Below, in pieces: positions 1 to 64,000 of a stretch of 64,000 nt of DNA. The position numbers were made by a program, and so were the translations under genes. Origin of the DNA: a virus; the IMG/VR virus record IMGVR_UViG_3300010885_029461, positions 1-64,000 of that record; one strand, given 5' to 3'. Under the pieces are notes generated by a model. It was given only the letters and a program-made list of their open reading frames with translations. It made no database searches and had not been told where the DNA came from. Position 1 is the stretch's first letter. Each line of letters begins with the position of its first letter.

Positions 1-156
1 ATGAATCCTAATGGTGAACGCAATAATAAGCTTGGTCCAGACTTTGAGAGATTTAATAAAGATCATGGTTTAGAAGTAAATCGAATACCCGACAGTAGTA
101 GGGAAGAAATAGTAGATAATATCAGATTCATCAGAAATAAATATGCAGCAAAATAA
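1..156 (+). CDS. C-terminal part (or short complete form) of an unrecognised protein
   Basis: An open frame runs from base 1 to a TAA at 154-156 (51 residues). The ATG at base 1 coincides with the window edge, so the gene may well begin upstream. The product is hydrophilic, with no motif I recognise. It is followed after 3 bases by a glycosyltransferase-like gene in the same direction, so it belongs to the sugar island. No function is assigned. Confidence 0.5.
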   Translation: MNPNGERNNKLGPDFERFNKDHGLEVNRIPDSSREEIVDNIRFIRNKYAAK

Positions 157-159
157 TTT

Positions 160-1071
160 ATGAAATTACTTCTTGGAACAAACTTATTCGGCAATAATAA
201 TCGCCAGCACATTGCACGGGAATCGTGGATGCATATTCAGAAAGCACAGCCTGATAAACTGGATTTAATAGCAATTCAATTCAAATCAGAATTTCAAAAT
301 GTTACGGAGAAAATGTTAAACGATGAATTGGTAGAATATCAAGATTATAAGATTCCTGCATTACATGTTTTAGAAAATTCTTCAAAGAATATTGTAAAAG
401 GATCGAATAGAACTCTTCCAGTATTTTTTGATGTTTTGGAGAAAATATTCATTCAATCAGAGTTTCGTGAAGATCATGAGAGTATCACACACTTTGGATA
501 TATTAATAGTGACTGTGTTATTACCGATGCCTTAATCGAATATCTTGAAGATCATAATCCCCAAGCTTTGGCCATTTCTCGTCTAGAGATTGCTAACACT
601 ACTGATATTGATCGTTTAAAGAATGAGGGGGCTAAGGTATTACGAAATGAAATAGCAGGGTTTGATTGTTTTATATTTTCAAAAGAATGGTTCGCTTATA
701 ATCGACATCTTTTCAATACGCCATATTTGATAGGAGTTCCTACTTTTGACGTAGTGACAGCAGGGATTATCAAGTTGAACGGTGGGGAATTATATAATGA
801 TAGTTCTAAGCCCCTAGTATGTCATATGATCCATGAAAATGTTTCACATAATAACACAGTGGAAAAGGATTATAATGAAAATTTAATGAAATCAAATAAA
901 TTTCATCATTTGGTTATGAACGTTATGTTTTATCATTTACAATATAATTTATGTCGAAGAACACCTTGGGGAGCATTTTTAACTCCTATGGCAGGTGAAC
1001 AAGACTTCACTGATAAGTTTTTCAATGCATTACGACTTGATACTGAGAAACGAATCAACTACATTACATGA
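160..1071 (+). CDS. Putative GT-A-fold glycosyltransferase-like protein
   Basis: The 303-residue product has an NSD triplet at residues 116-118 after a hydrophobic strand (FGYINSDC), which resembles the metal-binding DxD region of GT-A glycosyltransferases. I cannot place it in a named family. The start is ATG three bases after the preceding stop, with no Shine-Dalgarno. Its TGA overlaps the region just before the next ATG (TGATATG), suggesting translational coupling. The neighbours are other glycosyltransferases, which supports a role in glycan assembly; the substrate is unknown. It could instead be an inactive structural relative. Confidence 0.6.
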   Translation: MKLLLGTNLFGNNNRQHIARESWMHIQKAQPDKLDLIAIQFKSEFQNVTEKMLNDELVEYQDYKIPALHVLENSSKNIVKGSNRTLPVFFDVLEKIFIQSEFREDHESITHFGYINSDCVITDALIEYLEDHNPQALAISRLEIANTTDIDRLKNEGAKVLRNEIAGFDCFIFSKEWFAYNRHLFNTPYLIGVPTFDVVTAGIIKLNGGELYNDSSKPLVCHMIHENVSHNNTVEKDYNENLMKSNKFHHLVMNVMFYHLQYNLCRRTPWGAFLTPMAGEQDFTDKFFNALRLDTEKRINYIT

Positions 1072-1072
1072 T

Positions 1073-1363
1073 ATGCCAAATACTTTAATAGCAACTGATG
1101 CTGAGTTATGTAATAATTTTTCCTCATGTTTGAAAAATGTGGAAAATGCAACCGAGTTATATAAATTCTTACTACGAAAACATTGCGTTGATTATCTGAC
1201 ACAGCAATTTTTATATGATAACTACACCGATAATCTAAGAGAAAGAGTAACTAGAGATTTAGATGTATTAACACGACATACACCATATCTAGCATCTGCG
1301 GACCTAAATAATTTACATTTAACAGGTGAATTGGTTATAATTTTACATGATAGAAATATCTAA
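1073..1363 (+). CDS. Small hypothetical protein
   Basis: A 96-residue product. An upstream ATG at 995 would overlap the preceding gene by 77 bases, so the ATG at 1073, directly after the upstream TGA (1069-1071), is the better start. No domain recognised; it contains one cysteine pair well separated in sequence and is mostly helical in composition. Its TAA overlaps the ATG of the next gene (TAATG at 1361-1365), so it is translated as part of the glycan operon. Confidence 0.6.
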   Translation: MPNTLIATDAELCNNFSSCLKNVENATELYKFLLRKHCVDYLTQQFLYDNYTDNLRERVTRDLDVLTRHTPYLASADLNNLHLTGELVIILHDRNI

Positions 1364-2046
1364 TGAAAATAGTCACCTTATACAGTCCTAGCCATACACG
1401 GATGTATGAAGAATATTTTCTTCCGTCATTTCCGAAGGATAGACGTTTAGATTTGAAGACGGTTCAAGCCCCTCAACTTGCAGGGGAAAAGCCAACTTTT
1501 AATGATCCTAACTGGAAATCTTTCATGTATATAAAGGCTAAACTTCTTTGGGATGAATTGCTTTCTATTCCTGAAAATGCTGTATATGGATTTTTAGACG
1601 TTGACATTATTAATGTCAATAATTTTTATGATTATATTTTAGATGAAATTGAAGGAGTTGATTTTATCTGTCAATCTGATTCACCTAGTCCCCATTTTCT
1701 TAACTGTTGCACCGGAGTTATCTTCTTCAAAAACACCGAAAATACTCGAAACCTTCTAAAGGCAACGAATGTATTCTTAGAGAAGTTTAACAATGAACAA
1801 GAGGCATTGACATTCTTTGCTGGTAACTGTAAGAAATATGAAGAACTTCAACACCTGAAATTTAAGCTATTACCGTTCGATAGAGCATTTACATATGGCT
1901 CTATATCAGGAACAGTGTGGAACGGAGAAGATATAGGGTTTGATATTCCTGACAAGGACAAGCTATTATGGGTACATGGCAACTATGCCCATCATGAACA
2001 TAAAGAAAAACTGTTAGACCTTTTTAAGGAGAAATTGAATGAGTAA
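1363..2046 (+). CDS. Putative nucleotide-diphospho-sugar transferase with DxD motif
   Basis: A 227-residue GT-A-type protein. The signature is FLDVDI at residues 77-82, a DxD motif on a hydrophobic strand typical of enzymes that bind a nucleotide sugar through a divalent metal. A conserved-looking K-rich helix precedes it, as in nucleotide-diphospho-sugar transferase families. Start and stop overlap both neighbours, so it is coupled to the island. Acceptor and donor sugar cannot be read from the sequence. Confidence 0.65.
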   Translation: MKIVTLYSPSHTRMYEEYFLPSFPKDRRLDLKTVQAPQLAGEKPTFNDPNWKSFMYIKAKLLWDELLSIPENAVYGFLDVDIINVNNFYDYILDEIEGVDFICQSDSPSPHFLNCCTGVIFFKNTENTRNLLKATNVFLEKFNNEQEALTFFAGNCKKYEELQHLKFKLLPFDRAFTYGSISGTVWNGEDIGFDIPDKDKLLWVHGNYAHHEHKEKLLDLFKEKLNE

Positions 2047-2239
2047 TGGACCGACATATCAATATACTATTGTAACTGATGACGAGGAAGTTATTCAATT
2101 TGATTGGAAATTGGAACAAAGGGATGGAGTTCATTTAGGTTATAAATCATATGAATTACCTTTCTCTAGAAACTATATTGGTAAAAAGATTAAAGATATT
2201 AACCTTGAATCCCTCCAATATTTTATAAGACCGAAATGA
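2039..2239 (+). CDS. Small hypothetical protein
   Basis: A 66-residue acidic/aromatic protein overlapping the previous gene by 8 bases and the next by 4 (ATGA). No recognised domain. The tight overlaps on both sides are the main support that it is a real gene of the island. Confidence 0.55.
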   Translation: MSNGPTYQYTIVTDDEEVIQFDWKLEQRDGVHLGYKSYELPFSRNYIGKKIKDINLESLQYFIRPK

Positions 2240-3090
2240 TATACGATTTTACACTTTTAAGACCGGAACCAAGTTACCCCACATACCCGCCCTATCATCA
2301 AGGGAAATATCTTGAGGATTATTTCTTTGATTTCTATATTAAGAATAAAGAACAATTTGATGCCAAAGGACGAACACTTATCCCTGTGTCGTGGACAACT
2401 TTATATGTTGAGAACACGCCAATCAACATTCAAGAGTATTTGAATCAATTAGACCCAAACGGTGCCTATTTTACGGTGGTTCAGCATGATGAAGGGGTAA
2501 GACAGCGATTACCTGCTAATACGCTTGTATTCGAGGCTGGAGGGCTAGGGAACGGTATTCCTATTCCATTAGTGTGTTCATCATTACCTAATGTACAGAT
2601 AAATGATTATAGACCGACATTTTGTTCTTTTGTAGGTTCTTTAACGCACCCACTTAGAAAATCTCTATACAATATATATAGTGAACTTGGATATGATTTT
2701 CCTACGTATGAATTTTCTATCCAACAGTGGACACAAGATGTGAGTACTAATAAACTAGAAGAATTTATTGATATTACTAATCGTTCTATTTTTGCATTTG
2801 CGCCTAGAGGATACGGAGCAACTAGTTTTAGATTATATGAAATTATGCAATTGGGAGCAATTCCGGTATATGTATCAGATAAACATTGGCTACCTTGGCA
2901 AGATGAGTTGAATTGGTCTGAATTCTGTGTTATAATTAAGCCAGATCAATTATATGATGTCAATAGCATATTAATTAATATTGCTAATGATGGAGATAAA
3001 CTCTCTCAAATGCGAAATAAGATTAAAGAAATATATGATGACTATTTTTCATTAGAAGGCGTATGCACTCAAATACTTAAAAGACTATAA
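2236..3090 (+). CDS. Exostosin-like (GT47-type) glycosyltransferase
   Basis: A 284-residue protein. Its C-terminal half has the exostosin pattern: a hydrophobic FAFAPRGYG segment, R/E-containing helix (FRLYEIMQLGAIPVYVSD), then an aromatic segment with NWSEFCVII. In known exostosin families this region binds the nucleotide sugar. It lies within the glycan operon, overlapping both neighbours by 4 bases or 1 base. The protein is shorter than eukaryotic exostosins, as usual for viral and bacterial members. Donor sugar unknown. Confidence 0.7.
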   Translation: MIYDFTLLRPEPSYPTYPPYHQGKYLEDYFFDFYIKNKEQFDAKGRTLIPVSWTTLYVENTPINIQEYLNQLDPNGAYFTVVQHDEGVRQRLPANTLVFEAGGLGNGIPIPLVCSSLPNVQINDYRPTFCSFVGSLTHPLRKSLYNIYSELGYDFPTYEFSIQQWTQDVSTNKLEEFIDITNRSIFAFAPRGYGATSFRLYEIMQLGAIPVYVSDKHWLPWQDELNWSEFCVIIKPDQLYDVNSILINIANDGDKLSQMRNKIKEIYDDYFSLEGVCTQILKRL

Positions 3091-4031
3091 TGTTTAAAGC
3101 AGATTTCCCCCTTCGTTTCCCTTGTATTGAAGATGCCGACGAAGATTTTAATAAATTAAAATCCACATCATTTTTATCCCTTCTTAAAGAAGGCGAGTGG
3201 TTTTCTCGTTCTGATTTTTCTTCAGATTTGAAGATACCTCAATATATAGACTTTGATCAAACTGGAGCAACATCATCGAATATATTTCATGCCGCTACAC
3301 GATATGCATGCGACAGCCTGAATAGCCCTTCGGTCATTAGAGGATGGTACGAACCTAAGATTAGAGCAACTTTAGAGAATAGTAAATTCTACGAAACCAA
3401 TCCGGCTACGGCATTAGTTCTTAGGAAATATCTTCCTTCCCAATTTCGACCTTCTGCTGCTAAATGTATTTTTGAAAAATACAAACCTCGCTCATATTAT
3501 GATCCATGTGGAGGATGGGGAGATAGACTAACCGCAGCAATGGCAACACATATTCCCGAAATATATGTCAGAGACGTAAATCCTCTTGTGTTCTGTGGAT
3601 ATACCCAACAAGTCAATAGATATTGCCCCGACGATTCTATTGTAAAGATGGAATTAAATGGTTGCGAAAATCCTATTCCAATGACAGATATTGATCTGAT
3701 CTTTACTTCTCCTCCTTATTGGAAAGTAGAACATTATCAAGGAGAGTTACAAAGTTTTAGAAAATATAAAAAATTTAAGAATTGGTTAGAAGATTTTTTA
3801 TTCGTTACTATACAAAATAGTTTATCTGCACTATCTCAAAACGGAGTATTTTGTCTCAATGTCTCTGATATATATGCCAATCATGAATATAATAAAATTA
3901 TTCAACCCATATTGGATACTTTCTCGTCTAATTGTAAAGGGGTAATGGGGTATAGAATGCGTAAAAGAATGAATTCTAAGTCAGATAATACTGGAATATT
4001 CTGTGAACCTATGTTAATTTTAAAGAAATGA
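3090..4031 (+). CDS. Class I SAM-dependent DNA methyltransferase-like protein (SPPYW type)
   Basis: A 313-residue protein with motif I-like DPCGGWGDR at residues 138-146 (SAM binding) followed by TSPPYW at 206-211 (catalytic motif IV). SPPY motifs are typical of amino-methyltransferases acting on cytosine N4 or adenine N6 in DNA. There is an N-terminal region of about 130 residues of unknown function. No restriction endonuclease gene is adjacent, so this looks like an orphan phage methylase that could modify phage DNA against host restriction. Its placement inside a sugar island is unusual. It could modify another substrate, but the SPPYW motif favours nucleic acid. Confidence 0.75.
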   Translation: MFKADFPLRFPCIEDADEDFNKLKSTSFLSLLKEGEWFSRSDFSSDLKIPQYIDFDQTGATSSNIFHAATRYACDSLNSPSVIRGWYEPKIRATLENSKFYETNPATALVLRKYLPSQFRPSAAKCIFEKYKPRSYYDPCGGWGDRLTAAMATHIPEIYVRDVNPLVFCGYTQQVNRYCPDDSIVKMELNGCENPIPMTDIDLIFTSPPYWKVEHYQGELQSFRKYKKFKNWLEDFLFVTIQNSLSALSQNGVFCLNVSDIYANHEYNKIIQPILDTFSSNCKGVMGYRMRKRMNSKSDNTGIFCEPMLILKK

Positions 4032-4177
4032 CTTTAGAACAAGAAGTAAAAGTACAAGCCTTCATGAAAGGCGCATATAAGATGATGCAAAGCGAAGATT
4101 GGAATGAATCTCGCGCCCAAGAATTCATTATGGAATTAGCAGAATTATACGAAAAAATGTATCTATGTAAACAATGA
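4028..4177 (+). CDS. Small hypothetical protein (49 residues)
   Basis: A short ORF starting at an ATG that overlaps the methylase stop (ATGA) and ending with a TGA that overlaps the ATG of the next gene. The product is helical, rich in Glu, Met and Lys. Exact overlap on both sides supports translation. No function recognised. Confidence 0.55.
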   Translation: MTLEQEVKVQAFMKGAYKMMQSEDWNESRAQEFIMELAELYEKMYLCKQ

Positions 4178-4965
4178 AGTATTTATTCGTTTTGAGTTCC
4201 TATTCTGATCATCGTCAACAAATATTTGATGAAGTTATATCCCCTCGCAATAAACAATACTGTGAGAAACATGGATTTAAATATGTTGAGATTCGGAAAG
4301 AAAATAATCCCGTTCCATTTAGAGGAAACCTGACTTGGAATAAATGGTCTATTATTAAAGATTTAATAGATACTGGAAAATTAAAAGACGGAGATATTAT
4401 TATACAACAAGATGCAGACGTTGCCATTGTCAATGATGCCGTCACATATGAACCAATAGAAGGTAAATCTATATCTATCTGTGTTGACAGCGGAAATACC
4501 TACTGCAATGGAATTTTTGGATTACGTATAAATGACTGGACACGTCAATTAGTGAATAATATCCTTGATGAAGATCGTTTTCAGAGAATGTTGAGAGAGT
4601 ATACTGTTCATGAGGGGATACCCAATAGACCTCCAACTACTTTCATTTCCGAGTTCAGAGAGCAAGCAGTATTCTATGATTTATTTGGTATTAAGCGACA
4701 TTCGTGGATTCCCTTCACTAAATTACCCAATAATGGAGTTCATTCGGATAAGAAGCCTACTACATTTTATTCCATAGAAGATTTTAATAACAACGTGCAA
4801 GTTCTGCCTGTGGAATATAATTTAACTATTTGGCCGGGAGAATCTGATACCTCTTTCTATATCAATAAGTTTGATAATAAATACGGTGTCTTTTTTCGAC
4901 ATTTTACTGGAAGTGACTGGCAAGTTGCTTCTAAGTGGGTTACATTAGTATCAAATGAATGGTGA
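4174..4965 (+). CDS. GT34-like glycosyltransferase
   Basis: A 263-residue GT-A-type protein. The pattern resembles galactosyltransferase GMA12/MNN10-type enzymes: W-x-K before a helix (TWNKWSIIKDL), then GDIIIQQDADV with the DxD at residues 80-82, and later a segment ending in a histidine-containing FFRHFTGSDW. Expected role is transfer of a hexose to a glycan. It overlaps the previous and next genes. Donor and acceptor are unknown. Confidence 0.65.
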   Translation: MKYLFVLSSYSDHRQQIFDEVISPRNKQYCEKHGFKYVEIRKENNPVPFRGNLTWNKWSIIKDLIDTGKLKDGDIIIQQDADVAIVNDAVTYEPIEGKSISICVDSGNTYCNGIFGLRINDWTRQLVNNILDEDRFQRMLREYTVHEGIPNRPPTTFISEFREQAVFYDLFGIKRHSWIPFTKLPNNGVHSDKKPTTFYSIEDFNNNVQVLPVEYNLTIWPGESDTSFYINKFDNKYGVFFRHFTGSDWQVASKWVTLVSNEW

Positions 4966-5152
4966 ATTAATCAACTTAATAAAAAAGTGGGCTAAACATA
5001 TTAGCGATGTTGCTGCTTTACGAGGACGGGACGGCATATATACTGATTCATCACATACTTGTCATGGTTGTGGGAACGGTCCCGTCTTATTTCTACAAGA
5101 TGGTTTATGTGATGAATGCCATAGAGCATATAACCAAATATTAAACTCATAA
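4955..5152 (+). CDS. Small zinc-finger-like protein
   Basis: A 65-residue protein with two CxxC pairs (Cys36/Cys39 and Cys52/Cys55) spaced like a zinc ribbon. It overlaps the GT34-like gene by 11 bases, and its TAA overlaps the next ATG. The function is unknown; a small metal-binding nucleic-acid or protein adaptor is possible. Confidence 0.55.
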   Translation: MNGELINLIKKWAKHISDVAALRGRDGIYTDSSHTCHGCGNGPVLFLQDGLCDECHRAYNQILNS

Positions 5153-5298
5153 TGAATAAAATACCTTTATATTACGACGATATCTGTTTAATTCCTGATA
5201 ATTTCTCCGAGTTAGAAACAAGGGATAATGCAGATACTTCCACCAATTTCTTAGGATTTAATGCAAGAAATCCAGTTATACCAGCTAATATATTATAA
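5152..5298 (+). pseudogene. N-terminal fragment of a GMP reductase/IMP dehydrogenase-family gene
   Basis: The 48-residue frame (YYDDICLIPDNFSEL then NPVIPANIL) matches the N terminus of the GMP reductase/IMPDH family and aligns with the start of the intact gene that follows. It stops immediately after the conserved P-x-x-P-A-N strand, where the family normally continues. Together with the C-terminal fragments at 7173 and 9146 it appears to be the remnant of a second GMP reductase gene broken up by insertions. Whether the peptide is made is unknown. Confidence 0.7.
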
Positions 5299-5300
5299 CA

Positions 5301-6269
5301 ATGAGCAACAAAATAACACAAAATTTAAATTATAGTAATATTTTACTTAAACATGGTAAATGTCGAGTGGATTCGCGTTCTCAATGTGATATATCTACTA
5401 CTATAGGAAATAAAAAAATTAATTCTCCGGTGTTTCCTAGTAACATGCCCGCAATTATTAATGCTGATATTTGTAAAACTTTCGATGAATCTGGATGGTT
5501 CTATATTTATCCTCGACTAGGAGGAAACAGTAACATCATCAATTTTCTAATAAGAGCAAAGGAAGAGAACTGGAATATTATATCTATTTCTATAGGAATT
5601 AAAGATGAGGATAGAACATTAATTAATTGGATTGCAGATAATTATACTCGGAAAGACCTCTTTATTACCATTGATGTTGCATTATCATATCAAGATAGAG
5701 TTGAAGAAATGATTAAATATGTTAAATCCGTATTACCTGATGTATATTTAATTGTTGGAAATGGCGACAGTCCTGAATGGATAGAATGGCTAGAAGATTT
5801 AGGTGTAGATGCAGCAAAGGTGAATATAGGAGTTTCGAGCAGTTGTCGAACCAGACAATTTACTGGATTTGGATCAACATCTGTTGGTGATTTATATGCA
5901 ATGTCATTGGTAGCAAATAAAATCAAAATTATCTCCGATGGAGGAATTACTAAATGTGAAACAGGTGAACCTGCAATTGGAGATATTGCGAAAGCTATTA
6001 GATTTGGGGCAGATTATATTTGTAGTGGGTTTGTATTTTCCCAATGTATAGATTCCCCTGCGATTAGAGAAGGATACTTCGGAAATTCCACCGCTAAGGC
6101 AAAGGGGCATAATTCTCATATTGAAGGTACGGTCATTAAAACATATACTAATGGAAATACTATTAAAGAACAGATAAAATTAATTGAAGATTCTTTAAAA
6201 TCGTCTGTTAGTTACAGTGGCGGGAAATCACTTAATAGTTTAACAACTTGCGATTATATTATAGTTTGA
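5301..6269 (+). CDS. GMP reductase-like protein (IMPDH/GMPR family)
   Basis: A 322-residue TIM-barrel enzyme of about the length of bacterial GuaC. Visible features are the N-terminal P-V-x-P-S-N-M strand, the catalytic loop GVSSSCRTR with Cys182 as the expected nucleophile, then ISDGG and GDIAKA-x-RFGAD (phosphate binding), and a C-terminal SYSGGKSL. In the family, GMPR converts GMP to IMP with NADPH; IMPDH runs IMP to XMP. No CBS domain is present, favouring GMPR. It may rebalance guanine nucleotides, perhaps feeding GDP-sugar supply in the surrounding island. The 3' end overlaps a homing endonuclease gene on the other strand by 11 bases. Confidence 0.75.
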   Translation: MSNKITQNLNYSNILLKHGKCRVDSRSQCDISTTIGNKKINSPVFPSNMPAIINADICKTFDESGWFYIYPRLGGNSNIINFLIRAKEENWNIISISIGIKDEDRTLINWIADNYTRKDLFITIDVALSYQDRVEEMIKYVKSVLPDVYLIVGNGDSPEWIEWLEDLGVDAAKVNIGVSSSCRTRQFTGFGSTSVGDLYAMSLVANKIKIISDGGITKCETGEPAIGDIAKAIRFGADYICSGFVFSQCIDSPAIREGYFGNSTAKAKGHNSHIEGTVIKTYTNGNTIKEQIKLIEDSLKSSVSYSGGKSLNSLTTCDYIIV

Positions 6270-7107
6270 TATTTAAATATTGAATAAAATTCATAGATAC
6301 TGTATATTTCCTAGATAATCCTAATGATTTTTCTTTATAAATATAATTGATAAAATTTTCAATATTATTTTTTCCAGTTATTAATAGTCGTGAATATGAG
6401 TTTTTATTTTTATTACCTTTAACAACTCGACTTGTTATATTATTTTTTGATAGATGCGATATAAATGACCAATCTTGTTCATAGGTCGAGGTTATAGCCA
6501 CGGAATATTGCCAAGTTTTATAATTGGTGGTGATGTTACCGTCGCCGTCAAAATATCCTCGCCACCAATAATGTTGTAATTCTGTAGGTATATGAGTTAG
6601 AACATTATTCGCAGATACTTGACTTTTATCGAAAAAATCCAAAGATAATAATAGGTTATATAATTGACGATCATGACACGATATAGTTATAACTTCATTT
6701 TTATGACATTTATATTTAACCTCTTGTATTTTCCAATTTCCAGTTTTATTAAAAATATTTATCAGTTCTAATGCGTCTGATTTTTTTAAGGTTATGGTAA
6801 TTCTTGTAGAATTTTTGGTATTTCGTATAGAACCGTCTGCCCACAATAAACCTAAAATATATGCTGCTTCCGCAGTTTGAACATTTATAAACATTTCTCT
6901 ATGTATTTTATATTTTTTTGACATATCCTGTTTATTTAAAATATGTTTTAATTTATCAGATTTAGTCATTTTGATATTTTTATTTCTACATCTTGACCAA
7001 ATAGCATCAGTTGTTCGATTTAAATATGTTGCACAAAAGCTTGCTCCCATATTAGAATAGTGTGTGGTTAAAAAGTTATCATCCATCAGTGTCCATTGTT
7101 TACCCAT
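6259..7107 (-). CDS. LAGLIDADG homing endonuclease
   Basis: A 282-residue protein with two LAGLIDADG-type motifs, AAYILGLLWADGSI and HYWWRGYFDGDGNI, so it should act as a monomer with two half-sites. The N-terminal region (TLMDDNFLTTHY ... AIWSRCR) resembles a SANT/HTH DNA-binding segment often joined to phage homing nucleases. It is the only minus-strand gene in the island and lies between the intact GMP reductase and GMP reductase fragments, suggesting the nuclease targets or hitchhikes with that gene. A CTAAATA late-type box ends 5 bases before its ATG. It is free-standing: I saw no intron or intein boundaries. Confidence 0.85.
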   Translation of the reverse strand: MGKQWTLMDDNFLTTHYSNMGASFCATYLNRTTDAIWSRCRNKNIKMTKSDKLKHILNKQDMSKKYKIHREMFINVQTAEAAYILGLLWADGSIRNTKNSTRITITLKKSDALELINIFNKTGNWKIQEVKYKCHKNEVITISCHDRQLYNLLLSLDFFDKSQVSANNVLTHIPTELQHYWWRGYFDGDGNITTNYKTWQYSVAITSTYEQDWSFISHLSKNNITSRVVKGNKNKNSYSRLLITGKNNIENFINYIYKEKSLGLSRKYTVSMNFIQYLNIKL

Positions 7108-7112
7108 ATATG

Positions 7113-7119
7113 TATTTAG
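7113..7119 (-). promoter_or_regulatory. Late-type promoter box for the homing endonuclease
   Basis: On the minus strand CTAAATA is followed by exactly 5 bases and then the ATG. This places the homing endonuclease under the same box as virion genes and predicts a leaderless message. Confidence 0.5.
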
Positions 7120-7138
7120 CAGGAATTACTGTATTTTA

Positions 7139-7167
7139 TTGAAATGAGACGTGTAATAAAGTATCAT
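7139..7167 (+). promoter_or_regulatory. Sigma70-type promoter TTGAAA-17-TATCAT
   Basis: A -35 TTGAAA and -10 TATCAT are separated by 17 bases; the -10 ends 5 bases before the ATG at 7173. It probably drives the GMP reductase fragment and the downstream fucose cassette. Confidence 0.55.
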
Positions 7168-7172
7168 ATACA

Positions 7173-7337
7173 ATGACTTTAAAACATGTTGAAGGATTTA
7201 TGGTAGGGTTAGAATCAGATAAAACCATTCTGGAGAAGATGAATGAGATTAATCAAGCCCTTGCAAGTTCTATTTCTTATGCAGGTGGGCAGAAATTAGA
7301 TGATTTGAAAGGAATTGATTACTTAATACTAAAATGA
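7173..7337 (+). pseudogene. C-terminal fragment of GMP reductase (copy 1)
   Basis: A 54-residue frame containing HVEGFMVGLESDKT and SSISYAGG, the C-terminal end of the GMP reductase family. It is almost the same at protein level as the end of the fragment at 9146-9526. It has its own promoter-like sequence and an ATG, and its TGA overlaps the start of the GDP-fucose synthase gene. It cannot be an active enzyme, since the catalytic loop is missing. It may serve mainly as a leader ORF for the fucose cassette. Confidence 0.7.
7182..7337 (+). repeat. Direct repeat, left copy (GMP reductase 3' end)
   Basis: A 156-base segment matching 9371-9526 in the same orientation, with roughly 24 differences counted by eye, mostly in third codon positions. 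The two copies flank the GDP-fucose synthase and fucosyltransferase genes. Confidence 0.75.
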
Positions 7338-8254
7338 AGAAGAATCTTTTCATTGCAGGACACCGTGGTCTAGTTGGTAGCGCATTATTACGCTCCTTAG
7401 ACATAACCAAATATAAACCCATCCTTCGCACCCATGAAGAGCTTGATTTAACCAATCAGAGGGCAGTTAATTATTTTTTCGATTATAATAAAATTGACGA
7501 AGTGATTATTGCAGCGGGTAAAGTTGGCGGTATACATGCTAATAAAACTTATCCAGCCGAATTCATTTATAAAAATATGATGATTGTGGCTAATTGTGTT
7601 CATGCGGCATATAAATCAGGAGTAAAGAAATTATTATTTTTAGGAAGCTCTTGTATATATCCTAAACACTCCATAACACCCATCACCGAAGATCAATTAC
7701 TATCAAGTGCATTAGAACCTACCAATGAACCATATGCAATTGCAAAGATTGCAGGTATTAAACTATGCGAAACCTATCAGAGACAGTATGGTGTCGATTA
7801 CCATTCTATTATGCCATGTAATCTATATGGTATAAATGATAATTATGATTTAGAAAATTCTCATGTTATTCCCGGTCTAATTCGTAAGTTCCATATTGCC
7901 AAATTGAAAAAAGAACCTACCATCACATTATGGGGGTCAGGAAAACCTTTTAGAGAATTTCTAAATTCAGAAGATTTAGCAAGAGCGGCATATAAAGTAT
8001 TAGATACACAGAACCCCCCTTCTATTATTAATGTGGGAAGCGGAACCGATATATCCATTAAGGATTTGGCATATATTATTAAAGAAGTGGTTCAATATGA
8101 AGGAGAAATTATATTTGATGAAACAAAACCTGATGGAACTTTTAAAAAGACCATGGATAATTCATTGATTCGGACATTTGGCTGGCAACCACAGATAGAC
8201 ATGAAAGACGGATTACACCTAGCATATAATGACTTCCAAAAAAGATACTCTTAA
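7334..8254 (+). CDS. fcl: GDP-L-fucose synthase
   Basis: A 306-residue extended short-chain dehydrogenase that converts GDP-4-keto-6-deoxy-D-mannose to GDP-L-fucose (epimerase plus NADPH reductase). Seen: the nucleotide-binding GHRGLVG at residues 9-15, the family signature LGSSCIYPK around 104-111 with the catalytic Ser/Cys, and Y134xxxK138 (YAIAK). Length fits the E. coli enzyme (321). No GDP-mannose 4,6-dehydratase is seen in the window, so that substrate must come from the host or from elsewhere in the genome. It overlaps the fucosyltransferase gene by 26 bases. Confidence 0.9.
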
Positions 8255-9149
8255 GATCAAATTCGTTGATTTCTGGCCTAATTTGGTCGAGACAGATAAC
8301 TATTTTTATCATTTATTGTCACAAGAATATAATGTGTTAATTGATGCTCAAGAACCTGACATTTTATTTTATTCAGTTGACTATGCCAACAAACAAGAGC
8401 ATAGAAATTATGATAGAGGGAATATCAAGAAGGTATTCTATACTGGAGAAAACATGCATCCTGATTGGAACAAGAGTCATTTCGCATTCACCTTTGATCA
8501 TAATGATCATGACGGGCGGAATTACAGATTACCTCTTTGGGCATTACATATAAACTGGTTCAATGTGCCACATAATGATGATAGGGATCAATCGTATCTA
8601 CATGATCCTGAGTTATTACTTAATAAGAACTTCGATGAACGTATTTTTGATACTAAACCGGGATTTTGCGCATTTATAGCAGGACAACCTAAAGGGAAAC
8701 GGATGGATTTCGTGCCTAAGTTGCATGTAAGAAAACATATTCATTGTGCAGGACGTGTTTATAACAATACCAATGGCGTTATTTCTGGTAGAGGGGATCA
8801 GAAGGAGAAGATTGAGTTTCTTAAACAGTTCAGATTTAATGTTGCATTTGAAAATGAAGAAGCATATGGATATACTACAGAAAAAATCATACATTCGATG
8901 TTTGCTAACTGTATTCCGATCTATTGGGGCAATCCTTATGTGGGTCATGATTTTAATTTTAATTCATTTTTTAATTACGAGTCATACCCTATTGAAGAAA
9001 TATTATTAGATGATATTATTCGACTAGATTCTGATAGAAACAAGTACCTAGAGAAGTTAAATACTCCATGGTTCAATAACAACGAGTTTCCTTATAAAGT
9101 TCGTCCTGAGAATGTATTGAAATTTTTCAAAAACACAATTTTAAAATGA
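8229..9149 (+). CDS. Alpha-1,3-fucosyltransferase family protein (GT10)
   Basis: A 306-residue GT-B enzyme. The GT10 donor-binding signature is clear: FENE at residues 207-210, YGYTTEKI at 213-220, then IPIYWG at 229-234. These residues bind GDP-fucose in bacterial GT10 enzymes. Adjacent to GDP-L-fucose synthase, so donor synthesis and use are encoded together. The acceptor is not evident; host lipopolysaccharide, virion protein or modified DNA are all conceivable. ATG at 8229 overlaps fcl. Confidence 0.9.
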
Positions 9150-9526
9150 AGTTACCCCGAATAGATATATTTAAAAAGTATGGAGAAGGACATTTGCCTC
9201 GTCCACAACCTTCTGACATGGGCGATATTGCGAAAGCTATGGTGTTTGGCGCTAAGATGGTGATGTGTGGCGGTCTATTCGCTCCATGTATCAACAGTGC
9301 GGCTAAGATCAACAATGAGGGCAAGAAAGAGTATTTCGGTTCTGCTTCATTCCATTGTAAGAAGCATGATAAACATGTTGAAGGATTTATGGTTGGTCTG
9401 GAATCTGATAAAACTATTCTAGAAAAGATGAATGAGATTAATCAAGCTCTTGCAAGTTCTATTTCTTATGCTGGTGGTAAGAAATTAGCGGATTTGAAAG
9501 GCACAGATTATTTGATAATTATATAG
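9146..9526 (+). pseudogene. C-terminal fragment of GMP reductase (copy 2)
   Basis: A 126-residue frame covering the last third of a GMP reductase: GDIAKAMVFGAKMVMCGG (phosphate-binding region), KEYFGSAS, KHVEGFMVGL and SSISYAGGKKL. The N-terminal barrel and catalytic cysteine loop are absent. The first 20 or so residues look unrelated or degenerate. The ATG overlaps the fucosyltransferase stop (ATGA), so it might still be translated. It ends in TAG, immediately followed by the next ATG. Confidence 0.75.
9371..9526 (+). repeat. Direct repeat, right copy (GMP reductase 3' end)
   Basis: Right-hand partner of 7182-7337, in the same orientation. Recombination between the two copies would delete the fcl and GT10 genes and one fragment. 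Confidence 0.75.
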
Positions 9527-10276
9527 ATGAGTATAGACAACCTTTCCATAAATTTACATTGCGGATGCGATAGAAATATTGTAACGAAACAAATAGAATC
9601 ACATAATATATTAGGAAAGAATATTGATTGGAATTTGCGTATTGATAGATATCCTCTAGCATATCCATCATATTCACAACTCATGAATCATGCTATCGCA
9701 ACAAGTAAACATGAATGGATGATTTTTGTTAATGATAGAACCATGACTTCCACAGAAGAAACAACAAAAATTATAAAATTACTCGAAGAAGGATATGCAT
9801 GTGTATTATTATATAATGTGGGATATATGGGTTTTTCTAAAGAGCTTGTTAGAAAAATAGGATGGTGGGACGAACGCTATAAATTGGGAGGATGGGAAGA
9901 TCGAGATTGGGTGTTTCGTATAGCACAAGCCGACTTAGCTCTATATGAATCTCAGGAGGCGCACTATGATTATTCTTGGAAAAGTCCTCTACAGGTTATA
10001 GGACATGGGTGCAGAGAATCACAACCTCACTGGGATAGTAAATGGGACCAAAAGTATCATGATGCTATCGTAAAAATGATTCCTGAAGAAAATTATGAGC
10101 ACTGGAATTTGTTTCTAGGTGACACTAAACCAGAAATACGTTCTATGTGGAAAAGATGGGGGGATAGTGTTTTAAATATCGGATTCGATAAACCAAACAG
10201 TGGACCATCCTCAAGTAGTATGATAAAAAACAGAAAAATAGTTGATTTTTCTCAGGTTAAACATTTAATACAATAA
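9527..10276 (+). CDS. GT2-like glycosyltransferase
   Basis: A 249-residue protein. After a variable N terminus it shows a family-2-like core: WMIFVNDRTM (in place of the usual DDD strand), a GF-containing strand, then GGWEDRDW, matching the ED motif of GT-A inverting glycosyltransferases. It starts directly after the TAG of the GMP reductase fragment. Substrates unknown. Confidence 0.65.
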   Translation: MSIDNLSINLHCGCDRNIVTKQIESHNILGKNIDWNLRIDRYPLAYPSYSQLMNHAIATSKHEWMIFVNDRTMTSTEETTKIIKLLEEGYACVLLYNVGYMGFSKELVRKIGWWDERYKLGGWEDRDWVFRIAQADLALYESQEAHYDYSWKSPLQVIGHGCRESQPHWDSKWDQKYHDAIVKMIPEENYEHWNLFLGDTKPEIRSMWKRWGDSVLNIGFDKPNSGPSSSSMIKNRKIVDFSQVKHLIQ

Positions 10277-10277
10277 T

Positions 10278-10862
10278 ATGATAAACGTATTCGTAGATTG
10301 TGGCGCTAACCTCGGGCAAGGATATAATAAACTTATTAAAAGATTTGGAGTAAAGTTTGATAAAGTTTATATGTTCGAACCCAATTTAAAAACATTTAAT
10401 AAATTACGAAAGATAGAGCATGCAAATAATATGGTTTTTATGCAAAAAGCAGTATATAATAAAAATTGTATAAAATCTCTTAATATAGAATATTGTCCAT
10501 CTGAAAAAGATTTTGTTGGTTGCGCCACCAACATATTAGAAAATATATATGTAAAACCTAATTATATTGCAAATGAATATATGACTAATATTCCTGATGG
10601 AAATGTGAAAGTAGAATGTGTTGATATCTCTGAATTTGTGAAAAATAATTTAAATAATGAGGATTTTAACGTATTGAAACTGGATATAGAAGGAGTCGAA
10701 TACGAGGTTTTAGATAAACTAATAGATGATAATTTATTGTCATATTTCGATACGGTAATTGTAGAATGGCACCCACATATACGAAGCGATAAAGTGAAAG
10801 ATATTGAATATTATTTGAATATCTTTCGAAAAAATAATATTGAATATATACATTGGGATTAA
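10278..10862 (+). CDS. FkbM-family methyltransferase
   Basis: A 194-residue class I SAM methyltransferase. DCGANLGQG at residues 7-15 is the FkbM-type SAM-binding motif, followed by MFEPN (acidic ribose contact) and later LKLDIEGVEYEVL, the FkbM signature. Such enzymes O-methylate sugars in capsules, LPS and polyketides. Its position among glycosyltransferases suggests methylation of a sugar in the glycan. Confidence 0.85.
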   Translation: MINVFVDCGANLGQGYNKLIKRFGVKFDKVYMFEPNLKTFNKLRKIEHANNMVFMQKAVYNKNCIKSLNIEYCPSEKDFVGCATNILENIYVKPNYIANEYMTNIPDGNVKVECVDISEFVKNNLNNEDFNVLKLDIEGVEYEVLDKLIDDNLLSYFDTVIVEWHPHIRSDKVKDIEYYLNIFRKNNIEYIHWD

Positions 10863-10871
10863 TTTAGTTTT

Positions 10872-11804
10872 ATGAAAATATTGGCATTAACCACCCGAAA
10901 TCCGAATACACAAGGAGATTATTTAGAACTATCCTTGGTTCACGGTTTGCGGGAATTATTGGGTGAAAATTTCGTGGAGTATCCAAAAAAGAAAATATTA
11001 TATGGTGATTTTTCTGACTCACCTAAAGAAAGATTACACGGAAAAGGTTTCACTCTATGTTCCGATCCAATAAAAGACGTATCATATGACAGATATAAAT
11101 TGAATGTTCATGATTTCGATGTAATTATACATGGTTCAGGTCATATGTATGGAGATTATTGGGAAGTTGATCATCCTAACCAGTTCTGGACTGACGGTAA
11201 CGATCTATATGGAAATGCTAAGAGAAAAATAATATTTCAGAATGAAAATATCATAGGAACACAATACACTGAACGATGTTTTAAGCGCGAATTGACTGAA
11301 AATTTTCCTACCGTATGGCCCACAGGGTTCGGTATTCCCGAAAACAAGATACGACCATATACCACATATAAACAGAGAATTTTTCAAAGTACAGCCCCAT
11401 CAGATGCATGTTTTTTAGAGAATTCTAGATATAAATTTGATGACGAAGATTTATATTATCATGATATGCAAGAAAGCTGGTTTGGACTGACATGTAAAAA
11501 AGGTGGATGGGACTGTCTACGACATTATGAAATTTTAGCCAGTGGTGCAGTGCTATTATTCAAAGATTATAACAAAAAACCACCATTATGTGAACCAATA
11601 GATTTACCCACTCTTAGTTATTCAACTAAAGAAGAACTGGATGAAATAACTACAAGACTGATACAAAATAATCAACCAACTAGAGAATATCATGATTTAC
11701 TGCATAAACAGAGACTTTGGCTCTGTCAAAAGGGTACCACTTTAGCAAGAGCAAAACAGATAGTAAACTATATTACAAATTATGAACAATACAATGAGAG
11801 ATAA
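10872..11804 (+). CDS. Putative GT-B-type glycosyltransferase
   Basis: A 310-residue protein. The C-terminal part (KGGWDCLRHYEILASGAVLLF) has the helix-then-hydrophobic pattern of a GT-B donor-binding domain. The N-terminal half contains an HGSGHMYGD segment. I cannot assign a family. It is followed by a methyltransferase that overlaps its 3' end by 11-23 bases depending on the start used. Confidence 0.55.
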   Translation: MKILALTTRNPNTQGDYLELSLVHGLRELLGENFVEYPKKKILYGDFSDSPKERLHGKGFTLCSDPIKDVSYDRYKLNVHDFDVIIHGSGHMYGDYWEVDHPNQFWTDGNDLYGNAKRKIIFQNENIIGTQYTERCFKRELTENFPTVWPTGFGIPENKIRPYTTYKQRIFQSTAPSDACFLENSRYKFDDEDLYYHDMQESWFGLTCKKGGWDCLRHYEILASGAVLLFKDYNKKPPLCEPIDLPTLSYSTKEELDEITTRLIQNNQPTREYHDLLHKQRLWLCQKGTTLARAKQIVNYITNYEQYNER

Positions 11805-12372
11805 AGCAGAATTAATTAATTTAATAATTTCCCATAAAAAATATAAGAGTTATTTGGAATTAGGTGTAGGACATAGAATAGAAACCATATCCCAGATTAA
11901 TTGTAAGGAAATTATATCTGTTGATATCGAAAAAATTACAGAAAATATACCCAGTTTTGTCGGAACAACAGATGATTTTTTCAAATCAACTGAACAAAAA
12001 TTTGACATTATATATATAGATGCAGACCATCATTTTAAATCGGTCGATAAAGATTTTAAAAACTCCATAGAGCATCTTACACGAGATGGTATAATATGTA
12101 TGCATGATATTGGTCCTGTATCTGAACACGACACACGGCCTCGCGCAAGCGGCACTGCATTTATGTCATTCATGCACATTCGCGAAAATCCCGAATTTGA
12201 TGCGTTTTCATATGAATTTGAAAACGGTGACATATTAGGATTAGTCAAGCTATCTACTAATACTGAGGTCTGGATTTCACCGGAACCAAGGGGATCATTT
12301 GCTACATATATAATACACAGAGATACTATCTTACGAAAAAAAAATATAGAACAAATAGTGGAAAACATATAA
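11782..12372 (+). CDS. Class I SAM methyltransferase
   Basis: A 196-residue protein with YLELGVG (SAM-binding motif I), SVDIEK (motif II), FDIIYIDADHHF (motif III/IV) and DGIICMHDIG, matching the Methyltransf_24-like group found in polysaccharide loci. It probably methylates a sugar or a glycan intermediate. A second in-frame ATG at 11794 is an equally possible start. Confidence 0.75.
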   Translation: MNNTMRDKAELINLIISHKKYKSYLELGVGHRIETISQINCKEIISVDIEKITENIPSFVGTTDDFFKSTEQKFDIIYIDADHHFKSVDKDFKNSIEHLTRDGIICMHDIGPVSEHDTRPRASGTAFMSFMHIRENPEFDAFSYEFENGDILGLVKLSTNTEVWISPEPRGSFATYIIHRDTILRKKNIEQIVENI

Positions 12373-12387
12373 ACGATGCTTTAAATA
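12359..12387 (+). promoter_or_regulatory. Sigma70-type promoter TGGAAA-17-TAAATA
   Basis: Spacing is 17 bases and the -10 ends 7 bases before the ATG at 12395. It could restart transcription inside the island. Confidence 0.4.
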
Positions 12388-12394
12388 TTAAACA

Positions 12395-13378
12395 ATGTAT
12401 AACAAGAGAAATATTTTAATTACTGGGGGATTAGGTTTTATAGGAACCCATTGCATTAAAAAATGGGTTAAAGAAAATTACGATGTATATATAATTGATA
12501 ATTTATCAACTAATGCAATATCTATCGCACATGCGCTCGAACTAGGGGCCAAACATATATATAATAAAGATATTCTAGAGATGAAGTGGGAGGAATTTAA
12601 TATCAAGTTCGATATAATTTTACATCTAGCGTCCCCAGTTGGACCAGTTGGAGTTTTAAAACATTCAGGCAATATGGCTAAATTAATTTTAGATGATATC
12701 TATTGGGCTATCGAAGGTGCTAAAATTAATAATTGTCCGCTACTATTTGTATCGACATCGGAGATATATGGATATAGAGCATCTAAGACCTATTTGAGAG
12801 AAGAAGATGATAAAGTTTTACATGGGGAATTTACTGTTAGAAATGAATACGCAATGGCTAAACTTTTAGCCGAAATTGTATTAAAAAATAACAGTAGAAT
12901 ATATCCGAAATTAAAATATCAAATTATACGACCATTTAATGTAACAGGAGCATACCAATTACCTGATGGCGGATTTGTACTGCCAAGATTTGTTCAACAG
13001 GCATTAACAGAGGATGATATAACAGTTTATTATTCTGGGGAACAGAATAGAGCATTTACATGGGTAACAGATATTGTTGAGGGTATTTTTCTTACATCAA
13101 TAGCAAATAAACAATTGTGGAATGAGGAATGGAATATAGGGAATGCGGAAAACGAAAATACTATCTTACATCTTGCCCAAAAAGTTAAAGAGATAACCAA
13201 TAGTAAATCAAAAATAGTTAACGTTGATCCTATAAAATTACATGGCCCACTTTTTACAGAAGCCCCAGAAAAAATTCCCAATAGCGAGAAAATAATGAAG
13301 TTGTTGCATTGGAAAGGTACGAAAAACACAGACGATGTTATCGAAGAAGTAGTCGAATTTTATAAAAATAATGAATAA
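12395..13378 (+). CDS. NAD-dependent sugar epimerase/dehydratase, UDP-glucuronate decarboxylase-like
   Basis: A 327-residue extended SDR enzyme: GGLGFIG at residues 11-17 binds NAD, STSEIYG at 120-126 carries the catalytic Ser/Thr and Glu, and Y152xxxK156 completes the active site. The TSE triplet is typical of UDP-glucuronate decarboxylases and related dTDP-glucose dehydratases. The next gene resembles UDP-glucose dehydrogenase, which would supply UDP-glucuronate, so a UDP-xylose-type route is plausible but not proven. Confidence 0.75.
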   Translation: MYNKRNILITGGLGFIGTHCIKKWVKENYDVYIIDNLSTNAISIAHALELGAKHIYNKDILEMKWEEFNIKFDIILHLASPVGPVGVLKHSGNMAKLILDDIYWAIEGAKINNCPLLFVSTSEIYGYRASKTYLREEDDKVLHGEFTVRNEYAMAKLLAEIVLKNNSRIYPKLKYQIIRPFNVTGAYQLPDGGFVLPRFVQQALTEDDITVYYSGEQNRAFTWVTDIVEGIFLTSIANKQLWNEEWNIGNAENENTILHLAQKVKEITNSKSKIVNVDPIKLHGPLFTEAPEKIPNSEKIMKLLHWKGTKNTDDVIEEVVEFYKNNE

Positions 13379-14105
13379 GAAAATAGGAATCATAGGATAT
13401 GGTGAGATAGGAAAATCTCTAGAAAAATGTTATCTAGGTAAAAAATTTGATATTTTTATCAAAGATATTAACATAGATGAAGGATTAGCGGACTGTGATA
13501 TATTGAATGTATGTATCCCGTATTCTAATAATTTTGTAGAGGTGGTTTCCGATTACATTTTACAATTAAATCCTAAACTAACTATCATCCACTCCACAGT
13601 TATACCAGGAACAACGCAAAAGATTATCATGCAAGCAAACACACACGATATTGTCCATAGTCCAGTAAGAGGAGTACATCCCAATCTATATGAAGGGCTT
13701 AAAACATTTACTAAATATATCGGATCAGACCAACCCGAAGTTGCAGATAAGACGGCTCAACATTTCCAGCAAATAGGAATAAATGGAGTAATAGTAAATA
13801 ATTCAAAGATATCCGAATTAGCTAAAATACTATGTACTACATATTATGGAATGTGTATTGCATGGCACAACGATATCAATGAGCTATGTAAAGAATTAAA
13901 TGTTGATTTTGAACAAGTTTCAACTACATGGAATACTTCATATAATGAAGGGTTCAAAGAATTAGGAATGGAAAATGTAGTAAGACCTGTTCTATATCCG
14001 CCAAAAGATAACAAAATTGGCGGACATTGTGTTATTCCAAATGCGGAACTATGTAAAGAATTTTTCAACTCTCCAATACTAGATTATATTTTAAAATTGA
14101 AATAA
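13371..14105 (+). CDS. Short UDP-glucose/GDP-mannose dehydrogenase-like protein
   Basis: A 244-residue protein with an N-terminal Rossmann motif GYGEIG (residues 9-14), the family-typical IHSTVIPGTT strand, and GGHC near the C terminus, where Cys220 would be the catalytic thiol. Known UDP-glucose 6-dehydrogenases are about 390-450 residues; the C-terminal UDP-binding domain is missing here. Either a reduced enzyme, or one with a different substrate. It overlaps the previous epimerase gene by 8 bases. Confidence 0.65.
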   Translation: MNKKIGIIGYGEIGKSLEKCYLGKKFDIFIKDINIDEGLADCDILNVCIPYSNNFVEVVSDYILQLNPKLTIIHSTVIPGTTQKIIMQANTHDIVHSPVRGVHPNLYEGLKTFTKYIGSDQPEVADKTAQHFQQIGINGVIVNNSKISELAKILCTTYYGMCIAWHNDINELCKELNVDFEQVSTTWNTSYNEGFKELGMENVVRPVLYPPKDNKIGGHCVIPNAELCKEFFNSPILDYILKLK

Positions 14106-14107
14106 AT

Positions 14108-15103
14108 ATGAAAATAGCATTCCACAGTTATCAACTCGGCGAAAGAGGAACAGAAATATGTCTGTATAAATATGCAAAATATAATAGGGAAATTCTAGGG
14201 AACGAATCTGTTATTATATCAACCTCATCTAGACCAATGCCGTCAGCAAACAGATTCAGAGAATTTGAAACGTTTGTATATCCTCAAGTATGGAAAAATG
14301 ACGGGAAGAACATAGAACTTAGAGATTCACTGGAACGTTTATGTGAAAAAGAAAAAGTCGATGTTTTTTATGCCATTAAAGGCGGAGAGGCTGACGGATT
14401 CATGCCAACAAATACACGAAGTTTAGCTCATTGTATTTTTAGAATGGATGAACCTCATGGAAACGTTTATGCGGGAGTATGTAAATATATTTCGGATAAA
14501 TATAACTCCATTCACCCATATGTTTATCATATCATAGAGAAAGAGGCTCCAGATGTTACTGATGATTTCCGCAAAGAATTGGGTATTCCAAGAGATGCGC
14601 TTGTAATAGGAAGACATGGAGGCAGAGATACGTTTAATTTGGAATTTGTTAAAGATGCTATACGTCAACATTTAAATGAAAACGTGCGACAAGACATTTA
14701 TTTTGTATTCCTGAATACACAGGAGTTTGTGCATCATGAACATGTCAAATACTTACCTTGGACCATGGACGAAGCCGCCAAGGCTAAGTTCGTAAATACA
14801 TGCGATGTAATGCTCCATGCCCGATATGATGGAGAAATTTTTTCTCTTTCTACGGCAGAGTTCTCTATAAGAAACAAACCAATTATCACATGGAAACCGG
14901 ATATCATCCCCGCACACTATGATACCGGACATCTATTAACATTAGGAGATTTATGTTATACGTATAAACATACAGAAGATTTGAAATATTTACTGAAACA
15001 TTTAGATAAAGACGTTTTTAGCCGTACAGACTGGAATATGTACGGTGACACATATTCTCCTAAAAATATTATGGATCAATTCAACACCGTTTTCTTAAAA
15101 TAA
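14108..15103 (+). CDS. GT4-like (GT-B) glycosyltransferase
   Basis: A 331-residue protein. GERGTEICLYKYAKY near the N terminus matches the glycine-rich acceptor loop of GT4-type enzymes; the middle has a strand typical of domain 2 (ALVIGRHGGRDTFNLE), and ARYDGEIFSLSTAEFS resembles the E-x7-E donor-binding region. No unusual features. Donor and acceptor unknown. Confidence 0.65.
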   Translation: MKIAFHSYQLGERGTEICLYKYAKYNREILGNESVIISTSSRPMPSANRFREFETFVYPQVWKNDGKNIELRDSLERLCEKEKVDVFYAIKGGEADGFMPTNTRSLAHCIFRMDEPHGNVYAGVCKYISDKYNSIHPYVYHIIEKEAPDVTDDFRKELGIPRDALVIGRHGGRDTFNLEFVKDAIRQHLNENVRQDIYFVFLNTQEFVHHEHVKYLPWTMDEAAKAKFVNTCDVMLHARYDGEIFSLSTAEFSIRNKPIITWKPDIIPAHYDTGHLLTLGDLCYTYKHTEDLKYLLKHLDKDVFSRTDWNMYGDTYSPKNIMDQFNTVFLK

Positions 15104-15131
15104 TGAATAGTTGGTCTAATCTACACTTAAA

Positions 15132-16079
15132 ATGATAATATCTTGTTGTCCATTAAGAATTTCCTTGGTTGGAGGAGGGTCAGACCATCCTTATTTTATA
15201 GAGAAATATAAAAGAGGTTCGGTTATATCATTTACATCTAACTTAAAGGTATATGTTACGCTACATAAAGATATCGCGGGCATTAACTATACTGACAAAA
15301 AATTTATAATAAATTATTCCCAAAGAGAAGAAGTCGAGAACATCAATGATATACGTAATGATATAGTTAGAAAAGTACTTCAATATTTCGATATTGATTA
15401 TACATTAACCATAAGTCTAACATCTGATATTTCATCTAGTGGGTCAGGTCTAGCATCATCTAGTGCGTATATTTTAGCCCTAATAAGTGCATTAAATTTC
15501 CAAAATAATTGGAATTTATCAGAATTCGAAGTATGTAAAATCGGTTTCAATATAGAAAAATCGATAAATCCTCTAGTAGGTCAACAGGATTTATTTGGGT
15601 CACTGGAGGGAGGATTGAAAAGGATAGATTTTAGTTTAGATTCCGACCCGTCAATAACCATTCTGCCTCCGATATTTGATAACGAAAATATATATCTAAT
15701 ACATACAGGGATATGTAGAAATTCTACAAATATACTACATAATATTAATATAGATAATTCATTTGCATTATTGGAAGAAGTGTCAAATTTTGAAAAATAT
15801 ATAAAATCTGATAACATAAATAAAATATATAGTACAATTAATGATGCGTGGAAAATCAAAAAAACTACTTCGGATTTGATATGTGGCAACGAATCGATTA
15901 AAGTCCTAGATAATATACTATCTTTGAATCCTAACATTTTTGCCCATAAATTATGTGGAGCAGGTAATGGGGGATATTTTCTGGTATTTGGTGATATATC
16001 CTCCATTCAACAACAAATAACAAATACCATTATACCTATATCAATAACAAACACAGGTATCAGCGTTAAAAAAATATGA
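15132..16079 (+). CDS. GHMP kinase, D-glycero-D-manno-heptose 7-phosphate kinase-like
   Basis: A 315-residue GHMP-superfamily kinase. The N terminus has PLRISLVGGGSD, close to HddA-type kinases; the ATP loop SSSGSGLASSSAY lies at residues 101-113; and a C-terminal KLCGAGNGGYFL is the third GHMP motif. HddA phosphorylates heptose 7-phosphate at C1 in the GDP-heptose pathway. The next gene encodes a SIS isomerase that would supply its substrate, which supports this assignment over galactokinase-type roles. Confidence 0.75.
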   Translation: MIISCCPLRISLVGGGSDHPYFIEKYKRGSVISFTSNLKVYVTLHKDIAGINYTDKKFIINYSQREEVENINDIRNDIVRKVLQYFDIDYTLTISLTSDISSSGSGLASSSAYILALISALNFQNNWNLSEFEVCKIGFNIEKSINPLVGQQDLFGSLEGGLKRIDFSLDSDPSITILPPIFDNENIYLIHTGICRNSTNILHNINIDNSFALLEEVSNFEKYIKSDNINKIYSTINDAWKIKKTTSDLICGNESIKVLDNILSLNPNIFAHKLCGAGNGGYFLVFGDISSIQQQITNTIIPISITNTGISVKKI

Positions 16080-16576
16080 TCATAAATAACTTAATATCAC
16101 ATATAAATCGTTTAGATTCTTCTAAGATAGAATCGTTAAATAAATATATATCCGCTCATAAAAACATAATAATTTTAGGAAATGGGGGTAGTTCGTCCAT
16201 TGCTTCTCATATAGCACAGGATTACACTAAAGTATTAAAAAAAAGATGTTTAACTTTTTCCGATTCTTCGCGATTAACGTGTTATATAAATGATTATGGA
16301 CAGGAGTATGCATATTCTAAATTTTTAGAAGAGTTTTCGTACCCGACTACTTTAGTAATATTGATATCATCATCAGGTAATTCCAAAAATATAATAAATT
16401 GTGCAGAATTATGTGTGACAAAACAAATACCTTATATATTATTAACCGGATTTGATATGAATAATTTGCTTCGATCTAATTTTTCAGATAATGCATGCTT
16501 AGAATTCTGGATAGACTCAGACTGCTATGGCACTGTAGAAACACTGCATCAAATTATTTTACACTCGGTATGTTGA
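16076..16576 (+). CDS. SIS-domain sugar isomerase, phosphoheptose isomerase-like
   Basis: A 166-residue SIS protein: ILGNGGSSSIASHIAQD and LISSSGNSKNI are the two phosphosugar-binding loops. GmhA proteins (about 190 residues) convert sedoheptulose 7-phosphate into D-glycero-D-manno-heptose 7-phosphate. This copy is slightly short. It overlaps the GHMP kinase gene by 4 bases, making a GmhA/HddA pair. Confidence 0.75.
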   Translation: MIINNLISHINRLDSSKIESLNKYISAHKNIIILGNGGSSSIASHIAQDYTKVLKKRCLTFSDSSRLTCYINDYGQEYAYSKFLEEFSYPTTLVILISSSGNSKNIINCAELCVTKQIPYILLTGFDMNNLLRSNFSDNACLEFWIDSDCYGTVETLHQIILHSVC

Positions 16577-16583
16577 TATATAC

Positions 16584-16611
16584 TTGCAACATAAAGATCA
16601 CACACTAAATA
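16584..16611 (+). promoter_or_regulatory. Promoter TTGCAA-16-TAAATA
   Basis: The CTAAATA box ends 7 bases before the ATG at 16619; a TTGCAA lies 16 bases upstream of TAAATA. Confidence 0.4.
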
Positions 16612-16618
16612 TTTTTAC

Positions 16619-17248
16619 ATGGAAATATTAGAACAAAAACACGGTAAATCGATGGACGAAGGGCATCTAGGAGGTTGGGCATTAGAAGGAGACGGAGGAA
16701 CATATTATCCTGTAATGTGGGAACATTTAATTAATATATTTAATATTAAAAGTGTGTTGGATATAGGATGTGGAAGAGGATTTTCTACTAGATTCTTTAA
16801 AAGTCTAGGATGTAAAATTACTGGGATTGATGGCAGTATAAATGCAAAAAAACTAACTTTATTGGATTCAGATGAATTTTATCTCCATGATTATAGTAAA
16901 GGAGAAACAGATATATCCGAATCATATGATTTATGCTGGACATGTGAATTTGTAGAACATGTTGATGCACAGTATATATCGAATTTTGTAAATGACTTTA
17001 AGAAATGTAAATATGTTGCTATGACTTTTGCAGCTATAGGACAAGGAGGACATCATCATGTGAATGAAAACACTCAAGAATATTGGGTTGACATTCTCGA
17101 AAAAGCTGGATTCTCTTTTTCAGAACAATATACTAAACTATTTCGAGCACTAGCACTTGTGGATAAGAAAGATAGAGAAAACACCGCCAATTGCCCTTTC
17201 TTTATATCTCATTTCGTAGAAAGAGGTCTTTTTTTTGAACGTAAATGA
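16619..17248 (+). CDS. Class I SAM methyltransferase
   Basis: A 209-residue protein with VLDIGCGRGFSTRFF (motif I), ITGIDGS (motif II) and YDLCWTCEFVEHV (motif IV), typical of Methyltransf_11/23-type small-molecule methylases. Likely target is a sugar or a glycan intermediate. It overlaps the next gene by 4 bases. Confidence 0.8.
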   Translation: MEILEQKHGKSMDEGHLGGWALEGDGGTYYPVMWEHLINIFNIKSVLDIGCGRGFSTRFFKSLGCKITGIDGSINAKKLTLLDSDEFYLHDYSKGETDISESYDLCWTCEFVEHVDAQYISNFVNDFKKCKYVAMTFAAIGQGGHHHVNENTQEYWVDILEKAGFSFSEQYTKLFRALALVDKKDRENTANCPFFISHFVERGLFFERK

Positions 17249-17981
17249 ATATTGCTATATGTTTCAGTGGAGAATTACGTAGTTTAGATAAAACATATAA
17301 AAAATTATTTAAGCTATTATTATCGGATAAAACACATATATATGATTTATTTTATTTTGGTTGGACAGATGATAATGATATTGATAAAATTAAATATTTT
17401 GACAGTACTGATTCACCCTTTATATATAAATTAGAAGATCGTATCACATTTAACATCGGAGATTTTTTTCCCAAACATTCAAATATTATACAATATCAGA
17501 ACATAATACGGCAATTATATTGTGTCAAAAGAGTAAATGATATGAAAATAGAAGCAGAGGTTGCAAAAAAAAAAAATATGATTTAGTAATACGTGTGCGC
17601 CCAGATTCATATCCTTTGAATGATCATGTTTTCCAATATGACTTATTTGACAAATCCAAAATACATGTCCTAAATCATGATAATTGGCACGGTTTATGTG
17701 ATAGGCTATATCTAGGTAACTCGTTAAATATGAATACAGTGTCGAATCGAATAGAAAATCTATTATTATATGATTCTTTGGGTGGAATTAATCAATATGA
17801 AGGATTCTTGTTATTTATTATTTATTATTATGGTATAGAGGTAGAACATATTGACTATTTAGAAACCTGTCTACTTCGAACCAACGGGGAACGAGTTGGA
17901 GAGTTGATACATATTGCAGATGGAACGATTACTCGTACATTAAATGGTATATGGCATAATAACTTGCAAGCATATATCTAA
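17245..17981 (+). pseudogene. Glycosyltransferase-like gene broken at a 12-A run
   Basis: Two frames belong to one product. The first (17245-17586, 113 residues) begins with NIAICFSGELRS and ends soon after an A12 run at 17565-17576. The second continues in the -1 frame through the run and reads YDLVIRVRPDSYPLND and on to the TAA at 17981. The YD-x-V-I-R-x-RPD motif is what capsular-type glycosyltransferases have at this point. A -1 ribosomal shift on the A run, one extra A by polymerase slippage, or a sequencing error would restore about 245 residues. Confidence 0.65.
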
Positions 17982-17997
17982 TGTGCTAATATATCAT

Positions 17998-18723
17998 ATG
18001 ATATATGCAATAGACCTAGATTCAACCTTGTGCTCTTCAACAAAATCAAAAACATACGAGGACTGTCAGCCTATTATCAACCGAATACAGTATATTAATG
18101 AATTACATGAACAAGGAAACTATATTAAAATATATACTGCCCGAGGAATGACTCGGCACAATGGGGATGTAGCAAAAGCATACGATGATTTATATATATT
18201 AACAAAAACTCAACTTAAAAAATGGAATATCCGATACGATATATTGATCATGGGTAAACCGTCATATGATGTTATCATAGATGATAAAGCTATAAACGAC
18301 AATGACTTCTTTAAAAGGCAAATCATAAAGGGTATAATCGCTGGATCATTTGATATTCTTCATCCCGGTTACATCAAAATGTTCAATTACGCACGAAAAC
18401 ACTGTGGATATCTTATAGTTGCGCTTCATATTGATCCATCGGAAGAACGACCCACCAAACATACTCCTATCTTATCTGTGGAAGATAGGTTTAATGCACT
18501 CATGTCTCTCAAATCAATAGATGAGGTGTACACCTATTCGAACGAAAATGATCTATATGAATTGCTTGTGCAAATAGATGCCGATGTGAGATTTGTAGGC
18601 GATGATTACATAGATAAAGATTTCACTGGTAAAAATCTAACAAAAGATATCATCTATATTGATAGATCACATGGATGGAGTACGACCAAATTTAAACAAT
18701 TAATTTATGATTCAAAAAACTAA
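17998..18723 (+). CDS. HAD phosphatase fused to a cytidylyltransferase-like nucleotidyltransferase
   Basis: A 241-residue two-domain protein. Residues 1-105 form a HAD phosphatase like the capsule-linked EcbF/BcbF group: DLDST at 6-10, YTARGM at 46-51, IDDKA at 94-98. Residues 112-241 form a nucleotidyltransferase: AGSFDILHPGY at 115-125 and GWSTTKFK at 226-233, as in HldE C-terminal and glycerol-3-phosphate cytidylyltransferase families. With the SIS isomerase and GHMP kinase, the two activities would complete synthesis of an NDP-heptose. The ATG at 17998 was chosen because the upstream ATG at 17944 overlaps the previous gene. Confidence 0.8.
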   Translation: MIYAIDLDSTLCSSTKSKTYEDCQPIINRIQYINELHEQGNYIKIYTARGMTRHNGDVAKAYDDLYILTKTQLKKWNIRYDILIMGKPSYDVIIDDKAINDNDFFKRQIIKGIIAGSFDILHPGYIKMFNYARKHCGYLIVALHIDPSEERPTKHTPILSVEDRFNALMSLKSIDEVYTYSNENDLYELLVQIDADVRFVGDDYIDKDFTGKNLTKDIIYIDRSHGWSTTKFKQLIYDSKN

Positions 18724-19618
18724 AGTAATAGTAACGGGAGGGTGCGGGTTCATTGGTTCGCATTTAGTCGATAGATTAATCGATTTGTCGTATGATGTGC
18801 ATGTCATCGATGATGAATCTGCTGAATCGAATGAAGTATTTTATCATAACTCTAAGGCGCATTATTATAAGATAGATATTGATGATCTATCCGTGCATAA
18901 TAGTTACCATAATCATATCTTCGCCAATGTTAATTTCATATTCCATATGGCAGCAGAATCGCGTATCGTACCCGCTATCAAAGACCCCGTTAAAGCCGCT
19001 ACGACTAATGTAATCGGGACAGTCAAAGTATTAGAACTGGCTCGAAAACATAAAATACAACGAGTGATGTATTCGTCAACCTCATCTGTATATGGGTTAA
19101 AATGTACTCTTCCTACAGACGAATTGACACAAATTGACTGTCTCAATCCGTACTCTTCGACAAAGTTCTGCGGGGAAGAAATGGTTAAACTTTATAGTAA
19201 AATGTACGGGTTAGATACATGTATCTTTAGGTATTTCAATGTATATGGGGAACGATCCCCAACCAAAGGGCAGTATGCGCCTGTTATCGGGTTATTTCTG
19301 AAACAACGAGACGAGAATAAACCGTTAGTTATATTCGGAAATGGAGAAAAACGAAGAGATTTTGTTCATGTCCATGATGTAGTAGATGCTAATCTACTAG
19401 CTATGCAGCACCCAACCCCCATCTACGGAGAGATTTTCAATGTAGGGTCGGGTGTGAATTATTCTATTAATGAAATTGCATCATTTGTTAGTGATGATAT
19501 CGAGTATAAAGATGCACGGGAAGGCGAAGCCGAAAATACGCTGGCAGATATTCATAAAATTCTTAATATATTAGGATTTGTTCCGAGATATGAGGTAAAA
19601 AAATGGATTACCTTATAA
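18707..19618 (+). CDS. NAD-dependent sugar epimerase (UDP-glucose 4-epimerase-like SDR)
   Basis: A 303-residue extended SDR: GGCGFIG at residues 11-17, YSSTSSVYG at 122-130, Y149xxxK153 in NPYSSTKFCGEE. The pattern is typical of UDP-hexose 4-epimerases and related enzymes; substrate not determinable. It overlaps the previous gene by 17 bases and closes the island. Confidence 0.8.
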   Translation: MIQKTKVIVTGGCGFIGSHLVDRLIDLSYDVHVIDDESAESNEVFYHNSKAHYYKIDIDDLSVHNSYHNHIFANVNFIFHMAAESRIVPAIKDPVKAATTNVIGTVKVLELARKHKIQRVMYSSTSSVYGLKCTLPTDELTQIDCLNPYSSTKFCGEEMVKLYSKMYGLDTCIFRYFNVYGERSPTKGQYAPVIGLFLKQRDENKPLVIFGNGEKRRDFVHVHDVVDANLLAMQHPTPIYGEIFNVGSGVNYSINEIASFVSDDIEYKDAREGEAENTLADIHKILNILGFVPRYEVKKWITL

Positions 19619-19683
19619 TCAAAGATATGCGCACCGCTTTTTTTCTTTTCCGACGAACTTCGCTTAATAGATAGGACGGTGGA

Positions 19684-19785
19684 ATGATGTTTGTAGCAGG
19701 TTTACATGAAATTGAATTTGAATATATACCTTTACGATTCGGATTATTACGAGATAATGGGGATTATGTTCCGCCTACTGGATAA
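19684..19785 (+). CDS. Possible small ORF (33 residues)
   Basis: A short frame starting with two ATG codons between the glycan island and the replication region. The product has no recognised motif, and there is no close promoter box. The rest of the 19619-19827 gap is AT-rich with a T7 run at about 19639 but no convincing hairpin. Confidence 0.25.
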   Translation: MMFVAGLHEIEFEYIPLRFGLLRDNGDYVPPTG

Positions 19786-19791
19786 AAAAAG

Positions 19792-19820
19792 TTGAAATAT
19801 GACATATATATTCATATATA
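19792..19820 (+). promoter_or_regulatory. Sigma70-type promoter TTGAAA-17-TATATA
   Basis: The -10 ends 7 bases before the ATG at 19828. An alternative -10, TATAGT at 19817, would have a 19-base spacer. Confidence 0.5.
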
Positions 19821-19827
19821 GTATATT

Positions 19828-20013
19828 ATGGCAATGACATCATCCGGCGTATTTGGTACCTCTAACTTTCATGATCCTCTCCGTGGGCCTGCTCCTACAC
19901 AGACACCACCTGAACCCACTAACACAGATATTCTCCGTGAGAATATTGAAAAATTTATTAAGGGTGAAATTACTGCGGCCCAATTAGAAGTTATTAAGAA
20001 ATCCCTCAGTTAA
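19828..20013 (+). CDS. Small hypothetical protein
   Basis: A 61-residue protein with a Pro/Thr-rich middle and a helical C-terminal half (EKFIKGEITAAQLEVIKKS). It has its own promoter-like sequence. The function is unknown; first gene of the replication half. Confidence 0.6.
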   Translation: MAMTSSGVFGTSNFHDPLRGPAPTQTPPEPTNTDILRENIEKFIKGEITAAQLEVIKKSLS

Positions 20014-20016
20014 AGT

Positions 20017-20045
20017 TTGACCATTATCGCATCATATGATATAGT
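20017..20045 (+). promoter_or_regulatory. Sigma70-type promoter TTGACC-17-TATAGT
   Basis: Near-consensus boxes with a 17-base spacer; the -10 ends 8 bases before the ATG at 20054. Confidence 0.6.
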
Positions 20046-20053
20046 ATGATACT

Positions 20054-21061
20054 ATGGGAGGAAAACTTTTACAATCTGTCTGGAATTTACCAGAAAAACG
20101 ACTATCAAATGACGAGTATTCATCATTCAAGTCTGCTGTTTCTGATAAATTATCTGAAATCTTTCCCAAGAGCGTTAGGATTGATTCTGCTCCTGCTATC
20201 CGTAGCAAGGAATCCCATGGGGATTTAGATATTATCTGCGGAGTTGATCATTATTTCAATTCAAAACAATTAATTGAAGATGCTTTTGGTGTGAAAGTTC
20301 ATGCTAACTCCAATGTTTTATCATTTCCGGTAGATGGATTCCAAGTGGATATTACGTTTGTACCGATTGACGAATTTCAATCATCTATAGACTATACGAG
20401 TTGGGGGGATGCTTCTAACTTAGTTGGTAGAATCGCACATAAATTTGGTTTACATCATGGACATGTGGGATTGTCATTTTGGATTCGTCAAGGTTTATTT
20501 GATAAATCATTGATGTTTCTTGATAATGATCATGTGATGGAAAAATTGATCCTTACGAGAGATTTTTCAATCATTCTGCCCCTGTTGGGATTCGATTATG
20601 ACCGTTGGAAACAAGGTTTTGATACGAATGAAGAAGTATATCATTGGGTTGCATCTTCTAAGTATTTCAATGCTGAAATTTTCGACTATGAAAGTTTGAA
20701 CCATATCAATAGAGTTCGTAATAAAAAGCGAGCAATGTATGCAGGTTTTATTGAATGGTTGGAACAAAACAGTTGGAAGTATAATAGATACGTTTTCCAA
20801 CGTAGAGAATACTATCTTCCGATGTGGGTTATACAATTCCCTAACTTAAAACCATCAATTGAACACCATAAGGTAGAATATGAACAGAATAAAAAGTTCA
20901 AAAACAAACTTAATGGTGAATTGGTAATGGAATTATTGGGTATTTCTAACGGAAAAGAAGTTGGACGTGTAATATCTGAAATGAAGAGAATGTATAGCAA
21001 ACAAAAATATATCAGCATGCCTCAAGAAGTAATCAATAACTTGATTCTGAGCCTTAAATAA
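20054..21061 (+). CDS. Nucleotidyltransferase-fold protein
   Basis: A 335-residue protein. SHGDLDIICG (Asp57 and Asp59) followed by FQVDITFVP (Asp99) gives the three-carboxylate pattern of the pol-beta-type nucleotidyltransferase superfamily. The C-terminal half is helical with many aromatics. Substrate unknown: it could transfer nucleotides to RNA, protein or a small molecule. Its TAA overlaps the ATG of the gp46-like gene, linking it to recombination genes. It occupies the position near gp46 where a T4 reader might expect gp47, but it shows no metallophosphatase motifs. Confidence 0.6.
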   Translation: MGGKLLQSVWNLPEKRLSNDEYSSFKSAVSDKLSEIFPKSVRIDSAPAIRSKESHGDLDIICGVDHYFNSKQLIEDAFGVKVHANSNVLSFPVDGFQVDITFVPIDEFQSSIDYTSWGDASNLVGRIAHKFGLHHGHVGLSFWIRQGLFDKSLMFLDNDHVMEKLILTRDFSIILPLLGFDYDRWKQGFDTNEEVYHWVASSKYFNAEIFDYESLNHINRVRNKKRAMYAGFIEWLEQNSWKYNRYVFQRREYYLPMWVIQFPNLKPSIEHHKVEYEQNKKFKNKLNGELVMELLGISNGKEVGRVISEMKRMYSKQKYISMPQEVINNLILSLK

Positions 21062-22809
21062 TGAAAAAAGTAATATTTGAAAAAATTCGATTAAGAAATT
21101 TCTTGTCTTATGGTCCAGAACCAACAGAATTGATATTTGAAAATGGTATTAACTTCATAACAGGATTCAATAAAGATGATAATTCCTATAATGGAGTTGG
21201 TAAGACTTCGCTTATAGTAGAATCTCTTTCATTTGTTTTGTTTGGTAGCACTTACCGGACAATGACACATAAGGAGATTAAGAATGATGATGCTCGAAAT
21301 GACTGCATAGTAGAGTGCTGGTACACCGTGAATGGTGTTCGGTATGCTATTATGCGGTCTATTTCACCTGACATTCTAACTCGTACAATCATCCATGATG
21401 ACGGTAGAGAAGAAGATAAGACTAAAACTAAGCCAGAAACTACTAAGGATATTATCAATGATCTAGGCATTACTAAAGAAGTATTCACCAATACTATCGT
21501 AATGACTAGTAAGGAATCGTCCTCGTTCCTGTCTCAAGACAAGTCTCTTAAGACTAAATTTATTGAAGGCATTCTCGGATTAGAGGTATTTTCTAAGTTG
21601 GCAAAGGATGCTAAAGATGAATATACTGCCAAAAACACCGAATGGGGTAAAGAAGAAGCCCGATTACAAGAGCTTATAAAATCTATAGAACGGGATCAAG
21701 TCTATGCAGACTCTCATGAGGATCGTCGTGCTAAATTACTAAAGGATCATGATGAATTATTGAACCAACTTAAGGCTATTCATCCAATTGATTTATCCAC
21801 TGAACTAGTTCAGATAGCGAGAGATATCGAACTTAAAAAAGCCGCTATAGTCAATATACAAGGTAAACAACAACGGGCATCTACTAGAAAAACAGAACTT
21901 TCTATAGAATTGCGCAACGAACGCAACAAACTTAAATCATTAGTTGATAAACCTGCTAATTGCCCGACATGTAAGCGTCCATTTGATAACCATCAAGATC
22001 ATAATTTTGATGACGAACGGAAACAAATTGAAACCTTGATTGCGGATTATGAAGATAAACTTTCTAAATTAGAAGGTGTTATTAAGATACTTGATTCAAA
22101 TTATCTATTAACTAATAATGAATGGGGCGCACTAGTCAATAAGAATATCAAGACGCAAGAGGATCAAGATAGATACCATAAATCACAAGATAGAATTCTC
22201 AGTGTTACTAAGGAACGGGCAAATATCCGCACAGCTTCAAATCCCTTTGCAGATAAGATCGAACAAGATAAAGAACTTTTAAATAAGAAGCGTCAATTAG
22301 TTGATAATTTAAAAGAAGAGACTATTATCTTGGATGGATTGAAGATAACCTTTTCACCTACAGGAGTTAAGGCATATATCACTAGTAAAATTCTTGACGT
22401 AGTTAATGAACGGCTTAATTTTTATCTACAGAGATTGAATACCCCATGTGCCATTACTTTTGATGAATTTTTCGAAGAAACAGTAGTTAATAAATCTGGT
22501 AAGGTGATTTCTTATGATCGTCTATCTGATGGGGAAAAAGGTAGAGTATGTTTTTCTATGCTATTCACTTTCAGAGATATACGCAGACTACAAAGTAATG
22601 TGACTGTGAATATCTCAGTTTTTGATGAATTATTTGATTCATCAATTGATAGTAATGCCACGGTAGAAATCATGGAATTGCTCAAAACAATGAGTGAGCA
22701 GAATGAAGAAGCCTACTATATTATAACACATAATCCCACAAATACGATGGTAGTGGATTCAAATTTAATCAGATTGGAAAAGGAAAACGGTATAACAAAA
22801 ATCTTATAA
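21061..22809 (+). CDS. 46: Recombination exonuclease subunit, SbcC/Rad50-like (T4 gp46 type)
   Basis: A 582-residue ABC/SMC ATPase. The N-terminal Walker A is at residues 41-51 (NSYNGVGKTSL). Long coiled-coil segments flank a zinc-hook CPTC at 301-304. The C-terminal ABC signature is LSDGEKGR, followed by Walker B SVFDELFD. In T4, gp46 pairs with the nuclease gp47 to resect DNA ends for recombination-dependent replication. Length matches T4 gp46 (560). No gp47 homologue is seen in the window. Confidence 0.9.
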   Translation: MKKVIFEKIRLRNFLSYGPEPTELIFENGINFITGFNKDDNSYNGVGKTSLIVESLSFVLFGSTYRTMTHKEIKNDDARNDCIVECWYTVNGVRYAIMRSISPDILTRTIIHDDGREEDKTKTKPETTKDIINDLGITKEVFTNTIVMTSKESSSFLSQDKSLKTKFIEGILGLEVFSKLAKDAKDEYTAKNTEWGKEEARLQELIKSIERDQVYADSHEDRRAKLLKDHDELLNQLKAIHPIDLSTELVQIARDIELKKAAIVNIQGKQQRASTRKTELSIELRNERNKLKSLVDKPANCPTCKRPFDNHQDHNFDDERKQIETLIADYEDKLSKLEGVIKILDSNYLLTNNEWGALVNKNIKTQEDQDRYHKSQDRILSVTKERANIRTASNPFADKIEQDKELLNKKRQLVDNLKEETIILDGLKITFSPTGVKAYITSKILDVVNERLNFYLQRLNTPCAITFDEFFEETVVNKSGKVISYDRLSDGEKGRVCFSMLFTFRDIRRLQSNVTVNISVFDELFDSSIDSNATVEIMELLKTMSEQNEEAYYIITHNPTNTMVVDSNLIRLEKENGITKIL

Positions 22810-22812
22810 ATA
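22805..22812 (+). promoter_or_regulatory. Late-type promoter TATAAATA
   Basis: The full T4 late consensus ends 8 bases before the ATG at 22821; it overlaps the last codons of the gp46-like gene. Confidence 0.6.
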
Positions 22813-22843
22813 CATAACTTATGGAAACAACAGACGAACAAAC
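22805..22843 (+). repeat. 39-base exact repeat, first copy (promoter plus start of gene)
   Basis: Identical to 23140-23178 and covers the TATAAATA box, the 8-base gap, the ATG and the first codons (METTDEQ). Two unrelated proteins therefore begin with the same residues. Confidence 0.9.
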
Positions 22844-23144
22844 CGCAAAGCCTATATGTGAATTTAATATAAATGATAATTCCCCCGTAAACTTAAAAGC
22901 AGGAATAGTGGATGCATTTTTCCTTGACAAGAGGTGGTGTATGGAAATTGTACGAGATGTGGCATATAAAGGAAAATTTAGAATATTTGATGGATTAAAT
23001 AATTTTCAATTTCTACATGAAGAACCTGTCAGTGTTTCTTATGATGCTAGATGGGGTGTTGATATTGCTGATCATCAAGAATATCAAGCATTAGGTATTG
23101 CTGTAGTAGATAATAAAAAATTTAACATCTCTCAACCAGTATAA
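22821..23144 (+). CDS. Hypothetical protein sharing its N terminus with the thioredoxin
   Basis: A 107-residue protein; the first nine residues (METTDEQTA) are the same as in the next gene, the rest is different. No recognised domain; composition is acidic with several aromatic residues. Under a TATAAATA box. Confidence 0.6.
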   Translation: METTDEQTAKPICEFNINDNSPVNLKAGIVDAFFLDKRWCMEIVRDVAYKGKFRIFDGLNNFQFLHEEPVSVSYDARWGVDIADHQEYQALGIAVVDNKKFNISQPV

Positions 23145-23147
23145 ATA
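23140..23147 (+). promoter_or_regulatory. Late-type promoter TATAAATA
   Basis: Ends 8 bases before the ATG at 23156; it is part of the exact 39-base repeat. Confidence 0.6.
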
Positions 23148-23178
23148 CATAACTTATGGAAACAACAGACGAACAAAC
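23140..23178 (+). repeat. 39-base exact repeat, second copy
   Basis: Second copy of 22805-22843, at the start of the thioredoxin gene. Confidence 0.9.
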
Positions 23179-23449
23179 AGCAACAGTAAAGAAGTCTCAA
23201 GATGCTAATCTTATTATCTATTATGGAGCATCATGGTGTGGACCGTGCCGCGCAATGGCACCTACATTAGGACAATTAGAAGGAGTAATTAATATTATTA
23301 AAGTTGATATTGATGAATGTAGTAATTTAGCCAATGGCGAAGGAATTAGAGCAGTTCCGACTATTATTCATTATAAAAATGGATTAGAAGTTAATCGGGT
23401 TGTTGGAGGCAAGACAAAGGACGAAATAGTGAGACTTTATAATAGTTAA
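23156..23449 (+). CDS. Thioredoxin
   Basis: A 97-residue thioredoxin-fold protein with the active site WCGPC (Cys28 and Cys31), the later VDIDE strand, and a cis-proline region AVPTIIHYKNG. It would reduce disulfides in the cytoplasm, for instance for ribonucleotide reductase. The N-terminal METTDEQTA extension is shared with the upstream gene through a duplicated promoter/start segment. Confidence 0.9.
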   Translation: METTDEQTATVKKSQDANLIIYYGASWCGPCRAMAPTLGQLEGVINIIKVDIDECSNLANGEGIRAVPTIIHYKNGLEVNRVVGGKTKDEIVRLYNS

Positions 23450-23462
23450 CCTAAAACATCAT

Positions 23463-23491
23463 TTGATAATGAAAAGAAGCCATGTTAAATA
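23463..23491 (+). promoter_or_regulatory. Sigma70-type promoter TTGATA-17-TAAATA
   Basis: The -10 ends 8 bases before the ATG at 23500 and lies inside a perfect inverted repeat. Confidence 0.5.
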
Positions 23492-23511
23492 TTTTTAACA
23501 TGGCTTCTTTT
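23472..23511. repeat. Perfect 18-bp inverted repeat over promoter and start codon
   Basis: Arms 23472-23489 and 23494-23511 with a 4-base centre. The right arm contains the ATG at 23500. In RNA it would be a strong hairpin followed by T residues, so it may terminate read-through from the thioredoxin gene; as DNA it looks like an operator. Its AGAAGCCATGT half-site recurs at 24865. Confidence 0.8.
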
Positions 23512-24849
23512 GTTAATCCGAATACAAACATCAAAATACCGGGTATCACTCCGGTTAAACCCGCAGTTCAACCTATACACGGGCACCCCTTTTCTCCTTT
23601 CAAACAGAAGTTAGGCGTTGTGGCTATTCAAGCCAAGGGGTGGACTTCCCTTGCTAAACCAGAAGCATTCAAAATCCCTGTTCCCGGTGAAGGATTACCT
23701 AGAGTGATTCATTATTGTGCGGACCAATCAGGATGTGGATTCTGGCGCATGATATGGCCCGCAGACGATCTATTAGCCTATAATAAAGCAGTTGTAATGA
23801 CTTTATATCAAATGGTTACGTTTGCACAGTTTTATGGCGGTATTGATGCGGTGAGACTACAGCGCCAATGTACTGAAAATCAGTTAGAATTTGTTAAATT
23901 CCTTCGAACCGTTTCTGATGAAATCAAACGTCAAACAGGTAAAGGATTCCGTATTATTTGGGAAGTGGACGATGTGGTTCTCCCACATACTGATATCCCT
24001 GATTACAATGCATGCAAAGCGGGATTCACCGATGATAAAATTCATGTTACTGTTAAGGAGATTGTAAAATATGTGGATGAAATGACCGTTGTTTCTGAAT
24101 ACATGAAACAACATTATAAAAAACATCTTGAATTTGATAAAATTTCAGTTGTTCCTAATTATGCTCCTAAACATTTAGTTGACGTTGGATTTAATCTAGA
24201 AAAGATTATGTTCAATTATAAAAAGAGTAAGAATAAGAAACCCCGTATTCTATACGCAGGTAGTGCCACTCATTTTGATGTAACTAATAATAATCATCAA
24301 AGAGATGATTTCCAATATATCACTGATTATATATTAGATGATATTATCAATAAAAAGAAATATGAATGGGTCTTCCTTGGAGGCGCATTACCATATAGAT
24401 TGCGCGAATATATCGGTAGAGGGGTAGAGTTCCATCCATGGATTCCTCTACCAGAATATCCTGATAAGATTAGAAATCTTAATTGCCAAATCATGCTAGC
24501 CCCTCTTGCTAATAACGTGTTCAACAGAGCAAAGTCAAATATCAAATTAACTGAAGGTGGAGCATTTGGTATCCCTGTTATTGCTCAAAATCTCGAATGT
24601 TATAATTCAGACGGATGGAAATATCTATTCAATACGGGTGCAGAAATGATGCAAATGATAGACGATGTTCTCAAAACCCCAAGAGCATATGAAGAAGCTG
24701 TGGAATTTGGTAGAGAATATGCAGCGAAATATCATTTAAAAGATCACCTAGATGAACTTGTCACTCTATATACTACCCCTTACGGCGACGAAAAACGCAA
24801 GGAAAGTAAATGGTTCTATGAACTAAACAAAGAACAGTTTAAACAATAA
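23500..24849 (+). CDS. GT-B glycosyltransferase
   Basis: A 449-residue protein using the ATG at 23500 (ATG at 23482 would add 6 residues, but it lies within the promoter). The N-terminal domain contains SGCGFWRMIWPADDL; the C-terminal domain has the GT4-like donor region FNRAKSNIKLTEGGAFGIPVIAQN. It lies outside the glycan island, between thioredoxin and DNA polymerase genes. The role is likely glycosylation of DNA, virion or host envelope; no evidence distinguishes these. Confidence 0.75.
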   Translation: MASFVNPNTNIKIPGITPVKPAVQPIHGHPFSPFKQKLGVVAIQAKGWTSLAKPEAFKIPVPGEGLPRVIHYCADQSGCGFWRMIWPADDLLAYNKAVVMTLYQMVTFAQFYGGIDAVRLQRQCTENQLEFVKFLRTVSDEIKRQTGKGFRIIWEVDDVVLPHTDIPDYNACKAGFTDDKIHVTVKEIVKYVDEMTVVSEYMKQHYKKHLEFDKISVVPNYAPKHLVDVGFNLEKIMFNYKKSKNKKPRILYAGSATHFDVTNNNHQRDDFQYITDYILDDIINKKKYEWVFLGGALPYRLREYIGRGVEFHPWIPLPEYPDKIRNLNCQIMLAPLANNVFNRAKSNIKLTEGGAFGIPVIAQNLECYNSDGWKYLFNTGAEMMQMIDDVLKTPRAYEEAVEFGREYAAKYHLKDHLDELVTLYTTPYGDEKRKESKWFYELNKEQFKQ

Positions 24850-24851
24850 GC

Positions 24852-24880
24852 TTGACATACTTTGAGAAGACATGTAATAT
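24852..24880 (+). promoter_or_regulatory. Near-consensus promoter TTGACA-17-TAATAT
   Basis: The best -35/-10 match in the window. The -10 ends exactly 5 bases before the ATG at 24886. Confidence 0.7.
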
Positions 24881-24895
24881 GCCACATGTCTTCTC
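24864..24895. repeat. Perfect 12-bp inverted repeat over promoter and start codon
   Basis: Arms 24864-24875 and 24884-24895, flanked by a further 7-bp inverted pair (24852-24858 with 24896-24902). The half-site AGAAGACATGT matches that of the repeat at 23472-23511. It overlaps the -10 box and the ATG at 24886. Confidence 0.75.
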
Positions 24896-25293
24896 ATGTC
24901 AAACTAGATAAACTCGTTAAATTAATTAATAAGAACCTTTACACCCTTTATAAACAAGGAGAGGTTTCTCACTATACTTATATTTTGGAGGTATTAAAAA
25001 ATACCCTTCGATCTTCACAGGCTAATGAAATATTTGGTACTTTTCTTGGTCAAGTTCCACAGAAATACTCCAAACGCACATATATAACTTATGATATAGG
25101 ATATTATAGAGGAATGGAATATCCACAAACAACCCGTATTAAATTTTTTGGAGGCGAGGTAGATAATGACTGGTTAGATAATCGCATCAAAACATTAAAT
25201 GCTATGGCAGTTAAATTACCGTACGAAGATATGTGTCATACCGACGAAGAAGGTATTTTTGATTTTAATCACCTTCGCCGCTTTAAATTTTAA
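24886..25293 (+). CDS. Hypothetical protein
   Basis: A 135-residue protein starting MSSHVKLDKL. The ATG at 24886 is preferred over an upstream TTG because it lies 5 bases after a TAATAT -10 box. Basic N-terminal helix, aromatic-rich middle (TYDIGYYRGMEYPQTTR). No family recognised. The overlapping inverted repeat suggests it is tightly regulated. Confidence 0.6.
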   Translation: MSSHVKLDKLVKLINKNLYTLYKQGEVSHYTYILEVLKNTLRSSQANEIFGTFLGQVPQKYSKRTYITYDIGYYRGMEYPQTTRIKFFGGEVDNDWLDNRIKTLNAMAVKLPYEDMCHTDEEGIFDFNHLRRFKF

Positions 25294-25302
25294 GATAATA
25301 GT

Positions 25303-25331
25303 TTGAACAAACCCCAAAAACATGTTAAGAT
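25303..25331 (+). promoter_or_regulatory. Sigma70-type promoter TTGAAC-17-TAAGAT
   Basis: The -10 ends 10 bases before the ATG at 25342. Confidence 0.4.
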
Positions 25332-25341
25332 AGTAATCACT

Positions 25342-25752
25342 ATGAGCACAGAAAATACAGAAGTCGATGTAAAGGAACAGGAAAATAAAATCGAGAAGAA
25401 ATTTTCGATTACGATTAAAAAATTAATCGCAGTTGTCGATGGATCAGAAAATCTCAAACTTCCAAAGAAAGTTAAGAAGGATGACCTTGCTTCTATCGTT
25501 ACAGATTTGTTCAAAGAAGAACATGCTGAAAACATCAAACAGACAAAAGATTCCCTTAAGTCTCTTTTGAAACAATATGCAGAAATGAACAAAGCTTTCG
25601 ATGACAAGGAAAAGGAACTTGAAAATCTTAGAAAACAGAAAAAAGAAGAATTTATTAAAGCAGCCGATGGCTTGTTTAATAAAATTGATAATATCTCCGT
25701 AGTGGAGAAAGAATACTATCAAGGACTGAAAGTAGCTACCGAAACAGTTTAA
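25342..25752 (+). CDS. Small coiled-coil protein
   Basis: A 136-residue highly charged protein with a long predicted coiled coil (KKVKKDDLAS through ELENLRKQKKEE). The ATG at 25342 fits the promoter better than an upstream TTG. The terminator follows directly. No function recognised. Confidence 0.65.
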   Translation: MSTENTEVDVKEQENKIEKKFSITIKKLIAVVDGSENLKLPKKVKKDDLASIVTDLFKEEHAENIKQTKDSLKSLLKQYAEMNKAFDDKEKELENLRKQKKEEFIKAADGLFNKIDNISVVEKEYYQGLKVATETV

Positions 25753-25761
25753 TAGATTGAT

Positions 25762-25793
25762 AAAAACCCCCTAGAAATTCTAGGGGGTTTTTT
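25762..25793 (+). terminator. Rho-independent terminator
   Basis: A 14-bp stem (AAAAACCCCCTAGA paired with its complement), 3-base loop and a T run. It ends the unit with the coiled-coil gene. Confidence 0.9.
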
Positions 25794-25805
25794 CGTTTAA
25801 ATAGG

Positions 25806-25834
25806 TTGCATACACCCTCATTTGAGGTTAAGTT
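25806..25834 (+). promoter_or_regulatory. Weak promoter TTGCAT-17-TAAGTT
   Basis: The -10 ends 6 bases before the DNA polymerase ATG at 25841. The -10 is a poor match, but the geometry is the same as elsewhere. Confidence 0.35.
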
Positions 25835-25840
25835 ATTATA

Positions 25841-28429
25841 ATGTCTTACCGTAATGTTTACTATGACCAAAAGAAGTCGCAAATTCACCATTTCACATGG
25901 ACAGAAGACGGCTCTCCTTGTAGAGTTATAAAGAATTATAAACCATATATAATGGTACCTGCCACGGTATCATCAAAGGTTGATGGATATGGTATTGATA
26001 ATGCTCCGCTGATGAAGCGAGAGTTTGATAACAACTATGATCGTGCCAAGTATGTTAAAAATTCTAATGGGAAGATTTACTATAATCTTCCCCCTACGCA
26101 GCAATATCTACTAGACCTGTATTATAAAAAAGATATTGCTGAATTAACTCGGCATCCGTTACGAACTTTCTTTTTCGATATCGAAGTTATTGCTAACGAA
26201 TTTCCTGATCCAATGGAAGCGAAATTTCCAATCACTTCAATTACTATATATGATACAAATCTGAAAAAGTATTTTACATGGGGCATTGGTAAATACGATG
26301 ATTATTCTTGTAAAGATCATTTAGTTGGAATTGAACCCGAAGAAATTGTTTATGAGTATTGTGCAGGGGAAACACAACTTTTAAAGAAATTTATCAGATT
26401 TTGGCGTGCAAATTTTCCTGATGTTATCGTTGGATATAACTCATATAGCTTCGATGTTCCTTACATTGTTAATCGTCTAGAAACGGTATTGGGTGAAGGA
26501 TATAGTAAAAACCTGTCACCTGTCAATAGTATATATAGTAAATCTGTTCAAAATAGATATGGTCAGGAATATATCGAATATGAATTTGGCGGTATTGCCC
26601 ATATGGATTATATGGTTCTTTATAGATATTTCACTCCCGGTGAACGGGAAAGCGATTCCCTTGATTTTGTATGTTATTCTGAATTAGGAAGTGGTAAATT
26701 GGATTACGGCGATACCTCCCTCCAAGAGCTTGCGAAACAGGATTGGAATAAGTTTATTAACTATAACATTTGGGATGTTAAGTTGATGATCATGTTAGAT
26801 GAAGAGAAGAAATATTTAGAAATCGCCAAGTTCTCTGCATTTAGCGGATTCTGTAATTTAGATAAAGCATTTGGTAAAACTGCAATCATTACAGGTGTAT
26901 TAGCAAAACAATCCTTAGAAGATGGAAAATATATTTCCACACAGAAAGGTGTGGAGCATGCAGAGAAAATACCGGGAGGATATGTTAAGGCTCCCGAAGA
27001 AGGATTGTATGAAGATGTGGTTAGCTTCGATGCTAACTCCCTCTATCCGAGTAATATTATCACTTTAAATATTTCTCCTGAAACCAAAGTTGCCAAAATC
27101 CTTGATAAGGATGCAGAAAAATACACGCTCTTACTTTGTAAAGAGAATAAGAAAATGACCGTGGCAAAGGATAGATTTTATGAATTCCTTCGCTTGAAAA
27201 ATTGGTCATTTGCGGCTAACGGGGTAATGTATGATCAATCTGTTAAAGGTATTGCTGCTAGTTTCTGTGATACTCTTTATCAGAAAAGAAAAAAGGTTAA
27301 AGAGGAAATGTTTCTAATTGATCAACAATTAGAAACCATGGAAGAGGGAACGGCAGAATATAAGAGATTGAAAACGCTTTCTTCACAGAAGGATGTTGAA
27401 CAATATCTTTATAAGATTTTGTTGAATTCTACTTACGGTGCTTTTGCCAATAGATTCTTTGCTCTATATGAGTTGGATGTGGCAACCTCTGTAACAACCA
27501 CAGGGCAAGCCATGATTAAAAAGAGTGCGCAAATTATCAATGACTACATTGCTTCTGAATGGGGTATTGATAAAAAAGATAGAGTCGTATTTTCCGATAC
27601 CGATTCTGTAGGTGTTACTATTAAGGATATTGTCGAAAAACACAATCTTGTAATTTTTGACGAAGACAAGAACCTTACCAAAGAGTTTAATATTATTGAG
27701 AATAAAATCTCTGATCATCTTAATTCTGAGATTAATAAATGGTCTAAAGAGAAATTAAACTCTGCTGATTCTCGTTTCTTCTTTAAGAGAGAAAGTGTTT
27801 GCCCAAAAGCTATGTGGATGGGTAAGAAACATTACGTAATGTATATTCTAAACAAAGAAGGCAAGAAGATGAATAAGTTTAAATATTCAGGAGTTCGTCT
27901 TGCCAAGTCTACTTTATCTGATAAAGCAAAGGATATTTCTAAGAAGATTGTAGAGATTATCATGGGTACTAAAGATCAAAAGATAGCAGATCAAATGATC
28001 TTTGATGCATATGAAGAATTTAAGGCGTTCGGAGTTAATGATATTGCAGAACGAGGGGGTATAAAAGTACTGAATAAATGGGACACTAAAAATAACGGGT
28101 TAGTATGTGCAAAAGGCACAACTCGTTCTGCAAAACTTAGCATCTTTCACAACGAATTATTAAAAATGAATAATCTTGAAAATGTCTATAGAAAAATAGA
28201 AAATGGATCAAAGATAAAGATGTTACACATTAAGGATAATAAATATAACCTTGAAGGTATTGCATACCAAGATAAGTTGCCAGCGGAATTTGGAGTAGAA
28301 CCTGATTATGAGAAAATGTTTTTCTATGATATCATAAAAAGCTTACAACCCGTATATGATGCTCTTACATGGAAGATGCCCAACCCTAAATTACAATATG
28401 AAACAACGCTTGAAGAATTATTTGGTTAA
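25841..28429 (+). CDS. 43: Family B DNA polymerase (T4 gp43 type)
   Basis: An 862-residue replicative polymerase with 3'-5' exonuclease. Exo I FFDIE is at residues 111-115, Exo II is VGYNSYSFDVPYI, motif A is SFDANSLYPS with Asp397, motif B is NSTYGAFANRF, motif C is FSDTDSV with Asp586 and Asp588. Length is close to T4 gp43 (898). It is uninterrupted: no intein or intron. It should work with the sliding clamp at 35315 and the helicase/primase encoded nearby. Confidence 0.95.
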   Translation: MSYRNVYYDQKKSQIHHFTWTEDGSPCRVIKNYKPYIMVPATVSSKVDGYGIDNAPLMKREFDNNYDRAKYVKNSNGKIYYNLPPTQQYLLDLYYKKDIAELTRHPLRTFFFDIEVIANEFPDPMEAKFPITSITIYDTNLKKYFTWGIGKYDDYSCKDHLVGIEPEEIVYEYCAGETQLLKKFIRFWRANFPDVIVGYNSYSFDVPYIVNRLETVLGEGYSKNLSPVNSIYSKSVQNRYGQEYIEYEFGGIAHMDYMVLYRYFTPGERESDSLDFVCYSELGSGKLDYGDTSLQELAKQDWNKFINYNIWDVKLMIMLDEEKKYLEIAKFSAFSGFCNLDKAFGKTAIITGVLAKQSLEDGKYISTQKGVEHAEKIPGGYVKAPEEGLYEDVVSFDANSLYPSNIITLNISPETKVAKILDKDAEKYTLLLCKENKKMTVAKDRFYEFLRLKNWSFAANGVMYDQSVKGIAASFCDTLYQKRKKVKEEMFLIDQQLETMEEGTAEYKRLKTLSSQKDVEQYLYKILLNSTYGAFANRFFALYELDVATSVTTTGQAMIKKSAQIINDYIASEWGIDKKDRVVFSDTDSVGVTIKDIVEKHNLVIFDEDKNLTKEFNIIENKISDHLNSEINKWSKEKLNSADSRFFFKRESVCPKAMWMGKKHYVMYILNKEGKKMNKFKYSGVRLAKSTLSDKAKDISKKIVEIIMGTKDQKIADQMIFDAYEEFKAFGVNDIAERGGIKVLNKWDTKNNGLVCAKGTTRSAKLSIFHNELLKMNNLENVYRKIENGSKIKMLHIKDNKYNLEGIAYQDKLPAEFGVEPDYEKMFFYDIIKSLQPVYDALTWKMPNPKLQYETTLEELFG

Positions 28430-28685
28430 TATTAAACGGATATATAATATTATATTCGAAAACAGAGATTTAACCGATATCCAAAATGATTATTATTTAA
28501 ATAAATGGATTAGTAAATCTGAATTAGAGAAATTATTCGAATTTGAAAAAATACAGTTATTACAGGCATATAAAGAGAAAGAGCAAGAATCTATAGATTT
28601 GTTGAAAAGTTTCAATATGAATTCCTTATCTAATTATGAAGCATTGGAAAGAAAATATCAAGGTAGTTTAAAAAAGAAGCAATAA
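28398..28685 (+). CDS. Hypothetical charged helical protein
   Basis: A 95-residue protein starting MKQRLKNYL, overlapping the end of the polymerase gene by 32 bases. An in-frame ATG at 28356 is also possible but would overlap more. The sequence is helical and rich in Lys, Glu, Asn and Leu. No function recognised. Confidence 0.55.
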   Translation: MKQRLKNYLVNIKRIYNIIFENRDLTDIQNDYYLNKWISKSELEKLFEFEKIQLLQAYKEKEQESIDLLKSFNMNSLSNYEALERKYQGSLKKKQ

Positions 28686-28688
28686 TAC

Positions 28689-28717
28689 TTGAAACATATT
28701 CACCTACAGGATTAATA
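28689..28717 (+). promoter_or_regulatory. Sigma70-type promoter TTGAAA-17-TTAATA
   Basis: The -10 ends exactly 5 bases before the ATG at 28723. Confidence 0.5.
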
Positions 28718-28722
28718 CTAAC

Positions 28723-29130
28723 ATGGAACAAATCGTAGGAATTTACAAAGACATTAGCCAGTTTATCATCGGTATTTTGGTTAAAGAAACAGATACACAT
28801 GTGGTATTACGCCGAGCATTATTGGTTAGTGTAGAAAGAGATAAAAATGGTAACGGACTAGTCCCTAACTTTTTCCCTGTAACACTATTAACACTTGACC
28901 CACCTTTCCATATGATGGGATTCTTGAAAGAACAAAATATTGATTTTGAAACTTGGTACAAAAAAGACACGCTCTTGAATCCAGTTCCTCAAGAACTTAA
29001 CGATCAAGTTACCCAAGTATATATGCAAAACTTTATAGGAGTGCTACCTCCTAATGCATCAGTCCCTCTACCTGTAGAGGGTAAATCGGAGGGTAAAACA
29101 CCTGAAAATAACATAGTCAAACTATTCTAA
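28723..29130 (+). CDS. Hypothetical protein
   Basis: A 135-residue protein; N-terminal beta-rich half (IVGIYKDISQFIIGILV), Pro-rich C terminus. Own promoter upstream and terminator directly downstream, so it is a single-gene transcription unit. No family recognised. Confidence 0.65.
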   Translation: MEQIVGIYKDISQFIIGILVKETDTHVVLRRALLVSVERDKNGNGLVPNFFPVTLLTLDPPFHMMGFLKEQNIDFETWYKKDTLLNPVPQELNDQVTQVYMQNFIGVLPPNASVPLPVEGKSEGKTPENNIVKLF

Positions 29131-29158
29131 AAAAAGGCGGCGAAAGCCGCCTTTTTAG
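29131..29158 (+). terminator. Rho-independent terminator with GAAA tetraloop
   Basis: An 11-bp stem AAAAAGGCGGC with GAAA loop and its complement ending in T5, immediately after the stop codon at 29130. Confidence 0.95.
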
Positions 29159-29187
29159 TTGTTATACACTGCGTTATAGAGTAAATT
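29159..29187 (+). promoter_or_regulatory. Promoter TTGTTA-17-TAAATT
   Basis: The -10 ends exactly 5 bases before the uvsX ATG at 29193. Confidence 0.45.
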
Positions 29188-29192
29188 CATAC

Positions 29193-30218
29193 ATGTCGAA
29201 ATTACTCGAAAAGTTAAGAAAAAATACCATTGTTGATGCTCAATTATTAAAAAATAGCAAATATTTTGATGAAGGAAAATTCATCGCGACCCGTGTTCCA
29301 TTGCTCAATCTAGCCCTGTCAGGAAAGATTCGTGGAGGGGGTCTTCCTAAAGGAATCGTACAGATTGCCGCTCCACCTAAACATTTCAAAACTAACTTCA
29401 TGTTAGAATTGATGTTAGGTTTCCAAAATGATCCAGATAATGCGAATCAAGACTATATCATCGTTCTATATGATAGTGAATTAGGATCAACTCCTAGCTA
29501 TTATGAGAAAATGGGGCTTGATACTAGTAAGATTGATCATCGTCCTATTAAGTCGGTTGAAGAACTTCGTTCAGATATTGCAAATCTTTTAAATGATATA
29601 TCAGAAGGTGACAGAGTTCTAATTTGCGTTGACTCCATCGGTATGCTTCGCTCTAACAAGGAAACAGAAGATGCTAAATCCGGTCATGATGCTGCTGATA
29701 TGACAAGAGCAAAGGCATTGAATTCCTTGTTCCGAATCATTACTGCTGAATCTGCTATTAAGCAAATTCCGATTGTTATTATTAATCACTCATATGGAAC
29801 CCTAGAAATGTTCTCTAAGGAAGTTGCCAGCGGTGGTCGTAAGACACAATATGCTGCTCATACCCTTCTATTCATTACAAAGGCACAGGATAAGGAGAAA
29901 GAAGACGGTAAAGACGTTCTTAAGGGATTCCGATTCACGCTACGTGCGGGCTTATCGAGATATGTTAAGGAAAATGCTACATTCCCTATTACAGTGCATT
30001 TTGGTGAAGGAGTTGATCCTTTTTCAGGATTGTTTGACTTGGCCTTAGACTTGGGTTACATTATCCCACAGAAACAAGGCTGGTACAAGATGAAAGATTG
30101 GACAGAAGATAAAAAACAAGTTAGACGGGCAGACCTTGAAGAAGATGAAGACGTAATGAATGCGCTTCTAGATGATGACTCTTTCTGTGCAGCCGTAGAA
30201 AAAATATACAGTTTATAA
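29193..30218 (+). CDS. uvsX: RecA-like recombinase UvsX
   Basis: A 341-residue strand-exchange ATPase. The Walker A is the UvsX-type variant APPKHFKT at residues 60-67 rather than GxxxxGKT; Walker B is LICVDSIGML, followed by the AKSGHDAADMTRAKA loop typical of T4 UvsX. It would drive recombination-dependent replication with gp32 and gp46. The next gene follows after 1 base. Confidence 0.92.
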   Translation: MSKLLEKLRKNTIVDAQLLKNSKYFDEGKFIATRVPLLNLALSGKIRGGGLPKGIVQIAAPPKHFKTNFMLELMLGFQNDPDNANQDYIIVLYDSELGSTPSYYEKMGLDTSKIDHRPIKSVEELRSDIANLLNDISEGDRVLICVDSIGMLRSNKETEDAKSGHDAADMTRAKALNSLFRIITAESAIKQIPIVIINHSYGTLEMFSKEVASGGRKTQYAAHTLLFITKAQDKEKEDGKDVLKGFRFTLRAGLSRYVKENATFPITVHFGEGVDPFSGLFDLALDLGYIIPQKQGWYKMKDWTEDKKQVRRADLEEDEDVMNALLDDDSFCAAVEKIYSL

Positions 30219-30219
30219 C

Positions 30220-30663
30220 ATGGATAAAAACCCTTTTCATTTTGAAGATTTATATATCGCCTTTGCTGAGAAATATCCTTGGGCGTTTGATAAGTTAGGA
30301 CTTACAAAACAGATTAATGATCATATCCTTTATTTAGGGAATAAGACAGGTGGTGCATTGGTTCGATATATTTTACCGGGAGTCTATAAATCTGATTATC
30401 TCTTAAAATATAAAGATTGTCATATTTGTACCTTCCCCGTCGAAATTGATGCAGGTCGTCCACCTACATTATCTGTCTGGTGCCAACTTGATAATTACCG
30501 AATAATTCAAGCAAATCTTGGATTAGCAGATTCAGAAGATACAGAGTTTAGTTTGGGATTAACATTACATACCTCCAAACCTCAACAGTATATTGATATG
30601 TTGAAAGATGTTAGAGACTATCGTATCCTTCCTCCTAAAAAGAATTTAGGATTTAATACTTAA
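30220..30663 (+). CDS. Hypothetical protein after uvsX
   Basis: A 147-residue protein beginning MDKNPFHFEDLYIAF. Mixed alpha/beta composition with a CHICTFPVEID segment. No similarity I recognise to UvsY or gp40, which occur near uvsX in T4. Coupled to uvsX and to the next gene (TAATG at 30661). Confidence 0.6.
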   Translation: MDKNPFHFEDLYIAFAEKYPWAFDKLGLTKQINDHILYLGNKTGGALVRYILPGVYKSDYLLKYKDCHICTFPVEIDAGRPPTLSVWCQLDNYRIIQANLGLADSEDTEFSLGLTLHTSKPQQYIDMLKDVRDYRILPPKKNLGFNT

Positions 30664-30965
30664 TGATTGAAGCAACTATATCATATATAGGGACGTTTAT
30701 AGATCGTCCCAACATAATACGCTTTACCTTTGCAGAAGATGATATTGCAATGGAAAGTAAAAATGAAACAACTGGTAAATTTGAAAAAATTACCGTTGGT
30801 CAATTATATGATATATTCTCCAAGAAAAACGAGTATATTCGTGATGCATCTGATCCAGAGGATCGCATTGATGGCTCATTTTTTGAAGAATGGTTCTATC
30901 AAAAGCATATAGCCGATAAACATTTCAGAGACAAAATAACCAACCAAACATTCCGACAAATTTAA
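30663..30965 (+). CDS. Hypothetical protein
   Basis: A 100-residue acidic protein overlapping both neighbours by one base. No domain recognised. Lies between uvsX and the helicase gene in one operon, so a replication-accessory role is possible. Confidence 0.6.
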   Translation: MIEATISYIGTFIDRPNIIRFTFAEDDIAMESKNETTGKFEKITVGQLYDIFSKKNEYIRDASDPEDRIDGSFFEEWFYQKHIADKHFRDKITNQTFRQI

Positions 30966-32302
30966 TGGCTAAAATTGATTTAGATTTTTTTGAGAAAATC
31001 ATATTTTATAATATCCTTAAAAAAGATTGCACTTTTCTAGCATCATGTATTGATCATCTGGATAAAGAGTTATTTAAAGATAAAGATATAGGCATAATCG
31101 TCAATATCATCAAGGATTTCTATTTAGAAAATTCCACTACCCCGACACTTACAGAACTTAAGGTAAGGGTAATGACTGCTCAAGCCAAAACGCATCTTGA
31201 AAATGCTATCAAGACAATCAGATCGCTTGATAGTGAATATAATGAAGATGAATTAATCCGTAATACGGAACATTTTTTAAGACAGCGGAAAATTGAATTA
31301 TTATTAAATAAGACAATTGATCAAAAAATTACTGATAAACAAGTTGATTTAGAAAGCTTCCAAAAAGAAAGTGAACAGATTCATGCAATATCTTTAATTG
31401 ATAATCTTGGATTAGAATACTTTGCAGAAATTGATAGAGTTACTGATTACTTTAATCAAACTGATAATATTTTTTCATCAGGTTATGTTGGATTTGATCA
31501 AGCTATTGGTGGGGGATTCTTCCATGAAGGAAAACAGTTTGGCGTAATTGGAGGGGAAACAAACGTAGGTAAATCTATCTGTTTAGCCAATATCGTAGTC
31601 AATGTTTTATTACAGAATAAAAATGTATTATTATACACATTAGAAATGTCTGAAATGCGATATGCCAAACGTATATCTGCTATTTTAACAGGTATTGCAT
31701 TAGCCAACTTACCAAGCAGCGTTGATAATTTTAAAGAATATATCAACAATTTTATTCGAGAACATATGTCTCGGTTGATAATTAAAGAGTTTCCCACCAA
31801 GAGTGTATCTGCAAAGACGTTGTTAGCACATGCGGGCTTGTTAAAGAGGCGCAAAGCGTTTCAACCAGACTTTATAGCCTTTGACTATCATGCGCTTTTA
31901 AAGCCATCTGTGACGCAAGCATCGAAGCATACAGAAATGCAGTTTATTACACAAGAATGCCGTGGATTAACTTATCTACTAGGTGCTCCCGGTTGCAGCG
32001 TAGCACAACTTAACAGAGGCGCACATAAACAGGAATCTCCCGGTTTAAATTCTGTGTCGGGATCATGGGATATGATTTCTGATGAAGATTGGCATGTGAA
32101 TATTTGGCAAACTGATATTGATCGTGAACAGAATATTCTTCGCTACATTGGCGAAAAAGCTAGAGACGGTGCAAAAGGATACTCCGATTTTTGGACTATC
32201 GACTATGATACCTTAAAGTTGACAGAAAACGAACAAGCGTCTAGGGATGTGCCGCAAGTGGATAGAGAAATGACTAGTTTCACCTTTGAGGAATTGCATT
32301 GA
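30965..32302 (+). CDS. 41: DnaB-like replicative helicase (T4 gp41 type)
   Basis: A 445-residue RecA-fold helicase. The N-terminal helical domain is followed by FGVIGGETNVGKS with the Walker A at residues 196-204, then LLYTLEMSEMRYAKR, and a C-terminal Walker B/H4 region FIAFDYHALL and SVAQLNRG. T4 gp41 is 475 residues. It would unwind DNA 5'-3' on the lagging strand together with the primase encoded at 51566. Confidence 0.9.
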   Translation: MAKIDLDFFEKIIFYNILKKDCTFLASCIDHLDKELFKDKDIGIIVNIIKDFYLENSTTPTLTELKVRVMTAQAKTHLENAIKTIRSLDSEYNEDELIRNTEHFLRQRKIELLLNKTIDQKITDKQVDLESFQKESEQIHAISLIDNLGLEYFAEIDRVTDYFNQTDNIFSSGYVGFDQAIGGGFFHEGKQFGVIGGETNVGKSICLANIVVNVLLQNKNVLLYTLEMSEMRYAKRISAILTGIALANLPSSVDNFKEYINNFIREHMSRLIIKEFPTKSVSAKTLLAHAGLLKRRKAFQPDFIAFDYHALLKPSVTQASKHTEMQFITQECRGLTYLLGAPGCSVAQLNRGAHKQESPGLNSVSGSWDMISDEDWHVNIWQTDIDREQNILRYIGEKARDGAKGYSDFWTIDYDTLKLTENEQASRDVPQVDREMTSFTFEELH

Positions 32303-32318
32303 TTATAGATAGTGGTGG

Positions 32319-32326
32319 AATAAATA
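32319..32326 (+). promoter_or_regulatory. Late-type promoter AATAAATA
   Basis: Ends exactly 5 bases before the ATG at 32332 and helps to choose that start. Confidence 0.45.
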
Positions 32327-32331
32327 ATTCC

Positions 32332-32595
32332 ATGCTCCCCTATGAACATACAGTACCTAGCCCAAATGAAATAATTAATGAGATTGAGTTAGAGGAAACC
32401 ATTAATAAATTTGGCGCATGGGTGTCAATTATAACTAATAAACCATTATCATGTGTGTCATTATTTTCAATGCTTAGAAAAGATGAAAATCTGTGCACAT
32501 TATTACTTGAACTAACCGATCATTCATGGTACAATATCGTATCCTATATGAGCCATAGATGGCCCGTTTTAAATAAATCTAAAAAGATTAAATGA
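32332..32595 (+). CDS. Hypothetical small protein
   Basis: An 87-residue product from the ATG at 32332. A TTG at 32299 overlapping the helicase stop would give 98 residues, but the AATAAATA box five bases before 32332 favours the ATG. The sequence is acidic and helical. No function recognised. Confidence 0.55.
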   Translation: MLPYEHTVPSPNEIINEIELEETINKFGAWVSIITNKPLSCVSLFSMLRKDENLCTLLLELTDHSWYNIVSYMSHRWPVLNKSKKIK

Positions 32596-33035
32596 ACTCC
32601 AAATTTCCAGATTTTGACTTTGACAAATGGTTAAACCATTTTGTAGAAATGCTATATACAATAGACTCTCGGAATACTGATAATATGGAACATGAATGCC
32701 CTGTTGACATTCAAAAAGAAAAGTTCCTAACACAGGAACATATTTTTTATGATGATTTTGGGGTAGATTTCTGTGCCAATTATTTAGAAAATATTACTCG
32801 GTTTAATTGTTTCATGAGATATATAATGCAGGAGGATCGCACTTTTAAAGATTTGATTATTTTTATACTTCGTATTATAGTACCTGCATCTAAAACCCAT
32901 GAGGATATAGCCCGTGCTATATTGAGAGGAAAATCATATAGAACAGTGAACGATATGTTGTTCACTCAACATACAGCAACTTGTATTTTTAATACCCTTA
33001 AAACCTTACAAATTCCTTTAAAAGATGATAACTGA
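32592..33035 (+). CDS. Hypothetical protein, two genes upstream of gp32-like
   Basis: A 147-residue helical protein overlapping both neighbours. In T4, gene 33 (late transcription coactivator) and gene 59 (helicase loader) precede gene 32. This gene lies in the matching position for gp33, but I see no sequence feature to prove it. Confidence 0.55.
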   Translation: MNSKFPDFDFDKWLNHFVEMLYTIDSRNTDNMEHECPVDIQKEKFLTQEHIFYDDFGVDFCANYLENITRFNCFMRYIMQEDRTFKDLIIFILRIIVPASKTHEDIARAILRGKSYRTVNDMLFTQHTATCIFNTLKTLQIPLKDDN

Positions 33036-33687
33036 AGCGCAAAAGAATATCTATAATTGGTATTTAAGAGCACAGCGAGTTCATAATAATAAACCTTTCC
33101 GATATAGAAAGAATTTCCACAACTTAGATAAGGAAACCTTTTATCCGCATTTGTTAAAGATTGAGAGAGTTTTTCAGAAATACCCGCATCTGATGCGTAG
33201 AGAATTTTTTGATGCTCCATATATTATCTATAATGATGCAAAGAAATTTTATGGTTTAAATTTCTTTTCTTCACTTAAAGGATTAACTACCTGCATAGCA
33301 TATTTCAAGTTACTTGCTCAACAACAGCCCGATGAGCAAATAGATTTTCTGAAAGAGTCCCTTAGATTTGTTACTAATTTCTGTGCAGAACACGACCTAA
33401 TGTTGAACCAATATATTCGGTTTAAATCTATCGCACAAAATGATTGTCTAAAACATCTTAAAAATCATCAAATATCATGGTATTTGGTTATGGCAATTCC
33501 GGGTTTTATAAATCTGGTGCAATCATTGCCACGGGACGAATTTTCATTATATTTCGGTGAAGATATTGATCTAAATTTCTTGATTTCTGCGTATGGATCG
33601 AGTAAGTTAGCTAAAGTATTTCTCGAAAAAAAGATCAGAGAAATTGATGAATTTCTTATCAAGAAAAAAGATAAAATACCTAGCTAA
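33025..33687 (+). CDS. Hypothetical protein; positional candidate for helicase loader gp59
   Basis: A 220-residue, mostly helical basic protein (RAQRVHNNKPFRYRKNFHN near the N terminus). T4 gp59 is 217 residues and is encoded directly upstream of gene 32, as here. The matching length and position are the only support; the sequence itself is not recognisably gp59. It ends in a charged tail (EFLIKKKDKIPS). Confidence 0.45.
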   Translation: MITEAQKNIYNWYLRAQRVHNNKPFRYRKNFHNLDKETFYPHLLKIERVFQKYPHLMRREFFDAPYIIYNDAKKFYGLNFFSSLKGLTTCIAYFKLLAQQQPDEQIDFLKESLRFVTNFCAEHDLMLNQYIRFKSIAQNDCLKHLKNHQISWYLVMAIPGFINLVQSLPRDEFSLYFGEDIDLNFLISAYGSSKLAKVFLEKKIREIDEFLIKKKDKIPS

Positions 33688-33700
33688 ATTCGGTATTTTT
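33673..33700 (+). terminator. Probable terminator overlapping the stop codon
   Basis: An 8-bp stem AAAATACC with GGTATTTT, 11-base loop, then T5. It lies over the stop of the upstream gene and separates it from the gp32-like transcript. Confidence 0.55.
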
Positions 33701-33701
33701 A

Positions 33702-33709
33702 GATAAATA
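33702..33709 (+). promoter_or_regulatory. Late-type promoter GATAAATA for the gp32-like gene
   Basis: With the usual 5-base gap, transcription would start near 33715, giving a 54-base leader. This is the one clear exception to the short-leader rule in this window. Confidence 0.5.
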
Positions 33710-33714
33710 GCATA

Positions 33715-33768
33715 AAGGAGAATAACATATTTTCCTGATTAAAAAATAAAATAAATAAAATAAATAAA
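33715..33768 (+). promoter_or_regulatory. Probable autoregulatory leader of the gp32-like gene
   Basis: The predicted leader opens with a 9-bp hairpin (33716-33724 with 33728-33736, one G-U pair, 3-base loop) and then an all A/T tract at 33741-33768 made of TAAA/TAAAA repeats leading up to the ATG. T4 gene 32 mRNA has the same layout: a 5' pseudoknot nucleates gp32 binding, which spreads along an unstructured A/U-rich region and blocks translation. Confidence 0.55.
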
Positions 33769-34710
33769 ATGACAAACCTAGACGAAATCCTTAATAATAT
33801 TGGAACATTAAAAGATACAGAAGAAAAGAAAAATAAGACCGAAAATAATAGTGCGATTGATAGCCGCATTCTACGCTTTAAAAAAGGGTGTAAATATATC
33901 GGTCTTTTCGTACCAACCGCTAAAGATACTTTAGTAACTTATGAAGAAATTGGCTTCACAAGTCGGGTAGATCAGAGTTACGTTTACACGGGTAGAGCAT
34001 ATGCTGATCCTGCGTTAAAATATAAAGGTGAAAACATCCTTAATAAAACTCAATGGGAAGCATATAAGACTGCAAAGGCTAATAATGATGAAGCCGCAAT
34101 GAAGGAAACTTACAAGTTGTTCCCTCAAAGAAAACAACTAGTTAACTTCTTGTTACTTCAAGTTATCGGTGACGATGCCGCAGCAAAAGAACAAATCGGG
34201 GAAGTTAAAGTTGCCCGCTATCCTGCCGCATTAGACAAGGAAAAGAACCCAAAATCTGCCGCATATAAAGCAATCTTTGAAGGTTTGCTCGGTGCAGGTC
34301 AGAAGAAAATCGGGAAGAAAGGTTATATTCTTCCGAATACCGTAAATGATAATGTCAAATTTGTTTTTGATGTTATTGATAAAGGTGGTTTCCCGAATTA
34401 TGATCAATCCAAATTTGATCTAATGGAAGAATACGAGATTGAAATGAATTATACCAAAGAACAAGTGTTGGAAATTCTGAACAAGGCACATGATTTAAAT
34501 GATTTGGTGCCGCCTCTTAAATCACCAGAGGAAATTAAGGAAATTCTTGATTTACATTGGTTTGGAACTAGCGCATCCGCAGAAGATGACGTTGATGTTG
34601 ACGACAATAATAGTATCGACACTACCGTTTCTGATGAAGATGATGAAATTCCACATCTTGGAACAAAATCTAAGAATTTTGATGAAGAACTTGATGAATT
34701 ACTAGCATAA
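33769..34710 (+). CDS. 32: Single-stranded DNA-binding protein (T4 gp32 type)
   Basis: A 313-residue protein with a beta-rich core (LRFKKGCKYIGLFVP ... YEEIGFTSRV, later VKVARYPAAL) and a very acidic C-terminal tail from about residue 270 (ASAEDDVDVDDNN ... DEELDELLA), the classic gp32 organisation (T4: 301 residues). The zinc site of T4 gp32 is not obvious. It coats ssDNA and contacts polymerase, helicase and recombinase through the tail. The leader suggests translational self-control. Confidence 0.75.
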   Translation: MTNLDEILNNIGTLKDTEEKKNKTENNSAIDSRILRFKKGCKYIGLFVPTAKDTLVTYEEIGFTSRVDQSYVYTGRAYADPALKYKGENILNKTQWEAYKTAKANNDEAAMKETYKLFPQRKQLVNFLLLQVIGDDAAAKEQIGEVKVARYPAALDKEKNPKSAAYKAIFEGLLGAGQKKIGKKGYILPNTVNDNVKFVFDVIDKGGFPNYDQSKFDLMEEYEIEMNYTKEQVLEILNKAHDLNDLVPPLKSPEEIKEILDLHWFGTSASAEDDVDVDDNNSIDTTVSDEDDEIPHLGTKSKNFDEELDELLA

Positions 34711-34752
34711 TTCTTTAAAATGGCAAATGGATGGGCTAAGTAGAGTGGTACA

Positions 34753-35379
34753 ATGAATGAAGACGTTGACATCGCTCTCTTAGCCCATCAAGCCAATATG
34801 GGTTTAAATCAAATTTATCAATCTCGCCAACCACAACGGATTGATCCCCGTCAATTTTTAAATAATAATTACGGAGGACAACAAGGCAGACCCAATTTCA
34901 ATCCTAGCTATCCCCCGCAACAACAACAACCATATTATCCTCAAGTAGGAGGCGTAGAAGACTATGGTTTACCTTCACAGGTCGCTCCACAAACTTCACA
35001 ATTACCTTTAGTAATGAGAGATAGAGACGGTAATGTAGTAGACCTTTCACAAACACCTTCTGTGATGTCAGAAGGTCAAACCTATCCACCATACCAACAA
35101 CCAAATGGTATGAATGATGTTAGAGGGTTTCAAATTCCAGACTATTCAAAATATAACAAAGCACCTTCTTCACAAGATAATGAAGCAGAGGAATCAACAC
35201 TGGATATAATTTTAAGGGAAATAAAATCTTTGAAAAAAGCAGTAAATAAGTTGATTCGTGAAACTGAAAAGAGTAAATTATCAATAACAAGTCCATCACA
35301 ACCTTTAGATATAAATGCAATTAACAATCAATCTCCGGTCATTTCAGAAGGAATTCCTTGCTCCAATTTTGGAGATTAA
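34753..35379 (+). CDS. Pro/Gln/Tyr-rich hypothetical protein
   Basis: A 208-residue low-complexity protein: Gln/Pro/Tyr-rich residues 20-60 and 115-135, with a C-terminal helix of Lys/Glu (LREIKSLKKAVNKLIRETEK). Probably disordered with a short coiled coil. It overlaps the sliding-clamp gene by 65 bases. No function recognised. Confidence 0.6.
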   Translation: MNEDVDIALLAHQANMGLNQIYQSRQPQRIDPRQFLNNNYGGQQGRPNFNPSYPPQQQQPYYPQVGGVEDYGLPSQVAPQTSQLPLVMRDRDGNVVDLSQTPSVMSEGQTYPPYQQPNGMNDVRGFQIPDYSKYNKAPSSQDNEAEESTLDIILREIKSLKKAVNKLIRETEKSKLSITSPSQPLDINAINNQSPVISEGIPCSNFGD

Positions 35380-36049
35380 TAAAGAAGGTAAGGCTGCAAT
35401 TTTCGGTACAGATACAGAATTATATAGTATCTCACAGACAGCAGATAATAGAGTGGTATTATATAATACCTATACACCTGTGGCAATAGATGAACCTTTA
35501 ACACGTTTCAATATTAATCTTGCCCGTGTGATTAAAGCCTTGAACTGTGTAAAACAGACAGAAAGTTTTTCCACTTTTAACATATTAAATAATTCACTTT
35601 CATATCAAGACGATCTAATTAAATTTAATATAAGATTGCTAAGTGACAATCTCATGATGACTCCTAAGATCAATCCAGAGAATATTAAAAATTTCCCCTT
35701 TTCTTCAGAGATTTATGTAGAGTCTGATGTTATAAAAGATATTAAACGGGTTCTAGATTTTTCCACATCTACTGATAAATTTTATATAGAAGTTGAAGGC
35801 GATAAACTATATTTCTTGTTTGGCGATAAGGCAGAAGATACCGCTAATGTACAGGATGATATTAGAATATTAGTTTCTGATAAGTTCAGCGGAACTATTC
35901 CATCAAATATATTCAATGTTAATATATTGAAATTAATCGAAAAGTCAAAAAATGACTTAATATTTAAAGTAGGTAAAAATGCTATGATGGTCAATATTCA
36001 AAATGAAAGTAGCACCCTGCAATATATAACAACTTCTTTAAAGAAATAA
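35315..36049 (+). CDS. 45: DNA polymerase sliding clamp (T4 gp45 type)
   Basis: A 244-residue protein (T4 gp45 is 228) with the alternating beta/alpha composition of processivity clamps, including LARVIKALNCVK and IFNVNILKLIEKSKNDLIFKVG, the repeated helix-strand units. It would form a trimeric ring tethering gp43, and in T4 it also activates late transcription, which would fit the late-type boxes in this phage. Confidence 0.75.
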   Translation: MQLTINLRSFQKEFLAPILEINKEGKAAIFGTDTELYSISQTADNRVVLYNTYTPVAIDEPLTRFNINLARVIKALNCVKQTESFSTFNILNNSLSYQDDLIKFNIRLLSDNLMMTPKINPENIKNFPFSSEIYVESDVIKDIKRVLDFSTSTDKFYIEVEGDKLYFLFGDKAEDTANVQDDIRILVSDKFSGTIPSNIFNVNILKLIEKSKNDLIFKVGKNAMMVNIQNESSTLQYITTSLKK

Positions 36050-36050
36050 T

Positions 36051-36320
36051 ATGGAGATAGATCATATACCCCTACCCCCACAAAAATATGTGGTTCATGA
36101 AAATATATTATATAAAATTTTATGGGATTATGCCAACGTTCCTCCACGACTCTTAATTACTAAAGATGGTAGAAGTTACTGGAGTATATCAAATACTATA
36201 TTTTCTAGTAATATAGAAAAAAGAGATATACAAATAATTTCGTTAGTAGAATTCTACAACTTATGCATAACATGGAACATACCAATAGAACAATTTAACT
36301 TTAATATACCCAAATTATAA
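36051..36320 (+). CDS. Hypothetical protein
   Basis: An 89-residue protein following the clamp by 1 base. Aromatic-rich, no recognised motif. Confidence 0.55.
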   Translation: MEIDHIPLPPQKYVVHENILYKILWDYANVPPRLLITKDGRSYWSISNTIFSSNIEKRDIQIISLVEFYNLCITWNIPIEQFNFNIPKL

Positions 36321-36324
36321 TTTT

Positions 36325-36633
36325 ATGAGAGACACATACTTAGACTACGCTACCTTCTTAGGTAAGATTAAACATTATGAATGTACTATTCATAAATTAG
36401 ACATTATCTATCATCCATCAGATCATAGATGCTGGACAGCATTAATCAATCCTGAAAAGGAGAATATTGTTGTCACATATGGCATTAATAAATATGGACC
36501 GGGATCGAGATTCTTTGATATCTTAACATCCACTAAAACTATGATTGATGTTTATCAAGAGGATATATATCCAATTATTGAAAATCTGCTCGGCAAAGGA
36601 ATTACAACAACAATATTTGAAATCAATGAGTAA
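36325..36633 (+). CDS. Hypothetical protein, paralogue of the next gene
   Basis: A 102-residue protein. Its middle (W-x-A-L-I-N-P ... SRFFDILTSTKTMIDV ... GKGI) aligns loosely with the next gene (W-S-I-M-V-D-N ... ARFFNPNLRLDTDSVEV ... ERGI), suggesting tandem duplication. Function unknown. Confidence 0.55.
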   Translation: MRDTYLDYATFLGKIKHYECTIHKLDIIYHPSDHRCWTALINPEKENIVVTYGINKYGPGSRFFDILTSTKTMIDVYQEDIYPIIENLLGKGITTTIFEINE

Positions 36634-36949
36634 CAATCGCATAACAACACAGTCATACACCATTAAACGTTTACGGGATAGTGGTTATATAGTAGATCGT
36701 TTAGACGCACTTTCTTACCAAGAAAGTGATAAACGAAAATGGTCTATCATGGTAGATAACGGAGTATCATCTATCATTCTAACATGTTTCAAAGATTCAT
36801 CTATCCAATTATATGATGGAGCCAGATTCTTCAATCCTAATCTTAGGCTGGATACTGATTCTGTAGAAGTATTAATTGAATACTTTAACGAACGAGGCAT
36901 TGTTAATAAACATTGGAATTACGGTAAACCAAAGACCGAAACCGTTTAA
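36626..36949 (+). CDS. Hypothetical protein, paralogue of the previous gene
   Basis: A 107-residue product from the ATG at 36626, which overlaps the previous stop by 8 bases. The longer frame from 36545 would overlap by 89 bases and is less likely. Shares the W ... RFF ... GI layout with its neighbour. Confidence 0.55.
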   Translation: MSNNRITTQSYTIKRLRDSGYIVDRLDALSYQESDKRKWSIMVDNGVSSIILTCFKDSSIQLYDGARFFNPNLRLDTDSVEVLIEYFNERGIVNKHWNYGKPKTETV

Positions 36950-36952
36950 TAT

Positions 36953-37303
36953 ATGGCAAAGAAGAAACCAACTAAAAAACAAATCAATGAGGAACTTAAC
37001 ACTTATGAAGAAGTGGAAGAATTCATTGACGGGCTTCCTCCTGCTAGAATGCCTAAGAAATTCAAACATTTATCACCAGATAAAAAGGAAGAATTTGTTA
37101 AGAAATTGAAACATTTATTACATGAATTCATGGACTGTTACATGTTGGTAGGTTTTTCAGTGGATGGATTAGAAACAATGATTGTAGAGAATCACGGTAC
37201 TCCTATTGAAACCCGTGGATTAAATCATCTAGCTTTTGATTTTTTTAATCAATATTTTGATGATGAACCACCTATTCATATTATTGATCCAGACGATTTA
37301 TAA
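36953..37303 (+). CDS. Hypothetical protein
   Basis: A 116-residue protein with a Lys-rich start (AKKKPTKKQINEEL) and acidic end (DDEPPIHIIDPDDL). Last plus-strand gene of the replication block; terminator follows at once. Function unknown. Confidence 0.6.
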   Translation: MAKKKPTKKQINEELNTYEEVEEFIDGLPPARMPKKFKHLSPDKKEEFVKKLKHLLHEFMDCYMLVGFSVDGLETMIVENHGTPIETRGLNHLAFDFFNQYFDDEPPIHIIDPDDL

Positions 37304-37334
37304 AAAAAGGGCGCTTATTTAAGCGCCCTTTTTC
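37304..37334. terminator. Bidirectional terminator
   Basis: A 13-bp stem AAAAAGGGCGCTT, loop ATTT and its complement. A-tract on one side and T-tract on the other let it serve both the plus-strand gene ending at 37303 and the minus-strand endolysin ending at 37336. Confidence 0.95.
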
Positions 37335-37335
37335 T

Positions 37336-37872
37336 TTATAGAGTTTTAACAAATTCTCGTAATGAGTTTGTTCGATTAAGCCATCCTTTGAGGAATTTGG
37401 CTTTCTTACCTGTTGCAATTGATTTATAAAAACCTTCAAGGTGGGTTAATAATCTTTCAATAGTTTCTTTAGTAGGAGTTTCATTAGCAACTTTTAATGT
37501 TTTAGGACCGATAATACCATCGGAAGTTACTTTAATAGCATTCTGTAACCAATGAGACGCATTACCCTTACCAGTATTAACACCGATATTGGCAATAACT
37601 TCACCAACTCCTTTAGGAAGTTTATCAGCCTTAACACCTAACCAATAGGTATCATAATAAATTTGCAAAGCTTGATCCTTCGTTAGGTTTTTAATATCTA
37701 ATTTAGGATGCGAACGTTGATCAATACCATACTTGGTTACTCCACCGGGATCATCTTTATCGTCTTCGAAAATGACATTCCCCTTTTTGTCATATACACA
37801 TTCCCATTTAAAAATGAAATTAATCCATTTTAAGAAACGTGTGTCTTTTTTAATAGTGTCTAAATCAGCCAT
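37336..37872 (-). CDS. Endolysin, glycoside hydrolase 108-type muramidase
   Basis: A 178-residue lysozyme-like enzyme. FKWECVYDKKG carries the likely catalytic Glu24, followed by DDPGGVTKYGI (residues 40-50), the GH108 signature; the C-terminal part contains SDGIIGPKTLK, typical of the PG_binding_3 domain. It hydrolyses peptidoglycan. There is no N-terminal signal peptide or membrane anchor, so a holin would be needed; none is recognised nearby. Confidence 0.88.
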   Translation of the reverse strand: MADLDTIKKDTRFLKWINFIFKWECVYDKKGNVIFEDDKDDPGGVTKYGIDQRSHPKLDIKNLTKDQALQIYYDTYWLGVKADKLPKGVGEVIANIGVNTGKGNASHWLQNAIKVTSDGIIGPKTLKVANETPTKETIERLLTHLEGFYKSIATGKKAKFLKGWLNRTNSLREFVKTL

Positions 37873-37879
37873 AATATAT

Positions 37880-37887
37880 TATTTATC
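37880..37887 (-). promoter_or_regulatory. Late-type promoter GATAAATA (endolysin)
   Basis: Ends 7 bases before the endolysin ATG. Confidence 0.55.
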
Positions 37888-37956
37888 ATTTTATAAGCAA
37901 TTACTGGGAGTATTTCCAATGAGGATAGGATTTTCCTTAGAATTATCAGTATCTAC

Positions 37957-39918
37957 TTAAGCATTAAATTGGGAAAGATTAGCCAAGTCTTGTTTCAATT
38001 GTCCATATTGCTCTTCCATTTGTTTTTCCAATGCTTTCATTTTCTGTTCAATTTGCTTACGAGTATAATTGGATGTACGAACACCTTCACCTTTAGGAAG
38101 TGTGTCTTTTTGACCCTTTTCAGGAGTAGCATTTTTCTTACCTTCAGAGGTAGAAAGGGGAGCCAATTTATCAAATACATAATTTGCAATGGCAGGAACA
38201 TTAGTATTGTTATTTGCACCAACCTTACGAACTTCATCGTGCATGCTACCTTCACCTTTTAAGGTCAAAGGAAGTGTTGGGAAATTATGATAATGAGGAT
38301 GCATACATATAACATTATCTGATGCCACACTATAAACTTCTAAACAATGATCATCTCCATTTGAATCTTTACCAATTGCTCTGCCTATATATGCACCTGC
38401 TAATAAATCACCATATGTAGTACCTCTAGTATTTCCACTAGTATCAGGAGACATTTTTTTGCCATTCATTCCACTATAGGGTCCGGGACAACAATATCCA
38501 TCGGGTTTACATGCTCCTTGAGGAGGAGGAATGCCTATAGGTGTAGGTTCTTTCTGAATGGCTAATTCGAAATCTGCTTCTGTAGTGTGCCATTCCAACG
38601 GTGCAGTGATATGGTGCAGTGATACTTCTCCTTCTACATGTAATCCACCTTTTACCACAGCATTTATTCCTACATTAAGATTACTATCAATTAATAATTG
38701 TTGCTCAATACCCTTTTTACCTGTTATTTCATTTGGTCTGAAAGATATAATATCAGCACTTAAGTCAATACGCTTCGCAGCCAATGCTATTTCGCTACGG
38801 GAACTGAATAACATATTTTCCATGGCAGCAGTGAACAATGTTCCCCCCAACTGCATTTGCCCTGTTGTCTTAAGAGATATTCCACCAGAACCAGCAACAA
38901 GATTGAATCTGTTATTTGCTTGAACATCATATATTCCACCGGGAAGATACTCAACGTCAACAGCTTCCACCAAAGGACTTTCTTTATATTGTATATAAAG
39001 ATTAGTTCCTTTAGGATCAATTTTGACACCACATGGAACTAACTTACCAACTGGATCACGACGGTATGATTCCAAATCATTCATAACTAATCCCACAGAC
39101 ACTATTAAATCCTTAGCAATAGTTAATATCTGTGAACCACCCGCAGGATTCTTATTCTGTCCTAAATGTCTTTCTATTTCATATAATTTTTTCTGTAATT
39201 CAACACGTTTTTCTACGATCTTAGCCTTATCAGGATCAGGATCAAAGTTACCATCTTGAGAAGACGGACTGAATAAAGAACCTCCACAAACGAAACAATC
39301 ATTTCCACCCGCATTAACACTCTTGTTGTAGCTATCCTTTGTTTGGTTAATCTTCTGGATTTGACGGCATGTAGCGGACTTCAAGGAACCTGACCCTAAT
39401 GTCATTGCAGAGTCGGTTACAAGCACCTTAGATTGCATTCCATGGATAGGACAAGAAGGATTGGGACCAGACTTTGATTGCTTTGGAGATTGATCCATAG
39501 AATATTCATAATTAGTTCTTTGTGTATCGAATTTACGAACAACATCATGATAATCCTTAATAGCTTTTTTATATTCTTCTACATACTTTTGCCATTTAAC
39601 AATATCACCAACTTTATATAAAACATCCCCTAATACAATAGTTTCAACATTTTGATCCATTGTATTAACTTGATTACCTCCCACATGGGCAAACTCATCC
39701 CCGGTAATATGTTGTCGTTTATTTCGTACCACTAAACTTTCTTTACCGTCTTTGAAATAACGATCAAATGATCCTGTTTTGTAACCCACGGTAAAAACTT
39801 CTTCATCCTTTGTATTGATAAATTCTAGATGCCCCGCAGGTTGATTTATCAAAGATAAATCTCTTAACTTATCGCCTGCATTAGCAGGATCATTGGAATA
39901 TTTGTTAGGGTAATGCAT
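37957..39918 (-). CDS. Baseplate spike/hub-type structural protein
   Basis: A 653-residue protein. The N-terminal third has spike-like repeats (QHITGDEFAHVGGNQVNTMD, ETIVLGDVLYKVGD); a middle region shows beta-helix-type sequence (LKTTGQMQLGG ... SEIALAAKRIDLSADII). Two cysteine-rich spots, CPIHG and CFVCGG, could bind a metal; the C-terminal 40 residues are a coiled coil. It lies directly after the OB-fold protein in transcription order, suggesting that together they do what T4 gp5 does in a single chain. No lysozyme domain is visible. Confidence 0.6.
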   Translation of the reverse strand: MHYPNKYSNDPANAGDKLRDLSLINQPAGHLEFINTKDEEVFTVGYKTGSFDRYFKDGKESLVVRNKRQHITGDEFAHVGGNQVNTMDQNVETIVLGDVLYKVGDIVKWQKYVEEYKKAIKDYHDVVRKFDTQRTNYEYSMDQSPKQSKSGPNPSCPIHGMQSKVLVTDSAMTLGSGSLKSATCRQIQKINQTKDSYNKSVNAGGNDCFVCGGSLFSPSSQDGNFDPDPDKAKIVEKRVELQKKLYEIERHLGQNKNPAGGSQILTIAKDLIVSVGLVMNDLESYRRDPVGKLVPCGVKIDPKGTNLYIQYKESPLVEAVDVEYLPGGIYDVQANNRFNLVAGSGGISLKTTGQMQLGGTLFTAAMENMLFSSRSEIALAAKRIDLSADIISFRPNEITGKKGIEQQLLIDSNLNVGINAVVKGGLHVEGEVSLHHITAPLEWHTTEADFELAIQKEPTPIGIPPPQGACKPDGYCCPGPYSGMNGKKMSPDTSGNTRGTTYGDLLAGAYIGRAIGKDSNGDDHCLEVYSVASDNVICMHPHYHNFPTLPLTLKGEGSMHDEVRKVGANNNTNVPAIANYVFDKLAPLSTSEGKKNATPEKGQKDTLPKGEGVRTSNYTRKQIEQKMKALEKQMEEQYGQLKQDLANLSQFNA

Positions 39919-39924
39919 TGATTT

Positions 39925-39931
39925 TATTTAG
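39925..39931 (-). promoter_or_regulatory. Late-type promoter CTAAATA
   Basis: Ends 6 bases before the ATG at 39918; lies in the last codons of the upstream gene. Confidence 0.5.
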
Positions 39932-41415
39932 TCGACTCCGAATATATTCTTAATATCATTTTTAGATGCATAAGTTCCAATAATGATGGGACGATTAGGA
40001 TCACCTTGTTCAAAGCGCACCCATACGTGTGCGCCCGGTGCAGGCATAGATACAATACCTTTAAAGTTATTATTTTGATCAGAAGGACGATAAGGACCAT
40101 TCATGTCAGGTTTACCTTGTAAATTTGCTTCGGTATTACTTTTATATTGTGTTGTATTTGGGGTGCCCTGATTCTGTGTATATCTGGATGCATCGTTATG
40201 CACGCCCACTAATGAATTTCTTCTAGTCTGTATAGGTAGTAATGATGTATTAACATGGTTATATAATTCACTTCCGCCGCCGCCTCTAGAAATCATTGTT
40301 TTATTGGTAGTACCTCTAGGCATAATGATATTACCTAAAGTTTGCAACAATCCTAAATTAGCAATAATCAATGGTAAGATTTTCTGTAACTTTGATATGT
40401 TTGTGGGAGAGCCATTAGTTGCCAAGGTTATTTTATTGATATTATCTGCACTGATACCTACGGCCATATTACCCGCTTTATAGATATAACTGTTTCCATT
40501 CATAGATGAATAGTAGAAATCTTGTGTAATTTTATTGCTTCCGTTTATTGTCATACGTATCGGAATATCATTATAATTTGCTGGAAAGTTTGATGAAGTA
40601 GATGTTTCGAATAGAATAGGTGGATTATATCTTATAGTTGTATTATCAATAGGAACGAAACACTTTACTCCGAAAATAGTAGCATTCACATCAACCTTTT
40701 TATCATTGATAGTGATGTCAGGGTTTTGCACATCTAAAGTGATTCGTGATATAGAAATATTTTTATCAGTGTTGAAATCATTAATAGGATTAGCATCAGA
40801 TGGAGGTATAATAGTTTCACCTATAGTATATGTCTTAGGCTGATTTTGTATCAAATCAGATATACATGAATTCTTTTTATAACCTAAATATATAGAAGGA
40901 AAGGATGTCTGATTAGGATTTCCATTACCACAATTGGTAGGCAAACACATAGTTCTTCCGGTGGTAACATCTATTTGATAAACTGATTGGCGAGGTTGCT
41001 TCGCATATGAATCAGTAGTGGGAGGAGCATCCTTTCTTTGTGATTCTTCTGATTTATCTTGCTCAAATGCTTCTGCGGTTTTGTTGCTGTCTTGACTGGT
41101 CAAACCTCCATCATTACCTATAAATGATTTATTAGCGGCTGCATCGAAAAATGCAGGAGTTGACATACCAAAAATAGGATAGGAGACTTCTGCCCACGGC
41201 AACATTTTACGTAATCTATCTTGGATTTCACGAGTTAATGATGTTCCTGTGTTATCGCCCATATGGGTGATAGCTTTATCGTTTTTAAGGTCTTTATTCC
41301 AATTTGTGAGAAGAGTGGCATTGACTTCGGGAACGTACACCTTTACTCGTCCGGCAGTATTCGGATCATTATGATTGATAATAATCCCTCGGTATTGATC
41401 ATTATATTGTCCCAT
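39928..41415 (-). CDS. Baseplate central spike protein with gp5-type OB fold
   Basis: A 495-residue protein. The N terminus (YRGIIINHNDPNTAGRVKVYVP) and the segments LPWAEVSYPIFG and PAPGAHVWVRFEQGDPNRPIIIGTYA match the OB-fold domain shared by T4 gp5 and VgrG spikes; the OB fold is interrupted by a large insertion of about 330 residues (from about 80 to 440). It would sit at the tip of the tail tube. Overlaps the upstream gene by one base. Confidence 0.75.
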   Translation of the reverse strand: MGQYNDQYRGIIINHNDPNTAGRVKVYVPEVNATLLTNWNKDLKNDKAITHMGDNTGTSLTREIQDRLRKMLPWAEVSYPIFGMSTPAFFDAAANKSFIGNDGGLTSQDSNKTAEAFEQDKSEESQRKDAPPTTDSYAKQPRQSVYQIDVTTGRTMCLPTNCGNGNPNQTSFPSIYLGYKKNSCISDLIQNQPKTYTIGETIIPPSDANPINDFNTDKNISISRITLDVQNPDITINDKKVDVNATIFGVKCFVPIDNTTIRYNPPILFETSTSSNFPANYNDIPIRMTINGSNKITQDFYYSSMNGNSYIYKAGNMAVGISADNINKITLATNGSPTNISKLQKILPLIIANLGLLQTLGNIIMPRGTTNKTMISRGGGGSELYNHVNTSLLPIQTRRNSLVGVHNDASRYTQNQGTPNTTQYKSNTEANLQGKPDMNGPYRPSDQNNNFKGIVSMPAPGAHVWVRFEQGDPNRPIIIGTYASKNDIKNIFGVD

Positions 41416-42458
41416 TATTGTTTCTCCTGTTTATGCTCCGTCTTAGCATTTATCATTTTATCGTTTGTAGGATCATTGACAGTATTTGATTTTGGAGCGG
41501 TTGATATTAACCGTCCCTTATTATCTACTACAATTGTTACAGGACTATCATTTGGTCCGCCTTGTGCAAAAGTGATATTAAATGTTTCTAATTCATATCT
41601 ACCTAAAGATAATAGACAGAAGAATTTATTTATTAAGCGTATTAGATCACCTGCTAATTCGATAATCGCCGCTAGACATCCCGGCATTGCTGATTTTCTA
41701 CGTCCTGCTTGAAACACATCCATGGTAAAATTATGACCGTGAACAATAGCCCGTTCCTGACCATAATTAGGATGTAACACTGCCATGTTGTTATCTCCTT
41801 GCAAATTTCTAACAAATATAGTATTGACTAAACGATTACTAGTATCCATTCCTTGATGAATAGATGGTATCATTTTAAATGTCTGATTTTTATGAATTCT
41901 AGAATTATTATCCAAACATCCTGAATTATTCTTTTTACCCCATTTAGAAGGATCAGTTTCGGTTTCTCTGATGGTTATATATGCAAAAGACCCTACTTCT
42001 TCACTAGTAGGTGCAAAATATGGGAAAGTGTCTTGGTGCATTGCAATATATTCATTGATTGCTGGATGCATGTTCTGAACAGTAGTTACAAACTCTCTGA
42101 GAAGTGCGGTATTCATTGTGGCACCCGTTAAGGTGTTTCCTCGTCCTACATATGAAGGAGGTAATAATGATATCGCTTTTTCCACTGCACACGCCGCATT
42201 CCCAATTTTATTTGATAAAACTGTTAAAATAGGAATGTTTAAAATAGATGCAATCATGGTGGTGAACCCGAATAAAGAGTTTGAACCCCCCGACCATGGT
42301 CCATGGGTTTCGGAAATCATCTGAACCGTTCGATCTAAGGGGTTCTGTGAGGTCTGCATTGCTCCGTGGAGTTCATCAAATATAGTTCCTGTCTGCTGTT
42401 GTCCCGATGGACTAGCTCTTAGACTTTGATAAAACTGTTCTGTAACGACTTCTGCCAT
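41415..42458 (-). CDS. Putative baseplate structural protein
   Basis: A 347-residue protein in the baseplate cluster. Central hydrophobic stretches (NSLFGFTTMIASILNIPILTVLSNKIG) and a later LAAIIELAGDLIRLINKFFCLL suggest membrane-active or buried helices. No named family recognised. Under a late-type box. Confidence 0.5.
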   Translation of the reverse strand: MAEVVTEQFYQSLRASPSGQQQTGTIFDELHGAMQTSQNPLDRTVQMISETHGPWSGGSNSLFGFTTMIASILNIPILTVLSNKIGNAACAVEKAISLLPPSYVGRGNTLTGATMNTALLREFVTTVQNMHPAINEYIAMHQDTFPYFAPTSEEVGSFAYITIRETETDPSKWGKKNNSGCLDNNSRIHKNQTFKMIPSIHQGMDTSNRLVNTIFVRNLQGDNNMAVLHPNYGQERAIVHGHNFTMDVFQAGRRKSAMPGCLAAIIELAGDLIRLINKFFCLLSLGRYELETFNITFAQGGPNDSPVTIVVDNKGRLISTAPKSNTVNDPTNDKMINAKTEHKQEKQ

Positions 42459-42463
42459 TTAAA

Positions 42464-42471
42464 TATTTATC
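42464..42471 (-). promoter_or_regulatory. Late-type promoter GATAAATA
   Basis: Ends exactly 5 bases before the ATG at 42458. Confidence 0.6.
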
Positions 42472-42498
42472 TGTTATTTTACTGATAAAATACTAATA

Positions 42499-44097
42499 TT
42501 AAGCTAAAGGTTCTGGTTGTGACTGAGTTGTTGCAGGTTTACCTATAATATTAACATCACCTTTTGGAAGGGGAATATCTTCTCTATAAACATGAGTTTT
42601 TACCGCAACCAATTCGGTATAATACCCCCGTTGAGTGTTGGAAAAATAATGTTTAACCCCTGTGACAAAATACTGACCTTCTAATTTATGGTCATATTCT
42701 TTATCGTTTAAGCTTTGTTTGGATAAACCAAAAAATCTACCCGGTTGCCGATGAGTTAATCCTCTGGTAGAGAAAGATATAGATAAATTTGAAAACAAGA
42801 AATACTTTAATATTTTGTTTCTACCCGTTGCATATCGACCTTTTTCATTAGGTCTGGTGGAGTATTCTACTATACTGTTTTCTCCATTTTCTATATAAGG
42901 AGTTACAGGTAATCTATCATTTGATATACTGGATGACACCATTATATTAGGCTTGATGCGTTCATTGAAAAATTTTTGCCATTCGGTAGCCGAATGCAAT
43001 TTTGATTCAATATTCCATTGTCTATCCGATGAATTATATGACACTATTCTACGATTTGCTAAATTCCTTGCATAATCTTTACCAGATAAATCTGTTAGTT
43101 GATAACTTCTAACAAGGTTATATTCATCGCCTTTTATTTCGGTGGATTGACTACTAGATAGGGGAGCCTTTTTGATAAGGGGAGCCTTCTCTGTTTCCGT
43201 TTGTTCTTTAATAAAGAAATGCTCTAATTGATAACGTCCCGGTTCTTTTTTACCAGCTTCTTTGAAATATTGTTCAATTGTTTTAAGGGTAAATTGACGC
43301 ATCTTACCTTTTTTAGTAGGACGTTCCAATTTTAAAATACATGGCTGGCTTCCTTCACTTTCTGATGCAACATGATTGTTATATATAGCATATACATCAT
43401 CAATAAACTTATTTCCAATAGGAGAAGTGTAGAATAATAAATTAGACATGTCTCCGATGTTCCACGATGCAGAATCTGGCATAGATTCTACATGTTGTTT
43501 AAAATATGGATCATTTTCAAACAATGCCTTCAATGCTAGACCAGTTGCAAGGCTTCTTGCATCATCATTAGCTTGATCTTGTCCTTGTTTATTAGCATTT
43601 TCACCAGCTATTGCCGTAGAGAATTCTGAATCTTTTTCAGACATCATCTGATATGATTTTTCCCAAAAAAATAATTTCTTCTTTTTTTGTGACACATCAC
43701 CATTTGATAAATCTTGTGTATCATATACCACTAATTCTAACTCGATTAACCATCTATCGTCATCGAATGTAACTTTTTGAGAAGATAGTTGGCTATCGTC
43801 TTTAGGTTTTATAGAAATATATAAAGTATCACGCCCATCATTTCGAAATTTATATTCAAGATTTAATAATCCACCTTGAGTATCATTAGCTTCCTTTGTA
43901 GAACGTTCTAGTATGTTATATGGGGTATTGATAGTTATGTTACCACGAACAAATAAATTAAATATGTCTTCTTCTAAGTATAAATCGTCCCATGCAGTAT
44001 TAGTTAAGTAGACATCGTTTACCCCATTATATAAACGGATAGTGCAATCATAATCTTGTTGATTAAATGAATAAGTGTTGGGGTTGATATTTGACAT
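42499..44097 (-). CDS. Candidate baseplate hub protein (gp27-like position)
   Basis: A 532-residue beta-rich protein. The order is an N-terminal domain (YDCTIRLYNGVNDVYLTN), a segment like tail-hub proteins (LELVVYDTQDL ... KKLFFWEKSYQMMSEKDSEFSTA), then a C-terminal domain ending in HYFSNTQRGYYTELVAVKTHVY. These resemble hub proteins of long-tailed phages that bridge tail tube and spike, and it lies next to the spike genes. I cannot confirm orthology with T4 gp27. Confidence 0.5.
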   Translation of the reverse strand: MSNINPNTYSFNQQDYDCTIRLYNGVNDVYLTNTAWDDLYLEEDIFNLFVRGNITINTPYNILERSTKEANDTQGGLLNLEYKFRNDGRDTLYISIKPKDDSQLSSQKVTFDDDRWLIELELVVYDTQDLSNGDVSQKKKKLFFWEKSYQMMSEKDSEFSTAIAGENANKQGQDQANDDARSLATGLALKALFENDPYFKQHVESMPDSASWNIGDMSNLLFYTSPIGNKFIDDVYAIYNNHVASESEGSQPCILKLERPTKKGKMRQFTLKTIEQYFKEAGKKEPGRYQLEHFFIKEQTETEKAPLIKKAPLSSSQSTEIKGDEYNLVRSYQLTDLSGKDYARNLANRRIVSYNSSDRQWNIESKLHSATEWQKFFNERIKPNIMVSSSISNDRLPVTPYIENGENSIVEYSTRPNEKGRYATGRNKILKYFLFSNLSISFSTRGLTHRQPGRFFGLSKQSLNDKEYDHKLEGQYFVTGVKHYFSNTQRGYYTELVAVKTHVYREDIPLPKGDVNIIGKPATTQSQPEPLA

Positions 44098-44098
44098 T

Positions 44099-44422
44099 TT
44101 AATTATTTATATTTGATAAAATTTCAGATATAACTTGCTTTTTAAATATCTTAATCTTGTCTCCTGTCTTAATATCGGTAAATGGATTTATTATGTTATT
44201 TGCAATTAAAATGGTCCACCATAGTCTGGTTGTTCCATAAAATTGTTGTGACAACTCGTACCATGAGATATTTTCGTTATAAAATATCTCGTCATATAAA
44301 ACAGAATCAATATCACCTTGAATAACAAGATTATTGAGCAAATCATAATACGAATAACCATCTGCATCTGTAAAAACAGAAAAGATATTCGCATAGTCGT
44401 AAAGATTTAATTGTGTTGCCAT
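44099..44422 (-). CDS. LysM-like baseplate protein (gp53-type candidate)
   Basis: A 107-residue protein whose second half, WYELSQQFYGTTRLWWTILIANNI then IKTGDKIKIF, matches the LysM-like fold in tail proteins that attach to the tail hub or wedge. In T4-type phages gp53 contains such a domain. The TATAAATA box of the next gene is formed by its last codons. Confidence 0.6.
   Translation of the reverse strand: MATQLNLYDYANIFSVFTDADGYSYYDLLNNLVIQGDIDSVLYDEIFYNENISWYELSQQFYGTTRLWWTILIANNIINPFTDIKTGDKIKIFKKQVISEILSNINN
44104..44111 (-). promoter_or_regulatory. Late-type promoter TATAAATA
   Basis: Full T4 late consensus, ending 6 bases before the ATG at 44097 and embedded in the coding end of the LysM-like gene. 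Confidence 0.65.
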
Positions 44423-44423
44423 A

Positions 44424-45476
44424 TTATGATAAGTTTGGGTTTACACCTGTACGTTCGTTTACACCGGGAGTCGGTTGAAATGCATCAGGGTTTCTAGAAG
44501 GTCCAAGAGCATTAAAAATAGCAGTTTGTAAATCTCGTACATCTGCGATGGCTTCTACTTTAGAACCTTTATCCATTGCGCTCATGATATTTCGGGTTGG
44601 AAGAATAAGGGATTTAAATGTCATATTGAATTCGTATGCTTCTGGTATAATACGGGAAATGCCTTGATTTTTAATTACACGCGTGTTTCCAATGTTTGTT
44701 ATAGTTAACGAATCCATATAACATGCGGGAAAATTTACTACATCTTTTATAAACAATGAGTAGATGACTACTGGATCATTTAATGCGAAATTACGACGAC
44801 TTGGAGAATTTTGATAAGTTAATATATATGCAAGATTTCTATTACTGTCTATATCATCTAACGATACCGTGTTAAATAAATGAAATTTTACTGATATAGA
44901 ATTTTCTGAAGTTGATGACCATTTTTGAGGTAATTCGAAGCTAACATTACCGGGAAAATAGGTATTTGCGGCTGCTATACCTAAATTCGCCACAGTAGCC
45001 AATTGGCCCAGCATAGAAACTTCTTTAGAAAAAAGGTTTGTTGATTGCTTTCCAAATCCAAGCATAGTTTTTCCTAACTCAATAGTTGAGTGGAAAGGGC
45101 TTTTACCATCTTCGCCTGAAAAATTAGTAGTTCTATTATGTTTACTGGTGGAAAAATAAGGAAATCTATACGTGAATCCAGTGGGTTGTGCCAGATATTT
45201 ATATTTGTAAACTTCTGAAGGATCGGTGGGGGCAAAAGCGGCGTCTAACCCATTATCAATCGCATTAGCAGCAATACGAGAATAATAAAGTAAAGATGCC
45301 CCCAATTGTCCTGTAGTTTGTTGATATTCAACTAATTCCACATACGGGACATCTACTCTGGCGTTTTTGGGGGATAATGTCCATGAAAAATTATCGACTA
45401 CGTTCACCAATCCTGTTCCCCCATCGGGCTGTAGGAAACGGCTATCACTATCAGATGGTTTATATTTCAAAGGCAT
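44424..45476 (-). CDS. Baseplate/tail-tube-associated protein (gp48/gp54-like candidate)
   Basis: A 350-residue protein. The C-terminal half (VSFELPQKWSSTSENSISVKFHLFNT, YQNSPSRRNF, NFPACYMDSLTITNIGNTR) has the layout of tube-cap proteins on which the tail tube polymerises. Placed between the LysM-like and tape-measure genes, which fits. Orthology to T4 gp48 or gp54 is unproven. Confidence 0.45.
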   Translation of the reverse strand: MPLKYKPSDSDSRFLQPDGGTGLVNVVDNFSWTLSPKNARVDVPYVELVEYQQTTGQLGASLLYYSRIAANAIDNGLDAAFAPTDPSEVYKYKYLAQPTGFTYRFPYFSTSKHNRTTNFSGEDGKSPFHSTIELGKTMLGFGKQSTNLFSKEVSMLGQLATVANLGIAAANTYFPGNVSFELPQKWSSTSENSISVKFHLFNTVSLDDIDSNRNLAYILTYQNSPSRRNFALNDPVVIYSLFIKDVVNFPACYMDSLTITNIGNTRVIKNQGISRIIPEAYEFNMTFKSLILPTRNIMSAMDKGSKVEAIADVRDLQTAIFNALGPSRNPDAFQPTPGVNERTGVNPNLS

Positions 45477-45482
45477 AGTAAT

Positions 45483-45490
45483 TATTTATT
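45483..45490 (-). promoter_or_regulatory. Late-type promoter AATAAATA
   Basis: Ends 6 bases before the ATG at 45476. Confidence 0.6.
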
Positions 45491-45496
45491 ATGTTA

Positions 45497-47596
45497 TTAG
45501 CGAATGGCACTATTAACTTGATTTCTCATAGAATGGATAGGATCATGTGAAGAACTGAATCCCCCCTGCGAACTTCCTCCTTTATTAGAAGTAGCCGCAA
45601 CAGTTTTAACAATTGCCCCACTACCCTCGATAGTTGCATGAACATTGGCGGTCATAATCTCAATCAAAGCATCCAATTTATCTTTCATTATGTTATTCAT
45701 TTGTTTCATTGCAAGATCAAACGGCCCACCCGTTTTAGCCATCAGAATTTGATCTTTAGAATGGGGTTGAATCACGGTGGCATCCTTAACAGATGTGGTT
45801 TTTATATTTTTAATGTCAGTTCGTGGTTCTTTGAAATTAACCCCATCCATTTTTGCAGTATTTACTTTTACAGGATCATCAAAAAAAGAAGTGGCGGAAT
45901 CATATAATGATTTCGACCATGAAGAGATTTTATCTGCTAAATTAGTAGGGTTATACCATGATTTAACATTGCTGGTTATTTTAGAAGGCGTTTCATCCTG
46001 ACTTGGGGAACTTAACCATGAAATAAAACTAAATGTAGATGATAATCCCGGTATATACATCATAGATGATAATACTGTTAATATATCACTTATTCCACCC
46101 ATTGGATCACTGAATGATTTATCAATAGCCTTTCCAATCTTAATCAGACTGCCAATTATAGGTAAATCTTCTAAATTTTTACCTATCTTTTCTTCTATCC
46201 AACTTCGCATAGACCCAAAAACGCTAGAAATACCACCCCCTAATATGGACAGTTTCCCTTCATTTGGATTAGAATCTTGTTTATAATCTAAAAACATATT
46301 AAGTGCATCAATACCTAGTCCAACAGCAGTACCCCAACCGGGGACTAAATATGCCAATCCTGCGGCAAACTCCAACAATCCACCAAAGTAGTCCCCTTTC
46401 ATCATTCTCTGCACCCCAAACCCCCATGAAATAAGAGTACCTATACCGGGAATCCACTTTACAACTTTAAGTAATTTTGGAACCACTTTTGCTACAAAAC
46501 TGGTTAGTTTTCCAATGATACCGCTTACAGGTTTTGCTCCTGATGAAGGCGTAGCAAATTGCATAAATGAATCAAATATTTTTCCCCAATTTTTTAAATC
46601 GAAAATTTTAAAGGTTAATTTATTCACCCACTTAATCGCCATATACAAAACACCTTTTGCAACGGTAGTAGCCTCTTCCACTAGCCCATTAAACACTGGC
46701 ACTATTATTTTATTAAAGGCGGTTTTGATGATCCACCATGCACCTTTAAATGTGGCAACAATACCAGATTGTAATTTATCTATTATACTTTTATTAGATA
46801 GAAATTCCCCAATAGAGGTGAATAGAGAAGATATTAATTCTTTAATTCTGTTTTTAAGTATCTTACCCCCTTCAGATTCGTCCATTTTTTCACTCAACCA
46901 GTTCACCCCTAATAATGCTGCCCCTATACCGAGTATGGATGCCAACCATCCACCCCCCGAAGGTGTCTCGCCAGATACATTATTGTTGACAACCGCAGTG
47001 TTAACTTGTGTGGGCCTAATAGTAGCGTTGTTTATAGGCGAATTAGAAGAAGTTGGTAATATTTTCTCTTTATTAGTAAATGATGACAGGGCAGTTAATG
47101 CACTTATACTGAACCCTGTAACAACCACAGGTAACATATTCATTGGACTTCCGGGCCATTTCCATTTGGTACCGAATAGTGCCACTTTCAATAACCCATC
47201 AGAGGTTAATTTATATGGAGTGTTACTAGCCCCTTTACCACTAGGAGTATTGATATGTGACATTGCTTTAATATAAGAATCCATTAAATCTAAACTAGTC
47301 ATAGTTTTTTTGATTTTTATATTAAATGACTTCAATGTTCTATTGAGCCAATTTGTCTCTTTTCTAAAAACTGCTAAAGGTGATGCAGCACCCACATGCA
47401 ATGATCTAACATCTAACCGAAGATCGTCAAAAATTTCATGTATATAACTTAGTGGTCCGGTTTTAGCATTCAGTGGTGCATCTTTATCATCGAAAAGTTC
47501 ACTCACTCTAGTCGCTAGATATCCCATACCTTTACCTTTCGATGCCATATATGCATCAATCGCGGTTAATAAGTCATTGGGAGTTGTTGTTGCCAT
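45497..47596 (-). CDS. Tape-measure-like tail protein
   Basis: A 699-residue protein, one of the largest in the tail block. It has several hydrophobic, Trp/Gly-rich segments (GWLASILGIGAALLGVNWL, IPGIGTLISWGFGVQ, LLEFAAGLAYLVPGWGTAVG) of the sort found in tape-measure proteins, which fill the tail tube and can enter the host membrane. T4 gp29 is 590 residues. Compositional and positional evidence only. A 253-residue antisense frame inside it is a shadow. Confidence 0.6.
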   Translation of the reverse strand: MATTTPNDLLTAIDAYMASKGKGMGYLATRVSELFDDKDAPLNAKTGPLSYIHEIFDDLRLDVRSLHVGAASPLAVFRKETNWLNRTLKSFNIKIKKTMTSLDLMDSYIKAMSHINTPSGKGASNTPYKLTSDGLLKVALFGTKWKWPGSPMNMLPVVVTGFSISALTALSSFTNKEKILPTSSNSPINNATIRPTQVNTAVVNNNVSGETPSGGGWLASILGIGAALLGVNWLSEKMDESEGGKILKNRIKELISSLFTSIGEFLSNKSIIDKLQSGIVATFKGAWWIIKTAFNKIIVPVFNGLVEEATTVAKGVLYMAIKWVNKLTFKIFDLKNWGKIFDSFMQFATPSSGAKPVSGIIGKLTSFVAKVVPKLLKVVKWIPGIGTLISWGFGVQRMMKGDYFGGLLEFAAGLAYLVPGWGTAVGLGIDALNMFLDYKQDSNPNEGKLSILGGGISSVFGSMRSWIEEKIGKNLEDLPIIGSLIKIGKAIDKSFSDPMGGISDILTVLSSMMYIPGLSSTFSFISWLSSPSQDETPSKITSNVKSWYNPTNLADKISSWSKSLYDSATSFFDDPVKVNTAKMDGVNFKEPRTDIKNIKTTSVKDATVIQPHSKDQILMAKTGGPFDLAMKQMNNIMKDKLDALIEIMTANVHATIEGSGAIVKTVAATSNKGGSSQGGFSSSHDPIHSMRNQVNSAIR

Positions 47597-47619
47597 TAAT
47601 TCTATTTATTTCATATATA
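47590..47619 (+). promoter_or_regulatory. Promoter TTGCCA-18-TATATA
   Basis: The -10 ends 6 bases before the ATG at 47626; divergent from the late-type box of the tape-measure-like gene. Confidence 0.35.
47603..47610 (-). promoter_or_regulatory. Late-type promoter AATAAATA (tape measure)
   Basis: Ends 6 bases before the ATG at 47596, within a 29-base divergent intergenic gap. Confidence 0.6.
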
Positions 47620-47625
47620 AAGTAT

Positions 47626-48087
47626 ATGTCCTCAATTTTAATTTATGAACAAGCCCTATATTCTGATAAATTCCGTAATGATGTAGAATGTGGCAAATAT
47701 TCTGACACCCAATTAACGAAAATGGTGGAGAATAATGAATTAAATGCCTTCCAGTTGAAGGTTGTACAGGAATTAGCGCCTAATGTTCAGGCACAACCTG
47801 CACAGCAAGCCCAACAACAGCAACAGCCCGCTCAACAAACCCAAAGTGGATATAAGCCAAATGTTTCAGTTGCTAAAAATGCAGGTTCGCAAGCATGGAA
47901 ATCAATCGTAGGTAATATTAAGTCCACCCAACTTTTGAAACAGTTAAAAAACTTACAAACTGCCAATCCAAATGACAAATATGTAGTGGATGTGACTAAT
48001 TACATCATTCAAGCATTTACTCAGTTAAACGGACATTTAAATCCGACATCTGTTAGACAGGCTGCTCCACAGAATCCTACTCTATAA
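47626..48087 (+). CDS. Gln/Ala-rich hypothetical protein
   Basis: A 153-residue protein from the ATG at 47626; the longer frame from 47542 would overlap the divergent tape-measure-like gene. The middle (AQPAQQAQQQQQPAQQTQ) is low complexity, flanked by helical segments. The only plus-strand gene inside the tail block; it converges with and overlaps the next minus-strand gene by 11 bases. Confidence 0.6.
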   Translation: MSSILIYEQALYSDKFRNDVECGKYSDTQLTKMVENNELNAFQLKVVQELAPNVQAQPAQQAQQQQQPAQQTQSGYKPNVSVAKNAGSQAWKSIVGNIKSTQLLKQLKNLQTANPNDKYVVDVTNYIIQAFTQLNGHLNPTSVRQAAPQNPTL

Positions 48088-48910
48088 AGAATGCAGCATC
48101 TATTTTGATGGTTCCTGTATAAGAAACTCCGTCAATAATCTTTGTTACCTTAGTAGCATTCTGCATATCTTTACCAAAGGCATCATCCACTTTCTTTATA
48201 ATATCTAGAAGTGCCTTAGAGGATAAATGTTCCACAATTGCTATACGCTCATTTACATTACGAACTGCTAGATCGACTAAGGTATCATTTATAGTTAGAG
48301 TTTTGACAAATGGTGCAATATGACTTAAGAACATCGGAGCAATCAGAGTTTTTAACTGTTGATTATTGGTTCCGTCAATTTTAGAAATCTTTTCTTGGTA
48401 TAAATTATTCTCAAAGACAAATTCTTCTTTGATTGATGGAATATTTAATGTATAATTATATACCATTGTGTCTTCGTTCTTTGTTCCATCTGTTATGGTT
48501 TCAAAACTAGGCGAATTCTTTTTAAGTTTTTCAATATGCTTACTGAGTGAAATAGATTTTTCAATTTTCTGTTCGCCATCAGCAGATACGAAAGTGATTT
48601 TATATTCATCTTGTATATTTTTAGAGCGCAACTGCAACAAAATCAATATTTTATCATATAAATTCAAAGTGTTCAAGTCTATAGTTGAACCTAACACATC
48701 CGCTAACACATTATACATGACTAATATGAATTGATTTTCGGCAAACGGTCCCTCAACAGTAGTTTTTACTATATTTTTTGTGTGGTTTGCATTTAATGTC
48801 TTAGATACTATCTCTTTTTTCAAAGAAGGAACAAAAATATTAGACTCTAACGTCTTATTAGCGGACTCTAATAGATTTAGAATGTCATTAAACTGTGAAA
48901 TCTCTTGCAT
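48077..48910 (-). CDS. Putative structural or baseplate assembly protein
   Basis: A 277-residue protein rich in Lys, Asn and Ile, encoded next to the gp26-like gene. Its layout (N-terminal helix, VEGPFAENQFILVMYNVLADVL, C-terminal GTIKIDAAFFIE) may be that of a related hub-assembly protein, but I cannot assign a family. It has a TTAAATA box 8 bases upstream of the ATG. Confidence 0.45.
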   Translation of the reverse strand: MQEISQFNDILNLLESANKTLESNIFVPSLKKEIVSKTLNANHTKNIVKTTVEGPFAENQFILVMYNVLADVLGSTIDLNTLNLYDKILILLQLRSKNIQDEYKITFVSADGEQKIEKSISLSKHIEKLKKNSPSFETITDGTKNEDTMVYNYTLNIPSIKEEFVFENNLYQEKISKIDGTNNQQLKTLIAPMFLSHIAPFVKTLTINDTLVDLAVRNVNERIAIVEHLSSKALLDIIKKVDDAFGKDMQNATKVTKIIDGVSYTGTIKIDAAFFIE

Positions 48911-48918
48911 ATAGCTAA

Positions 48919-48925
48919 TATTTAA
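48919..48925 (-). promoter_or_regulatory. Late-type promoter TTAAATA
   Basis: Ends 8 bases before the ATG at 48910; one mismatch to the common box. Confidence 0.4.
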
Positions 48926-48936
48926 CTCTTTAAAAA

Positions 48937-49911
48937 TTAAAATCCAGCAAATTCCGAGGGAGATTTATCAGCGTCTGCGAAAAGATCAATAGAATTACTT
49001 GGTACTTCTGATTTTTCCGATTTTTTATACGTTGATTTAGCAAAATTGACTAACATTTGTGTTTCTTTCGGCGTTATTTTGTCTAAAAAAGAACTATCCA
49101 TATGTGATATTGATGTAATATTGAAATAATCACTTAATAATCCGTCTAAAGTGTTATCTTTGAAAAACATTTTCAGAAGATATATCATATTATCTGATCC
49201 CATTTTTATTTCAAATTTAGTACCACACTCTTTACAGTTCAAATCTAGAAATACAATTTGATTGAATAATGCATATAGTGGTTCTGCAAAGATATCGCGG
49301 ATGTTTAAGATAAGTGATATCGGAATCTTTTCAAGTATAGTTGTTTTTTCAGGAATGGATAATTTATCCACATCAATAACAACAGAATCACTAATAATAT
49401 ATCGGATATACCCGAACAAATATTTTTCAATATTTTTATCAGTGGTGTCATTTGATAAATTATTATTTTGATGGTATAATAAATTTTCATACTCCTGTTC
49501 TATAGTAGGAATGTCACATATAATCTGTAAGGGATAATTATCCACGGCTATCACAGTTTTGAACGATTTATCAATAGTTAATCCTAAATTATCAAGTAAA
49601 GTATTTAGGTCTATGCGTATTCGAACTTCCTTTTCACATTTTTCACATTCCTTAACCAAATCCAGCAAAGAATTATAACTTAATATTTTAAAAAACAATA
49701 CAATAACAAATCTATCAAGTATTGTGAATTTTTTATAATCAAAAGACTCTACCATGTTACATTCTATGATAGTGTTTAAATTATAAAGAAAATCTAGATG
49801 AGTGTCATCATCGACATTTTTCAAAATTATACGATACTGTTCATTTGTTAATTCGTTAAATCGAATATTTCTTTGTAATGATGGTATCCAAATTAAATAT
49901 GTGTTCCGCAT
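48937..49911 (-). CDS. Baseplate hub/assembly protein (gp26-like candidate)
   Basis: A 324-residue protein. It begins with a short beta region (YLIWIPSLQRNIRFNELT) as in T4-type gp26/baseplate proteins, and has two Cys-x-x-Cys spots (Cys89/Cys92 and CKECG near residue 225), a pattern seen in that family. It probably helps assemble the hub and may bind zinc. Confidence 0.55.
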   Translation of the reverse strand: MRNTYLIWIPSLQRNIRFNELTNEQYRIILKNVDDDTHLDFLYNLNTIIECNMVESFDYKKFTILDRFVIVLFFKILSYNSLLDLVKECEKCEKEVRIRIDLNTLLDNLGLTIDKSFKTVIAVDNYPLQIICDIPTIEQEYENLLYHQNNNLSNDTTDKNIEKYLFGYIRYIISDSVVIDVDKLSIPEKTTILEKIPISLILNIRDIFAEPLYALFNQIVFLDLNCKECGTKFEIKMGSDNMIYLLKMFFKDNTLDGLLSDYFNITSISHMDSSFLDKITPKETQMLVNFAKSTYKKSEKSEVPSNSIDLFADADKSPSEFAGF

Positions 49912-49921
49912 TATGTTGATA

Positions 49922-49928
49922 TATTTAG
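49922..49928 (-). promoter_or_regulatory. Late-type promoter CTAAATA
   Basis: Ends 10 bases before the ATG at 49911, the longest gap among the late-type boxes other than gp32. Confidence 0.4.
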
Positions 49929-50681
49929 TTACGGATTATATCCCATGTCGGATACCGAATAACTATTATATACAAATCCTGCTTGGCGTTTAGGATAGTC
50001 TGTAGAACTTTCGTAACTTTTTTGTTCAGGAGAAATATTGATAGGCGCACAATCTTTAAAATGCCACACTTTTCTTATTACAGTAGGTGAACACTCGCCA
50101 TGTTTAGCCAGTTCATACACATCAATGTCCGCCTTTATACTTAATTGATTAGCAATCAATCCTTCATGAGCAACAACTATGCTCCAAGGGCGCAATACTC
50201 CATCGGTAAATGATCTATTAGTTTCCAGAAACCCAATATCTAAATTGTTAAAATTTGCTCGACCTGATATCACTGGAGCATTAATAAACCCTCTATTACC
50301 ACCCTCTGTTATTCCTACGTGTTCGGTATTGACAGTCTCCCCCGGTAGATTAACACCTTGAGCAAATATACACCCTATAACGTCTTGAGTAGCATGTGTC
50401 CATGTAGTATCAAGGGACATACCAATATTCCAGCCAGCAGGCTCTAAAGAAGGTAAACGCTGTTTTATTTTATTGAATAGATGATTTTTGTTTTTAGCAG
50501 TAATCACTAATACCCATTGAAAGTTTAATGGAATATTAAATGCCCAATCACACATTTTTCGATGGAAATATGGAATATGTGATTGTGTAATATCTGGAAT
50601 ATTGGACATCGGACAAGTTTGAAACACTTGTGGAGTGATGTTGCCGCAATTGCTAGGTAGATATATTCCTGATATTAACAT
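49929..50681 (-). CDS. Tail-tube-like or baseplate protein
   Basis: A 250-residue protein. GCIFAQGVNLPGETVN ... GFINAPVISGRANFNN ... FTDGVLRPWSIVVAHEGLI resembles the tube-fold segments of tube-cap proteins (the RPW motif followed by a glycine). Overlaps the upstream gene by one base. It may form the first ring on which the tube assembles. Distinct from the tube candidate at 61006. Confidence 0.5.
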   Translation of the reverse strand: MLISGIYLPSNCGNITPQVFQTCPMSNIPDITQSHIPYFHRKMCDWAFNIPLNFQWVLVITAKNKNHLFNKIKQRLPSLEPAGWNIGMSLDTTWTHATQDVIGCIFAQGVNLPGETVNTEHVGITEGGNRGFINAPVISGRANFNNLDIGFLETNRSFTDGVLRPWSIVVAHEGLIANQLSIKADIDVYELAKHGECSPTVIRKVWHFKDCAPINISPEQKSYESSTDYPKRQAGFVYNSYSVSDMGYNP

Positions 50682-51148
50682 TAATCATTATTTAATCCGC
50701 GTTTCATGTGGTTCCGTTTAACACCATCTTTGAAATAGTTCTTTTTGACTATTCTGCCAACTTTACTAACATTGTTGCTTAAATTATACTTAACCTCCAT
50801 GTCTCCTTGTTTAGAGTTTACGGTGGCACCAACTTTTTTAGGATTTACCCCATCAATACGGATATGTGCGCCATGCCCTTTTGCTATAGCAATTTCTTGC
50901 GGAGTTTTCTGACTTTTGTTTTGTCCTCTTGGACCTTTCTGTGTCCAGATGTTCCCTATATATTGCTGATTGCCTAACTTGGAACGCTGGGAAGCTGTCT
51001 TAGTATTCATTGTGCGTACTTGGCGGGGTTGAGCCTTACTATATTGATTAGTATCCCAATAGCGTGATTTATGTTCTGTGCGCTTACTCTTCGAAGTAAA
51101 TAATTCGGTTATAATCGCGTCACAAAAAGCATCAAAATTCTCTGTCAT
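50681..51148 (-). CDS. Basic hypothetical protein
   Basis: A 155-residue Lys/Arg/Gln-rich protein with a basic C terminus (KRNHMKRGLNND). Late-type box 8 bases upstream. First gene of the minus-strand virion block. It is probably a virion or assembly protein; function unknown. Confidence 0.5.
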   Translation of the reverse strand: MTENFDAFCDAIITELFTSKSKRTEHKSRYWDTNQYSKAQPRQVRTMNTKTASQRSKLGNQQYIGNIWTQKGPRGQNKSQKTPQEIAIAKGHGAHIRIDGVNPKKVGATVNSKQGDMEVKYNLSNNVSKVGRIVKKNYFKDGVKRNHMKRGLNND

Positions 51149-51156
51149 AATATTAT

Positions 51157-51164
51157 TATTTATT
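51157..51164 (-). promoter_or_regulatory. Late-type promoter AATAAATA
   Basis: Ends 8 bases before the ATG at 51148; overlaps by two bases the -35 of the plus-strand promoter for 51201. Confidence 0.55.
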
Positions 51165-51191
51165 GAAAGTATGGCATTGTCATGATATATT
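51163..51191 (+). promoter_or_regulatory. Sigma70-type promoter TTGAAA-17-TATATT
   Basis: The -10 ends 9 bases before the ATG at 51201. Confidence 0.5.
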
Positions 51192-51200
51192 CATGCATAT

Positions 51201-51566
51201 ATGCAGCGAGAACTACGATTCCGAGTTTGGAGTAATGAAAAATGTTTTAAAAAAATAGAGAATACTATTCATGAACTAGATGGTTGTTACATAACAACAA
51301 ACAGAATATCTGTTCATCCGTGCGGAACATTATATGATTCACATAGGGAAGATGTAATAATTGAACAATATACTGGCATCAGTGATATAAATGGTGTTCC
51401 TATTTATGAAAATGATATAATCGAAGCATATTTAACTCCTGAAAATTACCCATCAGATAACCTCATCCGTGGTCCCGTTAAATTTATAAATTTTGGCTGG
51501 TGCCTATACCGACGGACTTTATCCGATCTTGTCGATATTAAAGTTATAGGAAATATACACGAATAA
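51201..51566 (+). CDS. YopX-family protein
   Basis: A 121-residue protein with the YopX layout: RFRVWSNE at the start, IIEQYTGISDINGVPIYENDII in the middle and VIGNIHE at the end. YopX proteins are common in phages of many hosts; their biochemical function is not established. Overlaps the primase gene by one base. Confidence 0.8.
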   Translation: MQRELRFRVWSNEKCFKKIENTIHELDGCYITTNRISVHPCGTLYDSHREDVIIEQYTGISDINGVPIYENDIIEAYLTPENYPSDNLIRGPVKFINFGWCLYRRTLSDLVDIKVIGNIHE

Positions 51567-52549
51567 TGGAAATTCCTCAGTCATATACAATATCTAAATT
51601 CTTTTCTTATGCAAATAAGACTAAGCAGCATTCTCGTTATTTGAACGGGGGTTGCCCTATTTGTCATGAAGGAAGTAATTGGGATACGAAACAACGCTTG
51701 TATTATTACATACAAGACGATTTCTTATATTGTTACAACTGCGCAAGATCATGGAATCCTTATTGGTGGGTTAAAGAAGTTTCCGGTATGACGCATAAGG
51801 AATTGAAAGATGATATTAAGGAATATACCGGAGATTCTGATTATATTTTACAATGGGAACAAGAAGCCGATAAAGAATGGATTTTACCTGATTTACCGGG
51901 GGAATGTGTAAACTTAAGGGATGCCGTACAGCTTAAATTTTATAAAAAATTACCCATTGTTCAGAAAGCATTAGATTATTGTAATTCTCGTAGATTATTC
52001 AATGCAATCAATACACCTAAAACGTTTTATGTATGTCTGAATGACAAGTATCATAAGAATAGATTGATCATACCTTTTTATAAGAATAATCGAATTATTT
52101 GTTATACTTCTCGTAAAATATTAGATGATGATAGTGCAAAGTATTTGTTAAAATTTAATGCACCTAAAACAATATTTAATATTGATAAGATCAAGACAGA
52201 GATTCCTTATATTTTCTTATTCGAAGGTCAGATAGATTCAATGTTTGTTCAAAATGGCGTGGCAGTTTCAGGATTAACCTTAACCCAACAACAGGAACGA
52301 GAATTAGAACAGTTCCCATTTCACGAAAGAATATGGGTTTTGGATAATCTCAAATTTGAGAAAAAAGAAGTAGTTAATAAACTAATTTCTAAATTACGCG
52401 CAGGTGAACGTTTATTTTTCTATGAAAATGAGTTCGCTCCCTTTAAGGATTTAAACGAGTTCTGTGTAGCAAAAAAGCAGGATTTTGTTGATCCTGCTTT
52501 AATTGTGGAGTCTTCTTTTACAGAAGAGAAAGGTTTACTTAGAATTTAA
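51566..52549 (+). CDS. 61: DNA primase (T4 gp61 type)
   Basis: A 327-residue DnaG-type primase. The N-terminal zinc site is Cys30-x2-Cys33 and Cys56-x2-Cys59; the Toprim core includes FLFEGQIDSMFV with the conserved Glu and a later WVLDNL. It makes RNA primers with the gp41-type helicase. T4 gp61 is 342 residues. The last 75 bases contain a hairpin that is a terminator for the convergent minus-strand gene. Confidence 0.85.
   Translation: MEIPQSYTISKFFSYANKTKQHSRYLNGGCPICHEGSNWDTKQRLYYYIQDDFLYCYNCARSWNPYWWVKEVSGMTHKELKDDIKEYTGDSDYILQWEQEADKEWILPDLPGECVNLRDAVQLKFYKKLPIVQKALDYCNSRRLFNAINTPKTFYVCLNDKYHKNRLIIPFYKNNRIICYTSRKILDDDSAKYLLKFNAPKTIFNIDKIKTEIPYIFLFEGQIDSMFVQNGVAVSGLTLTQQQERELEQFPFHERIWVLDNLKFEKKEVVNKLISKLRAGERLFFYENEFAPFKDLNEFCVAKKQDFVDPALIVESSFTEEKGLLRI
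52471..52500 (-). terminator. Minus-strand terminator nested in the primase coding region
   Basis: A 10-bp stem (52474-52483 with 52491-52500). On the minus strand it is followed by T6, so it ends transcription of the gene at 52546-53097. On the plus strand it lacks a T run. Confidence 0.75.
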
Positions 52550-53097
52550 TTATAAGGGCCGGATGGTTCCCTAGGAGCACTTCCTTGACTTGAAGAAGTC
52601 ACGGATTTACGAGCTTTTGATAGATTACCTAATGAATCCTTTACTTCTCTTGCAGCCTGTTCAGTTGCTTGTTCTTCTTTCTTGGAAGAGCTTTTATAAT
52701 CTTCGATAGCTTTAGTTACTTGGTCAAAGTTGGTCTTTTTGACAGTATCACTACGGATGATATTTGCCATTACAGAATAAGGATTGGTCATATCCACTTC
52801 ATCCTTGGTATTAACAAAAGCACTAAGAGTGGTGAGATATTCTTCTAATTGTCCTAAACGAGAATTAATTTCTGACTTATCGAGGCTGTCAATATCGTCG
52901 AGAAGAGCCATTTTCTGATCAAAATTAGCTTCAATTTTCTTAAGACTGTCTTGAATACCAGTAGTGTCAAATGCTTCTGATTCTGTACCATCGTCTAAAA
53001 AGTTAGAGATATCATCACTTCCGTTAGAATCATGTGTAGGATTCCCCAAGTCAGTGTCTTCAAGTAAGAGTTTTGCAAAATAATCACGATAATTCAT
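52546..53097 (-). CDS. Acidic hypothetical protein, probably virion-associated
   Basis: A 183-residue protein; N terminus MNYRDYFAKLLLED looks like a short amphipathic helix followed by an acidic disordered stretch and helices with a coiled coil (IKKIEANFDQ-like, KEEQATEQAAREV). Late-type box upstream. The N-terminal segment resembles in general form the capsid-targeting sequences of T4 prohead proteins, so an internal-head or scaffold role is possible. Confidence 0.5.
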   Translation of the reverse strand: MNYRDYFAKLLLEDTDLGNPTHDSNGSDDISNFLDDGTESEAFDTTGIQDSLKKIEANFDQKMALLDDIDSLDKSEINSRLGQLEEYLTTLSAFVNTKDEVDMTNPYSVMANIIRSDTVKKTNFDQVTKAIEDYKSSSKKEEQATEQAAREVKDSLGNLSKARKSVTSSSQGSAPREPSGPYN

Positions 53098-53104
53098 ATT
53101 ACAG

Positions 53105-53112
53105 TATTTATT
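53105..53112 (-). promoter_or_regulatory. Late-type promoter AATAAATA
   Basis: Ends 7 bases before the ATG at 53097. Confidence 0.55.
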
Positions 53113-53139
53113 CTATATTGATGACATTTTAAATATATG

Positions 53140-53168
53140 TTGCTATTTAAGCGCATAAGATGTATATT
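53140..53168 (+). promoter_or_regulatory. Sigma70-type promoter TTGCTA-17-TATATT
   Basis: The -10 ends exactly 5 bases before the ATG at 53174. Confidence 0.5.
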
Positions 53169-53173
53169 ATGGT

Positions 53174-53905
53174 ATGATTCGAATAGTTGTACCTACGGTC
53201 TTAACCGAAGAAGCTTATAAAAATAGTGTCCCATATACTTGCCTAAATCGTATTATACAGACACACGATTCTAAAAAAATGGAAATATATGTTACGATTA
53301 TTCCCGAAAACCGTAAAGGTTTCTGTGCGTTATACAACGAATACATACATAATGATCCTGTCGAAAATGGGGAGTCTATCACAGTTTTTGTACATGATGA
53401 TATTGAAATTCATGACCAATTTTTCATTCAAAAGCTTAGAAAAGCTCATGAGAGATTTGACATAGTAGGTGTAGCAGGCACAACCAGTCAAAATTATATC
53501 AATGCTACAACGCTGGCATGGCATTTATGTATGAACCGAAAAGAAGATGGTAGAGGGTTTCTATCACATGTTATTCCTAAAGATATCGGAGGATATGGGT
53601 TTCCGTATGTTAATTCATCTTTTTATGGTCCAACTCCCGCAGAGGTAGTATTTGTGGATGGGGTTTTTATCAGTTTTAATACTAAGAAAGTGGCTGATAG
53701 TGGGGTGAAATTTAATGAGAAATATACTTTCCATCACTATGATATGTCTGCGTGTGCAGAAGCCAAAAAGGTAGGATTATCAATCGGGGTATATCCGATT
53801 TTTGCCATTCATCATGGACTAGGAGAATTCCACAATGATAAATTATGGCAGAAGCTAGCAATTGAGTTCGCTACAGATTACAAAGACTATAAACAATCCG
53901 TATGA
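53174..53905 (+). CDS. GT2-like glycosyltransferase
   Basis: A 243-residue protein. It has VFVHDDIEI (the Asp-rich metal-binding strand) and a later segment FVDGVFISFNTKKV with HHYDM, as in short phage and bacterial family-2-like enzymes. It sits among replication and small unknown genes, away from the sugar island. It overlaps the next gene by 4 bases. Substrates unknown. Confidence 0.65.
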   Translation: MIRIVVPTVLTEEAYKNSVPYTCLNRIIQTHDSKKMEIYVTIIPENRKGFCALYNEYIHNDPVENGESITVFVHDDIEIHDQFFIQKLRKAHERFDIVGVAGTTSQNYINATTLAWHLCMNRKEDGRGFLSHVIPKDIGGYGFPYVNSSFYGPTPAEVVFVDGVFISFNTKKVADSGVKFNEKYTFHHYDMSACAEAKKVGLSIGVYPIFAIHHGLGEFHNDKLWQKLAIEFATDYKDYKQSV

Positions 53906-54390
53906 TAGTAGATAATAGAGAAAATATAGATGATCGGTACACTTATGATCAACCATTAAGTACTTATTTTAGAACAAAATATTCCTATATAGGAAACATT
54001 TTAATTGATTTAGGTTCTGCCACCACACTGTATATGGATTTACCATATATATCTAAAGATGCCGGAATATTATTTAAACTGTGGTTTTTTGACAGATTAT
54101 GTGAAATGTTAAAAGATGTATCTACACAAAAATTTTTTATTGTAGATGATACCATTAAACAGAAAATTCTTGTAAAACAGCAACCAGATTCTTTAATTGT
54201 TGAGAATGTCACTAAGAAAGTATGTACGTATTCTAGAGGAAAATATGTTGATCGGAACAATGGAACGTATATATTCCATATCGTGTTCCCCGACGAGGTA
54301 CTACCTAATGAAATGTGCCAAATGATAGAATCCGAGTTCCATAACACCGTAAATTTATTCAGGCTAAAAAATAATGAAAACACCCTTTAG
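53902..54390 (+). CDS. Hypothetical protein
   Basis: A 162-residue alpha/beta protein overlapping both neighbours (4 and 17 bases). No family recognised. Confidence 0.55.
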   Translation: MIVDNRENIDDRYTYDQPLSTYFRTKYSYIGNILIDLGSATTLYMDLPYISKDAGILFKLWFFDRLCEMLKDVSTQKFFIVDDTIKQKILVKQQPDSLIVENVTKKVCTYSRGKYVDRNNGTYIFHIVFPDEVLPNEMCQMIESEFHNTVNLFRLKNNENTL

Positions 54391-54781
54391 TATTGTTGAT
54401 GATATTTTATTCACAAAAGATGATAAACGGCTAACCTCTAGTGACGATTGTAATCTTTTCGTAATCAATAAACTGATTTCATATCATTCTCCTGTATTCT
54501 GTAATATCTTAAACCAGACAGTAAATCAATATAAGGATGTGTTAAATGCTCAACAAACAGTAGATTTCCTGCGACTAATTTTTCCAAAAACAAATAAGAG
54601 AAGAATTGAATGGATGTATAAAAAGAATAAACTTGCTGAAAAAGCAAACGGGGTTGCTGTGCTTTTGGCGAAATCTCTTGAGGTATCAGAGCGAGACATT
54701 CAAGCGGCAATTAATATTTTTCCAGAAATCTTAGACGAATTCGAAGAAGATGAAAAGATGTATAAAAAAGTGGATAACTAA
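54374..54781 (+). CDS. 62: Candidate small clamp-loader subunit (gp62-like)
   Basis: A 135-residue helical protein. Its layout resembles T4-type gp62 proteins: PFSIVDDILFTKD near the start, a long helical region, then NKRRIEWMYKKN (compare the KRYGKW element of T4 gp62) and a C-terminal helix pair. gp62 with gp44 loads the clamp. gp44 is not in the window, so it must be elsewhere. Assignment is by pattern only. Confidence 0.45.
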   Translation: MKTPFSIVDDILFTKDDKRLTSSDDCNLFVINKLISYHSPVFCNILNQTVNQYKDVLNAQQTVDFLRLIFPKTNKRRIEWMYKKNKLAEKANGVAVLLAKSLEVSERDIQAAINIFPEILDEFEEDEKMYKKVDN

Positions 54782-54799
54782 AAATGACATAGTTAAATA
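54771..54799 (+). promoter_or_regulatory. Promoter TGGATA-17-TAAATA
   Basis: The -10 ends 6 bases before the ATG at 54806. Confidence 0.4.
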
Positions 54800-54805
54800 T
54801 GTTGT

Positions 54806-55237
54806 ATGACCGATAGCCAAGATAGATTAGTAGACTCTGTTGTTAATAGTATTCCTCGCAGCGAGAAGATAGTAAATCATAACATTGATTTAAAGGATTG
54901 GAGAATTGTGAATCTTTATAAAGATTCCTTATGGGTTAAACTTATTGATGAACCTGATGCACATACCGTAATTAAAAACGGAATAGTTCTTACTACCACT
55001 CAGGCAAAGGGGCCATATTCATTAGGCGAAATATTAATGACTGGTCCAGATGTTAAACATGCGGTAGTCGGTAGTCATATTCTGTTTGTTAAACAGGTAG
55101 GACAACCTGCACATAGAAGTGTTGACGGGTATAAATCATGGTTTGTTCGGGAAGATGCAGTTATGGCAGTCATAGAATATGCAGGAACTGCCGAACAAAT
55201 GAAAAACGACATTACTAATCAAATTCTACTCGGTTAA
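54806..55237 (+). CDS. 31: GroES-like co-chaperonin (T4 gp31-type candidate)
   Basis: A 143-residue protein. After a 35-residue lead, the sequence follows the GroES barrel: VNLYKDSLWVKLID, GIVLTT, LGEILMTGPDVKHAVVGSHILFV, a loop, then SWFVREDAVMAVIEY at the end. The roof and mobile-loop regions differ from the host type, as in T4 gp31. It would cap host GroEL for folding of the major capsid protein. Not certain without structure comparison. Confidence 0.65.
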   Translation: MTDSQDRLVDSVVNSIPRSEKIVNHNIDLKDWRIVNLYKDSLWVKLIDEPDAHTVIKNGIVLTTTQAKGPYSLGEILMTGPDVKHAVVGSHILFVKQVGQPAHRSVDGYKSWFVREDAVMAVIEYAGTAEQMKNDITNQILLG

Positions 55238-55243
55238 TAAATA
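55236..55243 (+). promoter_or_regulatory. Late-type promoter AATAAATA
   Basis: Ends exactly 5 bases before the GTG start at 55249; it overlaps the stop codon of the GroES-like gene. Confidence 0.55.
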
Positions 55244-55248
55244 ATTAG

Positions 55249-55761
55249 GTGACTAATGCCACCTTACAGTTAACCTTAAGTAGAAACGTAGTAGAATTAA
55301 ACTTCGTCAGACGACATCATAAAAACGGATGGTCCGATATAAGAGGACTATTTGGTACTACCAATTATGAATTATTAAATGGGGACTTCGGGCATCAGGT
55401 ATTAAATTTCGCCCCTCCAAAAGGAGTAGGGATGGGATATAATTATAAACAATTTAATCTATGTGTTGTTTGGGATATGTTTCGGCAGGAGTATCGCGTG
55501 TTTGGCGCAGAACAAGTTAATGTCCGACAGATATGGGACGTATCTACTCCTGAAGGGATTGAAATATTCAAACAATATTTCTATGAAAATATTATTAATA
55601 TGTCCCAAGATGATAAGTTACAATTTATGGGATATACAGGGGATATAGTGGCAACTCATCAACCAAATGTATCAGTCCATACAAAACGTAGTATATTTAA
55701 ACGTGCAGCCGACAAATTCCAACATTTCGTGGATAGAGTAAAAAAATATTTTAAACGATAA
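55249..55761 (+). CDS. Hypothetical protein with GTG start
   Basis: A 170-residue protein starting at GTG; the promoter box 5 bases upstream supports this start. It contains NGWSDIRGLFGTTNYELL and FNLCVVWDMFRQEYR and a basic tail ending in KKYFKR. The function is unknown. Confidence 0.6.
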   Translation: MTNATLQLTLSRNVVELNFVRRHHKNGWSDIRGLFGTTNYELLNGDFGHQVLNFAPPKGVGMGYNYKQFNLCVVWDMFRQEYRVFGAEQVNVRQIWDVSTPEGIEIFKQYFYENIINMSQDDKLQFMGYTGDIVATHQPNVSVHTKRSIFKRAADKFQHFVDRVKKYFKR

Positions 55762-55767
55762 CAATAG

Positions 55768-55796
55768 TTGTTTTAGTTATTTTAAGGTTCTAAATA
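55768..55796 (+). promoter_or_regulatory. Promoter TTGTTT-17-TAAATA
   Basis: The -10 ends 6 bases before the ATG at 55803. Confidence 0.45.
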
Positions 55797-55802
55797 ATAA
55801 CA

Positions 55803-56168
55803 ATGTTACAAATAGAAGGTTTCGAAAAAATGTTTACGAAGTATTTTCAAAAAAATATAATACTTCGTATAGGGAATGATGATATTAAAAATGGCAAATT
55901 TCTTTTAATACAGAACCATGTCATAACCAATAACTTTTATTTTGAATTGGTTATAGAAAATACTAAAAAGATAGTATCCTTTAAAATCCCATATCCTTTC
56001 TCATATAGTGAGTATCCAGAATCTGACATCATCTATCTAGATTATAGATTTAATACTCTTACTAAGAATCCCGTTTTAAAGAATCTGATGACTAATATTG
56101 GGAACGCCAGTATAGTTGATAAACCTTCAAAATTCTTAGACTCTATATTAGAAATACAATTTACTTAA
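55803..56168 (+). CDS. Hypothetical protein
   Basis: A 121-residue protein, mostly beta by composition; no motif. The next ATG follows 1 base after its stop. Confidence 0.5.
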   Translation: MLQIEGFEKMFTKYFQKNIILRIGNDDIKNGKFLLIQNHVITNNFYFELVIENTKKIVSFKIPYPFSYSEYPESDIIYLDYRFNTLTKNPVLKNLMTNIGNASIVDKPSKFLDSILEIQFT

Positions 56169-56169
56169 T

Positions 56170-56418
56170 ATGTTATACTTTTCATTATTTTCCGGTGAGA
56201 TATATGATTCTCCTACAGAACTAACTGATCCTTTTCAAATTCCGTTAAAAACTAAACCAGCCAATTCCTGCTCTAAATGTCACGGAAGGTTTTATACGTG
56301 CTATCTGACTACAAATAAACAATACCAGATTTGTAACAAATGTGTGAAAAAATATGTAGATGCTGAAAGATTATTACGCAGTGTAGAAGCTAATCGCATC
56401 AATCGCAAAACTTCCTAA
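56170..56418 (+). CDS. Small zinc-ribbon-like protein
   Basis: An 82-residue protein with Cys34-x2-Cys37 and Cys55-x2-Cys58, a plausible zinc ribbon, followed by a basic helix (RLLRSVEANRINRKTS). May bind nucleic acid. No name. Confidence 0.55.
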   Translation: MLYFSLFSGEIYDSPTELTDPFQIPLKTKPANSCSKCHGRFYTCYLTTNKQYQICNKCVKKYVDAERLLRSVEANRINRKTS

Positions 56419-56420
56419 CA

Positions 56421-56774
56421 ATGTCAACAAAAAAACCTATCATAAATGGCATAGTGTATAGAGATGATGATAAAATCATGTTCATCTCTATGTATGATGA
56501 GAAGCGTAGAGAGATTTTCGAGTCCAGATATCTAACTATGGGACCGAATAATACACCTATTTCGGAAAATTGTTTTATCTTAGTAGAATATGCAGAAGAA
56601 CATTATCGCATAGTTACTAATCCTATAGTATTAACGAATATACATTATAATGGTAAAGATGTCGCCGCAAAAAATATAAGCATTGATGGTCTTATCACAT
56701 CTTCATACGAAGCCGCTAAAAAGTATATTGAGCGTCATAAAGACGATCACCTTAATACTGAAGCATCTGACTGA
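56421..56774 (+). CDS. Hypothetical protein
   Basis: A 117-residue protein. Its 3' end overlaps the convergent fibre-like gene by 23 bases. No family recognised. Confidence 0.55.
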   Translation: MSTKKPIINGIVYRDDDKIMFISMYDEKRREIFESRYLTMGPNNTPISENCFILVEYAEEHYRIVTNPIVLTNIHYNGKDVAAKNISIDGLITSSYEAAKKYIERHKDDHLNTEASD

Positions 56775-57399
56775 GTATCATAGTACCGTCATAGTAGTAC
56801 CTGATTAGGTTTCTACCACTTGCGGCTACGTTCATGGATGTACTACCAGAGAAGCGCCAGTCACTACCAAAGGAAGTGATGGAATAACCACTAGTTCCAC
56901 TAGACATTATAGATATATTCCCTTGTTGTCCTGCTACAATATTAGTAGGATTTCTCATGAAACAGTTAGATGATAGTATAAGATTGGCGTTTCTGCCGAC
57001 TGAATCAACATCCCATGATATTGCACCAGATGGTGCATGCGTAAGTGTGCCGGGAGTATTCACTATATTAGCACTTAAATAATTCAAACCAGAACTTAGA
57101 AAGTTTACCTGTCCCTGTAGATTAGAGCTAACCGAAATCATGGTGGAACTAAGATAGTTCACCTGTGCCTGTAAATTAGAGCTAACTGCAATCATAGTAG
57201 AGCTTAAAAACTCTATTCTATTCTGTAACGTCGAACTCACTGAAATCATAGTAGCACTTAAAAAGTTTATACTACTCACGGTCCATGCAGATAGTGCTTG
57301 TAAATTATTATCAAGCGCAGTGAACCCTATATTGATAGTTGATAAACTATTACCTATACAGGTGGTCTTTGAAACAGTGACGGGGACATAATAAAGCAT
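56752..57399 (-). CDS. Fibre-like protein with four heptad-type 18-residue repeats
   Basis: A 215-residue protein. Residues from about 43 contain repeats of the form xxFLSxTMISVSSxLQxx (three full copies and one partial), expected to form a trimeric or dimeric coiled coil. The C-terminal 80 residues are Gly/Ser/Asn-rich (SSGTSGYSITSFGSDWRFSGS), a beta-type fibre tip. A box five bases upstream of the ATG marks it as late. Likely a short tail or head fibre. Confidence 0.6.
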   Translation of the reverse strand: MLYYVPVTVSKTTCIGNSLSTINIGFTALDNNLQALSAWTVSSINFLSATMISVSSTLQNRIEFLSSTMIAVSSNLQAQVNYLSSTMISVSSNLQGQVNFLSSGLNYLSANIVNTPGTLTHAPSGAISWDVDSVGRNANLILSSNCFMRNPTNIVAGQQGNISIMSSGTSGYSITSFGSDWRFSGSTSMNVAASGRNLIRYYYDGTMILSQMLQY

Positions 57400-57404
57400 A
57401 ATTT

Positions 57405-57412
57405 TATTTATG
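57405..57412 (-). promoter_or_regulatory. Late-type promoter CATAAATA
   Basis: Ends exactly 5 bases before the ATG at 57399. Confidence 0.6.
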
Positions 57413-57423
57413 GATTGAAAATG

Positions 57424-57454
57424 AAAAAAGCGACAATTTACATGTCGCTTTTTT
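57424..57454 (-). terminator. Rho-independent terminator
   Basis: A 12-bp stem AAAAAAGCGACA with its complement and a 7-base loop; the T run on the minus strand ends the unit with the gene at 57476-58249. Confidence 0.85.
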
Positions 57455-57475
57455 CGTTTTAATTATTTTTCAGTA

Positions 57476-58249
57476 TTAGAACAATCTTTCGCCTTCTTTT
57501 TTACCGAATCCGGTGCGCTGGGTTTGACCAACTTTAGCATTGCCGTTAGCATTTACATGATTTGTAGCTGGTTGCTTGCTTGGCTTACCGTCACGGGTTT
57601 GAGTATTGCCGTGATGCCCACCTTCGGAACCTTCAGTGTCTTCAGGAGCAAAACCTGTTTTGTTCTTGGAGAAATCTGCATCACCATTACCCTTTACGCG
57701 AGTAGTAGCTGCTTGCTTGCTTGGCTTACCATCACGGGTCTGAGTATTGCCGAGGTGCTTACCGTTGCCCATTTGACCATAGGATTCAGTAGGAACTGAG
57801 TCGTCTCCATCATCAAAGCTGAAATCGTCACCCATTCCGTCGTCTGATGTGCCTGCACCAGAGATAAGATCACAAATTTCTTGAAGGGTCATTGATTTAA
57901 GTTCGGAGAGAGTGAAAGTTTGGTCGTCATCGCCACCCATTCCGTCATCTTCTCCTGCATCAAATTCAAAGGAATCGTCGCTAGAGTCGTCATCAAAAGA
58001 ATTTTCACCAGAGTCAAATTCTTCCATAAAGGTATTGAAAAGGTTGTCGAATGAATTTTTCTCATTATAACATGCACCTGCATCGAAAGGCTTCTTTTTC
58101 TTCTTGGTAGCAGAAACAGTAGGTGCAGCGGCTGCATCAGTAGTCTCATCTTCCTCAGCTTCTTCTTTCTTCTCAACAATCACAGCAGAAGATTGTGGCT
58201 TAAGATAATGATTCTCATAAATGTTTACTAGGTCTAGATTGTTTTCCAT
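57476..58249 (-). CDS. Highly acidic protein with internal duplication; possible scaffold or internal-head protein
   Basis: A 257-residue protein rich in Asp/Ser/Gly, with stretches such as DDDSSDDSFEFDAGEDDG. Two copies of a segment containing GNTQTRDGKPSKQ-A/P-AT occur near the C terminus, about 45 residues apart. Under a late-type box and encoded next to the terminase in divergent orientation. Such composition fits a scaffold or a disordered virion protein, but function is inferred only. Confidence 0.5.
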   Translation of the reverse strand: MENNLDLVNIYENHYLKPQSSAVIVEKKEEAEEDETTDAAAAPTVSATKKKKKPFDAGACYNEKNSFDNLFNTFMEEFDSGENSFDDDSSDDSFEFDAGEDDGMGGDDDQTFTLSELKSMTLQEICDLISGAGTSDDGMGDDFSFDDGDDSVPTESYGQMGNGKHLGNTQTRDGKPSKQAATTRVKGNGDADFSKNKTGFAPEDTEGSEGGHHGNTQTRDGKPSKQPATNHVNANGNAKVGQTQRTGFGKKEGERLF

Positions 58250-58257
58250 ATAAACAT

Positions 58258-58265
58258 TATTTATT
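58258..58265 (-). promoter_or_regulatory. Late-type promoter AATAAATA
   Basis: Ends 8 bases before the ATG at 58249. Confidence 0.55.
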
Positions 58266-58299
58266 GTAAACGTTTGATTTTTCTATTTTAATATTAACA

Positions 58300-58307
58300 T
58301 ATAAATA
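58300..58307 (+). promoter_or_regulatory. Late-type promoter TATAAATA (terminase)
   Basis: Full T4 late consensus, ending exactly 5 bases before the ATG at 58313. Confidence 0.7.
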
Positions 58308-58312
58308 TTGTA

Positions 58313-60019
58313 ATGGCTAAGAAGAAATCAGATAAGTTTTTAAATAATAATGAAAACCTCCCTATATCTGTAGAAATTGAATACACCCCCGAACAGATTG
58401 AAGAACTACGTAGATGTAAGGACGATGTTATATACTTTGCAGAGAACTTTTTCTATATTGTAAATTTAGATGAAGGTAGGCAGAAAATAAAGTTATATGA
58501 ACCCCAAAAAGAAGCTATTCTCAAAATTATTCAAAATAGAAGAACTGTTATATGTGCATCCCGACAGGTAGGAAAATCCACCCTAATGACCGTGGTATGC
58601 CTATGGTATGCTCTATTCACAGAAGATCATACTGTAGCAATTCTTGCTAATAAGGAAGACCAAGCAAAGGAAATTCTAGAACGTATTAAGTTAGCATATG
58701 AAGAAATTCCTAACTATATTAAAGCAGGCGTATCAGACTTCACTAAAGAACAACTTCGATTAACTAATGGTTCTAAAATATTTGTATCAACTACTTCTGC
58801 GGATGCTATTCGAGGAAAGTCAGTAAATACGTTATTTGTTGACGAGTTTGCCCACGTACGTAAGGAAATTGCCGATGACTTCTTTAAATCCATTATTCCT
58901 ACGCTTTCGTCGTCTAGAAAATCTAAACTAGTCATAGTTTCGACCCCTAAAGGAACTGAAAATAAATTTTATGATATTTTCTCAAATGCTGAGAAGAAAA
59001 AATCTAATTGGGAATGTGTTAAAATATATTGGCATCAGATACCGGGGCGCGATGATGCATGGAAAAAGGAACAATTAGAAGCAATATCATATGATATGTC
59101 AATGTGGAATCAAGAATTTGACCTTCATTTCTTAGAAGATGGAACTTCTGCATTGAATTTAGAGGTTATTGAGCGTCTAAAAAATATGTGTCGTCCTGCG
59201 GATTTCACTTATGATTTTGGAGATTATCAGGTATGGAGAGAACCGGAAGCTAATAGAGTATACTCAATTGGAGTTGATGCTGCTGAAGGGGTTGGACAAG
59301 ATTATTCGGTTGCTCAAATTATTGATATTACTGATCCAACTGATATTAGACATTGTGCTACCTTTGCATCAAATAGGTTACAACCATATATCTTTGCAGA
59401 AAAATTGAACCAGATTGCACGATCATGGGGTCGTCCGTTTTTATGTATAGAACGTAATAAAGAAGGGGGACAAGTAGTAGATGCATTGTCAGAAGTTCAT
59501 AGATATGAAAACATCATACACTATTCTATGAAAAATGATACACGCGGAGTATATCAAAATCTTGGTATTTTCTGTCATCAAAATTCCAAATATACAGGTA
59601 TTATGAATATGAAATATTTCATCGAACACCTAGAATCTGTTAAAATATATGATATGTCAACTGTTAAAGAATTTGAAACCTTTGTTCGTAAAGAAAATAA
59701 AACATGGGGAGCAAAAAAAGGACATCATGACGACAGAATTATGTCTCTTATATGGGCATTAATTATATTAGAGAAGGACATAGCTGAGAAATATTTAGAA
59801 GTACTTGAGTATGATGAGACAGGTAAACCTGTTAGAATAGCAGACCCTAATCAAGAATTAGCGAATATATCATTTTATAATCAGGGAGACGGTAATACTA
59901 ATTATGCATGTACAGGGGGAGCACCCGCACCAGTTATATTCCAAATGGGTAAAGGTATTTTCAATTATAAAGAACATGATATGACTAAATACGCAGGCAA
60001 CGGGTGGACATTCGTTTAA
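58313..60019 (+). CDS. 17: Terminase large subunit (T4 gp17 type)
   Basis: A 568-residue packaging motor. ATPase: SRQVGKST (Walker A, residues 83-90) and TLFVDEF (Walker B, 173-179), with the later ATPase coupling segment LVIVSTPKGT. Nuclease: IGVDAAEGVGQDYS and the C-terminal HHDDRIMSL. T4 gp17 is 610 residues. Its late-type box gives a predicted leaderless message. Confidence 0.95.
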   Translation: MAKKKSDKFLNNNENLPISVEIEYTPEQIEELRRCKDDVIYFAENFFYIVNLDEGRQKIKLYEPQKEAILKIIQNRRTVICASRQVGKSTLMTVVCLWYALFTEDHTVAILANKEDQAKEILERIKLAYEEIPNYIKAGVSDFTKEQLRLTNGSKIFVSTTSADAIRGKSVNTLFVDEFAHVRKEIADDFFKSIIPTLSSSRKSKLVIVSTPKGTENKFYDIFSNAEKKKSNWECVKIYWHQIPGRDDAWKKEQLEAISYDMSMWNQEFDLHFLEDGTSALNLEVIERLKNMCRPADFTYDFGDYQVWREPEANRVYSIGVDAAEGVGQDYSVAQIIDITDPTDIRHCATFASNRLQPYIFAEKLNQIARSWGRPFLCIERNKEGGQVVDALSEVHRYENIIHYSMKNDTRGVYQNLGIFCHQNSKYTGIMNMKYFIEHLESVKIYDMSTVKEFETFVRKENKTWGAKKGHHDDRIMSLIWALIILEKDIAEKYLEVLEYDETGKPVRIADPNQELANISFYNQGDGNTNYACTGGAPAPVIFQMGKGIFNYKEHDMTKYAGNGWTFV

Positions 60020-60025
60020 TAAATA
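60018..60025 (+). promoter_or_regulatory. Late-type promoter AATAAATA
   Basis: Ends exactly 5 bases before the ATG at 60031; it starts within the terminase stop codon. Confidence 0.6.
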
Positions 60026-60030
60026 CTCCT

Positions 60031-60996
60031 ATGACTTCATATTTCGACAGTTACCTGCATACTATAATAGAAAATATAGTTCCTCTTTTCAAGAAAAAGA
60101 ACGATGATGGTTCCTATACTTTAACAGATGAAAAAGGTGTTCCGCAATTAGGAGGTAAATCGTTCGATATTGATATGGTTGAACGAATCATTAAAGCAAA
60201 TAAAGATAGAATATTCGCCGCAGAAGAACCTACCGAAGAAACACCCGAAACTCCTGAAGTAGAAGAACTTCCTATTAAAGGTGAGTATTGGTTCGATGAG
60301 AGCGGTAATGCGCAATATGCGGACGGGGACGTAGGGGATATGAACCATGAAGCATATGTTATTCAACGATGTGGTGGAGAAGTTGCTTCATTTTTTAATC
60401 TAGATGAATTTCATGAAAACAATATCATAAGTGAGATAGGAGATGAGATAGGAGATGAATGGGGAGATATAGAAAATGACCCCGCTAATGCCATAATCAA
60501 ATATCTTGTTACGTTCTGTAAAATGTCAGAGACTAAAGCCAGTGATTTAGTACTAACTGCATATGGATCAACAGTAGATGCCCGCGAATATGCTATCAAA
60601 AATTGGAACTGGATTCGTGTACATGGTACTAATATAGAAGTTCATAAATTAAATTCCATCACTCTCAGAAACGTGGCAAGGGGTATAAACGATGCACTGG
60701 AGCAAGAAGGGCATATGTACGATGATGATGCAGACGAACGTGCAGGAATAACCAGTTACAATATATCCACATATACAGGTAAACGATATTCTATCACTCT
60801 TAATGATATGGAAAAAGGCGATGTTTCAGGATTAGAAGAGGAACAAACAGTATCTAAAAGCGCAGCAACTCAACAAGTTCGACAGATGGATATTGACAGT
60901 ATGCCGAAATATTATCAACATAAAGGGGTAATAGGTGATTCATTTGACTCATATTATAACACAGTAATAGAACAGTTAGAATTATACACTAGATAA
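60031..60996 (+). CDS. Acidic virion-type protein of unknown function
   Basis: A 321-residue protein from the ATG at 60031 (a GTG at 60004 is rejected because the box lies between the two). The N terminus SYFDSYLHTIIENIV and the C terminus DSFDSYYNTVIEQLEL repeat the same helical pattern. Acidic region at residues 60-110. Encoded between terminase and tail tube, so it is probably a structural protein. Confidence 0.55.
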   Translation: MTSYFDSYLHTIIENIVPLFKKKNDDGSYTLTDEKGVPQLGGKSFDIDMVERIIKANKDRIFAAEEPTEETPETPEVEELPIKGEYWFDESGNAQYADGDVGDMNHEAYVIQRCGGEVASFFNLDEFHENNIISEIGDEIGDEWGDIENDPANAIIKYLVTFCKMSETKASDLVLTAYGSTVDAREYAIKNWNWIRVHGTNIEVHKLNSITLRNVARGINDALEQEGHMYDDDADERAGITSYNISTYTGKRYSITLNDMEKGDVSGLEEEQTVSKSAATQQVRQMDIDSMPKYYQHKGVIGDSFDSYYNTVIEQLELYTR

Positions 60997-60999
60997 ATA
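60992..60999 (+). promoter_or_regulatory. Late-type promoter GATAAATA
   Basis: Ends 6 bases before the ATG at 61006. Confidence 0.6.
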
Positions 61000-61005
61000 A
61001 TAATT

Positions 61006-61617
61006 ATGAATAATAGACCAAATGCTCCTGTGTTGGAAGATAACTGTCCTACTGAACCAGTTAATCAATCATATTATACTGATCAACAGAGCGTCCTCAA
61101 TGTATCCAGAAAGGATAAGTTTCTATTGGTGATGGATATGCCACCCGCATTAAAACCCTTAGTTCAAAAAGAAAACAGATTATGTCATGGGGGAAATCTA
61201 GAGAGATTAAGGTTCTCCGTATGGGGATCGGTCATTCCTGACATTTCTGTTAATAAAATAGAAACATCATTTGGGGGACAAACTTTTAAATTTTCTGGAA
61301 ACAGTCGTCCATCTTATCCCTCAATTGTATGTAATTTTACAGTAGATAATAATTATGATAATTATTACATTTTATGGAAATGGTTAGATATTCAAAATGG
61401 TGCATTGGAAGGACTATCAGAAAATAGAATTAAAACATACTCAACCAATATTTCAATATTTCCTTTAGCGGAATATGGTGCTCCTGTAGCAGAGTTTATA
61501 TATTATGATGCATTTATTACAGGTATAGGCGGAATAAATGTCAGTACCCGTGATGCATCCGAGACAGAATCCACCTTTACTTTTGATTTTAGTCAGCTAA
61601 GTATGAAACTTGTTTAA
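61006..61617 (+). CDS. 19: Tail tube protein (gp19-like)
   Basis: A 203-residue protein. The C-terminal half has the tube-fold layout FTVDNNYDNYYILWKWL, then FPLAEYGAPVAEFIYYDAFITGIGGINV and FTFDFSQLSMKLV. T4 gp19 is 163 residues. It lies directly before the sheath gene, as a tube-sheath pair. Confidence 0.65.
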   Translation: MNNRPNAPVLEDNCPTEPVNQSYYTDQQSVLNVSRKDKFLLVMDMPPALKPLVQKENRLCHGGNLERLRFSVWGSVIPDISVNKIETSFGGQTFKFSGNSRPSYPSIVCNFTVDNNYDNYYILWKWLDIQNGALEGLSENRIKTYSTNISIFPLAEYGAPVAEFIYYDAFITGIGGINVSTRDASETESTFTFDFSQLSMKLV

Positions 61618-61641
61618 TAAATAAGGATTTTTTTGGAATAT

Positions 61642-61649
61642 TATAAATA
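61642..61649 (+). promoter_or_regulatory. Late-type promoter TATAAATA (sheath)
   Basis: Ends 9 bases before the ATG at 61659. Confidence 0.6.
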
Positions 61650-61658
61650 GTATGATAT

Positions 61659-64000
61659 ATGGCATCAAGTCTTAATACTATTTTAAATTCACCAGGAGTC
61701 GCTATCAGAGAAATTGACGTATCTGGATCAACTGTCACTCGCGCAGGAACTAATGTTTTCTTTGCAGGTTTCACATCACAAGGTATTTCTGATGAACCCA
61801 CATCAGTATCATCGGTAGCCGAATTTGAACAACTTTTTGGGTTGCCTCAAACATCCGCTGAAAAATATACATATAATGCAATTAGTCAACTTCTAAACAC
61901 TTCTGATGCATCCGTCCTCTTTACCCGTATGCCATATGGTTCCGGTGCAGGTCTTGGATACTCTGATTCTGTAAACACTCTTATTTTCCCTGTTATCGGG
62001 GTATCTGCTGTAGAGGTTAGCCCATGTGACTATTTCCGTTCCATCGACGAAGCTTCATGCCGTGTCAAATTCCCATGGTTATATAGTTCTTACTTTGTAA
62101 GTCCGTCTATCTGCTATGGTTCTGCCAATTTAAATTGCCCCCTCAATTCTTCCAACGAAGAAGCAGGGAAGCTATATATCCACGATCATCCAGTTCAATA
62201 CAATTCGATCATTACTGGTTTCAAATTCGTAGTTGATAGCGATAGCGATCCTGAAGATTTAAAGATTTTCCAACTTCGTCCTACAGTTAATGGATTGGAT
62301 ACTACCTATTCAGTTGTTACTGCTTTCTCTCTTGATTCTATCTATGTGTCTAAAGACGAAGATCAATCACATCTATCAAATGACGGTAAACGTCTTATTG
62401 TTGATTTGACAGATGCTAGCTTTGCGAAAACTTATAATGTTAATTCTGGTTTACTTTCTGGTCAAACCTTGACTGGTTTATATGTGAGTGCAGGTGATGT
62501 TTTCGGTACATATTCTATTGCAAATAATCCTGTATTGAAATATTTCAATGCTAATTCGGATGTTGCAGGAACTTATAAAACAACTGTTTCTATCCTTTCT
62601 GCAATAACAACCGGAACAAATATTACGGTTGCTACATCTGCAAAAGATGCTACCACTCTTGATTTCTTAATCTCCTTCTGTGGTGTGCCTGTTGATGCAG
62701 GTTTGTCGTGCAGCACAATAACCGCATTAAATCTACAAGTTCCTGAAGCTGATAAGTATAACTTCTATCCTGTAGCAGGTGATGCACAGTTAAACGATGC
62801 AAACTTCTATGTTTTAGGTGAACCTATCAGTAAAACACTTAATTCAACTGAATATACCCTACTTCAAAATGAACAATTCAATTGGAAATGCGGTGCATAT
62901 GAAAATGCATCCCCAAGCTTGGATATCATCAATAATGATGTTCGTGCAGGTATCGTGGTAGTAAATACTGCAAAAACAGCCCAACTTGAAGATTTTAGCG
63001 GATTCTATCTTGCCATAAATGACAATCTAAATGTAAATCCTTCTACTGATTTCAACTCCATCACAAGCGTTGCAGGTTACTATCAAGAAGTATGTCCCGG
63101 TGTATCTGGTAATTGGATTCATGTTCCATCCGAACGTTGGAATTTCCACACTAGTCAAACCTTTAATGGTGCGGCTGGATCAATTTCCGAAATAGTCGAA
63201 AACGGTGGCGGTATAGATTTCAGCAGCAAGAATTATAATGATTCTCTTACAGTAACTCTATTCAAACTACGTCCAACACAATTGACTGAAACTATCAATA
63301 AACTTGATCAGATTAAAGTTGAACAGTTTACTGGTTCTCTCAATGCAGACAGAAAAGTGAATGATTCATACGGTGGTCCTCCTCGCTCATACTTCCTTGA
63401 AAAATCCGTTTCAAATAGCAATTATTTGAAAGTTATGATTAACCCATATCTCTCCAATAACAATTGCTGGGCAGATTCTAAAGGTGTTCCACAGAAAACA
63501 GTTAGAATGTTCCGCGAACAAACCGGAGGGGTATTTGATAACTTCGATGCAGAGGCACAACTTGCTGCATACGGTGATAACCTATACGGTGTAGGTGCTT
63601 ATAATGGCTATTGCAGAGATTCTCTCTATACTATGTGCCAGAAGAAAGATATAGGTAATCTTCCTGCTAAACTTGAAAGAGCTTTAGTGAATGTTGAAAA
63701 TCCTCTCCAATACCCAATTGATATCACAATTGATAACGGACTTTCTACTATATGGGCAACTCGCGCAAGTGTATCAAACGATAACTGTATCACAAATACA
63801 AGTATCTGTTACAACTATGACGATTCTTATTTCGTAGACACCGATTCTCTATCACCTTATGATGGTACTTCGATGAACTCTCCTATCATTGATGCATGGA
63901 CTACAATATATAATATCTTCGATTCCTTTGCTCGCTTTACTCGTAAAGCAAATGGTGGAGTAGGACACTTACATATTCAAGACCCTCTTCGTCAAATCTT
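61659..64000 (+). CDS. 18: Tail sheath protein (gp18-like), 3' end beyond the window
   Basis: Open from the ATG to the window end (at least 780 residues). It begins MASSLNTILNSPGVAIRE, the SPGV..E motif typical of contractile sheath proteins, and later contains further sheath-like segments (FRQTGGVFDNF-like turn, then FTRKANGGVGHLHIQDPLRQI). T4 gp18 is 659 residues, so this sheath is longer, with an apparently enlarged middle part. Drives tail contraction. Partial at the right edge. Confidence 0.75.
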   Translation, partial: MASSLNTILNSPGVAIREIDVSGSTVTRAGTNVFFAGFTSQGISDEPTSVSSVAEFEQLFGLPQTSAEKYTYNAISQLLNTSDASVLFTRMPYGSGAGLGYSDSVNTLIFPVIGVSAVEVSPCDYFRSIDEASCRVKFPWLYSSYFVSPSICYGSANLNCPLNSSNEEAGKLYIHDHPVQYNSIITGFKFVVDSDSDPEDLKIFQLRPTVNGLDTTYSVVTAFSLDSIYVSKDEDQSHLSNDGKRLIVDLTDASFAKTYNVNSGLLSGQTLTGLYVSAGDVFGTYSIANNPVLKYFNANSDVAGTYKTTVSILSAITTGTNITVATSAKDATTLDFLISFCGVPVDAGLSCSTITALNLQVPEADKYNFYPVAGDAQLNDANFYVLGEPISKTLNSTEYTLLQNEQFNWKCGAYENASPSLDIINNDVRAGIVVVNTAKTAQLEDFSGFYLAINDNLNVNPSTDFNSITSVAGYYQEVCPGVSGNWIHVPSERWNFHTSQTFNGAAGSISEIVENGGGIDFSSKNYNDSLTVTLFKLRPTQLTETINKLDQIKVEQFTGSLNADRKVNDSYGGPPRSYFLEKSVSNSNYLKVMINPYLSNNNCWADSKGVPQKTVRMFREQTGGVFDNFDAEAQLAAYGDNLYGVGAYNGYCRDSLYTMCQKKDIGNLPAKLERALVNVENPLQYPIDITIDNGLSTIWATRASVSNDNCITNTSICYNYDDSYFVDTDSLSPYDGTSMNSPIIDAWTTIYNIFDSFARFTRKANGGVGHLHIQDPLRQI

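Follow-up and report, generated by a model that had tools for sequence, protein, structure and literature searches.

Why is a phage gene in a glycan locus divided between two reading frames at a run of twelve adenines, and does the division reflect a sequencing error, a dead gene, a switch, or an allele that is still partly expressed? The question arises in a record of 66,990 bases for an uncultured virus; its bases 1–64,000, analysed here (hereafter the window), include genes for a phage DNA polymerase and for a large terminase (PHROG matches). A sequence-only reading had proposed that the run at 17565–17576 splits a glycosyltransferase gene, and the count bears this out: the tract is exactly 12 A long, a 113-codon ORF closes ten bases past it at a TAG (17584–17586), and the remainder of the gene lies in the -1 frame. 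The features concerned are the following.

15132–19618, plus strand: the glycan operon around the split gene (profile matches).
17245–17586, plus strand: ORF1, 113 aa, the N-terminal part of a putative GT-A-like glycosyltransferase of phrog_13607 (ORF call, profile match).
17541–17981, plus strand: ORF2, an open frame at -1 relative to ORF1, the putative C-terminal part with YDLVIRVRPD (frame translation, profile match).
17565–17576, plus strand: the A12 tract and frame junction (counted in the sequence; identical tract in a second contig, G001).

Judged from profiles and alignments, ORF1 and ORF2 are parts of one protein. The phrog_13607 profile matches ORF1 with its positions 1–49 (31.4 bits) and, collinearly, ORF2 with positions 138–193 (17.1 bits). 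The -1 join, predicted beforehand to give a continuous protein with YDLVIRVRPD, does so: the read-through protein scores 54.4 bits (3.4e-14) against phrog_13607, and a single tblastn piece to the Synechococcus phage (cyanophage) S-8S55 spans the junction, covering read-through residues 3–173. ORF2 alone gave no tblastn match. Across its 737 bases the gene shows no second lesion, and the part in ORF2 still has an open frame and the R, D and D that are invariant in the family. At the other end, the start codon of ORF1 shares an ATGA with the stop codon of the gene before it. Separate initiation of ORF2 with the motif intact was considered and rejected, as there is no ATG, GTG or TTG between the start of the ORF2 open frame and GTG 17595, which itself sits inside the motif; the C-terminal half would thus depend on a frame change.

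The family is annotated by Pfam and PHROG as 'unknown function'. All 40 members of our alignment (A3) match phrog_13607, and the score to Pfam DUF7796 rises from 18.1 bits for ORF2 to 25.7 bits for the read-through, under the 27-bit cutoff. A sequence search of PDB chains matched neither ORF2 alone nor the read-through; the A3 profile gave four matches, all with E above 0.5 and none a glycosyltransferase. A structure was modelled for a homolog (L010, about 30% identical) from the alignment of 40 relatives, with pLDDT 80.6 and pTM 0.85; its best structural match is BoGT6a (4ayl; Z 13.0, 188 residues, rmsd 3.4), and by Foldseek the E value is 4.1e-7 with modest TM-scores of 0.45–0.52. The matched structures, listed as blood-group-type glycosyltransferases and BoGT6a, are ones that we take to be GT-A and GT6 enzymes. 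The GT-A fold predicted for the homolog supports the label of glycosyltransferase originally attached to the gene, with GT6 as the nearest family. In the L010 model the tract maps to the loop between helix 102–122 and strand 128–132, just before the family's invariant YDxVIRxRxD motif. The invariant residues past the tract (R133, D135 and D173 in L010, from the family alignment) are all encoded in ORF2, so that, by comparison with this homolog, the ORF1 product alone should be inactive.

The neighbouring genes agree with the glycan locus that had been proposed, a sugar kinase, isomerase, nucleotidyltransferase and epimerase being present in the operon. The order is GHMP (HddA-like) kinase, GmhA-like isomerase, methyltransferase, split glycosyltransferase, HAD+nucleotidyltransferase fusion and NAD epimerase. 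Within 15132–18723 the HddA-like GHMP kinase, GmhA-like isomerase and fusion of HAD phosphatase with an HldE/RfaE-like nucleotidyltransferase resemble a nucleotide-heptose pathway; the identity of its sugar is uncertain, the best NCBIfam matches being far under curated cutoffs. The phage contig L085 has at 5090–6994 a kinase (49% identical), an isomerase and a nucleotidyltransferase in the same order, without a methyltransferase and glycosyltransferase in between, the latter two of its three genes being named by eye from ORFs. Elsewhere in the glycan region, an ORF on the minus strand at 6259–7107 may encode a homing endonuclease, reading like one in its LLWADGS segment. A short ORF at 9146–9526 resembles by eye the C-terminal third of the ORF at 5301–6269 (GDIAKA..FGA...G ... 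SYSGGK/SYAGGK), and is a possible partial duplicate of that GMP-reductase-like gene.

Relatives of the split gene were collected by an alignment-driven scan that returned 56 viral loci, one of which is the window's own contig (L009), and 3 genome loci; addition of three annotated cyanophage genes (three fetched of eight matches) gave 61 non-self relatives, 43 of which were left after a >90% identity filter. Every one of the 61 is a single intact ORF of 217–302 aa with its stop inside the locus. The scan patterns sit in the N-terminal half of the protein, so split relatives were not missed through being split. The YD..[VI][R/K].R segment was found by motif expression in 52 of the 61; seven of the nine misses show an in-frame variant of it in the alignment, and the other two (L030 and L049) had been dropped from the alignment as >90% identical to others. 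The linker of the read-through protein aligns gap-free with many members (e.g. L010, L012 and L014), the four lysines of the tract replacing a variable loop (NNFE in L010). With all 61 relatives intact, the ancestor was presumably intact as well and the split is, on this comparison, a derived, lineage-specific change; it distinguishes this gene from the unsplit phrog_13607 and DUF7796 proteins examined, of which the read-through is a member by sequence.

None of the 61 relatives has an A run of at least 7 at the junction. A directed scan for A8 or longer before the motif yielded nine stretches, comprising the self contig, L079, L080 and six that are not recognisable as family. L079 has A9 directly before the motif within an intact frame (a 237-aa ORF at L079 2185–2898), and L080 has A8 in the same place (L080 14–44) with the frame intact up to the contig end; together they show how such a tract can begin elsewhere in the family. 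A second family member adjoins the tract-bearing gene of L080. Searches of the phage collection in 'distant' and 'near' modes gave no DNA-level relatives. An intact syntenic ortholog was also sought via the neighbouring genes and was not found, there being no family member in 20 non-self loci with kinase and methyltransferase (L085, L086 and L088–L105; tblastn at 0.05, A3 profile at 0.01).

No other homopolymer in the window reaches the length of this tract, which is the only A/T run of at least 10 there; the next longest is A9. When the window was simulated 100 times by a first-order Markov model, 14 simulations contained a run of at least 12, and A12 by itself is not extraordinary for 64 kb at 33% GC; what counts is its place in the gene and its effect on the frame. 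A/T runs of at least 8 are under-represented, with 4 observed against 13.9 expected from the same type and number of simulations. The called ORFs of the window contain ten runs of three or more lysines, and only that of the A12 tract is without AAG. All nine others are broken by AAG, whereas the 72.5% use of AAA in the window predicts 3.1 uninterrupted runs (P about 0.02). These broken lysine runs and the scarcity of long A/T runs indicate that the phage genome appears to avoid pure A runs, and interruption by AAG is the pattern expected if slippage on pure A matters to the phage. Such avoidance is described for other genomes (PMC4363877).

The tract is present in a second contig, IMGVR_UViG_3300009163_003004 (G001; 23,547 bp), which corresponds to window positions 5038–28584 and differs from the window at three positions over its whole length: 17491, 17497 and 28563, of which 28563 is some 20 bases short of the end of G001. 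The first two form one feature.

17491–17497, plus strand: two C/A differences between the window and G001, both Gln/Lys, 74 and 68 bases upstream of the tract (contig comparison).

These changes lie six bases apart in ORF1 of the split gene, each exchanges Gln for Lys, and they may stem from a single mutational event, from relaxed constraint, or from poor reads close to the tract. The last bears on whether the true tract length is in frame and A12 a sequencing or assembly artefact, one of the causes put forward at the outset. Indel errors occur readily in long A tracts, the coverage of the two IMG/VR contigs is unstated, and C/A differences clustered 68–74 bases away could mean poor local reads; against this, G001 has the identical A12 with just 3 differences in 23,547 bp, although a systematic error could be shared if both contigs come from the same sample. 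Occurrence of A12 in two contigs makes random assembly error unlikely, and the allele is probably real; we regard an artefact of either kind as rather improbable.

The same two contigs bear on the proposal of a slippage switch, in which the tract would be a phase-variable contingency locus, DNA polymerase slippage producing a mixture of on and off genomes and thereby altering the phage's glycan product. In gene type and position the split gene does resemble bacterial phase-variable loci, and hypermutable polyG tracts are reportedly associated with phase variation in Campylobacter phages (Sorensen 2021). Those tracts too are reportedly homopolymers setting the frame in a phage gene, whereas here the tract is of A, shows no length variants in the contigs scanned and lies in a glycosyltransferase. 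PolyA tract variation in host LOS genes has been linked to phage resistance (PMC10877375). A pattern scan of viral contigs, with 3–33 bases allowed between the flanks, matched G001 (A12) only and gave no tract-length variants; a search with window 17998–18723 also returned G001 only. Finding A12 and no length variant in two of two contigs counts against the switch, although weakly, as both are consensus sequences in which minority tract lengths would be hidden, and two of them tell little about length variation. The scarcity of A runs at this site in the family counts against it too, L079 and L080 having come only from the directed search. A switch acting through length variants is thus unsupported, and we consider it unlikely. 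More elaborately, A12 could be maintained as bet-hedging, with RNA polymerase slippage giving a basal dose and DNA slippage switching the gene on and off to diversify the glycan of the cluster, which we think more doubtful still.

Ribosomal -1 shifting at the tract had been suggested as well, and as a programmed, dnaX-like event it would set the ratio of a short to a long product. Slippery heptamers A AAA AAA, of the X XXY YYZ form, lie in the ORF1 frame, and one 104-nt downstream stretch folds with z -2.4. A candidate stimulator is also present upstream.

17556–17560, plus strand: AGAGG, Shine-Dalgarno-like, a candidate frameshift stimulator 4 nt before the tract (from the sequence).

The fold score, however, depends on the length chosen, ranging from +1.5 to -2.5 over ten lengths; values of -2.4 or lower occur in 7% of 170 background stretches; and z is just -0.7 once 77 bases upstream, with the tract, are included. 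No Rfam match was obtained for 17000–18200. Moreover, none of the 61 relatives is split and the short product would be without the motif. Programmed frameshifting is therefore disfavoured, having neither a robust downstream structure nor a conserved split, and it was rejected as the leading reading on account of the former; we rate it as very unlikely.

Has the gene then simply been inactivated, such that an indel killed it, decay lies ahead, and whatever slippage yields is of no consequence? Both contigs have the broken frame, the ORF1 fragment is without the invariant R, D and D, and two of the three inter-contig differences alter amino acids of ORF1, a possible sign of relaxed constraint. 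Dead genes are usually shed by phages, and the retained operon overlap and the lack of a second lesion in 737 bases also speak against inactivation, although a lesion too young to have decayed would look the same, and ORF2 could be open merely because the mutation is young. On balance we think plain inactivation unlikely.

The reading that we favour, at a probability of about one half, is that A12 is a natural leaky frameshift allele that is partly rescued, being neither a finished pseudogene nor a dedicated recoding signal. It draws on the recurrence of A12 in two contigs with separate records and with differences at other positions, on the 61 intact relatives, on the broken lysine runs elsewhere in the window, on an ORF2 that is still open with its invariant residues, on the gene's place in a tight operon with the ATGA overlap, and on published precedents of slippage at A tracts. 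The lysine-rich loop before the RxRxD motif would have grown into an unbroken A tract in this phage lineage, and an indel in the hypermutable tract would have left 12 A, such that the DNA frame ends at the nearby TAG. We infer that bacterial RNA polymerase and ribosomes slip on the tract, a minority of messages or passages entering the -1 frame and giving full-length enzyme, with most of the product being the inactive 113-residue N-terminal fragment without the motif. In slippage-rescued genes the restored frame follows an A or T tract of roughly 9 or more without interruption; here A12 is uninterrupted and the -1 frame is open to 17981. A frameshift at an A tract in an otherwise intact gene is a known kind of event, and the instance here is new. 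The open-access literature searched yielded no report on the gene and none on a phage glycosyltransferase switched by an A tract, which shows little as subscription papers lay outside the search.

Among the precedents, in Citrobacter rodentium an A11 tract in tssM1, 28 nt before the stop, gives about 20% frameshifting by transcriptional slippage (PMC4256274). In both cases an early stop codon closely follows a long run of nothing but A, the protein continues in a neighbouring frame, and relatives have a single extended protein; they differ in that slippage in tssM1 was measured and both products are part of a working machine, whereas A12 lies in a putative phage glycosyltransferase. Insect endosymbionts have poly(A) frameshifts (Tamas 2008, as described in PMC5009743 and PMC5574713), and where their poly(A) runs are long, 12–50% of transcripts are corrected (PMC5009743). 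The likeness here is of an AT-rich genome and a poly(A) indel in a gene otherwise intact and possibly rescued, although theirs are reduced symbiont genomes, ours is a phage, and long A/T runs are scarcer in the window than expected. In Lactococcus, two 'pseudogenes' with short A or T runs show an estimated 18% and 6% passage from ribosome profiles (PMC10986495). To the contrary, a survey of Buchnera and E. coli reports no frame restored by transcription errors (PMC5574713).

If the switch reading were true, it would establish phase variation through an A tract in a glycan gene of a phage. If instead the slippage reading is true, a gene that annotation would list as broken retains some low expression, and catalogues of phage genes count too few working genes at A tracts.
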